A stretch of DNA of 53,221 bases from Calditrichota bacterium. Its GTDB lineage: Bacteria; Calditrichota; Calditrichia; Calditrichales; J004. The stretch is from positions 1 through 53,221 of the forward strand of contig RFFS01000073.1 of assembly GCA_003696775.1 (NCBI GenBank), in the 5' to 3' direction. The first letter of the stretch is position 1; every line of letters begins with the position of its first letter. Made by a program: the position numbers and the translations under genes. The notes below the pieces were generated by a model, which was not told where the DNA came from, searched no databases, and saw only the letters and a list, made by a program, of their open reading frames with translations. Positions 1 through 53,221 of the stretch are shown piece after piece.

Positions 1-19
1 CCGACTGAGCTACGTGGGC
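1..19 (-). tRNA. tRNA, 5' end only (cut by window edge)
   Basis: Only the first 19 nt of a minus-strand tRNA are present: the acceptor 5' strand and the start of the D arm (GCCCACG TA GCTCAGTCGG). The anticodon is outside the window. In many bacteria a Thr(TGT)-(Tyr)-Gly(TCC)-Thr(GGT)-tuf order is conserved, so tRNA-Thr(GGT) is the best guess, but that is inference from order only. Confidence 0.75.
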
Positions 20-55
20 TTAAAACTGGATTAACGTTCGGGCAAGGTTATGCAG

Positions 56-129
56 AGCGGGAGACGGGACTCGAACCCGCGACCAACAGCTTGGAAGGCT
101 GTGACTCTAGCCAACTGAGTTACTCCCGC
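56..129 (-). tRNA. tRNA-Gly (TCC)
   Basis: A full cloverleaf can be read on the minus strand. The acceptor stem GCGGGAG pairs with CTCCCGC, the T loop is GGTTCGAGTCC, and the anticodon stem ACAGC/GCTGT encloses the loop CTTCCAA with anticodon TCC (glycine). The discriminator base is U and no CCA tail is encoded, so CCA must be added after transcription. It lies about 55 nt after tRNA-Thr in the same direction and is probably co-transcribed with it. Confidence 0.95.
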
Positions 130-184
130 TTAAAAGTGTGCGGTGCAAACATAACCTTATTCGGGCTAATCACAATGTTTCGAG

Positions 185-257
185 AGCTGGCGAAGGGACT
201 CGAACCCCCAACCGGCTGATTACAAATCAGCTGCTCTACCAATTGAGCTACGCCAGC
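185..257 (-). tRNA. tRNA-Thr (TGT)
   Basis: A minus-strand cloverleaf: acceptor GCTGGCG/CGCCAGC, D arm with TAGCTCAATTGGTAGAGC, anticodon stem GCTGA/TCAGC around loop TTTGTAA giving anticodon TGT (threonine), and T loop GGTTCGAGTCC. The 3' CCA is not encoded. It is the first gene of a tRNA run reading out of the left edge; the usual tRNA-Tyr between Thr(TGT) and Gly(TCC) is absent here. Confidence 0.95.
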
Positions 258-278
258 GCATTTTCTCAAGAGCTCGGT

Positions 279-306
279 AATTTAAGCATTTTATTTTTGA
301 AGTCAA
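279..306 (-). promoter_or_regulatory. candidate sigma70-type promoter for the tRNA run
   Basis: On the minus strand TTGACT (301-306) is followed after 16 bp by TAAATT (279-284), about 20 nt before the 5' end of tRNA-Thr. Position and motif fit a housekeeping promoter. The AT-rich surroundings make chance matches possible. Confidence 0.35.
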
Positions 307-346
307 ACATTTTGCAAAAGAAATTGTCAAAAAAATATTTTTTACA

Positions 347-379
347 GGCTGAATTCCCTTTGACTCAGCCGTTTTTTTT
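347..379 (+). terminator. intrinsic-terminator-like hairpin ahead of rpsT
   Basis: GGCTGA (347-352) pairs with TCAGCC (365-370) across a 12-nt loop and is followed by G and eight T on the plus strand. No plus-strand gene lies upstream, so it is either a leader attenuator of rpsT or an isolated terminator with the rpsT promoter placed downstream of it. Confidence 0.45.
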
Positions 380-428
380 ATTTACATTAAAAATCTTTAT
401 CGCGAAAAATAATTAGGAGCACCAACAC

Positions 429-683
429 ATGGCACACCACAAGTCTGCAATCAAACGCATTCGGACTTCTTTGAAAGAACGCGCTTACAACCGGCATTAC
501 AAAAAACAGATGCGTCTGGCTATTAAAGCCGTCCTGAACAGCGACAACAAAGAGCAGGCCGCGACCGAACTGAAAAATGCCTATAAAATTATCGATCGTC
601 TGGCCGCCAAAAACATTATACATAAAAACAACGCCGCCAATAAAAAAGCGCGCCTGGCCCGCTTTGTAAATAAAATGGCGTAA
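429..683 (+). CDS. rpsT: 30S ribosomal protein S20
   Basis: The 84-residue basic protein begins MAHHKSAIKRIRTS, the recognisable start of bacterial S20, which binds 16S rRNA in the body of the small subunit. Length matches the family (about 85-90 aa) and the rest is the expected lysine- and alanine-rich helical bundle (AIKAVLNSDNK, AAKNIIHKNNAANKKAR). A good Shine-Dalgarno, TTAGGAGC, lies about 10 nt before the ATG. The gene is alone on its strand, with a terminator-like hairpin in front and another just behind. It is convergent with lon. In enterobacteria S20 represses its own translation; nothing here tests that. Confidence 0.97.
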   Translation: MAHHKSAIKRIRTSLKERAYNRHYKKQMRLAIKAVLNSDNKEQAATELKNAYKIIDRLAAKNIIHKNNAANKKARLARFVNKMA

Positions 684-705
684 GATTTACACCCTGTTCT
701 CTTTT

Positions 706-733
706 AGCCTGTACATGGGTACAGGCTTTTTTT
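706..733 (+). terminator. Rho-independent terminator of rpsT
   Basis: A perfect 9-bp stem, AGCCTGTAC (706-714) with GTACAGGCT (719-727), has a 4-nt ATGG loop and is followed by a run of T on the plus strand. It lies in the short gap between the convergent rpsT and lon genes. The minus strand has only TAAAAG after the stem, so it mainly serves rpsT. Confidence 0.85.
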
Positions 734-3065
734 ATGCCTGCTCCCCGAAAACCATGTCATATATCTCATCATAATGCCTGACAAAACACAAATCCATGCC
801 CTCAATGATTTCCGGGTCCATTTCCTTGATGTCTTTTCGGTTTGCCTCGGGCAAGATCACTTTTTTGATTTTTAAACGTTGAGCGGCCAGCAGCTTTTCA
901 TTCAGTCCGCCGATTTCCAATACCTTCCCCCGCAGGGTGATTTCCCCTGTCATGGCCAGCGCCTTGGGAAATTTTTTACGTTTCAACGCCGAAAGCAACG
1001 CTGTGGTTAACGTAATGCCTGCGGACGGGCCTTCCTTGGGTATCGCTCCCTCCGGTAAATGGATATGGATTTCATATTTATTGATGAAATCCGCGGAGAT
1101 GCCGTATTTTCGGGCACGAGAGCGCAAAAAGCTGATGGCCACCTGCGCCGACTCCTGCATCACCTCGCCCAGTTTTCCCGTCAAATTCAGTTTATCCTTA
1201 CCGGGCAGCAAATTCACTTCAATCGGCAACACATCGCCGCCCATTGATGTCCAGGCCAGGCCCAGGGCCACTCCCGTTTCGCCGGCCCGGACAATCGGCT
1301 TGAGCTCATAGCGCGGCTCACCCAGATAGTCGTGCAAATTTTTCGTCGTCACCCTAATCTGCTTTCGGTCTCCCTTATCGATTTCCACCACCGCCCGTCG
1401 GCAGATTTTATTGATTTCCCTTTCCAGAGCACGCACGCCGGGTTCCGCCGTATATTCGCGAATGATCTTGTTAAAAACCTGTTTATCTATTTTTAGCTCA
1501 TCCGGTCGCAAGCCATGATTCGCGCGCGCTTTCACAAAAATATATTCCCGGGCGATTTTCAGCTTATCGGCATCATGATAGCCGGGCATCTCCACAATTT
1601 CCAACCGATCATACAACGCGTCGGGAATGTCCGCGGCGGAATTGGCAGTAAGGATGAACAGAACATGGGACAAATCATAATCCACTTCAAGATAATGGTC
1701 GGCAAAATGGCTGTTCTGTTCGGGGTCCAGCACTTCCAGCAAGGCCGAGGCGGGGTCTCCGCGATAATCGGAACCAAGTTTATCGATCTCATCCAGAAGA
1801 AAAACGGGATTTATGGTGCCGGCGCGCTTCATACCCTGGATAATTTTCCCGGGCAACGCCCCGATATAGGTACGCCGGTGACCGCGGATTTCCGCCTCGT
1901 CACTTACGCCACCCAGAGCCATTCGAACAAATTCCCGACCTATGGCCCGGGCGATGGATTTCCCAAGCGATGTTTTTCCGACGCCCGGCGGGCCGATGAA
2001 ACAAAGAATGCTGCCTTTTATATTTTTTACACGGCGCAGGGTGGCAATGTATTCCACTATGCGCTTTTTCGGTTTTTTAAGTCCGGCGTGATCTTCATCC
2101 AGTACCTGTTGTACCCGCTTGAGATCATAAACATCTTCCGTCTCTTTTTGCCAGGGCACATCGCTCAGCCATTCCAGATAGGTGCGCAGGACATTGGACT
2201 CCGGAGACATGGAGGGAATCTTTTCAAAACGGCGCAACTCTTCCATCGCTTTTTCCATAACCGCTTGAGGCAGGGCGGCTTTCTCCAGACGCTGTCGCAG
2301 ACTTTCCGCCTCGCTACTGAAGGGTTCATCCTCACCCAGTTCATCCTTGATCACCCGCAACTGTTCCTGCAGGTAATAGTTTCGCTGCGATTTCACCATC
2401 TGGTCACGCACTTTTTCATCCAGATCGGATTTTATGGCCAAAATGCCGTTTTCCCGACGCAACAGACTTATCAACACATCGATACGCGCCGTCAGTCCGG
2501 CCGTTTTAAGGATTTTTTGCTTTTCAAGAATGTCCACATCAATATAGGTGGCAATAAAATCGGTCACACGATAAATATCATTCAGATGGTTGAAATTGAA
2601 CAATATCTCATCCGGTAGGTCATCATTAAGCTTCACGTATTGTTTAAAAAGAGACACCAACTGACGTTTACGCGCTTCATCTTCTTTCGTCAGCCGATCA
2701 TCCGGCAGATCGGGCTCCACAACCGCTTCAAAAAAATGTTTGCCCTTGCGCATGGTACGCACATGGGCCTTAAACAGCCCTTCCACCAGAATTTTCACCA
2801 GACCGTTGGGCAGGCGTATCAATTGAAGGATACGGGCGACGACACCGATTCGGAATAAATCTTTGGATTTAACATCTTCCAGGGTGGGGTCTTTTTGAGT
2901 GACCAAAAGAATCATTTTGTCGCTATCCACCGTCGATTCGATGGCCGCCAGTGAGCTTTTACGCCCCACGATCAGCGGAACAACCATATTGGGAAAGACC
3001 ACCAGGTCTTTCATGGGCAGGACTTTTAACCGTTCACGGTTTTCTTCTTGAGGAATTTGTTTCAT
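732..3065 (-). CDS. lon: ATP-dependent protease Lon
   Basis: A 777-aa protein with full Lon architecture, close to the usual 780-810 aa. An N-terminal substrate-recognition domain (about 1-205, starting with LPMKDLVVFPNMVVPLIVGR) is followed by a coiled region, then an AAA+ ATPase with Walker A GPPGVGKTS at about 357-365 and Walker B FLLDEIDK. The C-terminal protease domain carries the catalytic serine in KEGPSAGIT (about Ser681) and the lysine of the Ser-Lys dyad further on in the GLNEKLLAA segment. It degrades misfolded and short-lived regulatory proteins in the cytoplasm. It is last in a tig-clpP-clpX-lon run, with GGGAG ahead of its ATG. A terminator-like hairpin separates it from clpX, so it may be expressed at a lower or separately set level. 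Confidence 0.98.
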   Translation of the reverse strand: MKQIPQEENRERLKVLPMKDLVVFPNMVVPLIVGRKSSLAAIESTVDSDKMILLVTQKDPTLEDVKSKDLFRIGVVARILQLIRLPNGLVKILVEGLFKAHVRTMRKGKHFFEAVVEPDLPDDRLTKEDEARKRQLVSLFKQYVKLNDDLPDEILFNFNHLNDIYRVTDFIATYIDVDILEKQKILKTAGLTARIDVLISLLRRENGILAIKSDLDEKVRDQMVKSQRNYYLQEQLRVIKDELGEDEPFSSEAESLRQRLEKAALPQAVMEKAMEELRRFEKIPSMSPESNVLRTYLEWLSDVPWQKETEDVYDLKRVQQVLDEDHAGLKKPKKRIVEYIATLRRVKNIKGSILCFIGPPGVGKTSLGKSIARAIGREFVRMALGGVSDEAEIRGHRRTYIGALPGKIIQGMKRAGTINPVFLLDEIDKLGSDYRGDPASALLEVLDPEQNSHFADHYLEVDYDLSHVLFILTANSAADIPDALYDRLEIVEMPGYHDADKLKIAREYIFVKARANHGLRPDELKIDKQVFNKIIREYTAEPGVRALEREINKICRRAVVEIDKGDRKQIRVTTKNLHDYLGEPRYELKPIVRAGETGVALGLAWTSMGGDVLPIEVNLLPGKDKLNLTGKLGEVMQESAQVAISFLRSRARKYGISADFINKYEIHIHLPEGAIPKEGPSAGITLTTALLSALKRKKFPKALAMTGEITLRGKVLEIGGLNEKLLAAQRLKIKKVILPEANRKDIKEMDPEIIEGMDLCFVRHYDEIYDMVFGEQA

Positions 3066-3079
3066 TATACTCCCAAAAC

Positions 3080-3143
3080 AAAAAAAGCTGTCCGGCCGGC
3101 CACCCCGTCCATCAGAACGAGCGGGCCTTTTTACCGTAACAGC
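3080..3143 (-). terminator. possible attenuator between clpX and lon
   Basis: On the minus strand GCTGTTACGG (from 3143) can pair imperfectly with CCGGACAGC (ending at 3087), followed directly by seven T (3080-3086). The loop is long (about 38 nt, itself rich in GGCC palindromes). It sits only 15 nt before the lon start codon, so it can only act by partial read-through. Moderate to weak support. Confidence 0.4.
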
Positions 3144-3158
3144 GGGAAAAATAGATTA

Positions 3159-4406
3159 TTAAGCGGATTTTTTATCGGTACTAAATTCAAAAACCGGCTC
3201 TTTGCCTTTAGCGACCACATCAGCGTTTATAGTCACCGATTTCAGATTTTCCATGGAGGGAATACGGAACATAATGTCCAACATCACCTTTTCCATGATT
3301 GAACGTAGCGAACGCGCGCCGGTTTTGGTTTTCAAGGCGATATCGATCACGGCATTCAGGGCATCCTCTTTAAAGATCAGTTCAACGCCTTCCATCTGAA
3401 TCAGTTTTTTATATTGTTTAAGCAGAGCGTTCTTCGGTTCGGTCAACACGCGCAGCAACGCGTCACGATCCAGTTCGTGCAGGGCGCTCAATACCGGCAA
3501 ACGGCCGATCAGCTCCGGTATCAGACCGAAATGTACCAGGTCTTCGGCCTCCACACGGGCATATAATTCGCTTTTACTCATCTTATGCCCGGATTCCACA
3601 TCCTGCTCAAAACCGATGTTTTTTTCACCCACACGGCGACGAATGACTTCTTCCAGGCCTTCAAAAGCACCGCCACAGATGAACAATATATTCCGGGTAT
3701 CGATATGCACCATATTCTGTTCGGGATGTTTCCGGCCACCTTTGGGGGGTATGCTCGACACGGTTCCTTCCAGAATCTTCAGAATAGCCTGCTGTACACC
3801 CTCGCCGGACACATCACGGGTGATGGACGGATTGCTGTTTTTACGGGCGATCTTATCGATTTCATCAATATAGATGATGCCGCGCTGCGTCTGTTCCAGG
3901 TTGAAATTCGATGCCTGATACAGGCGCACCAGGATATTCTCCACATCCTCGCCCACATAGCCGGCTTCGGTTAGCACCGTGGCGTCGGCGATGGCAAAGG
4001 GCACATTTAAAATGCGGGCCAGGGATTGCGCCAACAGGGTTTTGCCCGTTCCGGTGGGACCGATCAGCAGGATGTTGCTTTTCTCAATCTCCACATCATC
4101 GCCAAAGCCTTTTTGATTAATGCGCTTATAATGGTTATAGACCGCCACGGCCAGGATGCGCTTGGCATGTTCCTGACCAATAACATGTTCATCGAGACGC
4201 GCCTTGATCTCTTCCGGCGTCAGCAGGGGGCCGGTTTCGGACGGGCTCAACTCTTTTTTATGACGTTCAATAATCTCCGATGCCGATTGCACGCAATCAT
4301 TACATATATGTACATCCGGGCCGGAAATCAGGCTCTCCACCTCCTGCGCGGAGCGGCCGCAAAACGAACAGCGGTAAACCGGCATTTTGGCATTTTTACG
4401 CGACAT
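3159..4406 (-). CDS. clpX: ATP-dependent Clp protease ATP-binding subunit ClpX
   Basis: A 415-aa AAA+ unfoldase of normal family length. The N-terminal C4 zinc-binding domain is visible (CSFCG near residue 15, then HICNDC). Walker A GPTGTGKT lies at about 116-123, Walker [10 protein letters not shown] follows, and the pore loop region GYVGEDVE and sensor-type [11 protein letters not shown] are present. ClpX unfolds tagged substrates and threads them into the ClpP chamber. Its ATG abuts the clpP stop codon with no gap, so the two are translationally linked partners. The N-terminal domain also recruits adaptors in other bacteria. Confidence 0.98.
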
Positions 4407-5003
4407 TTATTCCTTCGCTTTCGAGCGGGGTTTCAACACTTTATCAATGATACCGTAATCCAACGCTTCCTGCGCGGACATAAAATAATTGCGATCGGTA
4501 TCCGTTTCTATTTGTTCCACTTTTTTACCGGTGCACTCCGCCATGATTTTATTCAAGGTCTGACGGATACGCAAAATCTCATTAGCGGCGATCTCAATAT
4601 CCGAAGCCTGGCCCTCGGCGCCGCCCAGAGGCTGGTGAATCATAATACGCGCGTTCGGCAAGGCAAAGCGTTTTCCGGGCGTGCCTGCCGCCAGCAAAAC
4701 AGCGCCCATGCTGGCCGCCTGCCCCATGCAGGTGGTCACCACGTCTGGCTTGATGTAATTCATGGTGTCGTAAATACCCAGGCCGGCGGAAACAACACCG
4801 CCCGGCGAATTGATATACAGATAGATATCCTTGTCGGGGTCTTCCGCTTCAAGAAACAGCAACTGGGCAATAATCAGACTGGCAATGGTATCATCAATGG
4901 GCGTACCCAAAAAGATGATCCGTTCCTTCAGCAAACGGGAATAGATGTCGTACGCGCGTTCGCCGCGCCCCGTTTGTTCAACAACCATTGGAACTAATGA
5001 CAT
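4407..5003 (-). CDS. clpP: ATP-dependent Clp protease proteolytic subunit ClpP
   Basis: A 198-aa serine peptidase matching the 190-210 aa family. The nucleophile is in [11 protein letters not shown] (Ser98), the catalytic His in MIHQPLGG and the Asp in [10 protein letters not shown]. The N-terminal hydrophobic-pocket and axial-loop region ([20 protein letters not shown]) is intact. ClpP forms a tetradecameric chamber fed by ClpX. It sits between tig and clpX, the order seen in many bacteria, 18 nt downstream of tig. Confidence 0.98.
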
Positions 5004-5021
5004 AAAGCGACCTTCCGGTTT

Positions 5022-6281
5022 TTATGTGAGCGGTATTTCGTTTTCCGTAATCTTAGAGTTATCCAACAGGAATTGGGTTACTTTTTCATCCCGGATATTA
5101 TCCTTAACCTGATCCTTCAGACCGGGCATATCCTCATAAAGTTTACGTATCTTCTCATCTTCGATCTTATTCAGGAATTCTTCAATATCTTTTTCTTCCG
5201 CTTCAATATTTTCCGCCTTGGCGATTTCTTCCTTCAAATACATCCATTTGAGATTTTGTTCCGCTTCACCGCGATAATATTCGCGCAGGGAACGTTCATC
5301 GGCATTGGGATCGCGCCGTTTCATATCGTCCACCAGGTTATCCAGGTAACGCTCCACCATGGCGACCGGCATATCCAACGGATTCTCATCCAGAATTTTT
5401 TGCATCAACTCCTGATGCAGGCGGGTTTCCGCTTCACGACTGTATTCGGTTTCGATGTTTTTGCGCACCATCTCCTTAAACGCCTCAACAGACTCCACAT
5501 CCGGCGCGACACTCTTCACAAAGTCGTCATTCAATTCCGGCAGGGTAACCTGCTCAATCTTTTTGATGGTGATGTCATAATATTCTTTTTTACCGGCCAG
5601 TTCTTTTTGAGGCGCATCAGCAGGGTATTCCTTTTCAATCCGATGCGGCACGCCTTTTTCTTTGCCAATGAGCATCTTCTCAATTTCGGAATCAAAGCGA
5701 TTTTCACCGATAGTAACGGAAATATCGGTATAAAGGCGGCCCTTTTGCGGCGTGCCGTCCTCATCCAACTGCTGCATGTCAATCAGAATCACATCCCCTT
5801 CCTGTACGGGACGATCCACTTCCTCGTGAGTAGCGCGTTGTTTCAACAACTTCTCAATTTCGTTATCCACAAAACTCTCTTCCACCACATATTTATCCTT
5901 GATGAACTCGAAACCTTTATAGTTTTTCAGTTCGATTTCGGGCATGACTTCCACTTCCACGCCCATCACCAGATCACCGTCATCGTTGAACTCCACCTTT
6001 TTAGGCTCCGGTGAACCGACGGGCTGGATATCATTTTCCTCGATGGCTTTTTCCACCGCTTCCTGCACGGCGCTTTCCATCGTATAGGCTTCGATATACT
6101 GGCCATAAGCACGCTTAACCATATTCAACGGCGCTTTACCTTTACGAAATCCCGGCAATTGCACATCTTTACGAATTTTTTGGGTTTCACGCTGGCGAAT
6201 GGGCTCCAGGTCTTCCTTGGGCATGACAATATTTAATTCTTTTTTGCTGCCCGATATTTTTTTAACTTCAGCGGTTATCAT
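5022..6281 (-). CDS. tig: Trigger factor (ribosome-associated chaperone)
   Basis: A 419-aa protein, slightly shorter than the E. coli protein (432 aa). The N-terminal ribosome-binding domain contains the signature GFRKGKAP at about residues 45-52, which docks next to the exit tunnel. A central FKBP-like domain follows (EGDVILIDMQQLDEDG to about 245), and a helical C-terminal domain ends in TENEIPLT. It shelters nascent chains as they leave the ribosome. First gene of the tig-clpP-clpX-lon run, divergent from the ribosomal mini-operon at 6485. Its FKBP domain is diverged, so prolyl isomerase activity cannot be assumed. Confidence 0.95.
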   Translation of the reverse strand: MITAEVKKISGSKKELNIVMPKEDLEPIRQRETQKIRKDVQLPGFRKGKAPLNMVKRAYGQYIEAYTMESAVQEAVEKAIEENDIQPVGSPEPKKVEFNDDGDLVMGVEVEVMPEIELKNYKGFEFIKDKYVVEESFVDNEIEKLLKQRATHEEVDRPVQEGDVILIDMQQLDEDGTPQKGRLYTDISVTIGENRFDSEIEKMLIGKEKGVPHRIEKEYPADAPQKELAGKKEYYDITIKKIEQVTLPELNDDFVKSVAPDVESVEAFKEMVRKNIETEYSREAETRLHQELMQKILDENPLDMPVAMVERYLDNLVDDMKRRDPNADERSLREYYRGEAEQNLKWMYLKEEIAKAENIEAEEKDIEEFLNKIEDEKIRKLYEDMPGLKDQVKDNIRDEKVTQFLLDNSKITENEIPLT

Positions 6282-6407
6282 TGTAGGGTTTATCCTCCGT
6301 CAAAAATTCAATTAAAAAGAGCAGTTAATTTAGAAAGCGTATATCCCAAAAGCAATTTATTTGGCGTTCGGAACAGGTAAAAAGCGCATAAAAAGCGCCC
6401 TTTTTTG

Positions 6408-6436
6408 TTGAAATTGAATTTCTTTACCTCTATATT
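6408..6436 (+). promoter_or_regulatory. sigma70-type promoter for the DUF4295-like/rpmB/rpmG operon
   Basis: TTGAAA (6408-6413) and TATATT (6431-6436) are separated by exactly 17 bp, and the -10 box lies about 50 bp ahead of the first start codon. It is the best promoter match seen in the window and directs the plus-strand ribosomal mini-operon. Confidence 0.6.
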
Positions 6437-6484
6437 ACTTGCCTTTCGCAAAAATGAATTCAAACCGAGGAAACAGGAGACATC

Positions 6485-6697
6485 ATGGCCAAGAAGCAAA
6501 CTTTTGGCGATAAGGTAAAAAAAGGCCAGGGAAGTGAAGGCAAAGCCATTAAATTGGTTTTTACCTATACCTCACCGAAAAACGGCCAAATGAAATTCGC
6601 TGAAAAAATGATTCGAATATTACCCGGAGACAATGAAGATCAGAAGATCAACGCCGCCATCAACGACGGCCGCGCATTGCTCGAAGGAAGAGTATAA
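6485..6697 (+). CDS. Small basic DUF4295-like protein, candidate ribosome-associated
   Basis: A 70-aa lysine-rich protein starting MAKKQTFGDKVKKG, with AGGAG about 7 nt ahead of its ATG. I do not recognise an exact family, but the stretch KAIKLVFTYTSPKNGQMKF resembles the core of Bacteroidetes DUF4295 (from memory, ...KMVKSPKTGAYVFKEEMV). DUF4295 genes there also adjoin rpmB and rpmG. DUF4295 is, as I recall, the family reported as an extra large-subunit protein in a Flavobacterium ribosome; I could not verify this. This gene comes first, ahead of rpmB, and has a longer C-terminus. A ribosomal or ribosome-assembly role is inference from context, charge and that similarity. Confidence 0.75.
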   Translation: MAKKQTFGDKVKKGQGSEGKAIKLVFTYTSPKNGQMKFAEKMIRILPGDNEDQKINAAINDGRALLEGRV

Positions 6698-6709
6698 AAG
6701 GAGTATCCC

Positions 6710-6952
6710 ATGTCACGCGTATGTAAAATTACCGGCAAAAAACCGTTGGTGGGCAACAATGTGTCGCACGCTCATAACAAAAGCAAGCGTCGCCAACTGC
6801 CTAACCTGCAAAACAAGCGCATCTATGTTAGCGAACTGAATCGTTTTGTTCGGATTCGCATCTCCACCCGCGCCCTTAAAACCATCAACCGTAAAGGGTT
6901 ACTGACCTATCTCGCCGAACAAGGCCTGACCCTGGCGGATGTGGAAGCATAA
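6710..6952 (+). CDS. rpmB: 50S ribosomal protein L28
   Basis: An 80-aa protein starting MSRVCKITGKKPLVGNNVSHAHNK, the standard L28 start, with the family motif KRRQLPNLQNKRIYV and a helical C-terminus. L28 sits near the E site of the large subunit. One cysteine (Cys5) is present but no complete zinc-binding set, so this is the C-minus type. It has a strong AAAGGAG 8 nt ahead of the ATG, 12 nt after the DUF4295-like gene and 22 nt before rpmG, making a compact three-gene operon. Confidence 0.97.
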   Translation: MSRVCKITGKKPLVGNNVSHAHNKSKRRQLPNLQNKRIYVSELNRFVRIRISTRALKTINRKGLLTYLAEQGLTLADVEA

Positions 6953-6974
6953 AACGAAAGCGAGGTAAACACTC

Positions 6975-7136
6975 ATGGCAAAAGCTCAGGCACGCGAAAC
7001 CATTCGTTTGAAAAGCACGGCCAGTCCGCATGTTTATTCCACCAAAAAGAATAAACGCAACACCACTTCCAAACTGGAAATTAAAAAGTACGATCCCATC
7101 GTACGCAAGCATGTGCTTTACAAAGAAGCCAAGTAA
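6975..7136 (+). CDS. rpmG: 50S ribosomal protein L33
   Basis: A 53-aa basic protein read directly from the sequence: it starts [15 protein letters not shown] and contains [10 protein letters not shown] and the typical ending [17 protein letters not shown]. This is L33, normally 50-56 aa. It contains no cysteine, so it is the zinc-independent (C-minus) form; zinc ribbons are present in the C-plus paralogue of some bacteria. A GAGG Shine-Dalgarno precedes it. It ends the operon and is followed at once by a strong terminator. Confidence 0.96.
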
Positions 7137-7145
7137 GTTTGTTAA

Positions 7146-7168
7146 GCCGCCTTTCGGGCGGCTTTTTT
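7146..7168 (+). terminator. Rho-independent terminator after rpmG
   Basis: GCCGCC (7146-7151) pairs with GGCGGC (7157-7162) over a TTTCG loop, followed by six T. It is 9 nt behind the rpmG stop codon. Confidence 0.92.
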
Positions 7169-7301
7169 ATTTTTCCTGACACTCCGTTCTGTCATCATCG
7201 TATTTTTTTTTCACAATAAAACAGGATATCGGCTTTAAATGAGGTCCCGTAACCGCCAAACACACTGCGTCTGATACGCCGCGCCGTATGTCAGGTTCAC
7301 A

Positions 7302-7465
7302 TACTTAGCTTCCTCGAAATGTACACACTGAGCTTTGTCGAAGTGTACACACTGAGCTTTGTCGAAGTGTACACACTGAGCTTTGTCGAAGTTAACACTG
7401 AGCTTTGTCGAAGTGTACACACTGAGCTTTGTCGAAGTTAACACTGAGCTTGTCGAAGTGTACAC
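7302..7465. repeat. Tandem array of a 24-bp repeat (TGTACACACTGAGCTTTGTCGAAG)
   Basis: Six head-to-tail units start at about 7321, 7344, 7368, 7392, 7414 and 7438. A degenerate unit precedes them (about 7302-7320) and a final TGTACAC follows (7459-7465). Two units are 21-22 bp because TGTACAC is replaced by TTAAC. The core CACTGAGCTT(T)GTCGAAGTG is a sequence I know as a short dispersed repeat in many unrelated genomes. Copies are adjacent without spacers, so this is not CRISPR. The array ends exactly at the stop codon of the small gene at 7465. Confidence 0.9.
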
Positions 7466-7662
7466 TACAACGTCACCGCTTCCAGCTCTTTATTGTCCAC
7501 GGGTATCTTGTTTTCGATCTCAATAAATTCGTCTGTTGTCAGTTTATGGCTTATATAAAGCCCGTAAGCATAGCCGTACAGGGCAAAACATTCTTCACGT
7601 GTAATATTTTTGCCCTTTTCGTTTAAAAAATCTTCCAGTTCTTTTACGTAAACCTTGCTCAT
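7465..7662 (-). CDS. Small hypothetical protein (65 aa)
   Basis: The reading frame could start upstream at 7704, but the ATG at 7660-7662 has a clear GGAGGA about 9 nt ahead and gives a compact acidic protein starting MSKVYVKELEDFLNEKGK. It has a central aromatic stretch (ALYGYAYGLYISHKLT) and no signal peptide or cysteine pair. I do not recognise the family; it looks like a small, mostly helical soluble protein. It stands alone: the tandem repeat array begins at its stop codon and no other minus-strand gene is close. Codon use and the good ribosome-binding site favour a real gene. Confidence 0.6.
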   Translation of the reverse strand: MSKVYVKELEDFLNEKGKNITREECFALYGYAYGLYISHKLTTDEFIEIENKIPVDNKELEAVTL

Positions 7663-8006
7663 AATATAATGTCCTCCAGTTTTGGTATATGAATGGTTAT
7701 GCAAAACTTTTACATAGCACCTATATAGTTTGATTTATTTCAGAGCAACTTTCTAAATATATCATAATTTTCCACATCCATTTCTTAATTCAGCCTAAAC
7801 AAACAGTACATGCTTTGGCCCTTAAGCAGTCAATGACCAAAAAAGCGGGCAGCATTTCCTTTTTGCAAGTTAAATAGCTCGGTATGATTGCCGTAATAAT
7901 ATTCCGCTTTTGAGGCCAGGGGGGGGGGTACGGCCGGGCTGGTTGTAGGCGCTTATCACCACCCGGGCCGTGGCGTTTACCGTTTCCGCGCGGCACCTAT
8001 TCATAC
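7663..8006. other. Intergenic region without a supported gene
   Basis: About 340 bp. The left part is AT-rich and would hold the promoter of the small minus-strand gene. The right part is GC-rich and includes a run of ten G (about 7920-7929). On the minus strand from about 8002 a short frame reads ...ARVVISAYNQPGR before the homopolymer. This faintly resembles the start of a family 2 glycosyltransferase, but it is too short to call. No repeat or RNA gene was recognised. Confidence 0.4.
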
Positions 8007-8039
8007 AAAAAAAGGCCGTCCCCGGTAAGGATACGGCCT
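8007..8039 (-). terminator. Rho-independent terminator of the OmpA-like gene
   Basis: On the minus strand AGGCCGT (8033-8039) pairs with ACGGCCT (8013-8019) over a 13-nt loop and is followed by a run of T (A run 8007-8013 on the plus strand). It lies 28 nt behind the OmpA-like stop codon. Confidence 0.85.
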
Positions 8040-8066
8040 CTCATCAGGCGGGTAACTATTGCGCCT

Positions 8067-8957
8067 TTATTTAATTCTAAAAAATTCGATCCGACGGTTT
8101 TTAGCACGCCCGGCGCGGGTATCGTTAGGCGCTATGGGATTTTCCGGGCCGAATCCGCGGGTTTGAATACGCGCCCCGGCCACACCCCGGTCTATCAGGT
8201 ATTTTTTAACCGCTTCGACACGGCGAGACGATAAGGCTACATTTTTATCATAGTTGCCGGTGTTATCCGTATATCCCCGTATCTCCACCTCAATTTCCTG
8301 TTCACTTAACAATGTGGCGGCGACCTTATCCAAAATGGATTGGGAACTCTCCGTGAGTTGCGCACTGCCGGTGGCAAAGGTTACCCCCTCCAGAACAATA
8401 CTTTTGCCTTTATCAACCGCAACCGCCGGTTTATTGTCGGGACATCCGTCCGCATCTTCATAACCGTTTGGGGTTTCGGCCTCATCCGGACAGGCATCAT
8501 CCGCATCGGCGATGCCGTCGCCATCGTTATCAGGGTCCGGGCAGCCGTCATCATCCCGGAAACCGTCTTTATCTTCCCGTGTGTTCAGGTTGTTATCCGT
8601 GCCGGGACATTGATCATCCTTATCCAGGATACCGTCGCCGTCATTATCCGGGTCCGGCACGCCGTCTTTATCTTTATAACCATCATGGTCCTCGGCCTCC
8701 AGGGGCGCCTGATCATCCACATCCAAAACACCATCCATGTCGTTATCCGGATCGGGGGCGCCATCTTCATCCTGAAAGCCATCCACATCCTCCGCGTGTA
8801 ACGGGTCTTTATCTTCGGAATCGATGATACCGTCCTTGTCCGTATCGGCGGGTTTACCGAAATAAAGTGAAACACCTGCGGCCAGAGTGAACCAGTTATC
8901 AGTCTTATCGCCGCGGTCGTATCCGTCCAAATAATCAATAAAAGAGGCATGTACCAA
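8067..8957 (-). CDS. OmpA-family protein, C-terminal part (calcium-binding repeats plus OmpA domain; frameshifted from N-terminal part)
   Basis: This 296-aa frame continues the protein begun at 9454 in another reading phase. It starts with the last barrel strands (WFTLAAGVSLYFG). Six or so thrombospondin type 3-like calcium-binding repeats follow, rich in DxDxDG (DTDKDGIIDSEDKDP, PDPDNDGDGILD, PDPDNDGDGIADADD). It ends in an OmpA peptidoglycan-binding domain of about 110 aa (FATGSAQLTESSQSILD, EIRGYTDNTG, LSSRRVEAVKKYL, NRRIEFFRIK). The apparent start (TTG at 8957) is artificial: the frame is open back to the A run at 8989-8993. The intact protein would anchor the outer membrane to peptidoglycan through a calcium-stiffened linker. 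A terminator follows. Confidence 0.85.
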   Translation of the reverse strand: MVHASFIDYLDGYDRGDKTDNWFTLAAGVSLYFGKPADTDKDGIIDSEDKDPLHAEDVDGFQDEDGAPDPDNDMDGVLDVDDQAPLEAEDHDGYKDKDGVPDPDNDGDGILDKDDQCPGTDNNLNTREDKDGFRDDDGCPDPDNDGDGIADADDACPDEAETPNGYEDADGCPDNKPAVAVDKGKSIVLEGVTFATGSAQLTESSQSILDKVAATLLSEQEIEVEIRGYTDNTGNYDKNVALSSRRVEAVKKYLIDRGVAGARIQTRGFGPENPIAPNDTRAGRAKNRRIEFFRIK

Positions 8958-8986
8958 GGCCTCGGATTCAACGGCCAGATAATCAT

Positions 8987-9454
8987 TTAAAAATAGGTTA
9001 CACCCACGCCAAAAGGTATGGCGCTGTTCAGCTTGGCGTAATCACCACGGTTGACCCCCGCTGCAAAGGCGGGTACACGATGACCGTTTTGGGCCTTCGG
9101 ATCTATATCAAACCGCTCGAAACCAAAAGCCAAATAAGGATTGAGCGCCCAGTCATTCCAGGGTTTATATTTTATAAGACCCATATAATTCCAGACATTC
9201 GTGGTGAAATATTCCGAACCGTCTTCGGCGCTGAGTACCCCCCTGCCAAACGTCAAACTGACACCCAGGGCGTTACTGATCCACCATTGCGCATGGCCTT
9301 CAATGTAACCATTCAGCGCGGCGCCATCCACATCACCGGAATAGCGTTCAAAACCGCCTTTTAAACCAAACCCCGCCTTACCGCCGGTTTCATCGGCATA
9401 AACAAACGAAAGCGGCAGCAACACGCTGCATAAAAGCGTAAACAACAACCTCAT
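8987..9454 (-). CDS. OmpA-family protein, N-terminal beta-barrel part (truncated by frameshift)
   Basis: 155 aa. A signal peptide (MRLLFTLLCSVLLPLSFVYA) is followed by alternating amphipathic strands typical of an eight-stranded outer-membrane barrel (GFGLKGGFERYSGD, ALGVSLTFGRG, PYLAFGFERFD, IPFGVGVTYF). The frame stops at TAA 8987-8989 inside a run of five T on the minus strand. One more T would read ...TYFLNDYLAVESEALVHASF and join it smoothly to the part at 8957. The gene is therefore one ORF broken by a single-base deletion, a sequencing or assembly error in a homopolymer, or a -1 slip site. The first two are simplest. Confidence 0.85.
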   Translation of the reverse strand: MRLLFTLLCSVLLPLSFVYADETGGKAGFGLKGGFERYSGDVDGAALNGYIEGHAQWWISNALGVSLTFGRGVLSAEDGSEYFTTNVWNYMGLIKYKPWNDWALNPYLAFGFERFDIDPKAQNGHRVPAFAAGVNRGDYAKLNSAIPFGVGVTYF

Positions 9455-9717
9455 ATCAGACCTCCAAAAAATTACTATGAGTTAATCGGATGCATGACAG
9501 GACAAAAAGCGTACCAAACCGTTTTTTGATTTTACCTGTCGGGAAAGGCCCCTGTTGACGTCCTTATTAAAAAAATATCACCACCTGAGCGTGGGGCATT
9601 TAAACCGTTTCCGGGGGATATCCCTATTTTTGAAACAGCCGCGTAGCATCCAATTGCTGACAAGTAGTTTTAAGTTTGGATGGTTTTGTCTAATTTTATT
9701 CTAAAAAGAGATCTGAA

Positions 9718-10479
9718 ATGCATCCGACTTCCACTGATACCCCGCGTGCGTTGATCCTGGCGGCAGGCAGAGGGACACGCATGAACAGTCCGCTCCCGAA
9801 AGTATTGCATCCCCTGGGCGGACGCCCCATGCTGCATTATGTTATCGAAGCATTATATAAAACCGGTGTTTCCGCTATGGGCGTGGTTTGCGCGCCACAC
9901 AACCGCTTCACCATCGGGGATTCCCGACCGCCTCATCCGGTGGACTATATTATACAGGAGAAACCATTGGGCACGGGACATGCCGTTATGGCCGCGCGTC
10001 CCTGGCTGGAACAACATGAGGGCCCCCTGCTACTGGTGGTGGGCGACGCGCCCTTAATCACACCGGGTATCCTGAAAAATCTAACCCGTGAACGGGCCCG
10101 TCTTAACGCCGCGGCGGTATTTTTAACCGTACGTTATGACAGCACCCCGCCTCCCTGGGGCCGCGTAATTCGGGATGCCTCCGGAAAGGTAATCGGCATT
10201 GTGGAAGAAAAAGACGCCGACTATGAACAGAAAAAAATCCGCGAAGTGAGTTCCTCGCATTATTGTTTTGATACGCCTGTGCTGCTCGAAGCTCTCCATC
10301 ACATCGATAATCATAACGCGCAAAACGAGTACTATCTCCCGGATGTTATAGCCTGGATGATACGTCGGGGGCATGCGGTGGGCACGGTAACCACGGACGA
10401 TCCCCTTCCGGCCACCGGAATCAACACACCCGAAGACCTCGCCCGTGCCGAAGCATTGTTGAAAGGAATATCCGGATGA
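9718..10479 (+). CDS. Sugar-1-phosphate nucleotidyltransferase (GlmU N-terminal/MurU-like)
   Basis: 253 aa. The nucleotidyltransferase signature LILAAGRGTRMNSPLPKVLHPL lies at residues 13-34, followed by IIQEKPLGTGHAV and the metal-binding region VVGDAPLI. These are hallmarks of the uridylyltransferase domain of GlmU, which makes UDP-GlcNAc from GlcNAc-1-phosphate and UTP. The left-handed beta-helix acetyltransferase half of GlmU is missing. Length and layout therefore match stand-alone enzymes such as MurU. The ATG of the next gene, a GHMP sugar kinase, overlaps its stop (ATGA), implying a kinase/nucleotidyltransferase pair that activates a free sugar. Substrate not determined; an N-acetylhexosamine is favoured. 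Confidence 0.85.
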   Translation: MHPTSTDTPRALILAAGRGTRMNSPLPKVLHPLGGRPMLHYVIEALYKTGVSAMGVVCAPHNRFTIGDSRPPHPVDYIIQEKPLGTGHAVMAARPWLEQHEGPLLLVVGDAPLITPGILKNLTRERARLNAAAVFLTVRYDSTPPPWGRVIRDASGKVIGIVEEKDADYEQKKIREVSSSHYCFDTPVLLEALHHIDNHNAQNEYYLPDVIAWMIRRGHAVGTVTTDDPLPATGINTPEDLARAEALLKGISG

Positions 10480-11528
10480 TAAACAGCGAAGCGCCGGGCC
10501 GCATTTGCCTGTTTGGCGAACATTAGGACTACCTGCAACTCCCCGTGATCACCTGCGCCACCGACCTGAAAATCACGATCAGCGGCACACCCGCAAAGGA
10601 TGGTCGCTTTATCATCCGCATGCCGGATATCCAGACCGAAGAACGCTTTGAAATCGACGGTTCCCGACTCGCTTATGTAAAAAAACGGGATTATCTGCGT
10701 AGCGTTTACAATGTTTTACTCAAACACGGTGTGGCGCCCCGAAATGGAGCGGCATGTACCATCCGCGGCACCATTCCCATAAACGCCGGCACCTCATCAT
10801 CTTCCGCCTTATGTGTGGCCTGGACACGTTTTTTATTGCGCCTGAACGGCTCGGAGAAGGCCGATGACGCCCATTTTGTGGCACGGATGGCCTGGCTGGC
10901 GGAAGTTACGGAATTTAATGAACCCGGCGGCATGATGGACCCATACGCTTCCGCCCTGGGTGGTGTGCAGCTTCTGCGTTTCCATCCGCGGGTAAAATCC
11001 GTGGCGTTGCGCCTGCCGCCGGGGCGGTTCATCCTGATCGATTCGGGTGAACCCAAGGATACCCTTGGTTTACTGGCACGTGTACGACAGGGTGTGCGGG
11101 AAGCCGTCCGGCAAATGAAAGGATTCTACCCGGATTTTGATTTATTCACAACACCTCTGGAAAAAGTGCGGGCCTTTTGGGACCGCCTGCCGGATAACGG
11201 AACGGCTTTATTACAGGGGGCATTAATGAACCGGGACATCACACAACAAGCGGTCCGGCTGATTCAGGAACATCCCTCCCCTGAGCAAGCTTTTGGCGCC
11301 CTGCTCAACAGGCATCATTCGGTGTTGAGTGGAAAGACAGGCGTCAGTACAGAAAAAATCGATCGCCTGTGGCGGGCGGCACGCGAAGCGGGGGCGTTGG
11401 GAGGTAAAATAAATGGCTCGGGAGGCGGGGGATGCTTGTTTGTTTATACCACGGGCGCGCCCGAACCGATCATGGAGGCGGTACAAAAAGAAGGCGCCGC
11501 GCGGGTATATCCGTTGCGCACGGACTAA
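10476..11528 (+). pseudogene. GHMP-family sugar kinase (galactokinase-like) interrupted by an in-frame amber codon
   Basis: From the ATG at 10476, which overlaps the previous stop, the frame reads MINSEAPGRICLFGEH, then TAG at 10524-10526, then DYLQLPVITCATDL and on to 11528 without a break. The family motif here is normally GEHxDY, most likely GEHQDYL, so CAG has become TAG. The downstream part keeps the ATP-binding motif PINAGTSSSSALCVA and the C-terminal GGKINGSGGGGCLFVY. A GTG at 10545 could restart translation, but the product would lack the sugar-contacting motif 1. Genuine nonsense mutation, sequencing error and read-through are all possible. TAG is used as a normal stop elsewhere (for example at 41365 and 43296), so recoding is unlikely. 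Intact, it would phosphorylate C1 of a sugar for the enzyme encoded just upstream. Confidence 0.75.
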
Positions 11529-11568
11529 CACGCTCCCAAGCTTGGATGATAGCGGCGGGTATCTGCTG

Positions 11569-12354
11569 TTATAATTGATCGAGAACGTGCGATAAAGACG
11601 GCAACACCCTTGTCAGACAGCCGCGATTTTGAATACGGGTACGCAGGGCGCCTTGTAAAAAAACCGTCTCCCTCGGCACCGGTCTAAAGTACTGCCATTC
11701 ATCCGGACCGGCCACCGCCGTCAGATACAGCCGCCAGACAGGCGCCCTCAGGCGACATTGCACATCGTGTAACATCCTCAGGATGAAATCATCCTGCCGC
11801 TCCAACCGTTCCCGGCCTGCCATCAATTCCCGAAAAGCCTCCGTTGCCGCAGCGGGCCATGTGACATGAACAGGCTTTTGCAAAACAAAAGCAAACAGAT
11901 AACGACGCACCCGGCTGTCGCCATCGTGGCATAGTAAACGCCTGCACCATTGATCATGACGGTGGCGGTCGGGAATTAAAGCGGGGGCCTGCTCCCAGTC
12001 CGGTGGCGTTGTTTCTTCCAAATGACGCAGGTGCAATGTCTTCACATCCCATTCTTCGGGCCCGTTTGCCGTGTGGATTTTAAGATCATAATGATCGGCC
12101 AGCCAATAAGGGGTTTGCCCAGCGCCGGGGACCACCGTCAGGCCCTTTTTTATCAGGAAAGTTCGAGTGACCGCTTCCGCCAGCTTACCCGTGATGATAT
12201 TCTCGACGCGCATGGCGTACTGATTCTCTCCTCGGTAATCCATGCGGTTAATCGTCCACGGCAGGGAACACAACGCATAACGACAGGCGCTCTCGAAGGC
12301 GTTTTGCCATTCATCCGGCCCCAGGGCGGTTACAATCGTTTCATCGCCACGCAT
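11569..12354 (-). CDS. Uncharacterised protein with a possible PD-(D/E)XK nuclease-like core
   Basis: 261 aa, no signal peptide or membrane segment, rich in Arg, Trp and His. I do not recognise a named family. Residues 50-106 show a pattern compatible with the PD-(D/E)XK fold: a helix with Glu60 (ITGKLAEAVTRTFL), Asp90 in YDLKIH, and Asp103-Val-Lys105 in EEWDVKTLHL on the next strand. The rest is an unassigned domain with many aromatic residues. Its ATG overlaps the end of the NagZ-like gene by 14 nt, so it is translated from the same mRNA. No methyltransferase or helicase partner is nearby, so a classical restriction system is not indicated. The nuclease assignment is inference from spacing of a few residues. 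Confidence 0.6.
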   Translation of the reverse strand: MRGDETIVTALGPDEWQNAFESACRYALCSLPWTINRMDYRGENQYAMRVENIITGKLAEAVTRTFLIKKGLTVVPGAGQTPYWLADHYDLKIHTANGPEEWDVKTLHLRHLEETTPPDWEQAPALIPDRHRHDQWCRRLLCHDGDSRVRRYLFAFVLQKPVHVTWPAAATEAFRELMAGRERLERQDDFILRMLHDVQCRLRAPVWRLYLTAVAGPDEWQYFRPVPRETVFLQGALRTRIQNRGCLTRVLPSLSHVLDQL

Positions 12355-13387
12355 AAGTTTTTAACCACTTTTTTTTACAGGACTGAATGCGCCGCCAGGC
12401 CTCTTCGATGCGTTCTTTTTGAATGGCCCCCTTTTGCACCTGCTCATGGAGCAAGGAAATGCTCTTTCCGATCAATTCCGGATCATACGGTTTTCGGTTG
12501 GAATGGAGTAAAATATCCAGACCCGCATTAACGGCACGGGTCAGCGCTTCCCTGTAATCATACACATCGCGAATGGCGCCCATATTCAAATCGTCACTGA
12601 TCAACAGGCCGGTAAAGGCGAGCTTTTCCCGTATATACCGCACAAATGAGGGTGAGAGCGTGGCCGGATGGCGCGCGTCGAATTTTTCATGACATACATG
12701 GGCGATAAGCACGGCATCGCCATAGCCTTCATTAATTAGTGTGCGATAGGGTAACAATTCTGTTTCCGACCAGCTACGGCTGATATCCACCGGCCCTACA
12801 TGGGAGTCTTCCGCCACATTGCCATGCCCCGGAAAATGTTTCAGACAGGTTAAAATGCCCTTGTGGTGCATGGCATCCACGGCGGCGCGGGCATGAACGG
12901 TAACCATGGCCGCATTATCGGAAAAACAACGTCCCTTGGCGCCCAACGCCGGATTTTCGGGCCGCAGGTTCACATCCACCACCGGAGCGAAATTAAAATT
13001 TATGCCCGTTTGGCGCAGCGTAACCGCCAGGCGGCTATAATGGCGATACGTTTCCGTTATATTATTTTGTCGGCCCAGTTCCCACGCGGAAAGCGTTGCC
13101 GGAAACCCATAGGCTTCTTTTAAGCGAATGATCGCGCCGCCTTCGGCATCGATGGTAATAAACAATGGCAGGGGCGCCGCCTGTTGCAGATGCTGAATCA
13201 GTTTTCTCAACTGTTCGGGCGATATGATATTACCGGTTGCCTTATCTTCATCGGCAAAGCCGTCGGTCAGCCACACGCCACCGGGATTATACCGACACAG
13301 TTGATCCAGGAGCGGAGTCACATCTTCCGGAAAGGCGCCACGGAAACCGAAAACAAACATCTGAGCTATTTTTTCTTTCAACGTCAT
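12341..13387 (-). CDS. nagZ: Glycoside hydrolase family 3 beta-N-acetylhexosaminidase (NagZ-like)
   Basis: 348 aa, the size of single-domain NagZ. It has the NagZ signature KHFPGHG (183-189) followed by AEDSH, where the Asp-His pair of the mobile loop acts as acid/base. The nucleophile Asp is in SDDLNMGAI (about Asp265). No signal peptide is visible (start MTLKEKIAQMFVFGF), so it should be cytoplasmic, as expected for an enzyme that trims GlcNAc from recycled GlcNAc-anhydroMurNAc peptides. The sugar-kinase and nucleotidyltransferase genes lie just beyond on the opposite strand, which fits amino-sugar salvage. Some GH3 relatives are phosphorylases or have other specificities, so the precise substrate is inferred. 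Confidence 0.88.
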   Translation of the reverse strand: MTLKEKIAQMFVFGFRGAFPEDVTPLLDQLCRYNPGGVWLTDGFADEDKATGNIISPEQLRKLIQHLQQAAPLPLFITIDAEGGAIIRLKEAYGFPATLSAWELGRQNNITETYRHYSRLAVTLRQTGINFNFAPVVDVNLRPENPALGAKGRCFSDNAAMVTVHARAAVDAMHHKGILTCLKHFPGHGNVAEDSHVGPVDISRSWSETELLPYRTLINEGYGDAVLIAHVCHEKFDARHPATLSPSFVRYIREKLAFTGLLISDDLNMGAIRDVYDYREALTRAVNAGLDILLHSNRKPYDPELIGKSISLLHEQVQKGAIQKERIEEAWRRIQSCKKKWLKTYAWR

Positions 13388-13444
13388 AACAGGCTCTTAG
13401 TACAATTTATTTTCGGAAATATCCAAATGTTGATGATGACATTC

Positions 13445-13481
13445 AAAAAAAAAAAGTCCGCGCCTTTCGGACACGGACTTT
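13445..13481 (-). terminator. Rho-independent terminator of the subtilase gene
   Basis: On the minus strand AAAGTCCG (13474-13481) pairs with CGGACTTT (13453-13460), followed by a long T run (A run from 13445 on the plus strand). It lies about 27 nt behind the stop codon at 13508. Confidence 0.9.
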
Positions 13482-13507
13482 GGGTAAAATTCTTTACAAA
13501 CACATAT

Positions 13508-16500
13508 TTACTTCAGTAGCACCATGCGTTTGGTGCTTTGAAAATCATTCGAGATGAAACGGTAAATATATACACCGCTTGGGGCTTTCACGCCGGAGGC
13601 GGTGCGTCCGTTCCATTGCATGACATAACTTCCCGGTTCAAGCTGGCCGTTATAAAGAGTTTGAACCAGACGTCCGCGGATATCGAAGACTTCCACCCGC
13701 GCGTTTTGCGGAGTATCGGTAGCCGGAATGTCCACCTGAAAGCGGGTCGTGGGATTAAAAGGATTGGGATAATTTTGTGTTAAGGCAAACACATCCGGAA
13801 CCGTGGCCGACTTGCCGCTGACATTTTCGGAGAGCGGCGTTTGCACATCCATGGAAGCGGACAGATGACGCGCGCCATTCAGGTCCACATCATACAAGCG
13901 GTACCAATAGGTCGTGCCGGGTTGCACGTCGGTGTCCACATAGCGGTAATCGGTTTCGGCGGAGGAGGAACCCTGCCCGCGCAGGTTTTCATCGGATTTA
14001 AAATCATCGAGACGCACATAAGGCCCGCCCTGGGATTCGGCGCGTTCCACAACAAAGCCCTGGTTTTCCAGCTCGGAGCGGGTTTTCCAGGTAAGCTCCA
14101 CACGGTCGGCGCGGGCATTGGCGCTGAAATTGGTCAGTTCCACCGGCAGGCTGGCGTCATCCGTGGTATAGGTGATAGTCAGCGTCCAACTGTTGATGGT
14201 ACCGCCATTGTTAAAATACGAATCATCATAGACACGCAACGTCCAGGTACCCTGAGTATTTTTACCGTCAAAATAGCGCAGAGTATTATCTGGCTGGAAG
14301 CTGCCGGAATAAGGACTGCTGCCATCCGTAATAGCCGTGGCGGCTTCGTCATCCAGGGTGGTGTTGGTATAGGAAGAACCGGAATTGTTGGTCGCCACGC
14401 CGGCGCCCTGGTTGTCCGGCGTTTCCAAATCTATGGCAAAACTGGATAATGAACCATCGACATTCAGGGTTACATTAGCATCGATGATGGTAAAATTATC
14501 GTTCACCGTTAAGGTGGAAAGTTTATAACCCGCGCTCAGAACCCCCCAGCTTTGACCATCGGTTTTGGTATAAGAAATCTGTGAAAGATTGGCCACCCAA
14601 TAGCGAAAAACCTTTTTCTGTCCGGTCAATGCTTCTTCGCCCATGGGCCAGTCCGTGCTGTTTGATTGGGCGGAATTATCGGTGGCGGAAATATAATATT
14701 GCACCTGCGTGCCCAGCGTTTGACCGGGAATAACAAAGTCATACACATCACCCGTCGGCCCGTTGGCGTCGGTAACGGTTGTCCAGCCGCTGGTATCCAC
14801 ACCGGCGATGGTGCGGTACGTCAGCGAGGCGGAAGCAATCCCTGTGTTGTCGGTGATGGTGGCGCTGATGGTACGCGCCGCGGTATTGTTGGAAGACTGT
14901 TCGGCGGTTGCCCGGATCAGCGGGTCTTCCCCGTCATTGCCCAAAGCCATCTGAACCGCCTGACGGGCGTTTACCCGACCGTAGCCGAGATGCTTGTTCC
15001 AACCATTGGCATCATAATCATAAAAATCGATTTTGTCCGCGCTTTTTTTGATGATATCTTCCGCCTGGCTCACTGTGAGATTGGTATCCGCGCCAAGGAT
15101 GAGCGCCATCACACCCGCCGCGTTGGGACAGGCCGCGGAAGTGCCGTTAAAGGTAGCGTAATAATCGCCTGCGCTGCCACTGTTGGTATTGTAACCGGCG
15201 CTGCCGATGATATCCGTGCTGTAAACAATGGTCGGCGCGGAGATATCGAGATCGGCGCCGTAATTACCGCCCCACCACCGTTGGTAGTCGTTGCTGCCGG
15301 TGTTTTTCTTTTCATCATGCATGCTAACGGCATTGACGCCCAACACCGTGGATAAACTTCCCGGATAGCCCACATTGCCGTTGCTGCCATTACCGCTGGA
15401 AAAGAGCACGGGGCATCCCTTGCCGTTACGGCCCTGGGTTCGTGCACGACTGATGGCATCTTCAATCGCCTGATCAGGAGAGCCGCCGCCCCAGCTGTTG
15501 CTCAACACATCGGCGCCGTTTTGCCAAGCAAAATCAATCGCGCCGGGAATATCGGCATTGCTGGCGCTGCCGCTGCTGTTAAAAATCTGAATCGGCATGA
15601 TTTTACTGTTGTAGGCGATACCCGCCACGCCAATACCGTTGTTACCTTCCGCCGCCACGATCCCGGCGCAGTTGGTACCATGCGCTTCATCACCCGGAGC
15701 GTCGGGGCCGTCATTATCACCGCTGTAATCGGCGCCCGTTACCAGGTTGTCATTCAAATCGGGATGATCCAGGTCCACACCGGAATCGATGATCGCCACA
15801 ATGATTTGCGAACTACCGCCGGGTAGCAAATCCCACGCTTCATGCACATCCATGTCGGCGCCGGGGGTGGCTTTAACCGTCGCCGGATCACCTTCCGTAT
15901 CCACCACCTGACCGGTATTGTTGTGCGCCCACTGACTGCCATGCAACGGGTCATTGACCGTGGCATTCAACAAATCATGATCCAGATAAACAAAATGCGG
16001 CTGCGCCCATACCACTATGGATTCGTTTAAATAGCTGTTGGCCAGAGACACACCGGTTAATCCCGCTTGTTTATCTACTTCCAATAACCATGTATCCACG
16101 GCTACTTGTTTAACAATGGAGGCGCCGTATTGATTATTCAACGCGTCGATCGCCTCTTGCGATGTGCCGGAGGCAAAACGTACGATAAAGCGGTTATCCA
16201 CCGCCTGGCGCACTTTGTCATATAGCAGAACCGGAGCGGCCATGCGTACCTGCGGCAGGGCGTTGATCTGATCGATAAAATTTTGTATTTGCATTTCGCT
16301 TAACGCCTGCGTCAGACGCACATAGCGTTTTGTAGTCCCATACATTTTGGACGTCTCTTTAAGATAACTTCCCAAAATGGTACTAAGTATACTGGCGTCA
16401 TTTAAAGCATCCGCAGAATTGTTAAAAGCCACGGATAAGCCGGAGCCATCCACCTGCAATTCGATTGGCTGACCATGATAATAGTAGGTACGGTCAATGC

Positions 16501-16552
16501 TTTGTGCGGTTAAAAAACCACCAAAAATAAAAAAGAAAACCCACAGGCGCAT
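13508..16552 (-). CDS. Secreted subtilisin-like serine protease with P-domain and C-terminal sorting domain
   Basis: 1014 aa from the ATG at 16550-16552, which has GGAGG 9 nt ahead; a TTG 15 nt earlier is less likely. The layout is a signal peptide (MRLWVFFFIFGGFLTAQS), a fervidolysin-type propeptide (about 20-190), an S8 catalytic domain and an Ig-like stretch. A proprotein-convertase-type P-domain follows (STLTVNDNFTIIDANVTLNV to GTINSWTLTITY), then a fibronectin-like part. The C-terminal tail starts QNYPNPFNPTTRF and ends STKRMVLLK. Catalytic residues are visible: Asp256 in IIDSGVD, His291 in EAHGTNCAG and Ser472 in FNGTSAACPNAAG. The tail is the kind used for type IX secretion or surface anchoring in FCB bacteria. 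An extracellular, possibly surface-bound, degradative protease. Confidence 0.95.
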   Translation of the reverse strand: MRLWVFFFIFGGFLTAQSIDRTYYYHGQPIELQVDGSGLSVAFNNSADALNDASILSTILGSYLKETSKMYGTTKRYVRLTQALSEMQIQNFIDQINALPQVRMAAPVLLYDKVRQAVDNRFIVRFASGTSQEAIDALNNQYGASIVKQVAVDTWLLEVDKQAGLTGVSLANSYLNESIVVWAQPHFVYLDHDLLNATVNDPLHGSQWAHNNTGQVVDTEGDPATVKATPGADMDVHEAWDLLPGGSSQIIVAIIDSGVDLDHPDLNDNLVTGADYSGDNDGPDAPGDEAHGTNCAGIVAAEGNNGIGVAGIAYNSKIMPIQIFNSSGSASNADIPGAIDFAWQNGADVLSNSWGGGSPDQAIEDAISRARTQGRNGKGCPVLFSSGNGSNGNVGYPGSLSTVLGVNAVSMHDEKKNTGSNDYQRWWGGNYGADLDISAPTIVYSTDIIGSAGYNTNSGSAGDYYATFNGTSAACPNAAGVMALILGADTNLTVSQAEDIIKKSADKIDFYDYDANGWNKHLGYGRVNARQAVQMALGNDGEDPLIRATAEQSSNNTAARTISATITDNTGIASASLTYRTIAGVDTSGWTTVTDANGPTGDVYDFVIPGQTLGTQVQYYISATDNSAQSNSTDWPMGEEALTGQKKVFRYWVANLSQISYTKTDGQSWGVLSAGYKLSTLTVNDNFTIIDANVTLNVDGSLSSFAIDLETPDNQGAGVATNNSGSSYTNTTLDDEAATAITDGSSPYSGSFQPDNTLRYFDGKNTQGTWTLRVYDDSYFNNGGTINSWTLTITYTTDDASLPVELTNFSANARADRVELTWKTRSELENQGFVVERAESQGGPYVRLDDFKSDENLRGQGSSSAETDYRYVDTDVQPGTTYWYRLYDVDLNGARHLSASMDVQTPLSENVSGKSATVPDVFALTQNYPNPFNPTTRFQVDIPATDTPQNARVEVFDIRGRLVQTLYNGQLEPGSYVMQWNGRTASGVKAPSGVYIYRFISNDFQSTKRMVLLK

Positions 16553-16680
16553 ATAGCGATCCTCCAAATATATAAGTTATTTGAGATTAAAGGGATGGAC
16601 CTTGCTTTTAGGAACAGGCGACATAAAACAAATAGAAAATGCGCGCTCTCCGGCACATCTAACCCGGTAAGGTATGTTGG

Positions 16681-16716
16681 CCACGGCTACGTTTCATCCG
16701 TTTTCGGTAGCCATGG
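16681..16716. repeat. Inverted repeat in the 320-bp gap upstream of crcB
   Basis: CCACGGCTAC (16681-16690) and GTAGCCATGG (16707-16716) are near-perfect inverted arms around a 16-nt loop. No T run follows, so it is not an ordinary terminator. The gap 16553-16876 otherwise shows an AT-rich stretch (16765-16876), probably the crcB promoter, and no convincing gene. I looked for the fluoride riboswitch often found ahead of crcB and could not recognise its conserved core. Confidence 0.4.
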
Positions 16717-16876
16717 GAAAACGAATGAATGGAAACCGGCTTTAAAGCACACCCCTCAAACAATTGATTCTCTTAATATAATAATATTGAAAAAAAAGTT
16801 GTGACAAATGTCCTTTTTTTTGTTTTTTAGGAAAAAATACGTCACATTATATTTACTTTTTATAACAGATATAATT

Positions 16877-17251
16877 ATGACACAACTCATAATCATCGGC
16901 GCCGGAGGTTTTATCGGCGCTATCCTTCGTTATTCCCTGTCGGGCCTGGTTCATCGTTTCACCGGTTCCGGACTACCTTACGGCACCCTGGCCGTCAATG
17001 TGCTGGGCAGCTTTATTCTCGGTTTTTTTCTATACATAAGCGAACAAAAGCTGGCCATCGACCCGTTATGGCGTTCTTTTATTGCGGTGGGGATGATGGG
17101 CGCGCTGACCACCTTTTCCACCTTCTCATGGGAAACCTGGCAAATGATTTCCAGCGGTTTATGGCTCCATGCTCTTGGTAATATCACATTAAATATCCTG
17201 TGCACATTAACAGCCGTCTGGGCCGGTATTTTTCTGGCCCGGGCACTGTAA
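16877..17251 (+). CDS. crcB: Fluoride channel CrcB/Fluc
   Basis: An upstream extension to 16808 is open, but the ATG at 16877 gives the standard 124-aa protein starting MTQLIIIGAGGFIGAILRYSLS. Four membrane helices can be read. The motifs GGFIGAILRY, YGTLAVNVLGSFILGF and GALTTFSTFSWE match CrcB, including the Asn in the second helix and the phenylalanine-rich TTFSTFS turn that line the fluoride pore. The dual-topology channel lets fluoride leave the cytoplasm. It is followed after 9 nt by a DUF190 gene, a very common neighbour. No obvious Shine-Dalgarno precedes the chosen start. Confidence 0.93.
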   Translation: MTQLIIIGAGGFIGAILRYSLSGLVHRFTGSGLPYGTLAVNVLGSFILGFFLYISEQKLAIDPLWRSFIAVGMMGALTTFSTFSWETWQMISSGLWLHALGNITLNILCTLTAVWAGIFLARAL

Positions 17252-17260
17252 GGAGGCGTT

Positions 17261-17599
17261 ATGAAAATCGAAGGCATTGGCAAGCTATTACGTATTTTTA
17301 TCGGAGAATCCGACCGCTTGGACGGGAAACTGCTTTATGAAGCCATAATACGCAAAGCGCATGAGATGAACATGGCCGGCGCCACGGTACTGCGAGGCAT
17401 CGAAGGCTTTGGCGCCGCCAGTAGGATTCATAAGGCTCACATTCTGCGCCTTTCCGAAGACCTGCCCGTTGTGATAGAAATTGCCGATACCGAGGAACGC
17501 ATCCGTAAGGCGATAGATGCGTTTGAAGCCATGATCGGAGAAAGCGGCGCCGGCGTTCTTATGACTTTGGAACAGGTGGAAATCATCCGCTATCGTTAA
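17261..17599 (+). CDS. DUF190 family protein
   Basis: 112 aa, starting MKIEGIGKLLRIFIGESDR, with the family motifs YEAIIRKAHEMNMAGATVLRG and FGAASRIHKAH. DUF190 proteins adopt a PII-like ferredoxin fold and are widely encoded next to crcB; their exact role in fluoride resistance is not established. It has AAGGAGG 6-7 nt ahead of the ATG and sits 9 nt behind crcB, so the two are one transcription unit. Confidence 0.92.
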   Translation: MKIEGIGKLLRIFIGESDRLDGKLLYEAIIRKAHEMNMAGATVLRGIEGFGAASRIHKAHILRLSEDLPVVIEIADTEERIRKAIDAFEAMIGESGAGVLMTLEQVEIIRYR

Positions 17600-17629
17600 A
17601 ATATTACTTCCAACCCATAGGGATAAAAC

Positions 17630-18679
17630 ATGGTACGTATTTTCACAATCATAACATTTCTTTTAATCGTCGCATCGCTTTGGGGCTGCCAAACCGACGC
17701 TCACCGGGCATCCGACTATCTGGATTACAGCGGTCGTGACGACCGTTTAAGCGGCGGTATTAAACGAATTGCCGTTTCCACGCCCAAAGGCACATTTCGG
17801 GTCTGGACCAAACGCGTCGGCAATAATCCCCGTATAAAAGTGTTGCTGCTGCATGGCGGGCCGGGCGCCAATCATGTCTATTGGAGCTGCGCCGACAGCT
17901 ATTTCCCCCGTGCCGGCATCGAATATTATTATTACGACCAACTGGGTTCCCTGAATAGCGATATACCGCAAGACACATCCCTGTGGCGCACGGAACGCTT
18001 TGTGGAAGAAGTGGAACAGGTACGCCGGGCCCTTGGTCTGAATAAGGATAATTTTTATCTGATGGGCCATTCGTGGGGCGGTCTGCTGGCCCTGGAATAC
18101 GCCCTGAAATATCAACACCATCTCAAGGGTCTGATCATATCCAACATGATGGTTTCCATTCCGGATTACATAAAATACGCTGACTCCGTCTTGGCGCCGC
18201 AAATGGCGCCGGATATTTTAAACCGCATCCGTACTTATGAACAAAACCGGGATTATGACAATCCGGAATATCTGCGACTGATTGAACAACATTATTATCC
18301 CCAACATGTATTGCGGATGCCTCCTGAGCAATGGCCGGAACCGGTTGTTCGTTCCTTTGCCCATACAAATCGACAAATTTACGTAATGATGCAGGGCCCC
18401 AGTGAATTTGGTGTGGCGGGCGAGGCCACTCTGAAAAATTGGGATCGAAAAGCGGATTTACATAAAATAGTCGTACCGACCCTCACCATTGGCGGCACAT
18501 ACGATACCATGGATCCGAAACACATGGCCTGGATGGCCGGGCAGGTTCAAAACGGACGATTTTTACTTTGCCCCAATGGCAGCCACATGTCCATGTACGA
18601 TGATCAACAGACCTATTTTGACGGGGTTATCCACTTTATACAAGATGTGGACAACGGCTCATTCAGCGGGTCAGATTAA
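17630..18679 (+). CDS. Proline iminopeptidase-like alpha/beta hydrolase, lipoprotein
   Basis: 349 aa. The N-terminus is a lipoprotein signal with a lipobox-like SLWGC, so the enzyme is probably anchored on the periplasmic side of a membrane. The S33 peptidase features are clear: oxyanion motif LHGGPGANH, nucleophile elbow MGHSWGG (Ser148), the acidic residue near GGTYDTMDP and the histidine in NGSHMSMYDD. Family members remove N-terminal proline or act on short peptides and related amides. Periplasmic lipoprotein forms are less common than the cytosolic enzyme. The following gene starts 55 nt downstream. Confidence 0.88.
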   Translation: MVRIFTIITFLLIVASLWGCQTDAHRASDYLDYSGRDDRLSGGIKRIAVSTPKGTFRVWTKRVGNNPRIKVLLLHGGPGANHVYWSCADSYFPRAGIEYYYYDQLGSLNSDIPQDTSLWRTERFVEEVEQVRRALGLNKDNFYLMGHSWGGLLALEYALKYQHHLKGLIISNMMVSIPDYIKYADSVLAPQMAPDILNRIRTYEQNRDYDNPEYLRLIEQHYYPQHVLRMPPEQWPEPVVRSFAHTNRQIYVMMQGPSEFGVAGEATLKNWDRKADLHKIVVPTLTIGGTYDTMDPKHMAWMAGQVQNGRFLLCPNGSHMSMYDDQQTYFDGVIHFIQDVDNGSFSGSD

Positions 18680-18734
18680 ACCTGTTGCAGGCGAGTACAA
18701 CATCCGGATCATATATATTGCCAAAGAGGTTTTC

Positions 18735-20165
18735 ATGCGACTTTTAGTGCCTATATTGTTATCCTTCCTGTTAAAAGCGCATGCCGAAAGTCTGCCGCTC
18801 ACACCAACGGACAGTCTGATTTTTGATCATACGTTTAATTTACGGTTTAATCAGGCGTTGGCCATAGCCCGTGACGGTCAAAAGCGCCTGCCCGATGACC
18901 CCAAATACTTTTTCATGGAAGCCGCCATTCATTTCAGTCAACGCGCCTTTGTTTCCAATACAGGGCCCTACAAAACACGCCGGGCCCGCCGGGATTCCCT
19001 TATGCGCGTTATTTTAAATACCACCCGGCCGGCCATCAGGCGTTTTGAAGGCCGCCCGCTGAATGACAGCCAAAAGATGTTCATGGCCGGATTATACGGG
19101 TATCAGGGACGGGTATATGCCGAGGAAGAAAAGTGGTGGGACACTTTCACTAACGGGCTGAAAGGACGGCGCATTTTAAATGAACTGCATGATAAGGACC
19201 CTGAAAATTATGATGTATTGCTGGGGCTGGGGATTTTTAATTATTACAGCGACCGTCTCAGCGGTGTTATCGGTTTTGTGGCCAAAGCGCTTGGCTTCAG
19301 CGGCAATCGGGAAGAAGGCATCCATATGTTGAAAGAATGTTTTACCCATGCTCCGCTTACCCGCTCCGAAGCCGCCGTGACATTGATAGATATTTACGAC
19401 AGCTATGAAAATAACGAACGCGGTGCCCGGCCGTATTTTGAATGGATGCTGAAACGCTACCCCCAAAACCGGCTCATCCTCGACTGGTATCTGAACCGGA
19501 TGATCAATATCGCGCGCTTTGATTTGATACACCCCTTTTTTGCGGACAGCAGCGTACACATTGCCCCCGAAACACGTGGCCGGTATTATTTTGAATTATG
19601 CCGTTATGACGCAGCCAGGGACGCGTATCAACAAGCCTTGCGCCATCCGGAACGGCTAACGCCCGTACAAACAGCCTGGATACACTATCATCTGCAAATA
19701 ATGGATTTACTGGAAGGCAAACCGACCACGGAGTACGCGGAACTGCTGCCCTGGATGCGCAACGACTTAAAGCATTTCCGGGAAACACGGGAAGATTTCA
19801 AAACATTCACCGCTTTTAAATGCCGTATGGCGCACGGTGTTTTTGCCGATATCGTCCATACATACAGCGCGCAACCTCCTATTCCCGACCAGGATCCTTT
19901 TTACAAAGGCTGGTTCGCGTTTGTGATGAGCACCTGGCATTGCAACGCCCAGAATTGGGATAACGCCGAACGGTTTGCCTGGGAAGGTATCCGTACCCTT
20001 CCGCAGGTATTTGGCGGCGGCTGCGCGAAAAACCTGATTTATATTTACACCAAAAAAAAACCTTCCGAAAGCCGTTACAAACGACTGAAAACATTTATCA
20101 AGGAACGCGGTTTTGAAAAATTGCTTTACCAATTCCGCGACATTCCACACCCCAACCGTCGTTGA
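18735..20165 (+). CDS. Secreted tetratricopeptide-like repeat protein of unknown function
   Basis: The open frame reaches back into the previous gene, but the ATG at 18735 has AAAGAGG ahead and opens a normal signal peptide (MRLLVPILLSFLLKAHAES), giving 476 aa. The mature part is all-helical, with repeated helix pairs of the TPR type (FNQALAIARDGQKRLPDDPKYFFMEAAIHF; YDAARDAYQQALRHPERL; WDNAERFAWEGIRTLP). I do not recognise a named family. Similar large helical-repeat exported proteins are frequent in FCB genomes, where they probably serve as periplasmic scaffolds. No catalytic motif is visible. Confidence 0.8.
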   Translation: MRLLVPILLSFLLKAHAESLPLTPTDSLIFDHTFNLRFNQALAIARDGQKRLPDDPKYFFMEAAIHFSQRAFVSNTGPYKTRRARRDSLMRVILNTTRPAIRRFEGRPLNDSQKMFMAGLYGYQGRVYAEEEKWWDTFTNGLKGRRILNELHDKDPENYDVLLGLGIFNYYSDRLSGVIGFVAKALGFSGNREEGIHMLKECFTHAPLTRSEAAVTLIDIYDSYENNERGARPYFEWMLKRYPQNRLILDWYLNRMINIARFDLIHPFFADSSVHIAPETRGRYYFELCRYDAARDAYQQALRHPERLTPVQTAWIHYHLQIMDLLEGKPTTEYAELLPWMRNDLKHFRETREDFKTFTAFKCRMAHGVFADIVHTYSAQPPIPDQDPFYKGWFAFVMSTWHCNAQNWDNAERFAWEGIRTLPQVFGGGCAKNLIYIYTKKKPSESRYKRLKTFIKERGFEKLLYQFRDIPHPNRR

Positions 20166-20271
20166 CACCGCGGGAATTGCCCGGTATATGATCAATCGCC
20201 GGGAGAATTTTATAGCTTTCCGATTACCGACGAAATAAGAAAAGATGACATGACAACAAAGGATTGGAAAG

Positions 20272-20784
20272 TTGGAATCAACGGGTATCCATTATACATC
20301 CGATGCGCACATTTATCCCCGGACAGATAACACAAACGGCGTTCCAGGCACTACAGCGACTTATACACCGGAGGAAAAAGCGCGCATCGAAAAGCTAAAA
20401 GCCCGGGATCAGGAAGTGCGGACCCACGAACAGGCCCACATGCGTGCCGCCGGCGCCCTGGCATCCGGCGGGCCGAATTATACCTTTGAAACCGGTCCGG
20501 ATAAAAAACAATACGCCGTGGATGGCGATGTGCAGATCGATACATCCAAGGTGCCCAATGACCCGGAAAAAACCATCGCCAAGGCGCAACAAATCCAAAA
20601 AGCCGCCCTGGCCCCGGCTGACCCTTCCCCGCAGGATCGTAAAGTGGCCGCGCAGGCGCGCCAAATGGAAATGGAAGCCCGTAACGCGTTACGTAAACAA
20701 CAGGAAGAAAATCAAACTCTTTACAGCGCCAACGGTCAACGCCAATTCCCACCGGGCGACATATTAATCGATGTCACCGCCTGA
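20272..20784 (+). CDS. Putative zinc metalloprotease, SprA-related (PF12118-like)
   Basis: 170 aa starting at a TTG with AAAGGA 8 nt ahead; the nearby ATG at 20250 is out of frame. The recognisable block is [14 protein letters not shown] followed by [24 protein letters not shown], typical of the SprA-related/CJM1_0395 family. In it HEQAH is an HExxH zinc motif. The tail is an Ala/Gln-rich helix. No signal peptide is visible. Function of the family is poorly known. It overlaps the end of yidD, which is convergent, by 21 nt. Confidence 0.8.
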
Positions 20785-21057
20785 CATATCGTCTTTTTCC
20801 GTTTTGGGAGGGACGGGATCGTAGCCCGATGTTCCCCAGGGATGACAACGCGCGATGCGCCGGATGCCCAGCCAACTCCCTTTAAACGGACCGTGTATGT
20901 TTATTGCTTCCAGAGTGTATTGGGAACAAGTGGGACTATGACGGCAACTACTGCCCAGATAAGGTGAAATGAACATCTGATACAGCTTAACCAAACCGAT
21001 CAGCACATAAGAGATACTTTTTTGAAACCGTTGCCACATTGTTTTTAAATATTGCAT
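20764..21057 (-). CDS. yidD: Membrane protein insertion efficiency factor YidD
   Basis: 97 aa. An amphipathic/hydrophobic N-terminus ([19 protein letters not shown]) is followed by the family signature [17 protein letters not shown] and [14 protein letters not shown]. YidD assists YidC in inserting inner-membrane proteins and is normally 70-100 aa. It is usually found in the rpmH-rnpA-yidD-yidC cluster; here it stands alone between unrelated genes. The C-terminus ([13 protein letters not shown]) is a short acidic extension. Confidence 0.93.
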
Positions 21058-21114
21058 TTAGTATAGTACTTTAAATACACGGAAAATCCAAAAGTTACAA
21101 TCGAGGGAGCCACA

Positions 21115-21825
21115 TTGCGCGTTCTTTTTATCTTTCCACATCCCGATGACGAATCCTACGGTCCGGGACGTTTCATGTTTCATCTTCAAAGACACGGACA
21201 TGAGGTTTTTTTACTTACGCTGACCAAGGGGGAGGCAACCAAACAACGCCTGCGTCTTGGCGTTGATAAAAAGGAGATGGGCAACATCCGTTACAAAGAA
21301 ATGCTTGCCATGCAAAAAGTTTTGGGCATTACCCGCATGGATGTATGGGCATACCCCGACGGCGGATTGAAAGACCTGGACCCCCGCCCTCTGGAAAATG
21401 ACATCATGACATATCTTAAGGAACATCAGCCCGATGTGGTGATTACCTATCCCGTGCACGGCATAAGCGGCTTTTACGATCACCTTGTTTGTCATGCCGT
21501 GGTGAAGCGGGTATTTGTGGAGTGGAAAGAAGGGTGCAAACATCCGGCCCGGCTTGCCTTTTTTGGCCCCAGGGAGGAACAGGCCCGTCACGCCACGCAC
21601 TGGATACCCTTAAAGGGATTAACAGACGATGAAATCGATTGCACGGTATGCGTGGATGAAGAGGATATCGAAGCCAATAAGCAGGCGCTGGATTGCTATG
21701 TAACCTACCGTTCCACCGTGGAAGAATCGGGGATCAAGAAAATGTTACACCCCGAAATCCATTTCACTTTTTTTGGAGAGAACCATACGCCGCCCCTGAC
21801 CTCCGTGTTTGAAGCAATGAAATAA
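21115..21825 (+). CDS. PIG-L/LmbE family N-acetylglucosaminyl deacetylase-like protein
   Basis: 236 aa from a TTG start preceded by GAGGGAG. The zinc-binding motif PHPDDE is at residues 8-13, and the second ligand region appears in HGISGFYDHLVCHAVV. Family members remove acetyl groups from N-acetylglucosamine-containing lipids or small-molecule conjugates (for example in mycothiol or bacillithiol synthesis). No thiol-synthesis partner is present here, so substrate is unknown. It has its own short unit and is convergent with the lipoprotein at 21883. Confidence 0.88.
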   Translation: MRVLFIFPHPDDESYGPGRFMFHLQRHGHEVFLLTLTKGEATKQRLRLGVDKKEMGNIRYKEMLAMQKVLGITRMDVWAYPDGGLKDLDPRPLENDIMTYLKEHQPDVVITYPVHGISGFYDHLVCHAVVKRVFVEWKEGCKHPARLAFFGPREEQARHATHWIPLKGLTDDEIDCTVCVDEEDIEANKQALDCYVTYRSTVEESGIKKMLHPEIHFTFFGENHTPPLTSVFEAMK

Positions 21826-21862
21826 AAAAAGGCGAAGCAATTTCTATAATCGCCCCGCCTTT
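21824..21862 (-). terminator. Rho-independent terminator of the TolB-like lipoprotein gene
   Basis: On the minus strand AAAGGCG (21856-21862) pairs with CGCCTTT (21828-21834), followed by a T run (A run 21824-21830). It lies 20 nt past the stop at 21883 and overlaps the end of the convergent PIG-L gene by two bases. Confidence 0.7.
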
Positions 21863-21882
21863 CCAAAATGCAGCGATGGTCT

Positions 21883-22956
21883 TTATTCCACCCAGTCGGC
21901 GATAAAAATATTGGTTTCCCTGGGTTTGGCGTTGAATCGGTTGGAGGCAAAAACCAGTTTCTTACCATCATGGGTGAACATCGGGAATCCGTCAAACTGG
22001 TTGAAAAATGTAATCTGTTCCAGACCGGTTCCGTCCACATTGATCATCCACAGATTAAAATCGGGACGACGTTTATCCGTGCTGCCCATATTGGAGCAAA
22101 ATATCACACGTTTGTTATCCGGATGAAAAAAAGGCGCGAAATTGGCAAACGCGTTATGGGTAATCTGCTTTTTATTGCTGCCGTCGGCATCCATGATCAT
22201 AATCTGAAAAGCATTCGGCTCAATCAGTTCCTCGGACAACAATTGTTTGTATCGCGCTACTTCATCTTCCGTTTTGGGATGGTAGGAGCGGTAAATGATT
22301 TTTTCACCGTCCCAGCTAAAAAACGGCCCGCCGTCATAGCCCAGCTCATGGGTCAGTTGTTTCAAATCGCTGCCGTCGATGTTACAGGTATAGATATCCA
22401 AATCACCGTTTCGGGTGGAGGTAAAAACGATTTTATCACCCTTAGGCGAAACCGTTGCCTCGGCGTCGTATCCCGGAGCGGGTAAAAAAGGCCGCGGATC
22501 ACTGCCATCGGCATTGGCCACATACAGATCAAAATCGTTATACACCTTCCAGACATAACCCTTGGAAAAATCCGGCGGCGCGGGGCAGTTGGCATCCGCA
22601 CCGTGAGTGGAGGCGTAAATAATCTTTTTATCCCCCGGCAAAAAATAGGAACAGGTGGTGCGTCCCTTACCGGTGGATACCAGTTTTTTATCACTGCCAT
22701 CCAATTTCATGGTGAAAATCTGATCGCATTTATATTGACCATGTGTGGATTGAAAGATTAATTGATCTTCCGCGAAGGAAAAATAAGCTTCGGCATTTTC
22801 ACCGCCGTTGGTCAACATGCGTACATTTTTAAGATGTTTTTCCTGGGGAAAACGCATGGTATCCGCCACCGCCTTACGGCTTTCGGCGGATTGTTTTTGT
22901 CCGCATGCCATAAGAAATAAGAGGGACAAAAGCGCTAAACCAAATAATTTATTCAT
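21883..22956 (-). CDS. TolB-like beta-propeller lipoprotein (PD40 repeats)
   Basis: 357 aa. The N-terminus MNKLFGLALLSLLFLMACGQ is a lipoprotein signal with LMAC lipobox. The rest is a series of six or so PD40/WD40-like blades, each with a DGSD or SPKGDKIVFTSTRNGD pattern (FTMKLDGSDKKL, YVANADGSDPRP, YTCNIDGSDLKQLTHE, IMDADGSNKKQITHN, MINVDGTGLEQITFF). It resembles TolB-type propellers and the periplasmic parts of Tricorn-like proteins, but the peptidase domains are absent. Probably periplasmic, binding a partner protein or ligand. It ends in its own terminator and is encoded 14 nt after lpdA, so the two may be co-transcribed. Confidence 0.85.
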   Translation of the reverse strand: MNKLFGLALLSLLFLMACGQKQSAESRKAVADTMRFPQEKHLKNVRMLTNGGENAEAYFSFAEDQLIFQSTHGQYKCDQIFTMKLDGSDKKLVSTGKGRTTCSYFLPGDKKIIYASTHGADANCPAPPDFSKGYVWKVYNDFDLYVANADGSDPRPFLPAPGYDAEATVSPKGDKIVFTSTRNGDLDIYTCNIDGSDLKQLTHELGYDGGPFFSWDGEKIIYRSYHPKTEDEVARYKQLLSEELIEPNAFQIMIMDADGSNKKQITHNAFANFAPFFHPDNKRVIFCSNMGSTDKRRPDFNLWMINVDGTGLEQITFFNQFDGFPMFTHDGKKLVFASNRFNAKPRETNIFIADWVE

Positions 22957-22970
22957 TGTATGGATTCCTG

Positions 22971-24362
22971 TTAAATATGTATCGCTTCGTTATCGGCATT
23001 CAGAGCCGCTTCCATAATCATCTCGGAAAGGGTGGGATGCGCATGAATGGTTTTACCCAGTTCCACCGGCGTGGCTTCCAGCGCCTTGGCGATGCCCAGT
23101 TCGGCAATCAGTTCCGTGGCTTCGTTGCCGATGATATGCGCGCCCAGAAGTTCGCCGTACTTTTTATCGAACACCAGCTTAACCATGCCCTCCCGAGCGC
23201 CAATGGCCCGCGCTTTTCCGGAAGCGGTATAAGGGAATTTACCGACTTTCACATCGTAACCGGCTTCTTTCGCCGCGGCTTCGGTCATACCGATGCTGGC
23301 TACCTGAGGCTGACAATAGGTACAGCCGGGAATACTGTTATAATCCAGCGTATGCGGATTCAACCCGGCGATATTTTCCACGCAAATAACGCCTTCATGA
23401 GAAGCCACATGGGCCAGCAACGGCGGCCCGGTTATATCGCCGATGGCATAAACGCCCGGGACATTGGTACGGTAAAGTTCGTCCACGGGAATGAAGCCGC
23501 GTTCATGTTTTACACCGATGACGTCAAGGTTCAGGTTTTCCACATTGCCCTGAATACCAATGGCCATCAATGCCTTATCCGCTTTCAACGTTTCCTCGCC
23601 ACCATTTTTACTAACGGTAACCTGAACGCTGTTTTTCAATGTTTTAACCTTTTCCACACGAGTGGAGGTATGCACTTTGATACCGGCTTTTTTGAAGCTT
23701 TTTTCCAACGTTTTGGAAATTTCGGCATCTTCCACCGGCAACAAACGATCCATCATTTCCACAATGGTCACTTCCGTTCCGATGCTATTATAAAAGTAGG
23801 CGAATTCCACGCCTATGGCCCCGGCGCCCATGATAACCAGGGACTTGGGTTGTTTGGCCAGGCTCATGGCCTCGCGGCTGGTAATGACGATTTCCCGGTC
23901 TATTTCCACACCGGGGATGGAACGGGGACGCCCGCCGGTGGCGATAATGATATGTTTAGCGTTGATATCGGTCGTTTTGCCGTCCTTATCCGTAACGGTT
24001 AAGGTATGGGCATCTTTAAAAGCGCCGTTTCCGTATATCACATCGATTTTATTCTTTTTCATCAGGAACTCAACCCCTTTGGAGTTGGTATCCGCCACGG
24101 TGCGGCTGCGCTTGATAATGGCTTCAAAATCCGCCGTGGCCTTGCCGGCCTTAATACCAAAACTTTGGGCATGCTGAAACTCTTCAAGAACTTCGGCGCT
24201 TTTTAGTAATGCCTTGGTGGGAATACATCCCCAGTTCAGACAGATACCACCCAGCTTATCTCTTTCCACCAACGCGGTTTTCAATTTCAGTTGCGCGGCG
24301 CGGATGGCGGCCACATAACCGCCGGGCCCCGAACCCAAAACAATGACGTCATACGATGACAT
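22971..24362 (-). CDS. lpdA: Dihydrolipoyl dehydrogenase (E3)
   Basis: 463 aa, standard length. FAD-binding VLGSGPGGYVAAIRA is at residues 8-22, and the redox-active disulfide lies in GGICLNWGCIPTK (Cys41, Cys46). A second nucleotide-binding motif, VIMGAGAIGVEFAYFY, accepts NAD. The C-terminal interface ends HAHPTLSEMIMEAAL with the catalytic His-Glu pair. It reoxidises the lipoyl groups of 2-oxoacid dehydrogenase complexes or the glycine cleavage system. No E1/E2 genes are in the window, so it is a shared or stand-alone E3. Confidence 0.97.
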   Translation of the reverse strand: MSSYDVIVLGSGPGGYVAAIRAAQLKLKTALVERDKLGGICLNWGCIPTKALLKSAEVLEEFQHAQSFGIKAGKATADFEAIIKRSRTVADTNSKGVEFLMKKNKIDVIYGNGAFKDAHTLTVTDKDGKTTDINAKHIIIATGGRPRSIPGVEIDREIVITSREAMSLAKQPKSLVIMGAGAIGVEFAYFYNSIGTEVTIVEMMDRLLPVEDAEISKTLEKSFKKAGIKVHTSTRVEKVKTLKNSVQVTVSKNGGEETLKADKALMAIGIQGNVENLNLDVIGVKHERGFIPVDELYRTNVPGVYAIGDITGPPLLAHVASHEGVICVENIAGLNPHTLDYNSIPGCTYCQPQVASIGMTEAAAKEAGYDVKVGKFPYTASGKARAIGAREGMVKLVFDKKYGELLGAHIIGNEATELIAELGIAKALEATPVELGKTIHAHPTLSEMIMEAALNADNEAIHI

Positions 24363-24447
24363 GTATTACTCCTTATTTCTTTCAAATTGTAAATGCCGCA
24401 ATCAAATTAGAGGGGGCACTATAAAAAATCAAGCAGCAGGCGATAAT

Positions 24448-24479
24448 AAAAAAGCCCTTTCCTATAATGGAAAAGGGCC
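24448..24479 (-). terminator. Rho-independent terminator of the FadL-like gene
   Basis: On the minus strand GGCCCTTTTCC pairs with GGAAAGGGC around a short TATA-containing loop, followed by six T (24448-24453 as A on the plus strand). It lies 20 nt behind the stop codon at 24500. Confidence 0.88.
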
Positions 24480-24499
24480 TGACCATCCTTTAAAACGGA

Positions 24500-25765
24500 T
24501 TATTTAATTTGATAGCCCAGACCTATGCTGAACGCAAAAATATTCATATTATGCGTGCCCGGCATCGCGTCGGCATAAGCGCCGTATTCGATGGTGCGTT
24601 CACTGCCCATTAAATACTCACCCCCGGCATCGATCACCAGTTTATCCATTTTAAAACTCAAACCGTAGGTAACGGACTGATAATCAACACTCGGGAAAAG
24701 AATGTTGTATGTTTCATCCGGACCCGGGGCGGGATCGGTGTAATAACCGGCGCGCAAGGCCAGCATGTCCGTTGCCTGATATTCAACGCCCACGCGGTAT
24801 TGCGTTGCGTCTTTCCACAACAGGGTGAATTTTTTGTCTTCCGCCGGAATATTTTGATCCCATACGGAATTTTTATACTCGGTATCGAATTCTTTTTCGC
24901 TTTCGGACCATTGACTGTATTGCACGTCAAAGGTTACCGTTAATTTATCGATGGGCTTAACAGCCACGCCGGCGCCAACCCATAACGGCCAGGAAACATC
25001 ACGATTAAAATCGGATTTCGGCGCGTTATACGCGGCAAAGGCCGGGTTTTCAGCTTCCCCGCTCATCGAGACATCGGTCTTGGTGCGGAAGGAAGCGCCC
25101 AACCGGATCATATCGTTTACTTTAAAGTGCGCGCCAAGGGTAACTCCGTAACCCAATCCGGTGGAACTTTCCTTATACTGTACAAACGTATTGGCGGCCA
25201 CTTCAGCCGGACGTTCCATATCAAACAGGGCGTAATAAACATTCAGGGCCAAACCAAGGGAAAAATTGTCGGCAACCTGATAAGCCACCGCCGGAGAAAA
25301 GTTGACCACACCGATTTTAGACATCCAGTTAAAGGATTGCCCGCCGCTTAAGGCAACCAGGTCATCGCCGTTCCATTCGGCGCCCAAACCGGCCGGTACA
25401 TAAGCGCCCAGACCAATGGTCAGTTTGTCCGTCAGCAGGCATACCCAATGCGCCATCAGGCCCGGTGAAGGATAGAGGTTGGATTTTGTTTCGGTGTCAA
25501 TGGTACCGGCACCCAATGCCGATAAATCCAGCTTGTAGCTACCCGTGGGCATAACCCCGGAAAAATAACCGCCGACGAACACACCATTGAGATTGCGCAA
25601 CCCGGCCGGGTTCCAATAAATGGTGGAATAGTCATTGGCCAGACCGATGACGGCGCCGCCCATGCCCAGGGCACGCGGCCCGATACTGTTCAGGCTTAAA
25701 CCGTTGGCCCATAACGATGCCGACAGGAACAACACAGCCGTCAGTGCTCTAATAGCTCTACGCAT
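24500..25765 (-). CDS. OmpP1/FadL/TodX-family outer-membrane transport protein
   Basis: 421 aa. A signal peptide (MRRAIRALTAVLFLSASLWA) is followed by the family N-terminus NGLSLNSIGPRALGMGGA and NDYSTIYWNPAGL, the hatch motif with conserved Asn-Pro. The remainder is a 14-stranded-type barrel with alternating hydrophobic residues and an aromatic terminal strand (IFAFSIGLGYQIK). FadL-type channels take up hydrophobic compounds such as long-chain fatty acids or aromatics. No beta-oxidation gene is adjacent, so the substrate is open. It has its own terminator. Confidence 0.92.
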   Translation of the reverse strand: MRRAIRALTAVLFLSASLWANGLSLNSIGPRALGMGGAVIGLANDYSTIYWNPAGLRNLNGVFVGGYFSGVMPTGSYKLDLSALGAGTIDTETKSNLYPSPGLMAHWVCLLTDKLTIGLGAYVPAGLGAEWNGDDLVALSGGQSFNWMSKIGVVNFSPAVAYQVADNFSLGLALNVYYALFDMERPAEVAANTFVQYKESSTGLGYGVTLGAHFKVNDMIRLGASFRTKTDVSMSGEAENPAFAAYNAPKSDFNRDVSWPLWVGAGVAVKPIDKLTVTFDVQYSQWSESEKEFDTEYKNSVWDQNIPAEDKKFTLLWKDATQYRVGVEYQATDMLALRAGYYTDPAPGPDETYNILFPSVDYQSVTYGLSFKMDKLVIDAGGEYLMGSERTIEYGAYADAMPGTHNMNIFAFSIGLGYQIK

Positions 25766-26010
25766 ACATACCTCCTTAATGTAGTGTTGAATGGTGAGAG
25801 AGTTAGAAAACGACCATAATATACGAAAAGGAATGGGTTGAAAAAGAAAAAATAAGAATCGCAGCTCTTAAATCTTCCCCAATAGCATTAAAAATACCTT
25901 AAAAGTCGTGTCTGTGTAATATTGAGTTGCCTGTTGAGGGCTAAACAGAATGGAATCCGGAGAATAGCACGGTCCGGCTCTGTGCGGGAATTTGAAATGC
26001 TTCCCAATGA

Positions 26011-27249
26011 TTATTCGGGATCGGGGTAACGGGATTGGATGGAACGGATGACGTCAATAATCTCCAAAAATACATCGATCAATTCCGGGTCAAACTGACT
26101 GCCCGCGCCGGATTTCAGAGCGTCCAGCACATCATCTTCATTCCAGGCTTCCTTATAAACCCGCTTGGAAGAGAGCGCGTCATAAACATCGGCGATGGCG
26201 ACAATACGACCGAACAAAGGGATTTCCTCACCACGCTTGCCAAGCGGCTGGCCGTTTTCATCGGTGTATCCCGGTAAAGGTTCGCCGGTTTCCAAATCTA
26301 TATGGCCGGGATATCCGTCACCGTCCCACCGTTCATGATGATTAAGGGCCACTTCCTCGGCGATTTCATCAAATTCGGAACGCGCGCCTTTAAATAACCG
26401 GGCGCCCAAAACGGTATGTTGTTTCATGATGGCGTATTCTTCTTCCGTAAATCTGCCGGGCTTTTTCAGGATCGTGTCGGAAATGGCCACCTTGCCCACA
26501 TCGTGCAGCATGGCCGCCATGCGCAACGCATCGCGCTGGGCGTCGATTTTTTCCTGCGGGATATTTTTGCGACGGGCGTAGGCTTCGTATATCTCCAGTG
26601 AATAGGCCGCCACGCGGTTAACATGGGCACCGGTTTCCTTGGGATCGCGTAACTCGGCCATGGATATCATGCGCATAATGGTGGTCCGGGTTAACTGGGC
26701 CCGCTCGATGGCATTGGCCGCCATGTTGGCAAAATGCTGCACCAACGGTTCGTCTTCATCCAAAAATGCCACAATTTGTCCGTTATCATCCTGGGCATTG
26801 ATCAACTGCAACACCCCGATGATGTGGCCGCGGGTATTTTTAAGGGGAACCGTCAGCATGGACTGGGTATGATAACCGCTAATTTTATCGTAACTGCCGT
26901 CAAAGGAAAACGGCAAGGCCGCGGATATTTTATACGCATCGGGGATATTGGACGTGGTGCCGTTATTCGCCACAAAACCGGCAATGGATTTGTTATTGAT
27001 GGGCATGGAAAATGTGGTATAAATCAACTTTTTCCCCGGCCCCAGCTTTTCCTGCAGGGTGTCGTTCTGGGCATGGCTAAAACGCAGGGTATTGTCATCT
27101 TCCTTAATGTAAATGGAACCGGCGTCGGCGTTGACCAGTCTCCGGGCTTCCAGTAATATTTTTTCCAGCAAAACATCCAGGTCGCTGATTTGGCTTACTT
27201 CAAGCCCTAACTCCACCAGACGTGTCAGCTTCTGTTTTCTATCCAGCAT
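26011..27249 (-). CDS. GAF domain plus HD-GYP cyclic-di-GMP phosphodiesterase-type protein
   Basis: 412 aa, cytoplasmic. A GAF sensor domain (about 20-180, VNADAGSIYIKED to MLTVPLKNTRGHIIGVLQL) is joined by a helix to an HD-GYP domain. The HD pair is in MLHDVGKVAISD (His249-Asp250), with HHERWDGDGYPG downstream and the later metal-site region IADVYDALSSKRVYKEAW. HD-GYP enzymes hydrolyse cyclic-di-GMP; all the expected residues are present, so activity is likely. GAF would tune activity to a small ligand or redox state. It stands alone on the minus strand. Confidence 0.93.
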   Translation of the reverse strand: MLDRKQKLTRLVELGLEVSQISDLDVLLEKILLEARRLVNADAGSIYIKEDDNTLRFSHAQNDTLQEKLGPGKKLIYTTFSMPINNKSIAGFVANNGTTSNIPDAYKISAALPFSFDGSYDKISGYHTQSMLTVPLKNTRGHIIGVLQLINAQDDNGQIVAFLDEDEPLVQHFANMAANAIERAQLTRTTIMRMISMAELRDPKETGAHVNRVAAYSLEIYEAYARRKNIPQEKIDAQRDALRMAAMLHDVGKVAISDTILKKPGRFTEEEYAIMKQHTVLGARLFKGARSEFDEIAEEVALNHHERWDGDGYPGHIDLETGEPLPGYTDENGQPLGKRGEEIPLFGRIVAIADVYDALSSKRVYKEAWNEDDVLDALKSGAGSQFDPELIDVFLEIIDVIRSIQSRYPDPE

Positions 27250-27386
27250 GGCTGTCCTTAACCCTCTGTCTAAAAAGTGGCGATATGAATATAAATTGTA
27301 ATGGATTTCGCTAAGTTTTACAAATATTTTTATATCTTCGGTCGGCTTTTTAAAAAAAATATTTTTTTACAGGGAAGTTTTTGGGG

Positions 27387-28118
27387 TCACCCTTTTAATA
27401 ACCGGTTCAGAACTTTATATCCGTTTCGACTTACCGGCAAACGCTGACCGGTCTCCAATACGGCAATGGGGCCTTCTTCAAGATGTTCTAAAAAACGCCG
27501 GTTGAGCAGGTGGGAACGGTGAATGCGGATGAAGCCCGCCGCGGCCAGTTTCTCCTGCAAACGCGCAAGCCGTTCCTTTTTGGAATAATCGCGCCGGGTA
27601 GTATGGATACGCACATAATCTCCCCGCGCCGAAATATGCGTGATCTCTTCCACCCTAATTATATGACGCACACCGTCTTCACGCACCGCCAACATGTGTA
27701 CGGGCTGTTCTTGGGCTAATGTGTACAATAAATGATCGGTGTTTTTTTTATGGGTCGTCCAATGATCCCGCAACCGTCGGATGGTTTTATCCAACCGGGC
27801 AGGGTCAAGGGGTTTGAGCAGATAATCCAGGGCATGGGCTTCAAAAGCCTGAACGGCATACCGGTCAAATGCGGTTACAAACACCACCGCCGGCCGGGGC
27901 GCGTCCAACATGGCCAACGCATCAAAACCGGAAAGCCCCGGCATACGGATATCCATAAACAGAATATCCGGACGGTGTTGCTCCACCGCGTCCAACGCCT
28001 GATATCCGTCGGCGCATGATGCCACAATCTGAAAATCCGGGTAGGGTTGCAAATTCAAAGCCAGCCCTTCCCGTGCCAACGGCTCATCATCAGCAATCAC
28101 AACCTTAAACATCTTCAT
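27387..28118 (-). CDS. LytTR-type response regulator
   Basis: 243 aa. An N-terminal receiver domain has the acidic pair at Asp10-Asp11, the phosphoacceptor Asp56 in ILFMDIRMPG and the conserved Lys in DYLLKPLDP. The C-terminal half is a LytTR DNA-binding domain (EEITHISARGDYVRIHT, FIRIHRSHLLNR). It overlaps the end of the LytS-type kinase gene by 14 nt, so the two are coupled and form a two-component pair. LytTR regulators bind paired direct repeats near promoters; I could not locate such sites with confidence. Confidence 0.94.
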   Translation of the reverse strand: MKMFKVVIADDEPLAREGLALNLQPYPDFQIVASCADGYQALDAVEQHRPDILFMDIRMPGLSGFDALAMLDAPRPAVVFVTAFDRYAVQAFEAHALDYLLKPLDPARLDKTIRRLRDHWTTHKKNTDHLLYTLAQEQPVHMLAVREDGVRHIIRVEEITHISARGDYVRIHTTRRDYSKKERLARLQEKLAAAGFIRIHRSHLLNRRFLEHLEEGPIAVLETGQRLPVSRNGYKVLNRLLKG

Positions 28119-29175
28119 CCCGTTGACGGATACGCGGCAAATAGAGTTTTATAGCAAAGGCCTTTTCACCCTTGTGAACCACCATGCGTGCTCCGTTATG
28201 ATAGGCTTGTTCCAATCGCCCTTTCAGAATCAGTAAACCTTGTCCCGTTGAAGGCCGGTCGCTTCTTACTTCGGGCAAGGGATTGCTGATTTCAATGATC
28301 ACCTGTGTATCGGTGCATTTGATATCCAACGAAACCGTACCGCCCTGCCTGAGGGGTTCGATGCCATGCTTGACGGCGTTTTCAACCAACGGCTGCAAAC
28401 AGAATCCGAGTATCGGTTCGTTTTCCAGCCCGTCGCCAAGTTGCCAGTGCACATCCAGGCGGTTTTCGAGACGAATCCGCTCGATGCTTAAATAATTTTT
28501 TATATGTTCGATTTCCGAGGACAATGGGACGATGTCATTTTTAAAGGAAAGACTGTAACGTAAAAATCCGGCCAGTTTCAAACAGACGGTTTGCGCCTTA
28601 CCCGGTTGCGTACGGATGAGAGTTGCCAGGGCATTGAGACTATTAAACATAAAATGCGGATGAACCGAAGCCTTCAGAAATTTCAGTTCGGTTTCCTTAA
28701 CCTTCACGGTATTTTCCAGCAGAGCCACTTCCGCCCGGCGTGTTTTCTCGTTGGCCAGTGTCAGATAGCTGATCAGGGCGGCAACAAAGTAGATAAAAAA
28801 GCCGATGGTAATAAACAGGGGCAGAGCGGTATCAAAACACATGCGCAGACTGTTATTTTCCAGAAAAGTATTCAACGCCTCGGCCAGGATCATGAGAATA
28901 TAGAGCCAAATGGCGGTGAGAACGGCAAAAGAAATAATATGACGGATAAAGAACGCCGCCAGCCGTCCGGCGGTAAATGGCGTGGCGCGGGAAACATACC
29001 ACACACCGCCAAACATGACCATCTGTAATATCATGGCCGGCATGACCAACATGGCCACATCAACAAACGAGCAGGAGACCATTCCGGAAACCAAATATAT
29101 CATACCCGCCGTGACCGGCAGCCAGGCGGCAATATACGCCGCCATTTGTTTGGGAGATCGTATTAAGGGATTCAT
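28105..29175 (-). CDS. Sensor histidine kinase, LytS/YehU type
   Basis: 356 aa. The N-terminal half has four hydrophobic helices (WLPVTAGMIYLVSGMV; MLVMPAMILQMVMFGGVW; IISFAVLTAIWLYILMILA; LFITIGFFIYFVAALISYL) and no large extracytoplasmic sensor domain. The phosphoacceptor motif is HPHFMFNSLNAL, with PHF His at about 174. A HATPase region follows (LQPLVENAVKHGIEPL, GQGLLILKGRL). It phosphorylates the LytTR regulator whose gene overlaps its end. The adjacent LiaF-like membrane protein gene upstream suggests an envelope-stress sensing unit. Confidence 0.93.
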   Translation of the reverse strand: MNPLIRSPKQMAAYIAAWLPVTAGMIYLVSGMVSCSFVDVAMLVMPAMILQMVMFGGVWYVSRATPFTAGRLAAFFIRHIISFAVLTAIWLYILMILAEALNTFLENNSLRMCFDTALPLFITIGFFIYFVAALISYLTLANEKTRRAEVALLENTVKVKETELKFLKASVHPHFMFNSLNALATLIRTQPGKAQTVCLKLAGFLRYSLSFKNDIVPLSSEIEHIKNYLSIERIRLENRLDVHWQLGDGLENEPILGFCLQPLVENAVKHGIEPLRQGGTVSLDIKCTDTQVIIEISNPLPEVRSDRPSTGQGLLILKGRLEQAYHNGARMVVHKGEKAFAIKLYLPRIRQRDEDV

Positions 29176-29247
29176 AAAATTTTATGCGCTTGTTTGGCTA
29201 TGTGTATATACACCTCACATAGCTTTTGATTCATTGCGCGGGTACTT

Positions 29248-29946
29248 TTAATTTTTAACTTCCACACCACCCATAATAGCGGCGCCGGTTACAATCAATG
29301 TGCGCGAAGGAGCGCTAACTTCCAAGCCTTCGATGCTTTCCAGGGGCCGGGTACTATTTTCCATGCCACCCAACAAAGGAGTTCCTTTAATATTAACCTG
29401 CCAATGGTACGGTACACGGATTTCAATACCGCCCCACATGGCAAACACTTCAATTTCCATAGTATCTTGTTCGGTGTCCGCATGGCGCAGATCAAGTGTG
29501 CCGCCGCCCATGATGGCGGTTACCCGGCCTCCGGTAAGGGTTTTGGAAGTGAACTTATGCTCCCCACCGCCCAGGATAAACAACAGATTGATAAAATCGG
29601 CATCATCGCTGCCTTCCGGTCGCGCCGATTGGGCATGATTGCGTAGGATGGAAAAACCGACGGCAATCAAAACAAGCGGCCATAATTGGCCGATATGAAA
29701 CCAAATGAGACCAAAATTTCGCAGCAAAAACAAAACCCCGAACCCGATAAAAATCCAACCGTTGCTCGATCGGATACCCCGACGGGTATTGGTCAGATAA
29801 TTCAGACCGATGAAAATCAGAATCAGGGGCCAGAAATCAATCAGATCAACCCCGAGGCCCAGTCCAAGGTTATCGAGAAACAATACCACACCGGCAAAAA
29901 TCACAGACATGCCGATCCATACTTTTACATCTATTTTTTTATCCAT
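29248..29946 (-). CDS. LiaF-like membrane protein (cell-wall-active antibiotic response type)
   Basis: 232 aa from the ATG at 29944-29946, which has AGGAG about 8 nt ahead; an upstream start at 29991 is possible but has no better site. Four short membrane helices in two pairs occupy residues 8-115 (VWIGMSVIFAGVVLFLDNL; FWPLILIFIGLNYL; WIFIGFGVLFLLRNF; LWPLVLIAVGFSIL). A soluble C-terminal repeat beta-structure follows (AIMGGGTLDLRHA, VFAMWGGIEIRVP, LLGGMENS, AIMGGVEVKN), as in LiaF. LiaF proteins modulate a partner two-component system. It lies directly upstream of the LytS/LytTR pair on the same strand, supporting that role. Confidence 0.88.
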   Translation of the reverse strand: MDKKIDVKVWIGMSVIFAGVVLFLDNLGLGLGVDLIDFWPLILIFIGLNYLTNTRRGIRSSNGWIFIGFGVLFLLRNFGLIWFHIGQLWPLVLIAVGFSILRNHAQSARPEGSDDADFINLLFILGGGEHKFTSKTLTGGRVTAIMGGGTLDLRHADTEQDTMEIEVFAMWGGIEIRVPYHWQVNIKGTPLLGGMENSTRPLESIEGLEVSAPSRTLIVTGAAIMGGVEVKN

Positions 29947-30114
29947 GGTCTTCTCCTGATGTTTTCCCCTAAAGATACTACCTTTTGACATAAATTGTTA
30001 CATTCACGTCGATGAATCAACGGAAAGCGTCGTTAAACGGCTGACAGGCGGTTGTTTTTCCATGAGCATTGCATGGCGGATTTTTGTATTTTGCAGGTTT
30101 TAAGGAAAACGGTC

Positions 30115-30399
30115 ATGCTCATTTGCAAAGTCATCGGAGATATCGTCTCCACGGTTAAAAACACCGAATTTACCGGTAAAAAGATTTTAATTGTGCAGCC
30201 TCTCGATCTCGAAGGGCGGACATCGGGCGAGGCCTTCCTGGCGTTAGACAGCGTACAGGCCGGCGCCGGCGACCGGGTGTTGGTGATGAAAGAAGGCGGC
30301 TCGGCGCGCATCGTGTTTAACAACAACAAGATACCCGTTCAAGCGGTGATTACCGCGATTGTGGACGGTGTGGATATGGATCATAAAGCAAACCGATAA
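30115..30399 (+). CDS. Bacterial microcompartment vertex protein (EutN/CcmL family)
   Basis: 94 aa from the ATG at 30115; the longer open frame to 30052 has no family support. The protein starts MLICKVIGDIVSTVKN and contains FTGKKILIVQPLD and the family segment GAGDRVLVMKEGGSAR, ending in a beta-strand and short tail. Pentamers of this family cap the vertices of polyhedral protein shells such as carboxysomes and metabolosomes. The next gene, 12 nt downstream, encodes a DeoC aldolase with an extra N-terminal peptide. No hexameric shell protein is in the window. An orphan use or a satellite locus of a distant shell operon is possible. Confidence 0.92.
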   Translation: MLICKVIGDIVSTVKNTEFTGKKILIVQPLDLEGRTSGEAFLALDSVQAGAGDRVLVMKEGGSARIVFNNNKIPVQAVITAIVDGVDMDHKANR

Positions 30400-30411
30400 C
30401 AGGAAAAAACT

Positions 30412-31263
30412 ATGTCTGAGATAACACCAGAAATCATGGAACGCATCATCAATCAGGTGATTGCCGAAATGAACATCGAACCCTGCCCGCAATGCGGCGG
30501 CACACATACCCGGCCCTTCAGTTACGACGCGGCCAACGATCTGGTCTCTTTTGGCGCCAGCCGTATTGGTGCCGTGGCTCCCAGTTGCCCGCCCCGTTAC
30601 GAGATGGCCCGCTGGATTGATCATACCCTGCTTAAACCGGACGCTACTTATGAACAAATTGAAAAAATTTGTCTTGAGGCGCGTGAGTACAGTTTTGCTT
30701 CGGTGTGTATCAACCCCTCCTGGGTGGCCGACGCGTATAAAATATTACGCGGATCACCCGTTAAAGTCTGTACCGTGATCGGGTTTCCACTGGGCGCCAC
30801 CCTGCCGGAGGTGAAAGCCAAAGAAACCCGACTGGTCATCGATCAGGGCGCGGATGAAGTGGATATGGTCATCAATATAGGTGCTTTAAAATCCGGTCGG
30901 CTGGATATTGTGGAACACGATATCCGTTCCGTGGTGCGCGCCGCCGGACGGCGTACCGTTAAAGTTATTCTGGAAACCTGCCTGTTAAGCGACGAAGAGA
31001 AGGTTACCGCCTGCGTGCTTTCGCAGCGCGCCGGGGCTAATTTTGTTAAAACATCCACCGGGTTCAGCAAGGGAGGCGCCACCGTGGCCGATGTGGCTCT
31101 GATGCGTAAAGTGGTGGGCGCCAGTATGGGCGTAAAGGCCAGTGGCGGGGTGCGCAGTTATGAAGAAGCCTGTAAAATGGTGGAAGCGGGCGCCACGCGC
31201 ATTGGCGCCAGTGCCAGCGTGGCCATCGTTAAAAAAGGCGAATCCGCCGGAGAGGGGTATTGA
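30412..31263 (+). CDS. deoC: Deoxyribose-phosphate aldolase with N-terminal extension
   Basis: 283 aa, some 60 longer at the N-terminus than plain DeoC (about 220 aa). The catalytic part has [26 protein letters not shown], the Schiff-base lysine in FVKTSTGF (about Lys213) and the second lysine in [10 protein letters not shown]. It cleaves 2-deoxyribose-5-phosphate to glyceraldehyde-3-phosphate and acetaldehyde. The extension begins with an amphipathic helix ([17 protein letters not shown]), followed by a short CPQCGG turn and a linker. This resembles the encapsulation peptides that direct enzymes into microcompartments. Being next to the vertex-protein gene strengthens that reading. Targeting is inference. 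Confidence 0.92.
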
Positions 31264-31937
31264 TGGCTCGCCATGTTTTTATTACCGGCGCCACCGGCAA
31301 TGTGGGCCGCGCCGTCTGTTCCGAGTTAAACCAATGCGGTTACCGCCTTCTATGCGCCACACGCAACGCTTCCGCTAAACCCGACGGATGCGATGCCGCG
31401 TTTCCGGCCGATTTAACCAATGAAGCCGACACCCGGGCCTGCATCGACACGGCAGTGCAACACGCCGGCAGCATAGAAGCCGCCGTTCTAACCGTCGGAG
31501 GGTTTATGATGGGCGATGTGGCACACACCTCGCTTCAGGATGTGGAACGCATGATACAACTCAATTTCCATACGGTTTACAATTGTGTCCGTCCTTTATG
31601 GCAACATATGAAACAGAACGGTTTCGGCCGGGTTGTTCTGGTGGGCGCGCGTCCCGGACTGCATCCGGAAACAGGCGCACCGATGGTGGCCTACACCTTG
31701 AGTAAGTCGCTTGTGTTTGCCCTGGCCCGATTGTTAAACGCAGATGGCGCCGCGAGCAACACTGTCTGTTCCGTGGTGATTCCTTCCATTATCGACACCC
31801 CCCAAAACCGCCGGGCCATGCCCGAAGCGGATTATAAAAGCTGGGTAACCCCACGGGAAATAGCCCGGGTTATCGCCTTTGCTTTGGAGGAACAGAGCCT
31901 GCGTGAGCCTTTGTTTAAAGTGTATGGCGCTTCCTGA
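31263..31937 (+). CDS. Short-chain dehydrogenase/reductase
   Basis: 224 aa. The ATG at 31263 shares one base with the deoC stop (TGATG), so translation is coupled. Rossmann-fold nucleotide motif ITGATGNVGRAV is near the N-terminus, with the active-site YxxxK as YTLSK. The catalytic serine expected in the VLVGARPG strand is not obvious (Ala/Arg in place), so activity may be altered. It resembles SDR reductases of the dihydropteridine-reductase size. Linkage to deoC suggests it handles a product of that aldolase or of the deoxysugar pathway, but the substrate is unknown. Confidence 0.85.
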   Translation: MARHVFITGATGNVGRAVCSELNQCGYRLLCATRNASAKPDGCDAAFPADLTNEADTRACIDTAVQHAGSIEAAVLTVGGFMMGDVAHTSLQDVERMIQLNFHTVYNCVRPLWQHMKQNGFGRVVLVGARPGLHPETGAPMVAYTLSKSLVFALARLLNADGAASNTVCSVVIPSIIDTPQNRRAMPEADYKSWVTPREIARVIAFALEEQSLREPLFKVYGAS

Positions 31938-31939
31938 AC

Positions 31940-32809
31940 ATGCCGCGCGATAAAAAACAAGCGTTGCTTTTACTGCTCATCACATCCGTGATCTGGGGCG
32001 CGTCTTTTCTGCTTATCAAAAAAGGCTTGGCGGTCTTTACGCCCCTGCAAACAGGTTTGTTGCGGATAACGTTCGCCATGCTGGCCATGCTGCCCGTCGC
32101 TCTGACTTCTCTCCGTACCTATTTACCCGGTCGCACGGGCCTTTTACTCGTGGCGGGTTTATGTGGCAATTTACTGCCCGCGCTCTTTTTTGCCCTGGCG
32201 GAAACACGGCTCGACAGTGGTTTAACCGGTGTTCTGAATGCCTTAACGCCCTTGTTCACGCTGATGGTGGGCTTCTTTTTTTTCCGCATGCGCCATACCG
32301 GCCAACAGGTTCTGGGCATGCTCATCGGATTGGGCGGCGCAGTATTTCTTAGTTTTATAGGGAAAGACGGCCTGCTCGCGGGCTTTAACGCCTATGCTCT
32401 GCTGGTACTCGCCGCCACCTTTTTATATGGATTCAACATCAACTTTATCAAACGATATTTGACCGACATTCCCAGTATTAAACTGACCGCGCTTTCCCTT
32501 CTGTTGGTGGGCCTGCCCGCTTTGTTAATATTTTTATTCACCGACTGGACATATCGCTTAACGCTTCCCGGCGCTTCCCGGGCGGTTATGGCCCTGATTG
32601 TTTTGGGTGTTGTGAATACGGCCCTGGCCCTGATTCTGTTTTTCCGTTTATTGAAAATCGCCTCGCCCGTGGTGGCCAGCTCGGTTACCTATATCATACC
32701 GGTTATAGCTCTGTTACTCGGCAGTTGGGACGGTGAAGCACTCGGTATCGCCCATATTTTAGGCATGGCGATGATTTTCATCGGCGTTGTCGTCGTCTCC
32801 CGCGCCTGA
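31940..32809 (+). CDS. EamA/DMT-family transporter
   Basis: 289 aa with ten predicted membrane helices in two five-helix EamA repeats. The first begins LLLLITSVIWGASFLLIKKGL, and the second ALLVLAATFLYGFNINFIKRYL. Conserved features include the Pro/Gly-rich helix ends (SPVVASSVTYIIPVIALLLG). Members export amino acids, amines or other metabolites, or move nucleotide sugars; specificity cannot be read here. Only 2 nt separate it from the SDR gene, so it belongs to the same operon as eutN-like/deoC/SDR. Confidence 0.9.
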   Translation: MPRDKKQALLLLLITSVIWGASFLLIKKGLAVFTPLQTGLLRITFAMLAMLPVALTSLRTYLPGRTGLLLVAGLCGNLLPALFFALAETRLDSGLTGVLNALTPLFTLMVGFFFFRMRHTGQQVLGMLIGLGGAVFLSFIGKDGLLAGFNAYALLVLAATFLYGFNINFIKRYLTDIPSIKLTALSLLLVGLPALLIFLFTDWTYRLTLPGASRAVMALIVLGVVNTALALILFFRLLKIASPVVASSVTYIIPVIALLLGSWDGEALGIAHILGMAMIFIGVVVVSRA

Positions 32810-32916
32810 ACGTTTGCGTCATCCGGGGTAAAAAACATTAACAGACCGTGTGATGGAATAAATTCAACGGTTATACTGTTGGCATATACACATCACTTCC
32901 TTAAAAGGAGCCCGCC

Positions 32917-34113
32917 ATGAAAGCCATGTTAATATTTTTAATCGTGTTGATCAGCCATCCCCTTACCGCCCAAACAGTTCCGGACTTACCCATCTCTCTC
33001 GGAGCAGGTTCCGCGGAAGTTTACCACAACGCCATTTATTATTTCGGCGGTTCCAACAACTGGAGCGGCAGCGTGGTTTATCCCCGCATCTATAAATATG
33101 ACGGACAAAGCTGGGCCCACTACGACAGCATACCGGACAACAATTTATGGGATGTGGAAACCGTTTTGACGGGTGACGATGTATATCTGATCAGCGGCTG
33201 GCCAAACGGCGCGTCCTTTTTACGCAAATATAATTTTTCCAACCGGCAATGGGAATATCTCCCTCAAAGCCCCAATACCAGCAGTTGGGGTGTGACGGCC
33301 GAGTATTTAAACGGCCATATCTATTTATTTCAACCAGGCAACGGCAATGTTTATGACTACAACATTTCCGACAGCACGTGGACAACACGAAACAACGCCG
33401 GTATTACCGGCCCTTTGAATCTGAGTTCCATCTTATATGAAGATGAAATTTATATCATCGGTTACAGCGATTCGGCTTTTGTCAAATACACGCCGGCCAC
33501 GGACCAATGGACATTTCTTTCCAAACCACCCTACCCGGTGGGCGCATCGGCCATGGGCATCATTAACAATAAAATTTACAATGTGGGCGGGAATGCCAAC
33601 GGCAGCAGCGCGGCGGAGTATAAAAAGGTGATCGTTTATGATATTACCACGGATCAATGGACAACGGACAGCCTGACCCTCTCCGCCAAACGGCATTGGA
33701 TGGCTACGGCATCCTATCAGGGCGGCTTGTATGTACTCGGCGGCTTCGACTCCACCGCCTATTCGGTTGCCACCGTGGAAGAGATCGTTCCACAGGGTAC
33801 GGCCACAACGCTGGCATCCGGTTTACCTCTTGCAACTCAGGGGTTTCAATTAAGGCAAAACTATCCCAACCCCTTTAATCCGCAAACACGAATTCCATAT
33901 ACGCTCACACAGGCCGCACATGTCAATTTATCCGTTTATAACACGGCGGGGCGCAAAGTAGCAACATTACTCAATGGCATCCAGGCCGCCGGCAGCCATT
34001 ACGTGAATTTCAGCAGAACGTCCTTATCCGCCGGGATTTATGTATATACGCTTACGGTTAGGGCAAAAGGTGTTACCCGTCAGGCGACGAGAAAAATGCT
34101 TTTGCTCAAATAA
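32917..34113 (+). CDS. Secreted kelch-repeat protein with C-terminal sorting domain
   Basis: 398 aa. A signal peptide (MKAMLIFLIVLISHPLTAQ) is followed by kelch-type beta-propeller blades (AIYYFGGSNNW, VYLISGWPNG, IYNVGGNANGSS, LYVLGGFDS). The last 85 residues form a sorting domain starting with the core QNYPNPFNPQTRIPY and ending ATRKMLLLK, the same type as in the subtilase at 13508. Such tails direct FCB proteins through type IX secretion. An AAAGGAG precedes the ATG. Extracellular or surface-exposed; ligand unknown. Confidence 0.9.
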   Translation: MKAMLIFLIVLISHPLTAQTVPDLPISLGAGSAEVYHNAIYYFGGSNNWSGSVVYPRIYKYDGQSWAHYDSIPDNNLWDVETVLTGDDVYLISGWPNGASFLRKYNFSNRQWEYLPQSPNTSSWGVTAEYLNGHIYLFQPGNGNVYDYNISDSTWTTRNNAGITGPLNLSSILYEDEIYIIGYSDSAFVKYTPATDQWTFLSKPPYPVGASAMGIINNKIYNVGGNANGSSAAEYKKVIVYDITTDQWTTDSLTLSAKRHWMATASYQGGLYVLGGFDSTAYSVATVEEIVPQGTATTLASGLPLATQGFQLRQNYPNPFNPQTRIPYTLTQAAHVNLSVYNTAGRKVATLLNGIQAAGSHYVNFSRTSLSAGIYVYTLTVRAKGVTRQATRKMLLLK

Positions 34114-34267
34114 GCCTGGCGGACAAATTAGGGGAGGCGCATTGGTTCCGTTTTGTATTTTAATGCGTCCAGAACACCTTTTCCTGTTCCTGCTATGCAC
34201 TTTGCTCCGTTAATATGTATATTGTTCTCCTGATGTTCAATTATCCCTTTCCGGAGTGTGCAGGAGT

Positions 34268-34642
34268 ATGATTTCAAAAAAAAAACTGATCGTGGTGGGC
34301 GACCGGGTTTTAATTAAACCCGATGATTCCAAAGAACAAACATCAACAGGCATTTACCTGCCACAGGGCGTGGCCGCCAGGGAAAAGGTTCAGGGCGGCT
34401 ATGTGGTAAAAACCGGCCCCGGTTACCCCCTGCCCTGGCCCGAAGAGGATGAACCCTGGGAAAAAGAGGGCGCCGCACCCCGCTATCTGCCCCTTCAGGC
34501 TGAAGAGGGCGATTACGCTCTTTTTTTACGCAAAGCCGCCATTGACGTGGAATTTGAGGGTGAATCGTATCTTATCGTTCCGCAAAACGCTATCCTTTTG
34601 CTGGAGCGCGACGACCTGCTCGGTCGTTTGGATGAGGCATAA
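34268..34642 (+). CDS. Divergent GroES-like co-chaperone
   Basis: 124 aa from the ATG at 34268; a GTG 12 nt earlier is an alternative start. The N-terminal part matches Cpn10: VVGDRVLIKPDDSKEQTSTGIYLP is split by a mobile-loop-like stretch (shown here in pieces: VVGDRVLIKPDD, TSTGIYLP). The middle carries an acidic, Pro/Trp-rich insertion (PLPWPEEDEPWEKEG). The end resembles the Cpn10 closing strands (YALFLRKAAIDVEFEG, YLIVPQNAILLLE). The usual 95-aa GroES is shorter. No groEL is adjacent, so it may serve a distant chaperonin or have another role. Confidence 0.8.
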   Translation: MISKKKLIVVGDRVLIKPDDSKEQTSTGIYLPQGVAAREKVQGGYVVKTGPGYPLPWPEEDEPWEKEGAAPRYLPLQAEEGDYALFLRKAAIDVEFEGESYLIVPQNAILLLERDDLLGRLDEA

Positions 34643-34701
34643 CCCGCCATTTTGATAAATGTCCACATTACCGTTTAACAGTCTAAACACAGAGGGTTAC
34701 C

Positions 34702-36123
34702 ATGCGTAATATGTTCATTTTTTTAGGATTTTTAATCCTGCTCGTTTCCTGTTCCATCGATCCCGTGACGGGTAAACGCACTTTTAACCTTATACCGGAA
34801 GAGCAGGAATTGGAAATGGGGCGTACATACGATCCGCAAATCAGCGCCATGTATGGTGTTTACGATCACCCCGCTTTGCAAAAATATGTGGCCGGGCTGG
34901 TAACCCGGCTTGGTAAGGTTTCCCATCGGAAACAAATCCCTTTTAAGGGTAAAGTGATGGATAGTCCGGTGGTTAATGCCTTTGCCATCCCCGGTGGCTA
35001 TGTATATGTTACCCGCGGTATTCTGGCCTATCTGGAAGATGAAGCGGCCCTGGCCGGTGTTATGGGACACGAGATTGGCCATGTGGCGGCCCGGCATTCC
35101 GTGGAGCAGATGAGCAAAGCGCAGTTGATGCAATTGGGGCTGGGCATTGGCGCGGCCTTATCGGAAACCTTTGCCCAATATGCAGGCATTGCCCAACAGG
35201 GTCTGGGGCTGTTGTTCCTGAAATTCGGCCGGGATGATGAACGCGAGGCGGATAAGCTGGGTGTGGAATACGCCACGCGCATAGGATATGACACCGAAAG
35301 CATGGCCGCGTTTTTTAACGTGCTCGATCGAATGAGCAGCGCCTCCGGTAATAGTTTACCCGATTTCCTTTCCACCCACCCTAACCCCAGGGAACGCGTG
35401 GTGAAGGTGGAACAATTAACAAAGGAATGGCAAAAGAAAATCGGCAAATCCAACTATAAAAGAAATCGCAAAGCCTATCTGAAACAGATTAACGGTCTGG
35501 TATTCGGCAACGACCCAAGGCAAGGCTATGTGGAAAACAATGTCTTCTATCATCCCACATTAAAATTTCAATTTCCCGTCCCGGCCGGCTGGCAAACCAA
35601 CAATCTGCCCACCCAGGTGCAAATGATCGCCGCCGACCAAAAAGCCGTGCTGATATTTAAGGGTAACGGCACCCAAACGGCGGAAGAAGCGGCGCGGGTC
35701 TTCACCACAAACAACAAGGTCACCGTCTCATCTCAAAAGAATGTACGCGTTAACGGCCGCCGCGCGGTGGAAGTAAACGGAACGATTAGCGGTCAGCAGG
35801 GTGCGCTAAGCATTCTCAGTTATTTTATTCAGGATAAAAAAAATGTCTGGCAGTTTTTGGCCTACGCGTCATCCAACGATTTTCCGGCATTCAAGGCGAC
35901 CTTTCTGAAAACCATGCGCGGTTTTAAAACGCTTAACGATCCTTCCAAAATCAATCGCACACCCAAACGGGTGCATATCAAAACGCTGCCGCGTGCCATG
36001 CAATGGGAGGCGGCACTCTCGTTTTACAAGGTTAAAGACCGGGCGCTGCACCAATTGCTTAATTCACAAGCGGCCCAAAAAGGTACGCTGCCCAAAGGGT
36101 ATCAGTTAAAGGTTGTCTATTAA
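34702..36123 (+). CDS. M48-family metalloprotease lipoprotein
   Basis: 473 aa. A lipoprotein signal (MRNMFIFLGFLILLVSCS, lipobox LVSC) leads to an M48 peptidase domain. Zinc motif HEIGH is at about 123-127, followed by the AARHSVEQ helix, and the third ligand Glu is in DEREADKLGVEYA. The second half (about 290-473) is a non-catalytic domain with alternating strands. The layout resembles BepA/YfgC-type periplasmic proteases, which police outer-membrane protein assembly. Likely periplasmic, at the outer membrane. Confidence 0.92.
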   Translation: MRNMFIFLGFLILLVSCSIDPVTGKRTFNLIPEEQELEMGRTYDPQISAMYGVYDHPALQKYVAGLVTRLGKVSHRKQIPFKGKVMDSPVVNAFAIPGGYVYVTRGILAYLEDEAALAGVMGHEIGHVAARHSVEQMSKAQLMQLGLGIGAALSETFAQYAGIAQQGLGLLFLKFGRDDEREADKLGVEYATRIGYDTESMAAFFNVLDRMSSASGNSLPDFLSTHPNPRERVVKVEQLTKEWQKKIGKSNYKRNRKAYLKQINGLVFGNDPRQGYVENNVFYHPTLKFQFPVPAGWQTNNLPTQVQMIAADQKAVLIFKGNGTQTAEEAARVFTTNNKVTVSSQKNVRVNGRRAVEVNGTISGQQGALSILSYFIQDKKNVWQFLAYASSNDFPAFKATFLKTMRGFKTLNDPSKINRTPKRVHIKTLPRAMQWEAALSFYKVKDRALHQLLNSQAAQKGTLPKGYQLKVVY

Positions 36124-36134
36124 AACGGTTTGCA

Positions 36135-36512
36135 TCAGCTTTTTTTTCTTTTAAACGGCCAGCGGAAAATTCCGGTAATTTCATTTGCTTCGGCGGTTTC
36201 GGGGCTCATGGACATTGCCTTTTCAATTTTTTTGCGCAGCCGTTCCGTTTTGATAGCACCCGTTTTACGGTCCACCAGCCGGCCATGGCGGAAGATGAGA
36301 AAGGTGGGGACGCCCATAATTTTGAATTGTCGGGCGATGTCGGGTTCTTTTTCCACATTCAGTTCGAACAAAACAAAATCATCATGCCCGGCAGCCAGTT
36401 GTTTAACGCGGGGCGCCATGGCTTTACAACCGGAGCACCAGGGCGCGTGGGCAAAGACCAATACCGGTCGCCGGCTTTCTGTCAATACCCGTGTTTCAAA
36501 TGATGTGGACAT
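36135..36512 (-). CDS. Thioredoxin-family protein
   Basis: 125 aa, no signal peptide. The active site WCSGC (Trp25 to Cys29) lies in VFAHAPWCSGCKAMAP, in place of the canonical WCGPC. The thioredoxin cis-proline region appears as IMGVPTFLIFRHGRL. The C-terminus is basic (FKRKKS). A cytoplasmic disulfide reductase or redox partner is likely; the unusual CSGC suggests a shifted redox potential. It is convergent with the M48 gene (12-nt gap) and divergent from the heme-binding protein gene at 36619. Confidence 0.9.
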   Translation of the reverse strand: MSTSFETRVLTESRRPVLVFAHAPWCSGCKAMAPRVKQLAAGHDDFVLFELNVEKEPDIARQFKIMGVPTFLIFRHGRLVDRKTGAIKTERLRKKIEKAMSMSPETAEANEITGIFRWPFKRKKS

Positions 36513-36618
36513 ATTCCATCCTTTTTATTGCCAATGTACGGTAAATCGTTTTACCGAACTGTAATTTTTGTTACATTGGTGTTTTAGTACATATTTTTTT
36601 AACCGGGAGGCAAACCGC

Positions 36619-37077
36619 ATGAAAAAGAAACTGTTCACCGGATTCGTTATCCTTTTGATTGCTTTGCAACTAATCCCCGTGGAGCGCGACAATCCGCCCG
36701 TCCATGAGGCCGAAACCCTTAAAATGCCACCCAAAGTGCAAAGCATAGTTCAACGCGCCTGTTACGACTGCCATTCCAATACAACCCGCTGGCCGTGGTA
36801 CAGTTATGTGGCACCGGTTTCCTTTTTTGTGGCCCATCATGTGGAGGAAGGGCGTGATGAACTGAATTTCAGCAAATGGTCAACATACTCAGCCAAAAGA
36901 AAAAGCAAAAAGCTGAAAGAAATTCGGGAACAGGTTAAAAAAGGCAAGATGCCGCTGTACGGCTATGTCTTGCTGCATCCGGATGCGGCCCTGAGCGAAA
37001 GCGATATTCAATTGATTAAAACATGGACTGAACAGGCGGATACCCTGTATGTGAAGACGGAGAAAAAAAAGGAATGA
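36619..37077 (+). CDS. Heme-binding-domain (mono-heme c-type) membrane-anchored protein
   Basis: 152 aa from ATG 36619 with GGGAGG 8 nt ahead; the longer frame to 36568 is not favoured. An N-terminal membrane helix (LFTGFVILLIALQLIPV) anchors a periplasmic domain with one heme c motif CYDCHSN. The context RWPWYSYVAPVSFFVAHHVEEGR and MPLYGYVLLHPDAALSE is typical of the Haem_bd (PF14376) family. Such proteins are common in Bacteroidetes near respiratory genes. It overlaps the next gene by 4 nt (ATGA). The c-type cytochrome cluster begins about 1.8 kb downstream. Confidence 0.87.
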   Translation: MKKKLFTGFVILLIALQLIPVERDNPPVHEAETLKMPPKVQSIVQRACYDCHSNTTRWPWYSYVAPVSFFVAHHVEEGRDELNFSKWSTYSAKRKSKKLKEIREQVKKGKMPLYGYVLLHPDAALSESDIQLIKTWTEQADTLYVKTEKKKE

Positions 37078-37586
37078 AAGCAGCGATTTATCTCCTTATT
37101 GTTATTGCTTTTCTAAATCCGAAAATTGTTTTGGCTCAGCAAACACCCGCCTTATCGCCGGACAAGAATGTGTGGATGGCCCTCACCATCGGCCCGGCCC
37201 TGTCGGGATTTGAACCGGGCATTACGGCCCGGGCCACCGCGGAGTATGCTTCCACCACTTCCATATACGCGCTTGAATATATGGCTTATTCCAATTTAAA
37301 CTTCATACCCTCCAACAATTTCCGTGAATTTTCCGCCATCGGAGTGATGTATGGGCATATAAAACGCTATGATTTTTTCAAACTGACCTATTCCGCGGGA
37401 TTGTCGCTTGTTATACCGGGTGGGGATACCGGCGGGCGTTACACGTTTGGCCTGCCCCTTTCGGCTCAATTTATTCTAACGCCCCTGAGACTGGTTGCCG
37501 CCGGTGTCAGGGCTTATGCTTGTTACATCCCCGGTAATTCCGTTGTGGGAATCGGGCTCGCTTTCTATTTGGGCAAGGTGCATTGA
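37074..37586 (+). CDS. Small exported protein, probable outer-membrane barrel
   Basis: 170 aa. A signal peptide (MKAAIYLLIVIAFLNPKIVLA) is followed by amphipathic strands (VWMALTIGPALSGF, ITARATAEYAS, FFKLTYSAGLSLVIPGG, YTFGLPLSAQFIL, VVGIGLAFYLGKVH), consistent with a six- to eight-stranded barrel. I do not recognise a named family. The start overlaps the end of the heme-binding protein gene, so the two are co-translated. Confidence 0.75.
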   Translation: MKAAIYLLIVIAFLNPKIVLAQQTPALSPDKNVWMALTIGPALSGFEPGITARATAEYASTTSIYALEYMAYSNLNFIPSNNFREFSAIGVMYGHIKRYDFFKLTYSAGLSLVIPGGDTGGRYTFGLPLSAQFILTPLRLVAAGVRAYACYIPGNSVVGIGLAFYLGKVH

Positions 37587-37808
37587 TTTTTGTCCATCCG
37601 AATGCCCTGCGTCATTACCAAGGTAAAGTATGACAAGTGGCGTAATAAATGCCGGATGTAAACGGTTAGCAATGTAGGGCTGTTGAAATGGACTCCACAA
37701 TGGGATAGATAGTCTTTGAGGAAATTTTCCGGCAATGGATTGCATCCGTTAACCGGCCACCTACCGTGAAAAAAAACATACAGGGTTATCTTACGGGACT
37801 TACTGCCA

Positions 37809-38594
37809 TCAGGCCAGTCCGCCCAAAACATCTCCCACCCAATAAGCGGCTGAGGCAGCAATGGAACCGACTATAAACATTTCCAGTCCGGATATGAACC
37901 AGTGCCGCTCTGTGAAGATGGATTTTAACGCGCCCAGAACAAACAAGGTCAGGCCGGTAATCAGCGAAGAAGCCAGAAAAGGATCACTGACCATGCCGGG
38001 ATGAAACCAGTTCAACAATGGGACAACCAACGGCACAAACCCAAACAAAGCAAAAGAGAAAAATGTAACAACGGCGTTTTTCAAAGGTGATTCCAGATCG
38101 TATAACAATCCCAACTCTTCCACCATCATAATACTCAGCCAGGCTTTTTCATCCTTGGAGATGATATCCACCACGGTACGGGCGTCTTCTTCGCTGATGC
38201 CCTTGGCCATATAAAGTTCGATCATCTCCTTTTTTTCACCTTCGGGGTAATTGCGAAATTCCCATTTTTCCCTTTGATACTCCGCTTCCTTATATTCGTT
38301 TTCCGCGCGTGTGCTTAAAAAATCGCCAATGGCCATGGAAAGTCCGTCGGCTATCAGATTGGCAAACCCCAAAATCAAAACCACACCGGCGGAAAGCGAG
38401 GCCCCGGCCACCCCGGCCACAACGGCAAAGGTGGTAATTATACCGTCCAACCCGCCATAAACCGCGCTTTTAATATACTGGCCGTGATCACTGCCATGCG
38501 GTTCGTCTCCATGCTCATCATGTGCCACGCGCAATGCTTCGATATCTTTTGTTTTATAGGCGTGCCGCGCTTTTTCCAGGCTGCGGGATAACAT
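37809..38594 (-). CDS. VIT1/CCC1-family iron/manganese transporter
   Basis: 261 aa. The first membrane segment carries the family signature SAVYGGLDGIITTFAVVAGVAG, shown here in part as GGLDGIITTFAVVAG. A cytoplasmic metal-binding stretch rich in Glu follows (YKEAEYQREKWEFRNYPEGEKKEMIELY), and about five membrane helices in total can be read. VIT1/CCC1 proteins move Fe(II) or Mn(II) out of the cytosol. Here that would be across the inner membrane. It lies immediately before the multiheme cytochrome cluster on the opposite strand; a link to iron supply for hemes is speculation. Confidence 0.92.
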   Translation of the reverse strand: MLSRSLEKARHAYKTKDIEALRVAHDEHGDEPHGSDHGQYIKSAVYGGLDGIITTFAVVAGVAGASLSAGVVLILGFANLIADGLSMAIGDFLSTRAENEYKEAEYQREKWEFRNYPEGEKKEMIELYMAKGISEEDARTVVDIISKDEKAWLSIMMVEELGLLYDLESPLKNAVVTFFSFALFGFVPLVVPLLNWFHPGMVSDPFLASSLITGLTLFVLGALKSIFTERHWFISGLEMFIVGSIAASAAYWVGDVLGGLA

Positions 38595-38772
38595 ATCCGT
38601 CTCCTCTGTTGTACACCGCCAATATACACATGGCCCCGGATGTCATTCAATGCCTGACATGCATTTCATCTTTTGACCCTTTCCTTTATAAAAACAATAG
38701 AAAGGTACCATTTTAACATCTATCATGAATGTTTTAAATATCATCTTTTTTTTGTGAACAAATATTCGATTA

Positions 38773-38809
38773 AATTGTAATCATTGCCGATATTGCTTTT
38801 GGTACAATT
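38773..38809. promoter_or_regulatory. Inverted repeat ahead of the cytochrome operon
   Basis: AATTGTA (38773-38779) and TACAATT (38803-38809) are perfect 7-bp inverted arms with centres 30 bp apart (about three helix turns), 44 nt ahead of the first start codon. This spacing suits a dimeric regulator or two DNA-facing sites. The region is AT-rich, so chance is possible. Confidence 0.25.
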
Positions 38810-38852
38810 ATTGTTTATCGAATCCGCTTATGACAAAAAATTGTGAGGGTTC

Positions 38853-39704
38853 ATGTTTAAGAAGATGGTCTATTTAGTCAGCCTGACGGCAATCGGTTAT
38901 ATCTTTTATCGTTATTGGGACTATTACACCCTGCCCTATGCCCTGCGCCCGCGGCATGAGTTATACAACCTGCTAAAACCGGGAGGTCTGTTTGGACATG
39001 GAGTGGGCATCATCGGTTCCGCCATGATGATCCTTTTGCTGCTCTATTCCGTACGCAAACGTACACGACTGTTCGGCCGGTTCGGTGCGGTCAGCCGCTG
39101 GTTGGATGTACATATCTTTTTCGGTACCATCGGGCCTTTATTGATTGTATTGCATTCCACATTTAAACTCAACGGTATTGTATCCATCAGTTTCTGGTCC
39201 ATGGTGAGCGTGGCCTTAAGCGGATTTGTGGGCCGCTACCTCTATATCCAGATTCCGAGAACCCTGCGGGGCCGGGAATTGACACTGGAGGAGATTGACA
39301 ACCGCCGCCGGGCCCTGCGCGAGGAACTGATGCAGAAATACCACCTGGAGGAGCGGGAAATTCATCAGGTTGCCGCTTCCTTAAGTATTAAAGCCGGACA
39401 AAAAACTTTGCTCGGTTTGTTGTTTGGCATGGCCCTTGCCGATATCAAGCGTTTGTTTACTTTTAAAAAGGTCAAACGTACGTTAATGCGCCGTCATAAA
39501 ATCAGCAAAAACGAAGCGGTTGAATTTTTGAATATGGTTACGGAAAAGGCTTTGCTGGAACGCCGTAAACGTATTTGGGAGCGGGTGCATACTCTTTTCC
39601 ACTACTGGCATGTGTTTCATAAACCTTTTGCCATCATCATGTATCTGATAATGATCATACATGTTTCGGTTTCGGTTTGGTTGGGTTACACCTGGATATT
39701 CTGA
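38853..39704 (+). CDS. Membrane b-type cytochrome-like protein of the multiheme cluster
   Basis: 283 aa. Five hydrophobic segments can be read, at about 5-22, 50-68, 88-107, 113-130 and 260-280. A charged cytoplasmic-type loop separates the fourth and fifth (residues 140-255). Histidines lie at helix positions that could hold heme b: FGHGVGIIG, VHIFFGTIG, VLHSTFK, HYWHVFHK and IIHVSVSV. It does not match a cytochrome b family I can name; it is reminiscent of ferric-reductase-like and cytochrome b561 folds. It is the first gene of the operon, and its stop overlaps the next start (TGATG). It is the likely inner-membrane electron entry or exit point. Confidence 0.78.
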   Translation: MFKKMVYLVSLTAIGYIFYRYWDYYTLPYALRPRHELYNLLKPGGLFGHGVGIIGSAMMILLLLYSVRKRTRLFGRFGAVSRWLDVHIFFGTIGPLLIVLHSTFKLNGIVSISFWSMVSVALSGFVGRYLYIQIPRTLRGRELTLEEIDNRRRALREELMQKYHLEEREIHQVAASLSIKAGQKTLLGLLFGMALADIKRLFTFKKVKRTLMRRHKISKNEAVEFLNMVTEKALLERRKRIWERVHTLFHYWHVFHKPFAIIMYLIMIIHVSVSVWLGYTWIF

Positions 39705-41365
39705 TGAAACGATTCAAACACATCTTGTTTATTACGGCTGTATTATTGCCATTCAAATGCCTGTTCGCGCAACTGTCACCCGGAGATTTGCACCGTTCGC
39801 ACGCTTTTCTCGAAGGGCTGGAAAATTGTACTAAATGTCATGAAAGCGGCCGAAAGCTTAATCCGGATAAATGTCTGGATTGTCATGTTGTGCTTAAAAA
39901 ACGCATTGACAATAAAAAAGGGCTTCATGCCGGTAAAAAATTCAAAGATTGCGCCACCTGCCATGTGGAACACCACGGTCGCGATTTTGACCTGATTTAT
40001 TGGGAAAACGGTCGGAATAATTTTGATCATAAAGCCACCGGTTACACGCTTGAGGGCGCCCACGCCAAACAAAAATGCCGCGATTGCCACGCCCCCCAAA
40101 ATATCCGCGGTCCGGATTGGGAAGTGCTGAAAAAGGCTAAAAAGAAAGCGGATCATACCTATTTGGGGCTTAACACCGACTGCCTTTCCTGTCATCGGGA
40201 TGAACACCGCGGCCAACTCTCCGAAAAATGCACAAACTGCCACAACTTTAAGGCCTGGTCGCCCGCTCCGGGTTTTGATCACGGCACAACAAAATATCCC
40301 CTGACCGGTTTACATAAAAAAGTAAAATGCGCTCAATGCCACAAAACCATTACAGACAACAAATACCCGAAAGACAAAAGTTATGTTCGTTTTGCCGGAT
40401 TACGATTTCCGGCCTGTATCAATTGTCATAAAGACCCGCACCAAAACAAATTCGGCTCCCGGTGCCGCACCTGTCACGTAACCGACGGTTGGAAACAATA
40501 TAATAAACAGAAATTCAACCATGATAAAACCCGGTATCCGTTAGAAGGCCGGCATCGCGACCTGGCCTGCGAGGCGTGTCATAAACCCGGTCAGCCCCTT
40601 CGCATCAAACGGTTTTCACAATGTCGGGACTGTCACCGTGATGCACACGCCGGGCAATTTTTGCACAGTTCCTCGCGCGGCGCCTGCGCGGCGTGTCATG
40701 ATGTAAACGGATTTAAACCCGCGCATTATACCATTCAAGAACACCAGACGTGCGCCTTTCCTCTCGAGGGGGCGCATCGGGCCGTGCCTTGTATCGCCTG
40801 CCATAAACAAGCGTTGATTTCCGGCCGTACCCGAACCATGCAATTCAGGTTTAAAAACCTGCGCTGCCAAACCTGCCATGATGATGTTCACAAGGGAACG
40901 GTTAACCGCTGGATGACCGAAAAAAATCCGACCGGTCGGGTTGGCTGCCGGGCCTGCCATTCTTCCGTATCCTGGTCGGATATCGCTTTTGATCATGACC
41001 AAACCGACTTTCCCTTACAGGGACGCCATAAGGATGTCGCCTGTAAAAAATGTCATTATCAGACCAGAGGCGCCGCGCCCCACTGGCGCTTCACGAACAG
41101 TCCCACCCGATGCGCTTCCTGTCATAATGATATCCATCGCGGTCAATTTGCCTCTTCTGACGGGCAAGTGGATTGTGTTCGGTGCCATACACCCGACAAC
41201 TGGAAAGCGGAAAAATTCAACCATGAAACCGACAGCCGATTTAAACTGGAAGGCGCCCATGAAAGCGTGGCCTGCGTACAATGTCATAAACCTGCCATCC
41301 TAAATGGTACGAAATTTGTAAAGTATAAACCCCTCGATATGCGTTGTGAAGCATGCCACGGGTAG
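39704..41365 (+). CDS. 20-heme c-type cytochrome
   Basis: 553 aa from the ATG at 39704, which overlaps the preceding stop; a signal peptide (MKRFKHILFITAVLLPFKCLFA) opens it. I count 20 CxxCH motifs, from CTKCH near the N-terminus to CEACH at the last residues. They recur in a unit: F(D/N)H..T.(Y/F)PL.G.H followed by C..CH. The histidines in FDH and GxH are good candidates for the second axial ligands. No catalytic domain is visible, so it looks like an electron wire rather than an enzyme. Periplasmic or outer-membrane facing. Co-translated between the b-type protein and the next cytochrome. Confidence 0.95.
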   Translation: MKRFKHILFITAVLLPFKCLFAQLSPGDLHRSHAFLEGLENCTKCHESGRKLNPDKCLDCHVVLKKRIDNKKGLHAGKKFKDCATCHVEHHGRDFDLIYWENGRNNFDHKATGYTLEGAHAKQKCRDCHAPQNIRGPDWEVLKKAKKKADHTYLGLNTDCLSCHRDEHRGQLSEKCTNCHNFKAWSPAPGFDHGTTKYPLTGLHKKVKCAQCHKTITDNKYPKDKSYVRFAGLRFPACINCHKDPHQNKFGSRCRTCHVTDGWKQYNKQKFNHDKTRYPLEGRHRDLACEACHKPGQPLRIKRFSQCRDCHRDAHAGQFLHSSSRGACAACHDVNGFKPAHYTIQEHQTCAFPLEGAHRAVPCIACHKQALISGRTRTMQFRFKNLRCQTCHDDVHKGTVNRWMTEKNPTGRVGCRACHSSVSWSDIAFDHDQTDFPLQGRHKDVACKKCHYQTRGAAPHWRFTNSPTRCASCHNDIHRGQFASSDGQVDCVRCHTPDNWKAEKFNHETDSRFKLEGAHESVACVQCHKPAILNGTKFVKYKPLDMRCEACHG

Positions 41366-41373
41366 GAGAATTT

Positions 41374-43296
41374 ATGGGAATTTGCAGGCGAATGACTTTT
41401 ATAAAATGTTTGGCGGGGCTTATGCTTATACAGGTGTTTTGTGCCCGCGGCCAGGAAACCACCCGCAATCCCCACGGCCCCCTGCCCGGTTTTGAATGCG
41501 TTACCTGTCATACAACTACCAACTTTCATGACATCCCTGCTTTTAAATTCAATCATGATCAAACCGGTTATCCGCTTATCGGCCGGCATGGCAAGGTACC
41601 CTGCGCTTCCTGTCACCAAAGCCTTGTTTTTAAGCAGGTGGGTGTCGCCTGCGCGGATTGCCACACCGATGTCCATCAGGGAGAATTGGGCATACGTTGT
41701 GAAAACTGCCACACCACGGCAGGTTGGGAAAATCGCATGGATATGCTGGATATGCATAATCAGACCAATTTTCCCCTTGTTGGTGTGCATGCTAACCTGG
41801 AATGCACATCCTGCCATCGGACAACCGACGCCGGACACCAATTCAGCAACACACCGGTCCAATGTAAAGGATGCCACCTGACCACCTTTATGAAAACACT
41901 TAATCCCGCACACCAAAAAGCGGGTTTCGACCTAAACTGCGAAAAATGCCATTTGCCCAATCAAAGAGGCTGGAAAAACGCCATTTTCGAACATACACAA
42001 CTTTTCCCACTCACCGGCGGACATGCCCGCCTGGAATGTATTTCCTGCCATGCCAATGGTTATGGCGGCACACAGGCCGATTGTTACACTTGCCATAAAA
42101 AAGATTACGAAAGCACCACCAACCCCGATCACGCATTATTCGGCTTTCCTACGGTATGTCAACAATGCCATACCACCACAACATGGGTCCGCGCGGAATT
42201 TGATCATCTCGAGGCCAGTGGTTTTGATTTAACCGGCGCGCACAGTACCATTCAATGCATCGATTGTCATGTAAACAATAAATTGAACGGCTTGCCGAGA
42301 GATTGTTTTGGCTGTCACAACACCGACTTTAACAACACCGATGATCCGAACCATGCCGCCAACAACTTCAGTCATGATTGCACCACCTGTCATAACACCA
42401 CACAGTGGTCTCCGGCTAACTTCGATCACGCCAACACCAATTTCCCGCTTACCGGCGCCCATACTTCCGTCAACTGCATCGACTGCCACAGCAACGGTTA
42501 CAGCAACACGCCTTCCGATTGCTGGAGTTGCCATAGCAGCGACTTTAACAATACGGACGATCCGAACCATGCCGCCAACAATTTCAGTCATGATTGCACC
42601 ACCTGTCATAACACCACACAGTGGTCGCCGGCTAACTTCGATCACGCCAACACCGATTTCCCGCTTACCGGCGCCCATACTTCCGTCAACTGTATCGACT
42701 GCCACAGCAACGGCTACACCAACACGCCCACCGATTGCTGGAGTTGCCATAGCAGTGATTTTAATGGTGTGCAGGACCCCAACCATGTAAGCAACAATTT
42801 CAGTCACGATTGCACCACCTGTCATAACACCACACAGTGGTCGCCGGCTAATTTTGATCATAACAATACCGACTTCCCGCTCACCGGCGCCCATAAGCAA
42901 CAGGATTGCGCCTCGTGCCATAGCAACGGTTACAGCAATACACCCACGGAATGCGTGGCCTGCCACCAGTCCGATTATGACGGCACAACCAATCCCAATC
43001 ACGCGGCCGCCGGTTTCCCAACCACCTGCGATGACTGCCATGACACGGATAATTGGGAAGGCGCTACGTTCGATCACGACAGCCAATATTTCCCCATCTA
43101 TTCCGGGAAGCATAAAAACGAATGGGATACATGCAGCGACTGCCATGTAAACAGTGACAACTACAAGCAATTTGAATGCATCAACTGCCATGAACACCGA
43201 AAATCTAAAATGGACGACGAACATAAGGATGTTAGCGGATATGTCTATAACAGCGCGAATTGTTATTCGTGTCATCCCAACGGGAAAGGGGATTAG
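41374..43296 (+). CDS. 25-heme c-type cytochrome with internal tandem repeats
   Basis: 640 aa from ATG 41374, with GGAG 5 nt ahead; the frame is open back to 41353. A signal peptide (MTFIKCLAGLMLIQVFCA, following a short MGICRR start) leads the protein out. I count 25 CxxCH motifs. Units have the form FDH.NT.FPLTGAH....C..CH.NGY..TP.DC..CH. Three consecutive 72-residue units (about residues 318-533) are almost identical and carry three hemes each. No other domain is visible. Likely a long periplasmic or surface-exposed heme wire. It overlaps the next cytochrome gene. Confidence 0.95.
   Translation: MGICRRMTFIKCLAGLMLIQVFCARGQETTRNPHGPLPGFECVTCHTTTNFHDIPAFKFNHDQTGYPLIGRHGKVPCASCHQSLVFKQVGVACADCHTDVHQGELGIRCENCHTTAGWENRMDMLDMHNQTNFPLVGVHANLECTSCHRTTDAGHQFSNTPVQCKGCHLTTFMKTLNPAHQKAGFDLNCEKCHLPNQRGWKNAIFEHTQLFPLTGGHARLECISCHANGYGGTQADCYTCHKKDYESTTNPDHALFGFPTVCQQCHTTTTWVRAEFDHLEASGFDLTGAHSTIQCIDCHVNNKLNGLPRDCFGCHNTDFNNTDDPNHAANNFSHDCTTCHNTTQWSPANFDHANTNFPLTGAHTSVNCIDCHSNGYSNTPSDCWSCHSSDFNNTDDPNHAANNFSHDCTTCHNTTQWSPANFDHANTDFPLTGAHTSVNCIDCHSNGYTNTPTDCWSCHSSDFNGVQDPNHVSNNFSHDCTTCHNTTQWSPANFDHNNTDFPLTGAHKQQDCASCHSNGYSNTPTECVACHQSDYDGTTNPNHAAAGFPTTCDDCHDTDNWEGATFDHDSQYFPIYSGKHKNEWDTCSDCHVNSDNYKQFECINCHEHRKSKMDDEHKDVSGYVYNSANCYSCHPNGKGD
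42325..42972 (+). repeat. Three tandem 216-bp coding repeats inside the 25-heme cytochrome
   Basis: Units start at 42325, 42541 and 42757, all opening GA(C/T)TTTAA, and are nearly identical over most of 216 bp (72 codons). Each contributes CTTCH, CIDCH (or CASCH in the third) and CWSCH (or CVACH). More diverged units flank them, starting at 42103 and 42973. The exact period and nucleotide-level identity point to recent in-frame duplication or gene conversion. Confidence 0.93.
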
Positions 43297-44083
43297 TCCT
43301 TTATTTTTTATCGTCGGGGTCTTTTTGGCCGTCATCCCCCTTTTCGGCCGGGAAAATCCCCACAACGCGACAATAGGCCCATGCGCCGACTGTCATATTG
43401 AGCAGGATTGGAATATGATACATTTTAATCATGATACGACCGGCTATCCCCTGATTGGCCGGCACAAGGAACAAGCCTGCGCGGCGTGTCATGATATTGT
43501 CGATTTCAAAAAGGTTGGCGCTGATTGCCGGGATTGTCATCTCGATGTGCATCAGGGGCGCTTAACCCCTCAATGCGCCACCTGTCACACACCCGGTAGC
43601 TGGGCTGTTTTATCCGCTGTGCAAGCTCACCGTTCCACATTTTTTCAATTGCTGGGCGCTCACGCCTCACTGGATTGCTATCAATGCCATCGTAACGGGA
43701 GGGACAATGGATTTTTAATAACGCAAACACTATGTGCCGATTGTCACATAGAAACGTACAACGCCACGGGTGCCCCAAACCACCGCGCGGCCGGATTCGG
43801 TTTGCAATGTGAACAATGCCATAATCTGATCCGTTGGACGCCCGCCTTATTTCCGGGCCATGATGATCTGTTTCCCATATTTAGCGGCACCCATTCCGGA
43901 GAATGGAACACCTGTGCCACCTGTCATGAGTCATCCGGTAACTATGCCGCTTTCACCTGTTTTAATTGCCACGAACATAACCGGGCGGCCACGGACAGCA
44001 AACATGATGAGGTTTCGGGATATGTATATGCAAGCAGCGCCTGTTATGCGTGTCACCCCACAGGGAGTGGTGAAAATGATTAA
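43241..44083 (+). CDS. 10-heme c-type cytochrome
   Basis: 280 aa if started at ATG 43241, which overlaps the end of the previous gene by 56 nt. That start gives a basic N-region and the hydrophobic stretch SPLFFIVGVFLAVIPLF, a plausible signal peptide. No better start with a ribosome-binding site is seen closer to 43297, and the exact start is uncertain. I count ten CxxCH motifs, from CADCH to CYACH. The opening FNHDTTGYPLIGRH and the ending EVSGYVYASSACYACHP closely resemble the start and end of the 25-heme protein. It therefore looks like a shortened paralogue lacking the repeated centre. Confidence 0.88.
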   Translation: MSITARIVIRVIPTGKGISPLFFIVGVFLAVIPLFGRENPHNATIGPCADCHIEQDWNMIHFNHDTTGYPLIGRHKEQACAACHDIVDFKKVGADCRDCHLDVHQGRLTPQCATCHTPGSWAVLSAVQAHRSTFFQLLGAHASLDCYQCHRNGRDNGFLITQTLCADCHIETYNATGAPNHRAAGFGLQCEQCHNLIRWTPALFPGHDDLFPIFSGTHSGEWNTCATCHESSGNYAAFTCFNCHEHNRAATDSKHDEVSGYVYASSACYACHPTGSGEND

Positions 44084-45704
44084 ACAAACCCATTGGACCC
44101 GATATATTCCGATCGGGCTGATTCTGTTGCTTGTATTAGCGCCCGCGACTGCTCTTTTCGCGCAGGGCAAGACCGTTTTTGCCGTAAAATATATCAGCGC
44201 GGAAAACGTTTATCTCAACGGCGGGGCGCGGGACAGCCTGGCGCAGGGTGATGAATGCACGGTATTGCACAACGGTAAGGAAATCGCCCGGTTGCGCGTG
44301 GCCTATGTCGCCGGTCATTCGGCTTCCTGTGAAATTCTGGAAAAAAAAGAGCCCATAAGCGCGGGAGATCGCGTGGTGGTGGTCAGGCGCGCCCCGCGCG
44401 TTTCGAATAAGAAGAAAGAAAAAACCGAAGCGGTGAAACAAGCGGCTCCCGTTAAAAAAAGAAAAAGACAACGTCGGTCCGCGGGGCCTAAAATCAGCGG
44501 ATACCTCTCGGCTCAATGGTACCGTTTTGACGACCTCGGCGCGGGCAACCGGGATTTTAATCAGCCAACCTTCCGTTTTAGTTTGCGCGCGCGCCGTTTG
44601 TTTGGCGATGCCTATACCCTGCGCATAAAAGCCCGTAGCCGTTACGACCAGCGACGCTACGCCAGTCGGACGGGCATTCCGGACAAGGAATGGCACAATC
44701 GGCTTTATGAAGTCTCTTTTCGTTATGAAAATGAAAACGCGCCGTTCAATTACGCCGTTGGTCGCGTGTTCTCCAACGCCTTCAGCGGTGTGGGGTACAT
44801 AGACGGCCTGATGGCGCAACACAATATCAATACCAACTGGCGCTGGGGGCTTTTTGGCGGTATCCAACCGGAATGGCAATACGCCGATGTCTCGGCCACC
44901 ATCCAAAAGTACGGTGTTTTTGCCTCATACAGCCTCGGCGATTTCCGTACCAGACGTTTTGCTTCCACCTTGTCGCTGGCCGGGGCGTACCATAACAGCG
45001 AGGTGAGCCGGGAATTTATGTATTGGCAAAACAGCTATACGGTCGGCAGCCGTCTGTACCTGTTTCAAAGTTTGGAATTGGACCTGAATCGCGATTGGAA
45101 ACAGACCACCACCCACGAATCGGTCAGCATGACGGGTTTGTATCTGAACGGGCGTTATCAATTCAACAATCAATGGTCGTTGGGCATGAGTTATGATAAT
45201 CGCAAGAATTATCTGACGTGGTTTTCCCGTGATTTGGCCGATAGTTTATTTGACGATGCTTTCCGTCAGGGTTTACGCCTGTCGGTCAACGGTCGTTTAT
45301 TCCGGAATTTCCGTGTTTACGGTAATGCCGGACTGCGCCATCGTCAGGATCAACCGGATATAACCTGGTCGTACATGGCCGGGGTTAACTGGAATCGTAT
45401 CATGCGCACGGCATTCAATTTTAATTTCCGATACGCCGGTTTCAACAATTTCTATACGATCGGCGTTAACCCGACGGTCTCCGCCGGGTGGCGGATGCGC
45501 GGCGGCCATCAGCTTCGGGCGTCCTACGGCTATTACGGATACACCTTAAAAGCCGATCAAAGTTTTAACCAGCGGCAATGGATGCGGTTTAATGCCGATT
45601 TCGAGCTGCCGGTTCGGATCTTTTTAAGCTCGGAATATCAATATGAATGGGGAGACGATTTAAACGGGCAACGTTTTTTTATTGAATTGGGATACAGGTT
45701 GTAG
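44076..45704 (+). CDS. Outer-membrane beta-barrel protein of the multiheme cluster
   Basis: 542 aa from ATG 44076, which overlaps the preceding stop by 8 nt. A signal peptide (YIPIGLILLLVLAPATALFA) leads to a small periplasmic beta-domain (about 30-110, KTVFAVKYISAENVYLNGG to AGDRVVVVRR). A very basic linker follows (KKEKTEAVKQAAPVKKRKRQ), then about 380 residues of alternating strands with aromatic girdle residues. It ends in the terminal strand FFIELGYRL, the usual barrel C-terminus. Position among the cytochromes suggests it houses or receives a multiheme wire, as MtrB-type porins do; sequence similarity to MtrB is not apparent. Confidence 0.85.
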   Translation: MIKQTHWTRYIPIGLILLLVLAPATALFAQGKTVFAVKYISAENVYLNGGARDSLAQGDECTVLHNGKEIARLRVAYVAGHSASCEILEKKEPISAGDRVVVVRRAPRVSNKKKEKTEAVKQAAPVKKRKRQRRSAGPKISGYLSAQWYRFDDLGAGNRDFNQPTFRFSLRARRLFGDAYTLRIKARSRYDQRRYASRTGIPDKEWHNRLYEVSFRYENENAPFNYAVGRVFSNAFSGVGYIDGLMAQHNINTNWRWGLFGGIQPEWQYADVSATIQKYGVFASYSLGDFRTRRFASTLSLAGAYHNSEVSREFMYWQNSYTVGSRLYLFQSLELDLNRDWKQTTTHESVSMTGLYLNGRYQFNNQWSLGMSYDNRKNYLTWFSRDLADSLFDDAFRQGLRLSVNGRLFRNFRVYGNAGLRHRQDQPDITWSYMAGVNWNRIMRTAFNFNFRYAGFNNFYTIGVNPTVSAGWRMRGGHQLRASYGYYGYTLKADQSFNQRQWMRFNADFELPVRIFLSSEYQYEWGDDLNGQRFFIELGYRL

Positions 45705-45706
45705 CT

Positions 45707-47020
45707 ATGCAGGAAAGTTATCTGATTTGGGGCGGCACGCTGTTTATGGCGCTGATCATCATTTTTCCTTTTATCCGGGCGCATCACAAAACACTTAAGA
45801 AAGATGAAGCGCGCAAAAAAGAAGCGGTCTTCCTCGGCGCCGACAAAACCATTGCCCAGCACCCGATCATCGATGAATACCGTTGCATTGGCTGCGGGGC
45901 CTGCGTGGATGCCTGCCCTGAAAATGATGTGCTGGGTATAGTCGCCGGCAAAGCCACCATCATTAACGGCTTAAAGTGTGTGGGGCACGGCATGTGCGCG
46001 GAAGCCTGCCCCGTGGAAGGTATAACCGTGGGCCTGGGTGATACGAGTAAACGCTCCGACCTGCCCTTTATCAGGGAAAACCGTGAAACCAATCTGCCCC
46101 GTGTGTACATTGCCGGAGAGCTGGGCGGGCTGGCATTGATAAAAAACGCCATCCGTCAGGGGCGCGAGGTGGCCCTGGATATCGCTGAACGAATCAAAAA
46201 GAACCCGGACATTCCCGCAAGCGATAATGCGGTCGATGTCATAATTGTGGGCGCCGGGCCATCCGGGATGAGCGCCGCCCTGACCGCCATCGAAAACAAT
46301 CTCACCTATCGACTGTTAGACCAGCAAGACCCCGGCGGCACCATTTTACAATATCCGCGAAAAAAACTGGTTATGACCAAACCGGTTACCATTCCCTTTT
46401 ACGGAACCCTGACCAAACCGGAATACTCAAAGGAAGAGTTGTTGGATATTTGGTATGCCGTCATGGATAAATCCGGCCTAAAAGTGGAAACGGGATGCAA
46501 ACTGACCGGTTTGCAGGAGGAGGGCGCGTATTACCGGGTGACCACCAACAATGGCAGCTTTAAAAGCCGCTATGTGGTTTTGGCTTTGGGACGGCGGGGA
46601 ACACCGCGCAAACTGGGCGTACCCGGCGAAGACAAACCCAAGGTCATGTACAAATTGATCGACGCCGAAACCTTTACGGACAATCATATTTTGGTGGTCG
46701 GCGGCGGGGACAGTGCCGTGGAAGCCGCCATGGGTCTGGCACGGCAAAAAGGAAACCGCGTGGTGCTTTCGTATCGCAAGGAAAAGTTCTTCCGCATTAA
46801 AAGACGGAACCAGGAGCGGCTGGAAGCCATGATCCATGATAAAAAAATCATGGTCTTATACAATTCCCACCTGCGACGCATAGACGATTCCGCCGTGGTG
46901 GTGGAATGGATGGGTGAAAAGAAAAAAATCCGTAATGACTATGTATTCATTTTTGCCGGCGGCGAACCGCCCTTTGAGTTACTTAAACAGTGCGGTATTC
47001 AATTCGGAACGACGGATTAA
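45707..47020 (+). CDS. Membrane-anchored ferredoxin/FAD-NAD(P)H oxidoreductase
   Basis: 437 aa. A single N-terminal helix (LIWGGTLFMALIIIFPFI) anchors the protein. Residues 55-105 hold two ferredoxin-like clusters. The first is complete: Cys60, 63, 66 and 70 in CIGCGACVDACP. The second reads CVGHGMCAEACP, with His where the second Cys is expected. A thioredoxin-reductase-like flavoprotein follows, with FAD motif IIVGAGPSGMSAA and NAD(P) motif LVVGGGDSAVEAA. The redox CxxC of thioredoxin reductase is absent, so it is more like a ferredoxin/flavin reductase. It starts 2 nt after the barrel gene. Its likely task is electron exchange between NAD(P)H and the membrane cytochrome. Confidence 0.88.
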   Translation: MQESYLIWGGTLFMALIIIFPFIRAHHKTLKKDEARKKEAVFLGADKTIAQHPIIDEYRCIGCGACVDACPENDVLGIVAGKATIINGLKCVGHGMCAEACPVEGITVGLGDTSKRSDLPFIRENRETNLPRVYIAGELGGLALIKNAIRQGREVALDIAERIKKNPDIPASDNAVDVIIVGAGPSGMSAALTAIENNLTYRLLDQQDPGGTILQYPRKKLVMTKPVTIPFYGTLTKPEYSKEELLDIWYAVMDKSGLKVETGCKLTGLQEEGAYYRVTTNNGSFKSRYVVLALGRRGTPRKLGVPGEDKPKVMYKLIDAETFTDNHILVVGGGDSAVEAAMGLARQKGNRVVLSYRKEKFFRIKRRNQERLEAMIHDKKIMVLYNSHLRRIDDSAVVVEWMGEKKKIRNDYVFIFAGGEPPFELLKQCGIQFGTTD

Positions 47021-47115
47021 GCCCTTCCCTTTTTCCCAATCGCGTTTTATATTCTTGTCCCCCATGCGTATTGCATAACAACCATCAAATTTTCTGTTTA
47101 AAAAAATATTTCAGG

Positions 47116-47156
47116 TATTGAAAACTGTTTATAAGTTCAATAATTTACATGGTAAA
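47116..47156. promoter_or_regulatory. Palindromes ahead of the MarR-type regulator gene
   Basis: Two inverted repeats lie between 62 and 22 nt before the start codon. TATTGAA (47116-47122) and TTCAATA (47136-47142) have a 13-nt spacer; TTTAC-ATG-GTAAA (47144-47156) is a perfect short palindrome. A possible promoter (TTGAAA 47119, TAATTT 47141) overlaps them. MarR proteins typically bind such sites to repress themselves. Confidence 0.4.
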
Positions 47157-47177
47157 CAATAAAACAAGGAAAGTGAA

Positions 47178-47633
47178 ATGACCGATCAAAATCTTGAATA
47201 CGAAATGGCCAACACCATCTTTTTGTTGCGCCAAAAATGCTATACCAAGGATATGTATTTTGTACGCTCTTTCAACATCACCATGGCGGAATACAATTGT
47301 CTGGTGATTTTTTTCAGTAAGGAAATCTACGCCATTAAAGATTTGGCCAAAGCCCTGGATATCACCCCCGGCGGCGTTACCCGCATCATTACATCTCTGG
47401 AAAAAAAGGGTATCGTCAAACGGCGCATTGGCGTGGAAGACCGGCGCAGAATCGATGTGCAACTGACCAAAAAAGGCCGGGATATGGTGGATAAACTGCG
47501 TCAGACTTCGATGGAAATGCATGGTAAAATTCTTTCCCGCCTGGAAGAACCCCATCGTGAGCCGGTGTTAAATGCTCTGCGTCAATTAACGGAAGCGATT
47601 GACGCCTGGGTGGAAGAACATAATCATAAATAA
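47178..47633 (+). CDS. MarR-family transcriptional regulator
   Basis: 151 aa with the MarR winged-helix layout. An N-terminal dimer helix is followed by helix-turn-helix AIKDLAKALDITPGGVTRIITSLEKKGIV and the wing RRIGVEDRRRIDVQLTKKGRD (quoted here as KALDITPGGVTRI and GVEDRRRIDVQLT). A C-terminal dimer helix ends the protein. AAGGAAAG precedes the ATG. It is 157 nt behind the electron-transfer operon on the same strand, with its own promoter region and operator-like palindromes. Control of the cytochrome operon is possible but untested. Confidence 0.92.
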   Translation: MTDQNLEYEMANTIFLLRQKCYTKDMYFVRSFNITMAEYNCLVIFFSKEIYAIKDLAKALDITPGGVTRIITSLEKKGIVKRRIGVEDRRRIDVQLTKKGRDMVDKLRQTSMEMHGKILSRLEEPHREPVLNALRQLTEAIDAWVEEHNHK

Positions 47634-47642
47634 ACCGCAAGG

Positions 47643-47674
47643 GCGCCGTTTACATTAAAACGGCGCTTTTTTTT
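47643..47674 (+). terminator. Rho-independent terminator after the MarR gene
   Basis: GCGCCGTTT (47643-47651) pairs with AAACGGCGC (47658-47666) over a 6-nt loop and is followed by eight T. It separates the MarR gene from the convergent cimA gene. Confidence 0.93.
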
Positions 47675-49307
47675 ACCAGGGATGATCCACGGCCGGGGAT
47701 GTAACACCGGTCAGGAATTCCAAATGCCCACGCGGCTTGTTCAGTTCCGCATGATATATTTTCCAGTTCAGGCTGTCGCATAAGGCTTGCAGGCTGGCCT
47801 GGATAATATTATTCGAAACACCCACGGTGCTCCATTGCCGGTCACCGTCGCTGCTTTCCACCAACACGCGTACCTGTGAAGCGGTGCCGCTTTTATCCCC
47901 CAACACACGCACCTTATAATCCGTTAATGTAATGTGCCCGATCTCCGGAAAAAAGCCGGTTAAGGCCTTGCGCAGGGCATTATCCAACGCGCTGACCGGC
48001 CCCTTGCCGTCCGCAGCAGTATGCGCTTCCTGCTCACCCACCCGTACCTTAAGGGCCGCTTCGGAAGTTTCCCGTCCTTCTTCATCGATGCGCACCGTCA
48101 CATGGGCGGAACATATATCAAAATAGGGCTTAAAGCGGTTCAGCTCAGCACGCAGCAGCAATTCGAAAGAAGCTTCCGCGCCGTCAAACTGGTAGCCCTG
48201 GTGTTCCATTTCCTTGATGCGCCTGACCATTTTCCTGCTAAAGGCCTTTTCTCCGGCATGCAACCCCAGCTCTTTGAGTTTATATCGGATATTGCTTTGA
48301 CCGGAAAGATCGGACACCCGGACATTCCGGTTGTTGCCCACTGTTTGCGGATCGATATGTTCATACATGCGCGGATCCTTGAGCACGGAACTGACATGGA
48401 TGCCCCCTTTATGGGTAAAAGCGGAACGCCCCACAAACGCCGAACGGTTATGGGGCGATAAATTGGCCCGTTCATAAACATATAGCGAAAGCGGCGTCAA
48501 CTTTTCCAGCGCCACCTTATGGCGGGTTGTGTATCCCATTTTCAGGATGAGGTTGGGTATCACCGTACACAAATTGGCGTTCCCGCAACGTTCACCTATG
48601 CCATTGATCGTCCCCTGTACATGCACGGCACCGGCGCGCACGGCGGCAAGGGTGTTGGCCGTGGCCAACTCACCGTCGTTATGAACATGTATGCCCAGCG
48701 GGCGATGTACCTGCCGCGCCACCTCACGAGTGATCATTTCCACTTCTTCCGTTAAAGCCCCGCCGTTGGTATCGCACAAAACCAGCCGGTCGGCGCCGGC
48801 CTGTTCCGCCGCCCTGAGCATGGTTAGGGCAAAATCGGGATCATCCTTATAGCCGTCAAAAAAATGTTCCGCGTCAAAAATCACTTCCCGGCCGTGTTCT
48901 TTTAAAAAAGAAACCGAGCGGGCAATCAGTTCTTCATTTTCGGCATCGCTTAATCCAAGAGTTTGGGATGAGTGAAAACGCCATGTTTTGCCAAAGATGG
49001 ATATCACCGGTGTTTCGGCGCGCAGCAATAAATTAAGGTTATTATCGCTGGCCACCTGATCCGGATAGCGGGCGGTGGAACCGAATGCACACATGCGGGC
49101 CTGCTTAAAACGCCTGCTTTTCACTTCCCGGAAAAACGCTTCATCCCGGGGTTTGCTGCCCGGCCAGCCGCCTTCTATGATATCGATCCCGAAATCATCC
49201 AGCTTTTCGGCTATGTGTAGCTTATCCTGTATGGAAAGATTGACACCTTCCCCCTGGGTACCGTCCCGCAGGGTGGTGTCGAACAGCTCGATACTATTTT
49301 TTTGCAT
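47673..49307 (-). CDS. cimA: Citramalate synthase
   Basis: 544 aa. The catalytic TIM-barrel starts [19 protein letters not shown], has the metal-binding HVHNDGELATANTLAA region, and [14 protein letters not shown]. The C-terminal allosteric (LeuA dimer) domain runs from about 385. The GTQGEG variant and 540-aa length distinguish CimA (TIGR00977-like) from 2-isopropylmalate synthase. It condenses pyruvate and acetyl-CoA to (R)-citramalate, the first step of the threonine-independent isoleucine route. Last gene of the leu operon, after leuD, and LeuC/LeuD can process its product. Confidence 0.93.
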   Translation of the reverse strand: MQKNSIELFDTTLRDGTQGEGVNLSIQDKLHIAEKLDDFGIDIIEGGWPGSKPRDEAFFREVKSRRFKQARMCAFGSTARYPDQVASDNNLNLLLRAETPVISIFGKTWRFHSSQTLGLSDAENEELIARSVSFLKEHGREVIFDAEHFFDGYKDDPDFALTMLRAAEQAGADRLVLCDTNGGALTEEVEMITREVARQVHRPLGIHVHNDGELATANTLAAVRAGAVHVQGTINGIGERCGNANLCTVIPNLILKMGYTTRHKVALEKLTPLSLYVYERANLSPHNRSAFVGRSAFTHKGGIHVSSVLKDPRMYEHIDPQTVGNNRNVRVSDLSGQSNIRYKLKELGLHAGEKAFSRKMVRRIKEMEHQGYQFDGAEASFELLLRAELNRFKPYFDICSAHVTVRIDEEGRETSEAALKVRVGEQEAHTAADGKGPVSALDNALRKALTGFFPEIGHITLTDYKVRVLGDKSGTASQVRVLVESSDGDRQWSTVGVSNNIIQASLQALCDSLNWKIYHAELNKPRGHLEFLTGVTSPAVDHPW

Positions 49308-49340
49308 GAAAGCTCACTCCTTCTGTTTACCGCCCCCCAT

Positions 49341-49904
49341 TCAGGTGGCGATCATACCCTGTTGACGGGCATAGGCAAACAATCCGCCCGCCGCGATAAT
49401 CGGACCCACATCGCCCAGTGGCCGCAGGGCATGGCTCTTCCCCTGCGTGCTGTTATACAGCCGGTTGGCCGCAGTGTCCAGCTCCAGTTGATCCCCCGTG
49501 GCGATTAGATCGCTTAAATCTTCTTCCGACTCATAGGGAATGACGAATCCCCCATCCACCGCGTTGCGATAAAAGATGCGGGCATAGGATGGCGCGATCA
49601 CGGCCCGGACACCCGCTTTTTGCAGGGCAAACGGGGCGTGTTCCCGCGAGGAACCGCAACCGAAATTATTCCCGGCGACGATGATGTTAAAAGAAGATCG
49701 CCACCGATCGCCTTCCGTAAAAGGGATATGTCCTTCGGGCAACCCGGCCAATGCGGGCGGCACCCCGGATAAAGCAAAACGTCCGTAATTCCGCGACTCT
49801 TCGGGATCACTCAAACTATACACCAGATGCTCGGCGGGAATGATCTGATCCGTATCGATGTTGGCACCGAGCACATAAGCCCGGCCTGTTATTTTTTGAT
49901 CCAT
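49341..49904 (-). CDS. leuD: 3-isopropylmalate dehydratase small subunit
   Basis: 187 aa. The aconitase swivel-domain motifs are clear: ANIDTDQIIPAEHL near the N-terminus and NNFGCGSSREHAP in the middle, followed by VIAPSYARIFYRNAVDGGF. With LeuC it isomerises 2-isopropylmalate to 3-isopropylmalate, and often citramalate to 3-methylmalate in the isoleucine route. The size fits the archaeal/CimA-linked type of LeuD (about 165-190 aa). It lies between leuC and cimA on the same strand. Confidence 0.95.
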   Translation of the reverse strand: MDQKITGRAYVLGANIDTDQIIPAEHLVYSLSDPEESRNYGRFALSGVPPALAGLPEGHIPFTEGDRWRSSFNIIVAGNNFGCGSSREHAPFALQKAGVRAVIAPSYARIFYRNAVDGGFVIPYESEEDLSDLIATGDQLELDTAANRLYNSTQGKSHALRPLGDVGPIIAAGGLFAYARQQGMIAT

Positions 49905-49931
49905 AACGTTTCCTGTTTCCTTTTTTTCGAT

Positions 49932-51230
49932 TTACATAAAATCCCGGGGATCGGTGATATGCCCGTTAACGGCCGACGCCGCGACGGTTAAGGCCGATGC
50001 CAGATAAACTTCCGATTTTTTGCTGCCCATACGGCCGGGGAAATTACGGTTGGTGGTGGAAATCACCACATCTTGATCCACGGAACGTCCGATGGTATCC
50101 GCCGGGCCGCCGAGACAGGCCGCGCAGGAGGAACGGGCGATGACACAACCGGCGTCTTCAAGAATTTCACGCAGCACAATACCCTTGTAGGTTTCCAGTT
50201 CCAACAGGCGCGCCACGCCGGTGCTGCCAGGTACCACAAAGGTCGGGACGCTTACTTTTTGGTTGATTAAGATCGACGCCGCCATGCGGAAATCGCTTAA
50301 CTTGCCACCGGTGCAGGAGCCGATGTAGGCTTTGGTTAGCGGCGTGCCCCGTACCGCGCGCACGGTATCGCGGTTATCCGGGCTGTGCGGTTTGGCCACC
50401 AGCGGCTCCATCGCAGCCACGTCATATCGATAGCTGGCCCGATAACGGGCGTCGCCATCACTTCGGAAAAGTTCGTACGGCGCGTTGCTGCGGGCTTTCA
50501 CATACGCTTCCGTTTTTTCATCGGCCGCGATGATTCCGTTCATGCCGCCCGCTTCGATGGCCATGTTGGTCAGGGTCATCCGCTCATCCATGGAGAGCGC
50601 CTGCACAGCCGAGCCGTCAAACTCCATCGCCCGATAGGTGGCGCCGTCCGTGCCGATATCGCCTAATATTTGCAGGATCATATCCTTGGCGGTGACATAC
50701 GGCGGGCTTTCGCCTTCAAAGGTAAAGCGCATGGAAGCGGGTACTTTTTCCCAAATGGTGCCGGTACCGAGAATAAAGGCGGCATCCGTGTTGCCCACAC
50801 CGGTAGAAAACAGCCCGAACGCACCCGAAGTGCAGGAATGGGAGTCGGTGCCAATCAGCACGGTACCCGGCAGGTTGTAGCCTTCTTCGGCCAGAGCGAT
50901 ATGGCACACACCTTTATAACGTTCACTCTGCACATCATAATAATTGGGCAGTTGCCTGTCCCGGGCAAATTCCCGCAAAATGCGTACATTCCGGTTAGCA
51001 TGCGGGTCTTCCGTAAAGATGTAATGATCCGGAAACATCACCACTTTTTCGCGGTCCCAGATGGCGGCGTTTTCACCAAATTCCTTTTGCCATATCTGAA
51101 AGGTGGGCGGGCCGCACACGTCATGGGTCATAAGTGTATCCACCTTTATCCAAATATTTTCGCCGGGCGTCACAACCGTTTTTCCGGCGGCTTTCGCCAA
51201 TATTTTCTCCGTGATGGTCATTGCGGGCAT
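49932..51230 (-). CDS. leuC: 3-isopropylmalate dehydratase large subunit
   Basis: 432 aa from the ATG at 51228-51230, which has AGGAGA 7 nt ahead; a TTG two codons upstream is less likely. Aconitase-family [4Fe-4S] ligands appear in IGSCTGGKLSDF and CAACLGGP, with substrate motifs GTDSHSCTSGAFG and NRNFPGRMGS. Length fits the shorter LeuC class paired with the LeuD seen downstream. The gene lies 5-11 nt after leuA. Cytoplasmic leucine synthesis, likely shared with the citramalate pathway. Confidence 0.96.
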   Translation of the reverse strand: MPAMTITEKILAKAAGKTVVTPGENIWIKVDTLMTHDVCGPPTFQIWQKEFGENAAIWDREKVVMFPDHYIFTEDPHANRNVRILREFARDRQLPNYYDVQSERYKGVCHIALAEEGYNLPGTVLIGTDSHSCTSGAFGLFSTGVGNTDAAFILGTGTIWEKVPASMRFTFEGESPPYVTAKDMILQILGDIGTDGATYRAMEFDGSAVQALSMDERMTLTNMAIEAGGMNGIIAADEKTEAYVKARSNAPYELFRSDGDARYRASYRYDVAAMEPLVAKPHSPDNRDTVRAVRGTPLTKAYIGSCTGGKLSDFRMAASILINQKVSVPTFVVPGSTGVARLLELETYKGIVLREILEDAGCVIARSSCAACLGGPADTIGRSVDQDVVISTTNRNFPGRMGSKKSEVYLASALTVAASAVNGHITDPRDFM

Positions 51231-51241
51231 GTCCAATCTCC

Positions 51242-52810
51242 TTAACCTGTATAAGCCCAGTCAATCGGGCGTGTGATATTTTGATTTTGTTCCACATGAT
51301 TTATGGCCATGATGAAAGCGCGGGCGCTGGCTTCCACCACATCGGTGGATACGCCCCTGCCGTTATAAGCGATGCCGTTCACACGGATGCGCAGCAAGGC
51401 CTCGCCCAGGGCGCCGCGCCCGGATGTTACGGAACGCACCTGATAGGATTCGATGGGGTAACTGTGATCCAGCGCCCGTTCGATGGCGTTGAACACAGCG
51501 GCCACCGGCCCGTCACCCGTGGCGGATTCTTCCCAGACGCGCTCTTCCCGGCGCAACCGTACCACAGCCGTGGGTATGGCATGGGTACCAAGATGCACCT
51601 GAAGGAAATCCAGAGTTAGCCCTTCTGTTGCGCGGGTAACGGAATCGCCCATCAGTACACGCAGGTCATCATCAAAGATTTCCTTTTTCTTATCCGCCAA
51701 ATCCGTGAAACGGCTGTACAGACGGTTCAATTCTTCTTCGTTGACGGTATAACCCAATTCCAGCAGCCGCGCCTTGAGGCCATGCCGGCCGGAATGGCGG
51801 CCCAACACGATCCGGGTTTCCGTTACGCCCACTTCTTCCGGGGTCATGATTTCATAGGTTTCACGGCTTTTCAGCATGCCATCCTGATGAATACCCGATT
51901 CATGGGCAAAAGCGTTGGCGCCCACAACGGCCTTATTGGGCTGCACAATCATGCCGGTGAAGCCGGACACCATGCGACTGGTATTATATATTTCCCGCGT
52001 TACAATGCCGGTGTGAAAGGGCATCCGGTCGCCGCGCACCTTCAGCGCCATGACAATCTCTTCCAGCGCGGCGTTACCGGCCCGTTCCCCGATACCGTTT
52101 ATCGTGCATTCGATTTGGCGCGCTCCGCCTTGCACACCGGCCAGGGAATTGGCCACCGCCAGTCCGAGATCGTTATGGCAATGCACGCTGATCACCGCCC
52201 GGTCAATGTGGGGAACACGACGGCGCAAGGCTTCGATTTTGGCGCGGTATTCCCCGGGCAGCGTATAACCGGTGGTATCGGGAATATTGACCGTGGTTGC
52301 GCCGGCTTCGATGGCCGCCGCGATCACCTCCGCCAAATAGACATCATCCGTGCGGCCGGCGTCCTCGGCGGAAAATTCCACATCGTCGCAAAAGGATTTG
52401 GCCAGTTGCACCGCCTCAACGGACATGCATATCACCGTCTGCCTTTTTTCGGACAAGGTGGCACCATATCGCGCGTCGCCGAATTTCCCCAGGATATGAT
52501 AATCCGATGTGCTGGAAAAGGTGTGAATACGCGGTTTCACCGCCTCCTTCAGAGCATCCCGGGCGGCCAGGATATCTTTTTCATGGGCGCGGGCCAGCGC
52601 CGCCACGCCAATCTCCACCGTTCCGGCTATGCGCCGCACGGCATCAAACTGCGCCGGGGATGAAACGGGAAATCCCGCTTCGATGACATCCACATTCAGT
52701 TTTTCCAGCTGACGGGCGATTTCCACTTTTTCCGGAACGGACAAAGCCGCGCCCGGCGATTGTTCGCCGTCCCGCAAGGTGGTGTCAAAAATAATGATGC
52801 GTTCCGTCAT
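51242..52810 (-). CDS. leuA: 2-isopropylmalate synthase
   Basis: 522 aa. The N-terminal barrel begins [19 protein letters not shown], with [17 protein letters not shown] for metal binding and [18 protein letters not shown]-terminal regulatory domain of about 130 aa follows ([18 protein letters not shown]), which binds leucine for feedback inhibition. It condenses 2-oxoisovalerate with acetyl-CoA, the committing step to leucine. The GEQSPGAAL motif separates it from the citramalate synthase at the end of the same operon. Confidence 0.97.
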
Positions 52811-52826
52811 ACGTCGTCCTTTCTTT

Positions 52827-52886
52827 AAAAACAGAGCCGCCGGCCGGTGATAGCTCCAAACAACAATGCGGGAACCGGGGCTCTGT
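52827..52886 (-). terminator. Terminator-like hairpin between leuB and leuA
   Basis: On the minus strand ACAGAGCC (52879-52886) pairs with GGCTCTGT (52831-52838) and is followed by five T (52827-52831). The roughly 40-nt loop contains further pairing options (CCGGTTCCC, ACCGGCCGGCGG). It lies 5 nt after the leuB stop codon and would reduce or condition transcription into leuA. No leader peptide rich in Leu codons was seen. Confidence 0.6.
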
Positions 52887-52891
52887 AACGA

Positions 52892-53221
52892 TTAAAGGGT
52901 AAATACCCGAATGGCTTCGGTGTTGTAAATATCCTCGCAATGTTCGAGTATCCGTTCCGTCATCTGTGTGGTGCTTACGGTCGCTTCACCCGGCCCGGCG
53001 ATATCCGGCGTGCGGTAGCCTTCCTTAAGGGTATTGTTCACCGCCTGCTCAATCACCCGCGCCGCCTTTGTCATTTCATGCATATGTTCAAACATCATCC
53101 CCACGGAAAGAATGGCCGCCACCGGGTTGGCGATATTTTTTCCGGCGATATCGGGCGCGCTGCCGTGAACCGGCTCGAACAAGGCGTGCCGCCTGCCGAT
53201 GCTTGCCGAGGGCAGCATGCC
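52892..53221 (-). CDS. leuB: 3-isopropylmalate dehydrogenase, C-terminal part (cut by window edge)
   Basis: About 110 residues are visible, open to the right edge. They begin GMLPSASIG and continue with [23 protein letters not shown], shown in part as [13 protein letters not shown], the invariant NAD-binding loop of the family. The end is helical ([16 protein letters not shown]). LeuB oxidises and decarboxylates 3-isopropylmalate with NAD to 4-methyl-2-oxopentanoate. It is the first visible gene of the leuB-leuA-leuC-leuD-cimA operon; its N-terminal part lies outside. Confidence 0.96.

Follow-up and report, generated by a model that had tools for sequence, protein, structure and literature searches.

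A Calditrichota bacterium carries a sugar kinase gene in which a TAG codon lies close to the start of an otherwise open frame. This raises the question of whether the gene has been lost, the draft sequence is in error, or the codon is read as something other than a stop. To answer this we analysed contig RFFS01000073.1 (C109), a stretch of 53,221 nt that is referred to below as the window. It belongs to assembly GCA_003696775.1 (G000), which holds 3.25 Mb in 201 contigs and is 96.9% complete. The kinase gene occupies positions 10476..11528 of the plus strand. Its frame opens at ATG 10476, which overlaps the TGA of the upstream ORF (9718-10479), and is closed by TAA at 11526-11528. A preliminary description of the locus had reported an amber codon inside a GEH-stop-DYL motif and no other flaw between the ATG and 11528. 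The sequence and an alignment of relatives agree with both points: the TAG (10524..10526, plus strand) is codon 17, the x of GEHxDY, it is in frame with the ATG and the TAA, and the read-through product is 350 residues long and matches three Pfam families.

On the basis of the ORF, the Pfam and NCBIfam searches and the alignment, we assigned the gene to the galactokinase branch of the GHMP kinase family, with which its read-through product shares the N domain, the C domain and the galactose-binding signature. The first two domains were found over the Pfam cut-off in the read-through frame (GHMP_kinases_N, PF00288, 42.7 bits; GHMP_kinases_C, PF08544, 42.0 bits). The signature with GEHxDY (GalKase_gal_bdg, PF10509) scored 33.6 bits against a cut-off of 23.1 and was seen on the read-through frame only. 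The nearest solved structures by sequence are galactokinases, PDB 6q3w and 1wuu among them, and galactokinases are co-linear with the window kinase across residues 5-337. By contrast with that branch, the window gene is interrupted by a stop and its product is below the cut-off for galactokinase proper (TIGR00131; 76.5 bits against 226.65). The scores for mevalonate kinase and HddA are also below the NCBIfam cut-offs. The product thus resembles galactokinases and mevalonate kinases and is far under every listed NCBIfam equivalog cut-off.

Residues were counted over loci L003-L111 (n = 109), from which we kept the 92 with a frame matching at E <= 1e-20; the remaining 17 distant loci had no such frame and were left out. 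At codon 17, 88 of the 92 relatives have Gln (codon CAG in 70, CAA in 18), one has Ser and three have no residue. The proposal that the original motif read GEHQDYL is therefore right for the family, as Gln is present in 88 of the 89 relatives not gapped in this column. Examination of the same codon in relatives had also been suggested, and the strong orthologues have no stop. These are matches in related genomes at E <= 1e-90 and number ten (G001, G003, G004, G007, G010, G012, G013, G024, G031 and G037). When a position is called near-invariant if at least 97% of at least 70 rows share the same residue, 41 of the 350 kinase positions qualify in the 92-relative alignment, so the chance of a stop landing on one is about 12%. 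Given this chance, and because an early stop would abolish the protein anyway, the location of the TAG inside the motif is not special in itself.

That the family residue at codon 17 is Gln speaks for one explanation, namely that TAG has been reassigned, genome-wide or in part, to Gln or pyrrolysine. We surveyed internal stops across the genome in 138 family matches (ResIII 12, ABC_tran 30, RF-1 2 and Response_reg 94). None of the 138 contains an internal TAG, and the only one with any internal stop has a TAA, as part of a split response-regulator domain. RF1 (prfA) is intact, scoring 533.6 bits against a cut-off of 423.25, and RF2 is likewise present over its cut-off. Anticodons were assigned to every tRNA match with E below 0.001, and none of these 36 confident genes had CTA, although the draft assembly may miss some tRNAs. 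A lax search added only two weak matches (15.0 and 14.4 bits), below the gathering score. There is a Leu tRNA with anticodon TAG, which decodes CUA and not amber. PylS gave no match in the genome. Stop usage was examined in 44 long non-overlapping ORFs of the window, a set that takes in both OmpA-like pieces, the shortened kinase ORF and also some ORFs that are doubtful. These end at TAA in 28 cases, at TGA in 13 and at TAG in 3. The three TAG-ended ORFs encode two multihaem cytochromes and one barrel-like protein in a single cluster, and in each case the start of the next ORF lies directly after the stop or overlaps it. By all tests run, TAG is an ordinary stop in this organism. Recoding was rejected on the strength of RF1, the tRNAs, the absence of PylS, the family counts and the stop usage, and we give it next to no credence.

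Low-level read-through is a separate matter. The preliminary description had listed it beside a very recent inactivation and a sequencing error as a possible origin of the stop. It would mean that a near-cognate tRNA, for Gln or another amino acid, decodes the TAG at a low rate and yields some kinase, perhaps as a form of regulation. The frame behind the stop is intact and retains its conserved residues, and the Ser found at codon 17 in one of 89 relatives is also in keeping with this idea. However, no strong orthologue has a stop at codon 17, no suppressor tRNA was found in the genome, RF1 is intact and TAG terminates elsewhere. The RNA following the TAG is also unremarkable, since the fold of the next 100 nt has a z score of -0.72 and is matched by 45 of 200 shuffles. 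Among the three proposed origins, very recent inactivation and sequencing error both fit the intact remainder of the gene; low-level read-through found no support and we consider it improbable. More doubtful again is a real and maintained leaky TAG that limits the kinase relative to the nucleotidyltransferase encoded upstream, which would amount to a lineage-specific control of the sugar-salvage module.

Translation might also restart behind the TAG, for example at GTG 10545, and give a shortened kinase with changed activity. The ORF list and the alignment contain a candidate, the longest ORF after the TAG, which has a GTG start 18 bases past it and encodes 327 aa (10545..11528, plus strand). 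However, such a start would cost the product 10 of the 41 near-invariant residues, and with them the entire GEHxD motif. A ribosome-binding sequence at normal spacing was not seen by eye, and the open frames of relatives are full-length. We regard a restart as very unlikely, more so than either form of read-through. Promoter-like sites were at chance level. Terminator-like sites numbered 6 against a shuffle mean of 2.4, with 3 on the minus strand, and none lies on the plus strand between 10479 and the TAG.

The state of the rest of the gene bears on the age of the stop. Other than at codon 17, the window kinase keeps all 40 of the near-invariant positions. Two of the ten strong orthologues are in the same genus and are the nearest relatives, 57-58% identical to the window kinase. 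In a tree of 27 sequences (the window kinase and the best 26 of the 92 relatives), it groups with two same-genus copies with 98% SH-aLRT. Its end branch is 0.9, compared with about 0.65 plus 0.03-0.05 for the sister copies. Relative-rate counts, for which 8 relatives were used, compared sites unique to the window with sites unique to G001. With G004, G010 and G013 as outgroups, the kinase gave 36/31, 36/37 and 39/25 (chi2 of 0.37, 0.01 and 3.06, not significant); the intact partner nucleotidyltransferase gave 26/28, 29/25 and 26/27. The kinase may be evolving slightly faster, though not significantly, and a long decay of the gene is unlikely. The earlier statement that the gene is free of decay elsewhere holds, given that all other near-invariant positions are kept and the rate excess is not significant. 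Because of these two results and the intact frames in relatives, a very recent stop fits. The stop is probably recent, a judgement drawn from the retained conserved positions and not from close strains, the relatives being 57-58% identical. A search of the G000 genome revealed no second kinase orthologue that would cover the loss; the sole other match is a partial one, 32% identical over query residues 183-340, in a 756-aa frame (C92:4044-4481).

The gene upstream of the kinase is intact and is the first gene of the module (9718..10479, plus strand). From Pfam, NCBIfam and relatives, its 253-aa product is a GlmU-N-terminal-like sugar-1-phosphate nucleotidyltransferase. Pfam NTP_transf_3 and NTP_transferase were both over cut-off, and the top NCBIfam matches are GlmU, under cut-off and in the N-terminal half only. 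A nucleotidyltransferase 43-54% identical to it directly adjoins the kinase in 6 of 8 relatives' stretches (L146-L153). In the other two (L150 and L151) the kinase is alone within the fetched stretch, and beyond the pair none of the eight has a match to this part of the window. Coordinates in G013 and G037 also place such a nucleotidyltransferase beside the kinase. In other bacteria a nucleotidyltransferase adjoins the kinase in 11 of 80 loci, in 10 of these following it. A widespread second nucleotidyltransferase paralogue, roughly 39-44% identical, is located elsewhere, for example on C70 in G000. Within the order, a strong kinase match occurs in only 7 of 20 genomes (G001-G020, several of them incomplete). 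Judged by these comparisons, the kinase and the GlmU-like nucleotidyltransferase make up a module that is conserved yet patchy, and this pairing is of mild interest of its own. The pair in the window may make an NDP-sugar from a free sugar. As a comparison, the zebrafish glucuronokinase/putative pyrophosphorylase DrGKUP is described as a fused protein for UDP-glucuronate salvage (PMC3938481). It is described as having a ~260-aa nucleotidyltransferase and then a ~350-aa GHMP kinase, the same order as the window genes (PMC3938481). DrGKUP is fused in zebrafish whereas the window genes are separate, and the likeness is one of layout.

Our preferred reading, to which we assign a probability of roughly 0.52, is that one very recent nonsense mutation has made the kinase gene a null allele in the strain or population that dominates the assembly. 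RF1 would read the TAG as an ordinary stop, translation would end after 16 residues and active kinase would not be made; the upstream nucleotidyltransferase would be left intact. No polar effect downstream would be expected because the two-gene module ends with the kinase and the ORF that follows runs on the opposite strand. Given its patchy occurrence in the order, loss of the module is probably tolerated. Single-nonsense pseudogenes and null alleles are a general kind in bacterial genomes, and the window kinase resembles them, its gene being patchily distributed and intact apart from one stop. As expected of a pseudogene, the frame is disabled where relatives are intact, with a stop in none of the ten strong matches. 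We infer that the TAG is real in the organism, recent and activity-abolishing.

Some observations count against a null allele. The base lies in a 201-contig draft, in which a consensus error is possible, the window kinase has a somewhat longer end branch than its sisters, and an OmpA-like frame nearby is interrupted as well, at a T run, which may signal local sequence error. The TAG could instead be an artefact of the draft, arising from a consensus or assembly error or from collapsed strain variation, in which case the gene is intact. A lone stop in an otherwise unblemished frame is consistent with this, as are the fragmentation of the draft, the broken OmpA-like frame no more than about 1.5 kb away (T run near 8987) and the response-regulator domain split at C116:24088-24416. 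However, both broken frames could also be natural, and breaks are not widespread in the genome, as seen from the single internal stop among the 138 family matches. We hold an artefact to be a tentative explanation that nevertheless carries real weight. The TAG in the kinase gene looks like an ordinary recent gene loss or an assembly error, not a new reading of the code. If reads confirm the TAG, it would be a further example of how a dispensable sugar-activation module is lost, seen here at the first mutation. The locus also carries a caution: in drafts of uncultured bacteria, a lone stop should be backed by reads before it is taken as a sign of read-through or recoding.

Several other features were noted. 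On the minus strand, OmpA-like parts at 8067-9454 occupy two different frames, with the T run at their junction. The N-terminal part (8987-9454) matches the OMP_b-brl barrel just under cut-off and the C-terminal part (8067-8957) matches OmpA. They look like parts of a single OmpA-family gene interrupted by a frameshift, either natural or assembly-derived. Outside the window, the response-regulator domain on C116 of G000 extends over two frames with the TAA inside. At about 7320-7460, after a small ORF, a unit of ~20-24 bases was seen by eye in several head-to-tail copies. On the plus strand, three consecutive multihaem cytochrome genes (39677-44083) contain 20, 25 and 10 CxxCH motifs. They are followed by the barrel-like protein (43860-45704), a label read from its sequence as no Pfam family matched, and then by a ferredoxin/flavoprotein reductase (45707-47020). 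From its gene content, this run of cytochromes, barrel and reductase looks like an extracellular electron-transfer cluster.

Follow-up and report, generated by a model that had tools for sequence, protein, structure and literature searches.

A six-gene multiheme cluster in Calditrichota as a likely variant of the predicted PCC3 conduit, with a candidate NAD(P)H entry enzyme

Within the window, by which is meant the whole 53,221-nucleotide stretch of Calditrichota DNA that was analysed, six co-directional genes (A to F, positions 38853 to 47020, + strand) raise the question of where so many hemes would obtain their electrons and where they would deliver them. The original prediction read this set as a porin-cytochrome conduit with an inner-membrane entry module of its own, a reading that the conserved gene set described below supports. 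Its counts of 20, 25 and 10 CXXCH motifs in B, C and D are reproduced exactly, and all six genes do lie on one strand. Of 60 matches to a degenerate CXXCH pattern across the window, 55 fall inside the set, where about 3.5 would be expected for the entire window; these counts, together with conservation, rule out chance or an annotation artefact as the origin of the heme genes. The features of the locus are as follows.

38853..39704, + strand: gene A, 283 aa, diheme b-type inner-membrane protein of the PCC3 IMP type (heme-His motifs, SGxxG)
39704..41365, + strand: gene B, 553 aa, 20-heme c-type cytochrome with a signal peptide, presumably periplasmic (CXXCH count)
41374..43296 (alternative start 41353), + strand: gene C, 640 aa, 25-heme repeat cytochrome, putative outer wire (CXXCH count)
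42324..42895, + strand: 216-bp tandem repeat inside C (72 aa, 3 hemes), 2.6 copies (TRF, 90% matches)
43241..44083, + strand: gene D, 10-heme cytochrome, short paralog of C (CXXCH count, match to C)
44076..45704, + strand: gene E, 542 aa, predicted 22-strand outer-membrane beta-barrel with an N-terminal FlgT_C-like domain (AlphaFold2)
45707..47020, + strand: gene F, 437 aa, membrane-anchored Fe-S/FAD pyridine-nucleotide oxidoreductase, putative NAD(P)H entry enzyme (motifs, Pyr_redox_3)

The genes are closely packed. A and B overlap by 1 nt, B and C are 8 nt apart, D and E overlap by 8 nt and E and F are separated by 2 nt, so that the claim of overlaps or gaps under 10 nt stands for every junction except C/D, where starting D at the in-frame ATG at 43241 gives an overlap of 56 nt. 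The only RNA features within the window are two tRNAs, at its start.

The cytochromes of the set are modular. Homologs of B carry 20 hemes in 52 of 66 cases, and a 3n+2 rule fits 65 of the 66, whereas homologs of C range from 7 to 73 hemes in steps of 3, with C and D counts following 3n+1; by these counts, heme number is tightly constrained in B and free in C. Because the counts are quantised in triheme steps, C appears to grow and shrink by tandem 72-residue modules, and the tandem period in the 73-heme homolog is also 216 bp. The C-terminal heme module of C is conserved. D, which is missing from many relatives, matches residues 30–150 and 517–640 of C at 47–48% and corresponds to the N- and C-terminal modules of C without the central array. 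The F(D/N)H..PL.G.H..C..CH unit that the cytochromes were said to share is the consensus sequence of B, and C contains repeats of it. Excess His, 27 of them in B besides those in CXXCH, would allow bis-His ligation of every heme, and there are 26–28 residues per heme. A low residue-per-heme ratio is a published criterion for wire-like cytochromes (PMC5566968), by which those of this set would qualify. The structure model of B has a low pTM (0.46) and its fold search gave no match, as can be expected when a heme protein is modelled with its hemes left out; a wire-like shape for B is thus read from its sequence only.

Neither B nor C matches a known enzyme at a family cut-off, an outcome that had been named as refuting; above cut-off they match only generic c7/c3 heme domains, along with a short MtrC/F domain, and C alone has no match in the PDB. 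In the PDB, the B profile finds its best sequence match (9.8e-11) in 3ov0, the Geobacter dodecaheme cytochrome GSU1996, which is likewise built of c7-like triheme units, but has 12 hemes and no porin cluster. The match of the B profile to OmcS is marginal (0.0071), and the set differs from the polymerised OmcS nanowire in having no OmcS-family hexaheme subunit, C being a single long repeat chain. The stated absence of MtrA similarity holds only at the level of the family cut-off: B scores 51 bits against TIGR03508, the MtrA/DmsE decaheme family (cut-off 192.2), and is also weakly similar to MtrA in the PDB.

The outer-membrane barrel is borne out by the AlphaFold2 model of E (pLDDT 90.9), in which 22 barrel strands are predicted within residues 139–541, without a plug. 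FlgT_C matches occur in 8 of 51 E homologs. E has no sequence relative in the PDB, and MtrB is absent from its best 50 fold matches. The possibility that E is an unrelated transporter, also named beforehand as refuting, was rejected, as no specific transporter family was matched: the matches listed are generic porins and ushers at query-normalised TM-scores of no more than 0.43, and a viral library returned generic barrels and the FlgT_C domain, nothing else. The barrel bears on whether the cytochromes reach the outside at all. They could instead stay in the periplasm, as an electron store or to serve a soluble periplasmic acceptor, with E an ordinary pore. B, C and D do carry ordinary signal peptides, with no clear lipobox or surface anchor found in them, and no T9SS-like C-terminal sorting tail was seen on C, whose C-terminus is the conserved heme module. 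Yet the barrel occurs in nearly every cluster (38 of 39 loci with enough flank), a C of 7 to 73 hemes is hard to fit in a periplasm of fixed width, and the set is without a catalytic reductase domain, leaving this alternative highly improbable.

The closest precedent is found through gene A. It contains W83x3H87x13H101, S123GxxG127 and W252x3H256x13H270, and its four heme-motif His are invariant among 32 sequences from many phyla. Five TM helices are judged from its sequence alone, and its similarity to Ferric_reduct, DUF4405 and b561 is weak. These features match the inner-membrane protein (IMP) of PCC3, defined by about 300 aa, SGXXG on TM4 and WX3HX13H on TM3 and TM5 (PMC5566968). PCC3 clusters, predicted in Gallionellaceae, Leptothrix and other Proteobacteria, comprise a porin, a repeat multiheme cytochrome (MHC) of 10–85 hemes, a periplasmic MHC of about 21–27 hemes and the IMP (He et al. 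2017; PMC5566968). The design had been set apart from precedents, and there the prediction missed PCC3, which the set matches in components and IMP signature: a porin, a large repeat MHC, a second, presumably periplasmic MHC and an IMP of similar length in which SGXXG and the WX3HX13H pair are present, as well as a low residue-per-heme ratio and MHC repeats. This likeness is to the published description. There are also differences. B mostly has 20 hemes where PCC3 has 21, 24 or 27, E is modelled with 22 strands where PCC3 porins are predicted to be larger, F and often D are added, and the hosts are FCB bacteria and Acidobacteriota. Since F is present in 36 of the 39 loci with enough flank, whereas PCC3 has four genes without a flavoprotein, the set is regarded as a variant of PCC3.

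Other conduits are more distant. MtrCAB, MtoAB and PioAB share the plan of a porin sleeve with periplasmic and extracellular multiheme cytochromes, but B is below the MtrA family cut-off and has 20 hemes, E is not MtrB-like in sequence or in its best 50 fold matches, and the entry protein is not CymA. The Pcc of the OmbB-OmaB-OmcB type (Geobacter; Ignavibacterium IALB_1837/1838) also joins a porin, of 18–22 predicted strands (PMC4245776), to multiheme cytochromes, but with a 5–14-heme periplasmic partner and without the A/F pair. On an Ignavibacteria contig, a separate 10-heme/14-heme pair lies beside the present cluster.

Gene F has the parts predicted of a membrane Fe-S/FAD reductase: a single N-terminal helix (residues 5–23), two ferredoxin motifs (C60xxC63xxC66xxxC70 and C91xxH94xxC97xxxC101), and the nucleotide motifs GAGPSG, for FAD, and GGGDSA in a Pyr_redox_3 domain (1e-42). 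The His of the second ferredoxin motif is kept in 71 of 72 F homologs. The FAD and pyridine-nucleotide domains match the bacillithiol disulfide reductase YpdA/Bdr (PDB 7a7b, 1.8e-28), in which a conserved Cys in the FAD motif (GPCG) has a functional role. That Cys occurs in 0 of 72 F homologs, the position being S in the window and A, S, G or T elsewhere, which rules out a bacillithiol or thioredoxin reductase; F also differs from YpdA in its extra membrane helix and two ferredoxin motifs, and scores 171 bits against that family (cut-off 339.9).

The original prediction had named recurrence in other genomes as a check, with a gene order conserved nowhere as a refuting outcome, and the set turns up again across many phyla, namely Calditrichota, Zixibacteria, KSB1, Neomarinimicrobiota, Ignavibacteria, Bacteroidota and Acidobacteriota. 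Among the 39 loci with enough flank to be counted, 34 have the full complement of A, B, C, E and F. Three permuted orders occur (ABC(C)EF, AFBC(C)E and FABCE), so it is the gene set and not its order that is kept. A Labilibaculum genome has the cluster, and the genus includes Fe(III)/Mn(IV)-reducing fermenters (PMC5760507). A plasmid search returned only three-gene relatives and the plasmid-borne ccsA-A-F-B-C-E cluster of Emticicia oligotrophica, a Bacteroidota isolate. Emticicia is an aerobe, which counts against the reading preferred below. The available portion of the C. abyssi genome paper makes no mention of the cluster, and no published description of an F-bearing cluster was found in an incomplete coverage of the literature.

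These loci also bear on the electron donor. He et al. proposed for PCC3 that the IMP is a quinol oxidase, in which case F would act apart from it, as an NAD(P)H:quinone enzyme or a regulatory one. The description of PCC3 includes no F, and A is weakly similar to cytochrome b561/ferric reductase. Moreover, in three acidobacterial genomes A-B-C-E is present while F is absent genome-wide at E<=1e-25, which suggests that a donor other than F, possibly quinol, can serve A; B has 24 hemes in these F-less clusters, a number also reported for PCC3. Against this proposal, A and F remain clustered, and are often neighbours, despite the permuted orders. On proteobacterial plasmids, a homolog of A is accompanied by a 7-heme cytochrome related to B and a different flavo-[2Fe-2S] NAD(P)H reductase, unrelated to F, in the place of F, a pairing that favours NAD(P)H over quinol as the electron source. 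A quinol oxidase is accordingly considered improbable.

The direction of flow may be questioned as well. Fe(II), minerals, H2 or partner cells could supply electrons that pass inward via C, E and B to A, with F reducing NAD(P)+. The PCC3 proposal concerned Fe(II) oxidisers (PMC5566968), and on an Alteromonas plasmid the related three-gene module adjoins a [NiFe] hydrogenase, suggesting inward flow there. However, transfer from Fe(II) to NADP+ is strongly uphill, with electrons moving against the inside-negative membrane potential, the set shows no coupling device, and Calditrichota and Labilibaculum are mainly heterotrophic or fermentative. An inward conduit is thus judged unlikely.

The preferred reading, held at a probability of roughly 0.6, is that A to F constitute a PCC3-type trans-envelope conduit that brings its own NAD(P)H dehydrogenase, most likely for outward disposal of NAD(P)H electrons. 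F, anchored by a single helix and with cytoplasmic domains, would oxidise NAD(P)H at FAD and hand electrons one at a time to A by way of its Fe-S centres, in one of which an invariant His replaces Cys. In A, two stacked b hemes, ligated by H87/H256 on the cytoplasmic side and H101/H270 on the periplasmic side, would take the electrons across the inner membrane. This design would resemble NADPH oxidase/ferric reductase, where a cytosolic NADPH flavoprotein likewise feeds two b hemes on two HX13H helices; in the present set the flavoprotein differs in fold, forms a chain of its own and has Fe-S centres, and the acceptor would be a c-type wire. The 20 hemes of B would span the periplasm and E would form the outer-membrane sleeve through or out of which C (and D) may take electrons, C being length-variable through gain and loss of 3-heme modules. 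Minerals, humics or partner cells may be the terminal acceptors. The conduit would act as a redox-balancing sink in fermentative or facultative organisms, at a cost in membrane potential and making none.

Most likely, then, the set is a widespread and previously unrecognised version of the predicted PCC3 conduit, with about 55 hemes leading from NAD(P)H to the outside of the cell. What its sequences add to PCC3 is the phylogenetic range and F, a putative enzyme dedicated to NAD(P)H entry, one of whose Fe-S motifs has an invariant His. The known inner-membrane entry points of Gram-negative extracellular electron transfer (EET), CymA, CbcL and ImcH, are quinol-linked (PMC6295460). A conserved NAD(P)H-linked entry tied genetically to a complete conduit would, if true, be a different energetic design. 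It is put forward only tentatively that this design amounts to quinone-independent EET, running from NAD(P)H via F, with its His-ligated cluster, to A, B and a modular nanowire made of one chain with up to 73 hemes, as a redox-balancing valve widespread in FCB bacteria and Acidobacteriota. The cluster would mark EET in phyla whose metal reduction, observed or suspected, has no known pathway (Calditrichota, Zixibacteria, Bacteroidota and others), and Emticicia oligotrophica offers a cultured test organism, while the 3-heme quantisation reveals how wire length evolves.

Six genes occupy positions 38853-47020 of the forward strand of the window and are referred to here as A to F, with the following likely starts:

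38853, forward strand: gene A, diheme b-type inner-membrane protein
39704, forward strand: gene B, 20-heme cytochrome
41374 or 41353, forward strand: gene C, 25-heme cytochrome
43241 (ATG), forward strand: gene D, 10-heme cytochrome
44076, forward strand: gene E, outer-membrane beta-barrel
45707, forward strand: gene F, membrane-anchored Fe-S/FAD pyridine-nucleotide oxidoreductase

A recount of CXXCH motifs in B, C and D returned the 20, 25 and 10 of the original prediction. The tight packing it described, with overlaps or gaps under 10 nt, also holds in that neighbours abut or share a few bases; the exception is D, which runs over C by 56 nt if the ATG at 43241 is used. The N-termini of B, C, D and E are hydrophobic, signal-like segments, and that of F is a single helix. 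The cytochromes contain 26-28 residues per heme and, with 27, 31 and 12 histidines outside CXXCH in B, C and D, respectively, bis-His ligation is possible for all of their hemes. Directly upstream of gene A lies a divergent VIT1/CCC1-family (Fe/Mn) transporter gene (37809-38594, reverse strand), and a Haem_bd-domain protein (PF14376, one CXXCH) is encoded a short distance upstream of the cluster (36568-37077, forward strand). A Kelch-repeat protein (32917-34113, forward strand) carries a Por_Secre_tail C-terminal sorting domain, which suggests that this genome (3.25 Mb in 201 contigs, of which the window is one) encodes a type IX secretion system.

The cluster is real, conserved and widely distributed. 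Genes A and E are present in 24 and 21, respectively, of the 40 Calditrichota genomes examined, and the order A-B-C-(D)-E-F is constant across families of the phylum, including in a single-contig genome of 4.98 Mb. An alignment of A, searched against GTDB contigs, returned 482 relatives, the best 80 of which include members of the Zixibacteria, KSB1, Neomarinimicrobiota, WOR-3, Ignavibacteria, Bacteroidota, Acidobacteriota, Krumholzibacteria and Marinamargulisbacteria. Thirty-nine of these 80 loci extend 7.5 kb or more downstream of A, and 34 of the 39 have the complete set of A, B, C, E and F: 20 as ABC(C)EF, 10 as AFBC(C)E (an eleventh has an additional C) and three as FABCE. That the set stays together despite this permuted order argues strongly for a single functional unit. 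Among the matches listed, strong hits to A were found in at least 40 of 396 sampled Bacteroidota whole genomes (E<1e-70) and at least 33 of 297 from Acidobacteriota (E<1e-55). The cultured Bacteroidota member Emticicia oligotrophica DSM 17448 carries ccsA-A-F-B-C-E on plasmid pEMTOL02, with 23 hemes in B and 40 in C.

Protein A contains two HX13H helices (W83-x3-H87-x13-H101 and W252-x3-H256-x13-H270) with S123-G-x-x-G127 between them, and these four histidines do not vary among 32 sequences from many phyla. If the positive loops (residues 66-84 and 133-250) face the cytoplasm, the two heme pairs would stack across the membrane. This motif signature exactly matches that of the inner-membrane protein (five helices, SGXXG, two WX3HX13H motifs; proposed to be quinone-active) of PCC3, a porin-cytochrome conduit predicted in Alpha-, Beta- and Gammaproteobacteria, whose other components are a porin and extracellular (median 34, up to 85 hemes) and periplasmic (median 21) multiheme cytochromes (He et al. 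2017, PMC5566968). PCC3 function is still unverified (PMC12442390). On architecture and signature, rather than on a tree, the A-F cluster would be assigned to the PCC3 kind, and it may be among the unnamed novel PCC types mentioned in Bacteroidetes and Verrucomicrobia (He et al. 2019, PMC6344600). The similarity of B to the MtrA/DmsE family is weak and under the family cut-off. One Ignavibacteria contig (L112 / L195) encodes, beside its A-F-type cluster, a 10-heme/14-heme pair similar to the IALB_1837/1838 (Pcc) type (at about 3.6-6.1 kb of L195). In Acidobacteriota, A-like membrane domains also occur inside open frames of 820-1000 residues (L194:8684-11164; similar in, e.g., G449, G515 and G698), probably another class of entry module; flavoprotein and multiheme genes lie nearby in L194, the one such locus inspected.

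The heme numbers of the cytochromes are quantised. Although the homolog sets are not fully independent, as some share genomes, 20 hemes occur in 52 of 66 distinct B sequences and 3n+2 (17, 20, 23) fits 65, while 3n+1 fits 62 of 69 C/D homologs (range 7 to 73 hemes) when CX3-5CH sites are counted. Gene C contains a 216-bp tandem repeat (90% matches), and the same period recurs in a 73-heme homolog; growth by a 72-residue triheme module thus accounts for the quantisation. This homolog, from a Zixibacteriota bacterium (L106:11551-17034), has its 73 CXXCH motifs in a single open frame, as does another with 67 (L099:6407-11557); the 73-heme protein is no record. D matches solely residues 30-150 and 517-640 of C, its N- and C-terminal parts, and by sequence corresponds to C minus the central array. 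Because heme number is narrow in B and wide in C/D, B is length-constrained and C is not. This would fit a placement in which B bridges the fixed width of the periplasm and C extends freely outward. The C-terminal module of C/D (FPIYSGKH..W..C..CH ... F.C..CHEH ... GY.Y.S..CY.CHP.G), kept in nearly all relatives, is a candidate for docking to barrel E.

Modelling of E with AlphaFold2 from 51 sequences (pLDDT 90.9) places 22 barrel strands behind a small, FlgT_C-like N-terminal domain and a disordered basic linker, with no plug seen. Such a barrel, smaller than that of MtrB, could hold a thin cytochrome. No sequence relative of E was found in the PDB, and fold searches gave generic barrel matches only for E and no match for the B model (pLDDT 85.6, pTM 0.46).

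Besides its helix, F contains a pair of ferredoxin motifs and an FAD and pyridine-nucleotide domain resembling that of YpdA/thioredoxin reductase. The second motif (residues 91-101, CVGHGMCAEAC) reads CxxHxxCxxxC in 71 of 72 homologs, with His replacing the second Cys, so a His-ligated Fe-S cluster is likely; the first motif keeps its second Cys in 49 of 72 and lacks it in about a third. The SYRK..F.R segment behind GGGDSA would fit NADPH. A role as a bacillithiol disulfide reductase is ruled out, as the YpdA active cysteine is missing in all 72.

On proteobacterial plasmids (Sphingobium, Bradyrhizobium, Methylophaga, Alteromonas and, by annotation, Acetobacter), a homolog of A (25-27% identity, 1e-14 to 1e-23 in the three compared) is flanked by a 7-heme B-related cytochrome and a flavoprotein. 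The latter, annotated as '2Fe-2S iron-sulfur cluster-binding protein', looks on inspection like a ferredoxin-NADP reductase combined with a plant-type ferredoxin and is not related to F. Since one membrane protein pairs with either of two NAD(P)H flavo-Fe-S proteins that are not related, the partner of A is arguably normally NAD(P)H-linked. These porin-less three-gene modules (L149, L150, L151, L152, L200, L201) lie near copper-resistance or [NiFe]-hydrogenase genes. Counting against an exclusive NAD(P)H link, six acidobacterial clusters have A-B-C-E without an adjacent F; F is encoded elsewhere in three of these genomes and was found nowhere in the other three (E<=1e-25). Separately resolved B proteins in two F-less genomes have 24 hemes, which proteobacterial PCC3 is also reported to have (PMC10734462). 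The clusters thus seem to fall into two subtypes, one with F and one lacking it. Relative to PCC3, itself only predicted, the A-F cluster is new in being probably NAD(P)H-linked, in being triheme-quantised and in occurring in FCB bacteria and Acidobacteriota.

Inward electron flow through the conduit is conceivable, and the Alteromonas plasmid relative, which adjoins a [NiFe] hydrogenase, would suit it. For the outward direction, isolates of Labilibaculum are fermenters that also reduce Fe(III) and Mn(IV) by no known pathway (PMC5760507), and one Labilibaculum genome (L147) contains an A-F-type cluster. Because outward flow through A would consume membrane potential, the cluster would seem to dispose of surplus NAD(P)H, much as in 'fermentative metal reducers', rather than to support energy-conserving respiration.
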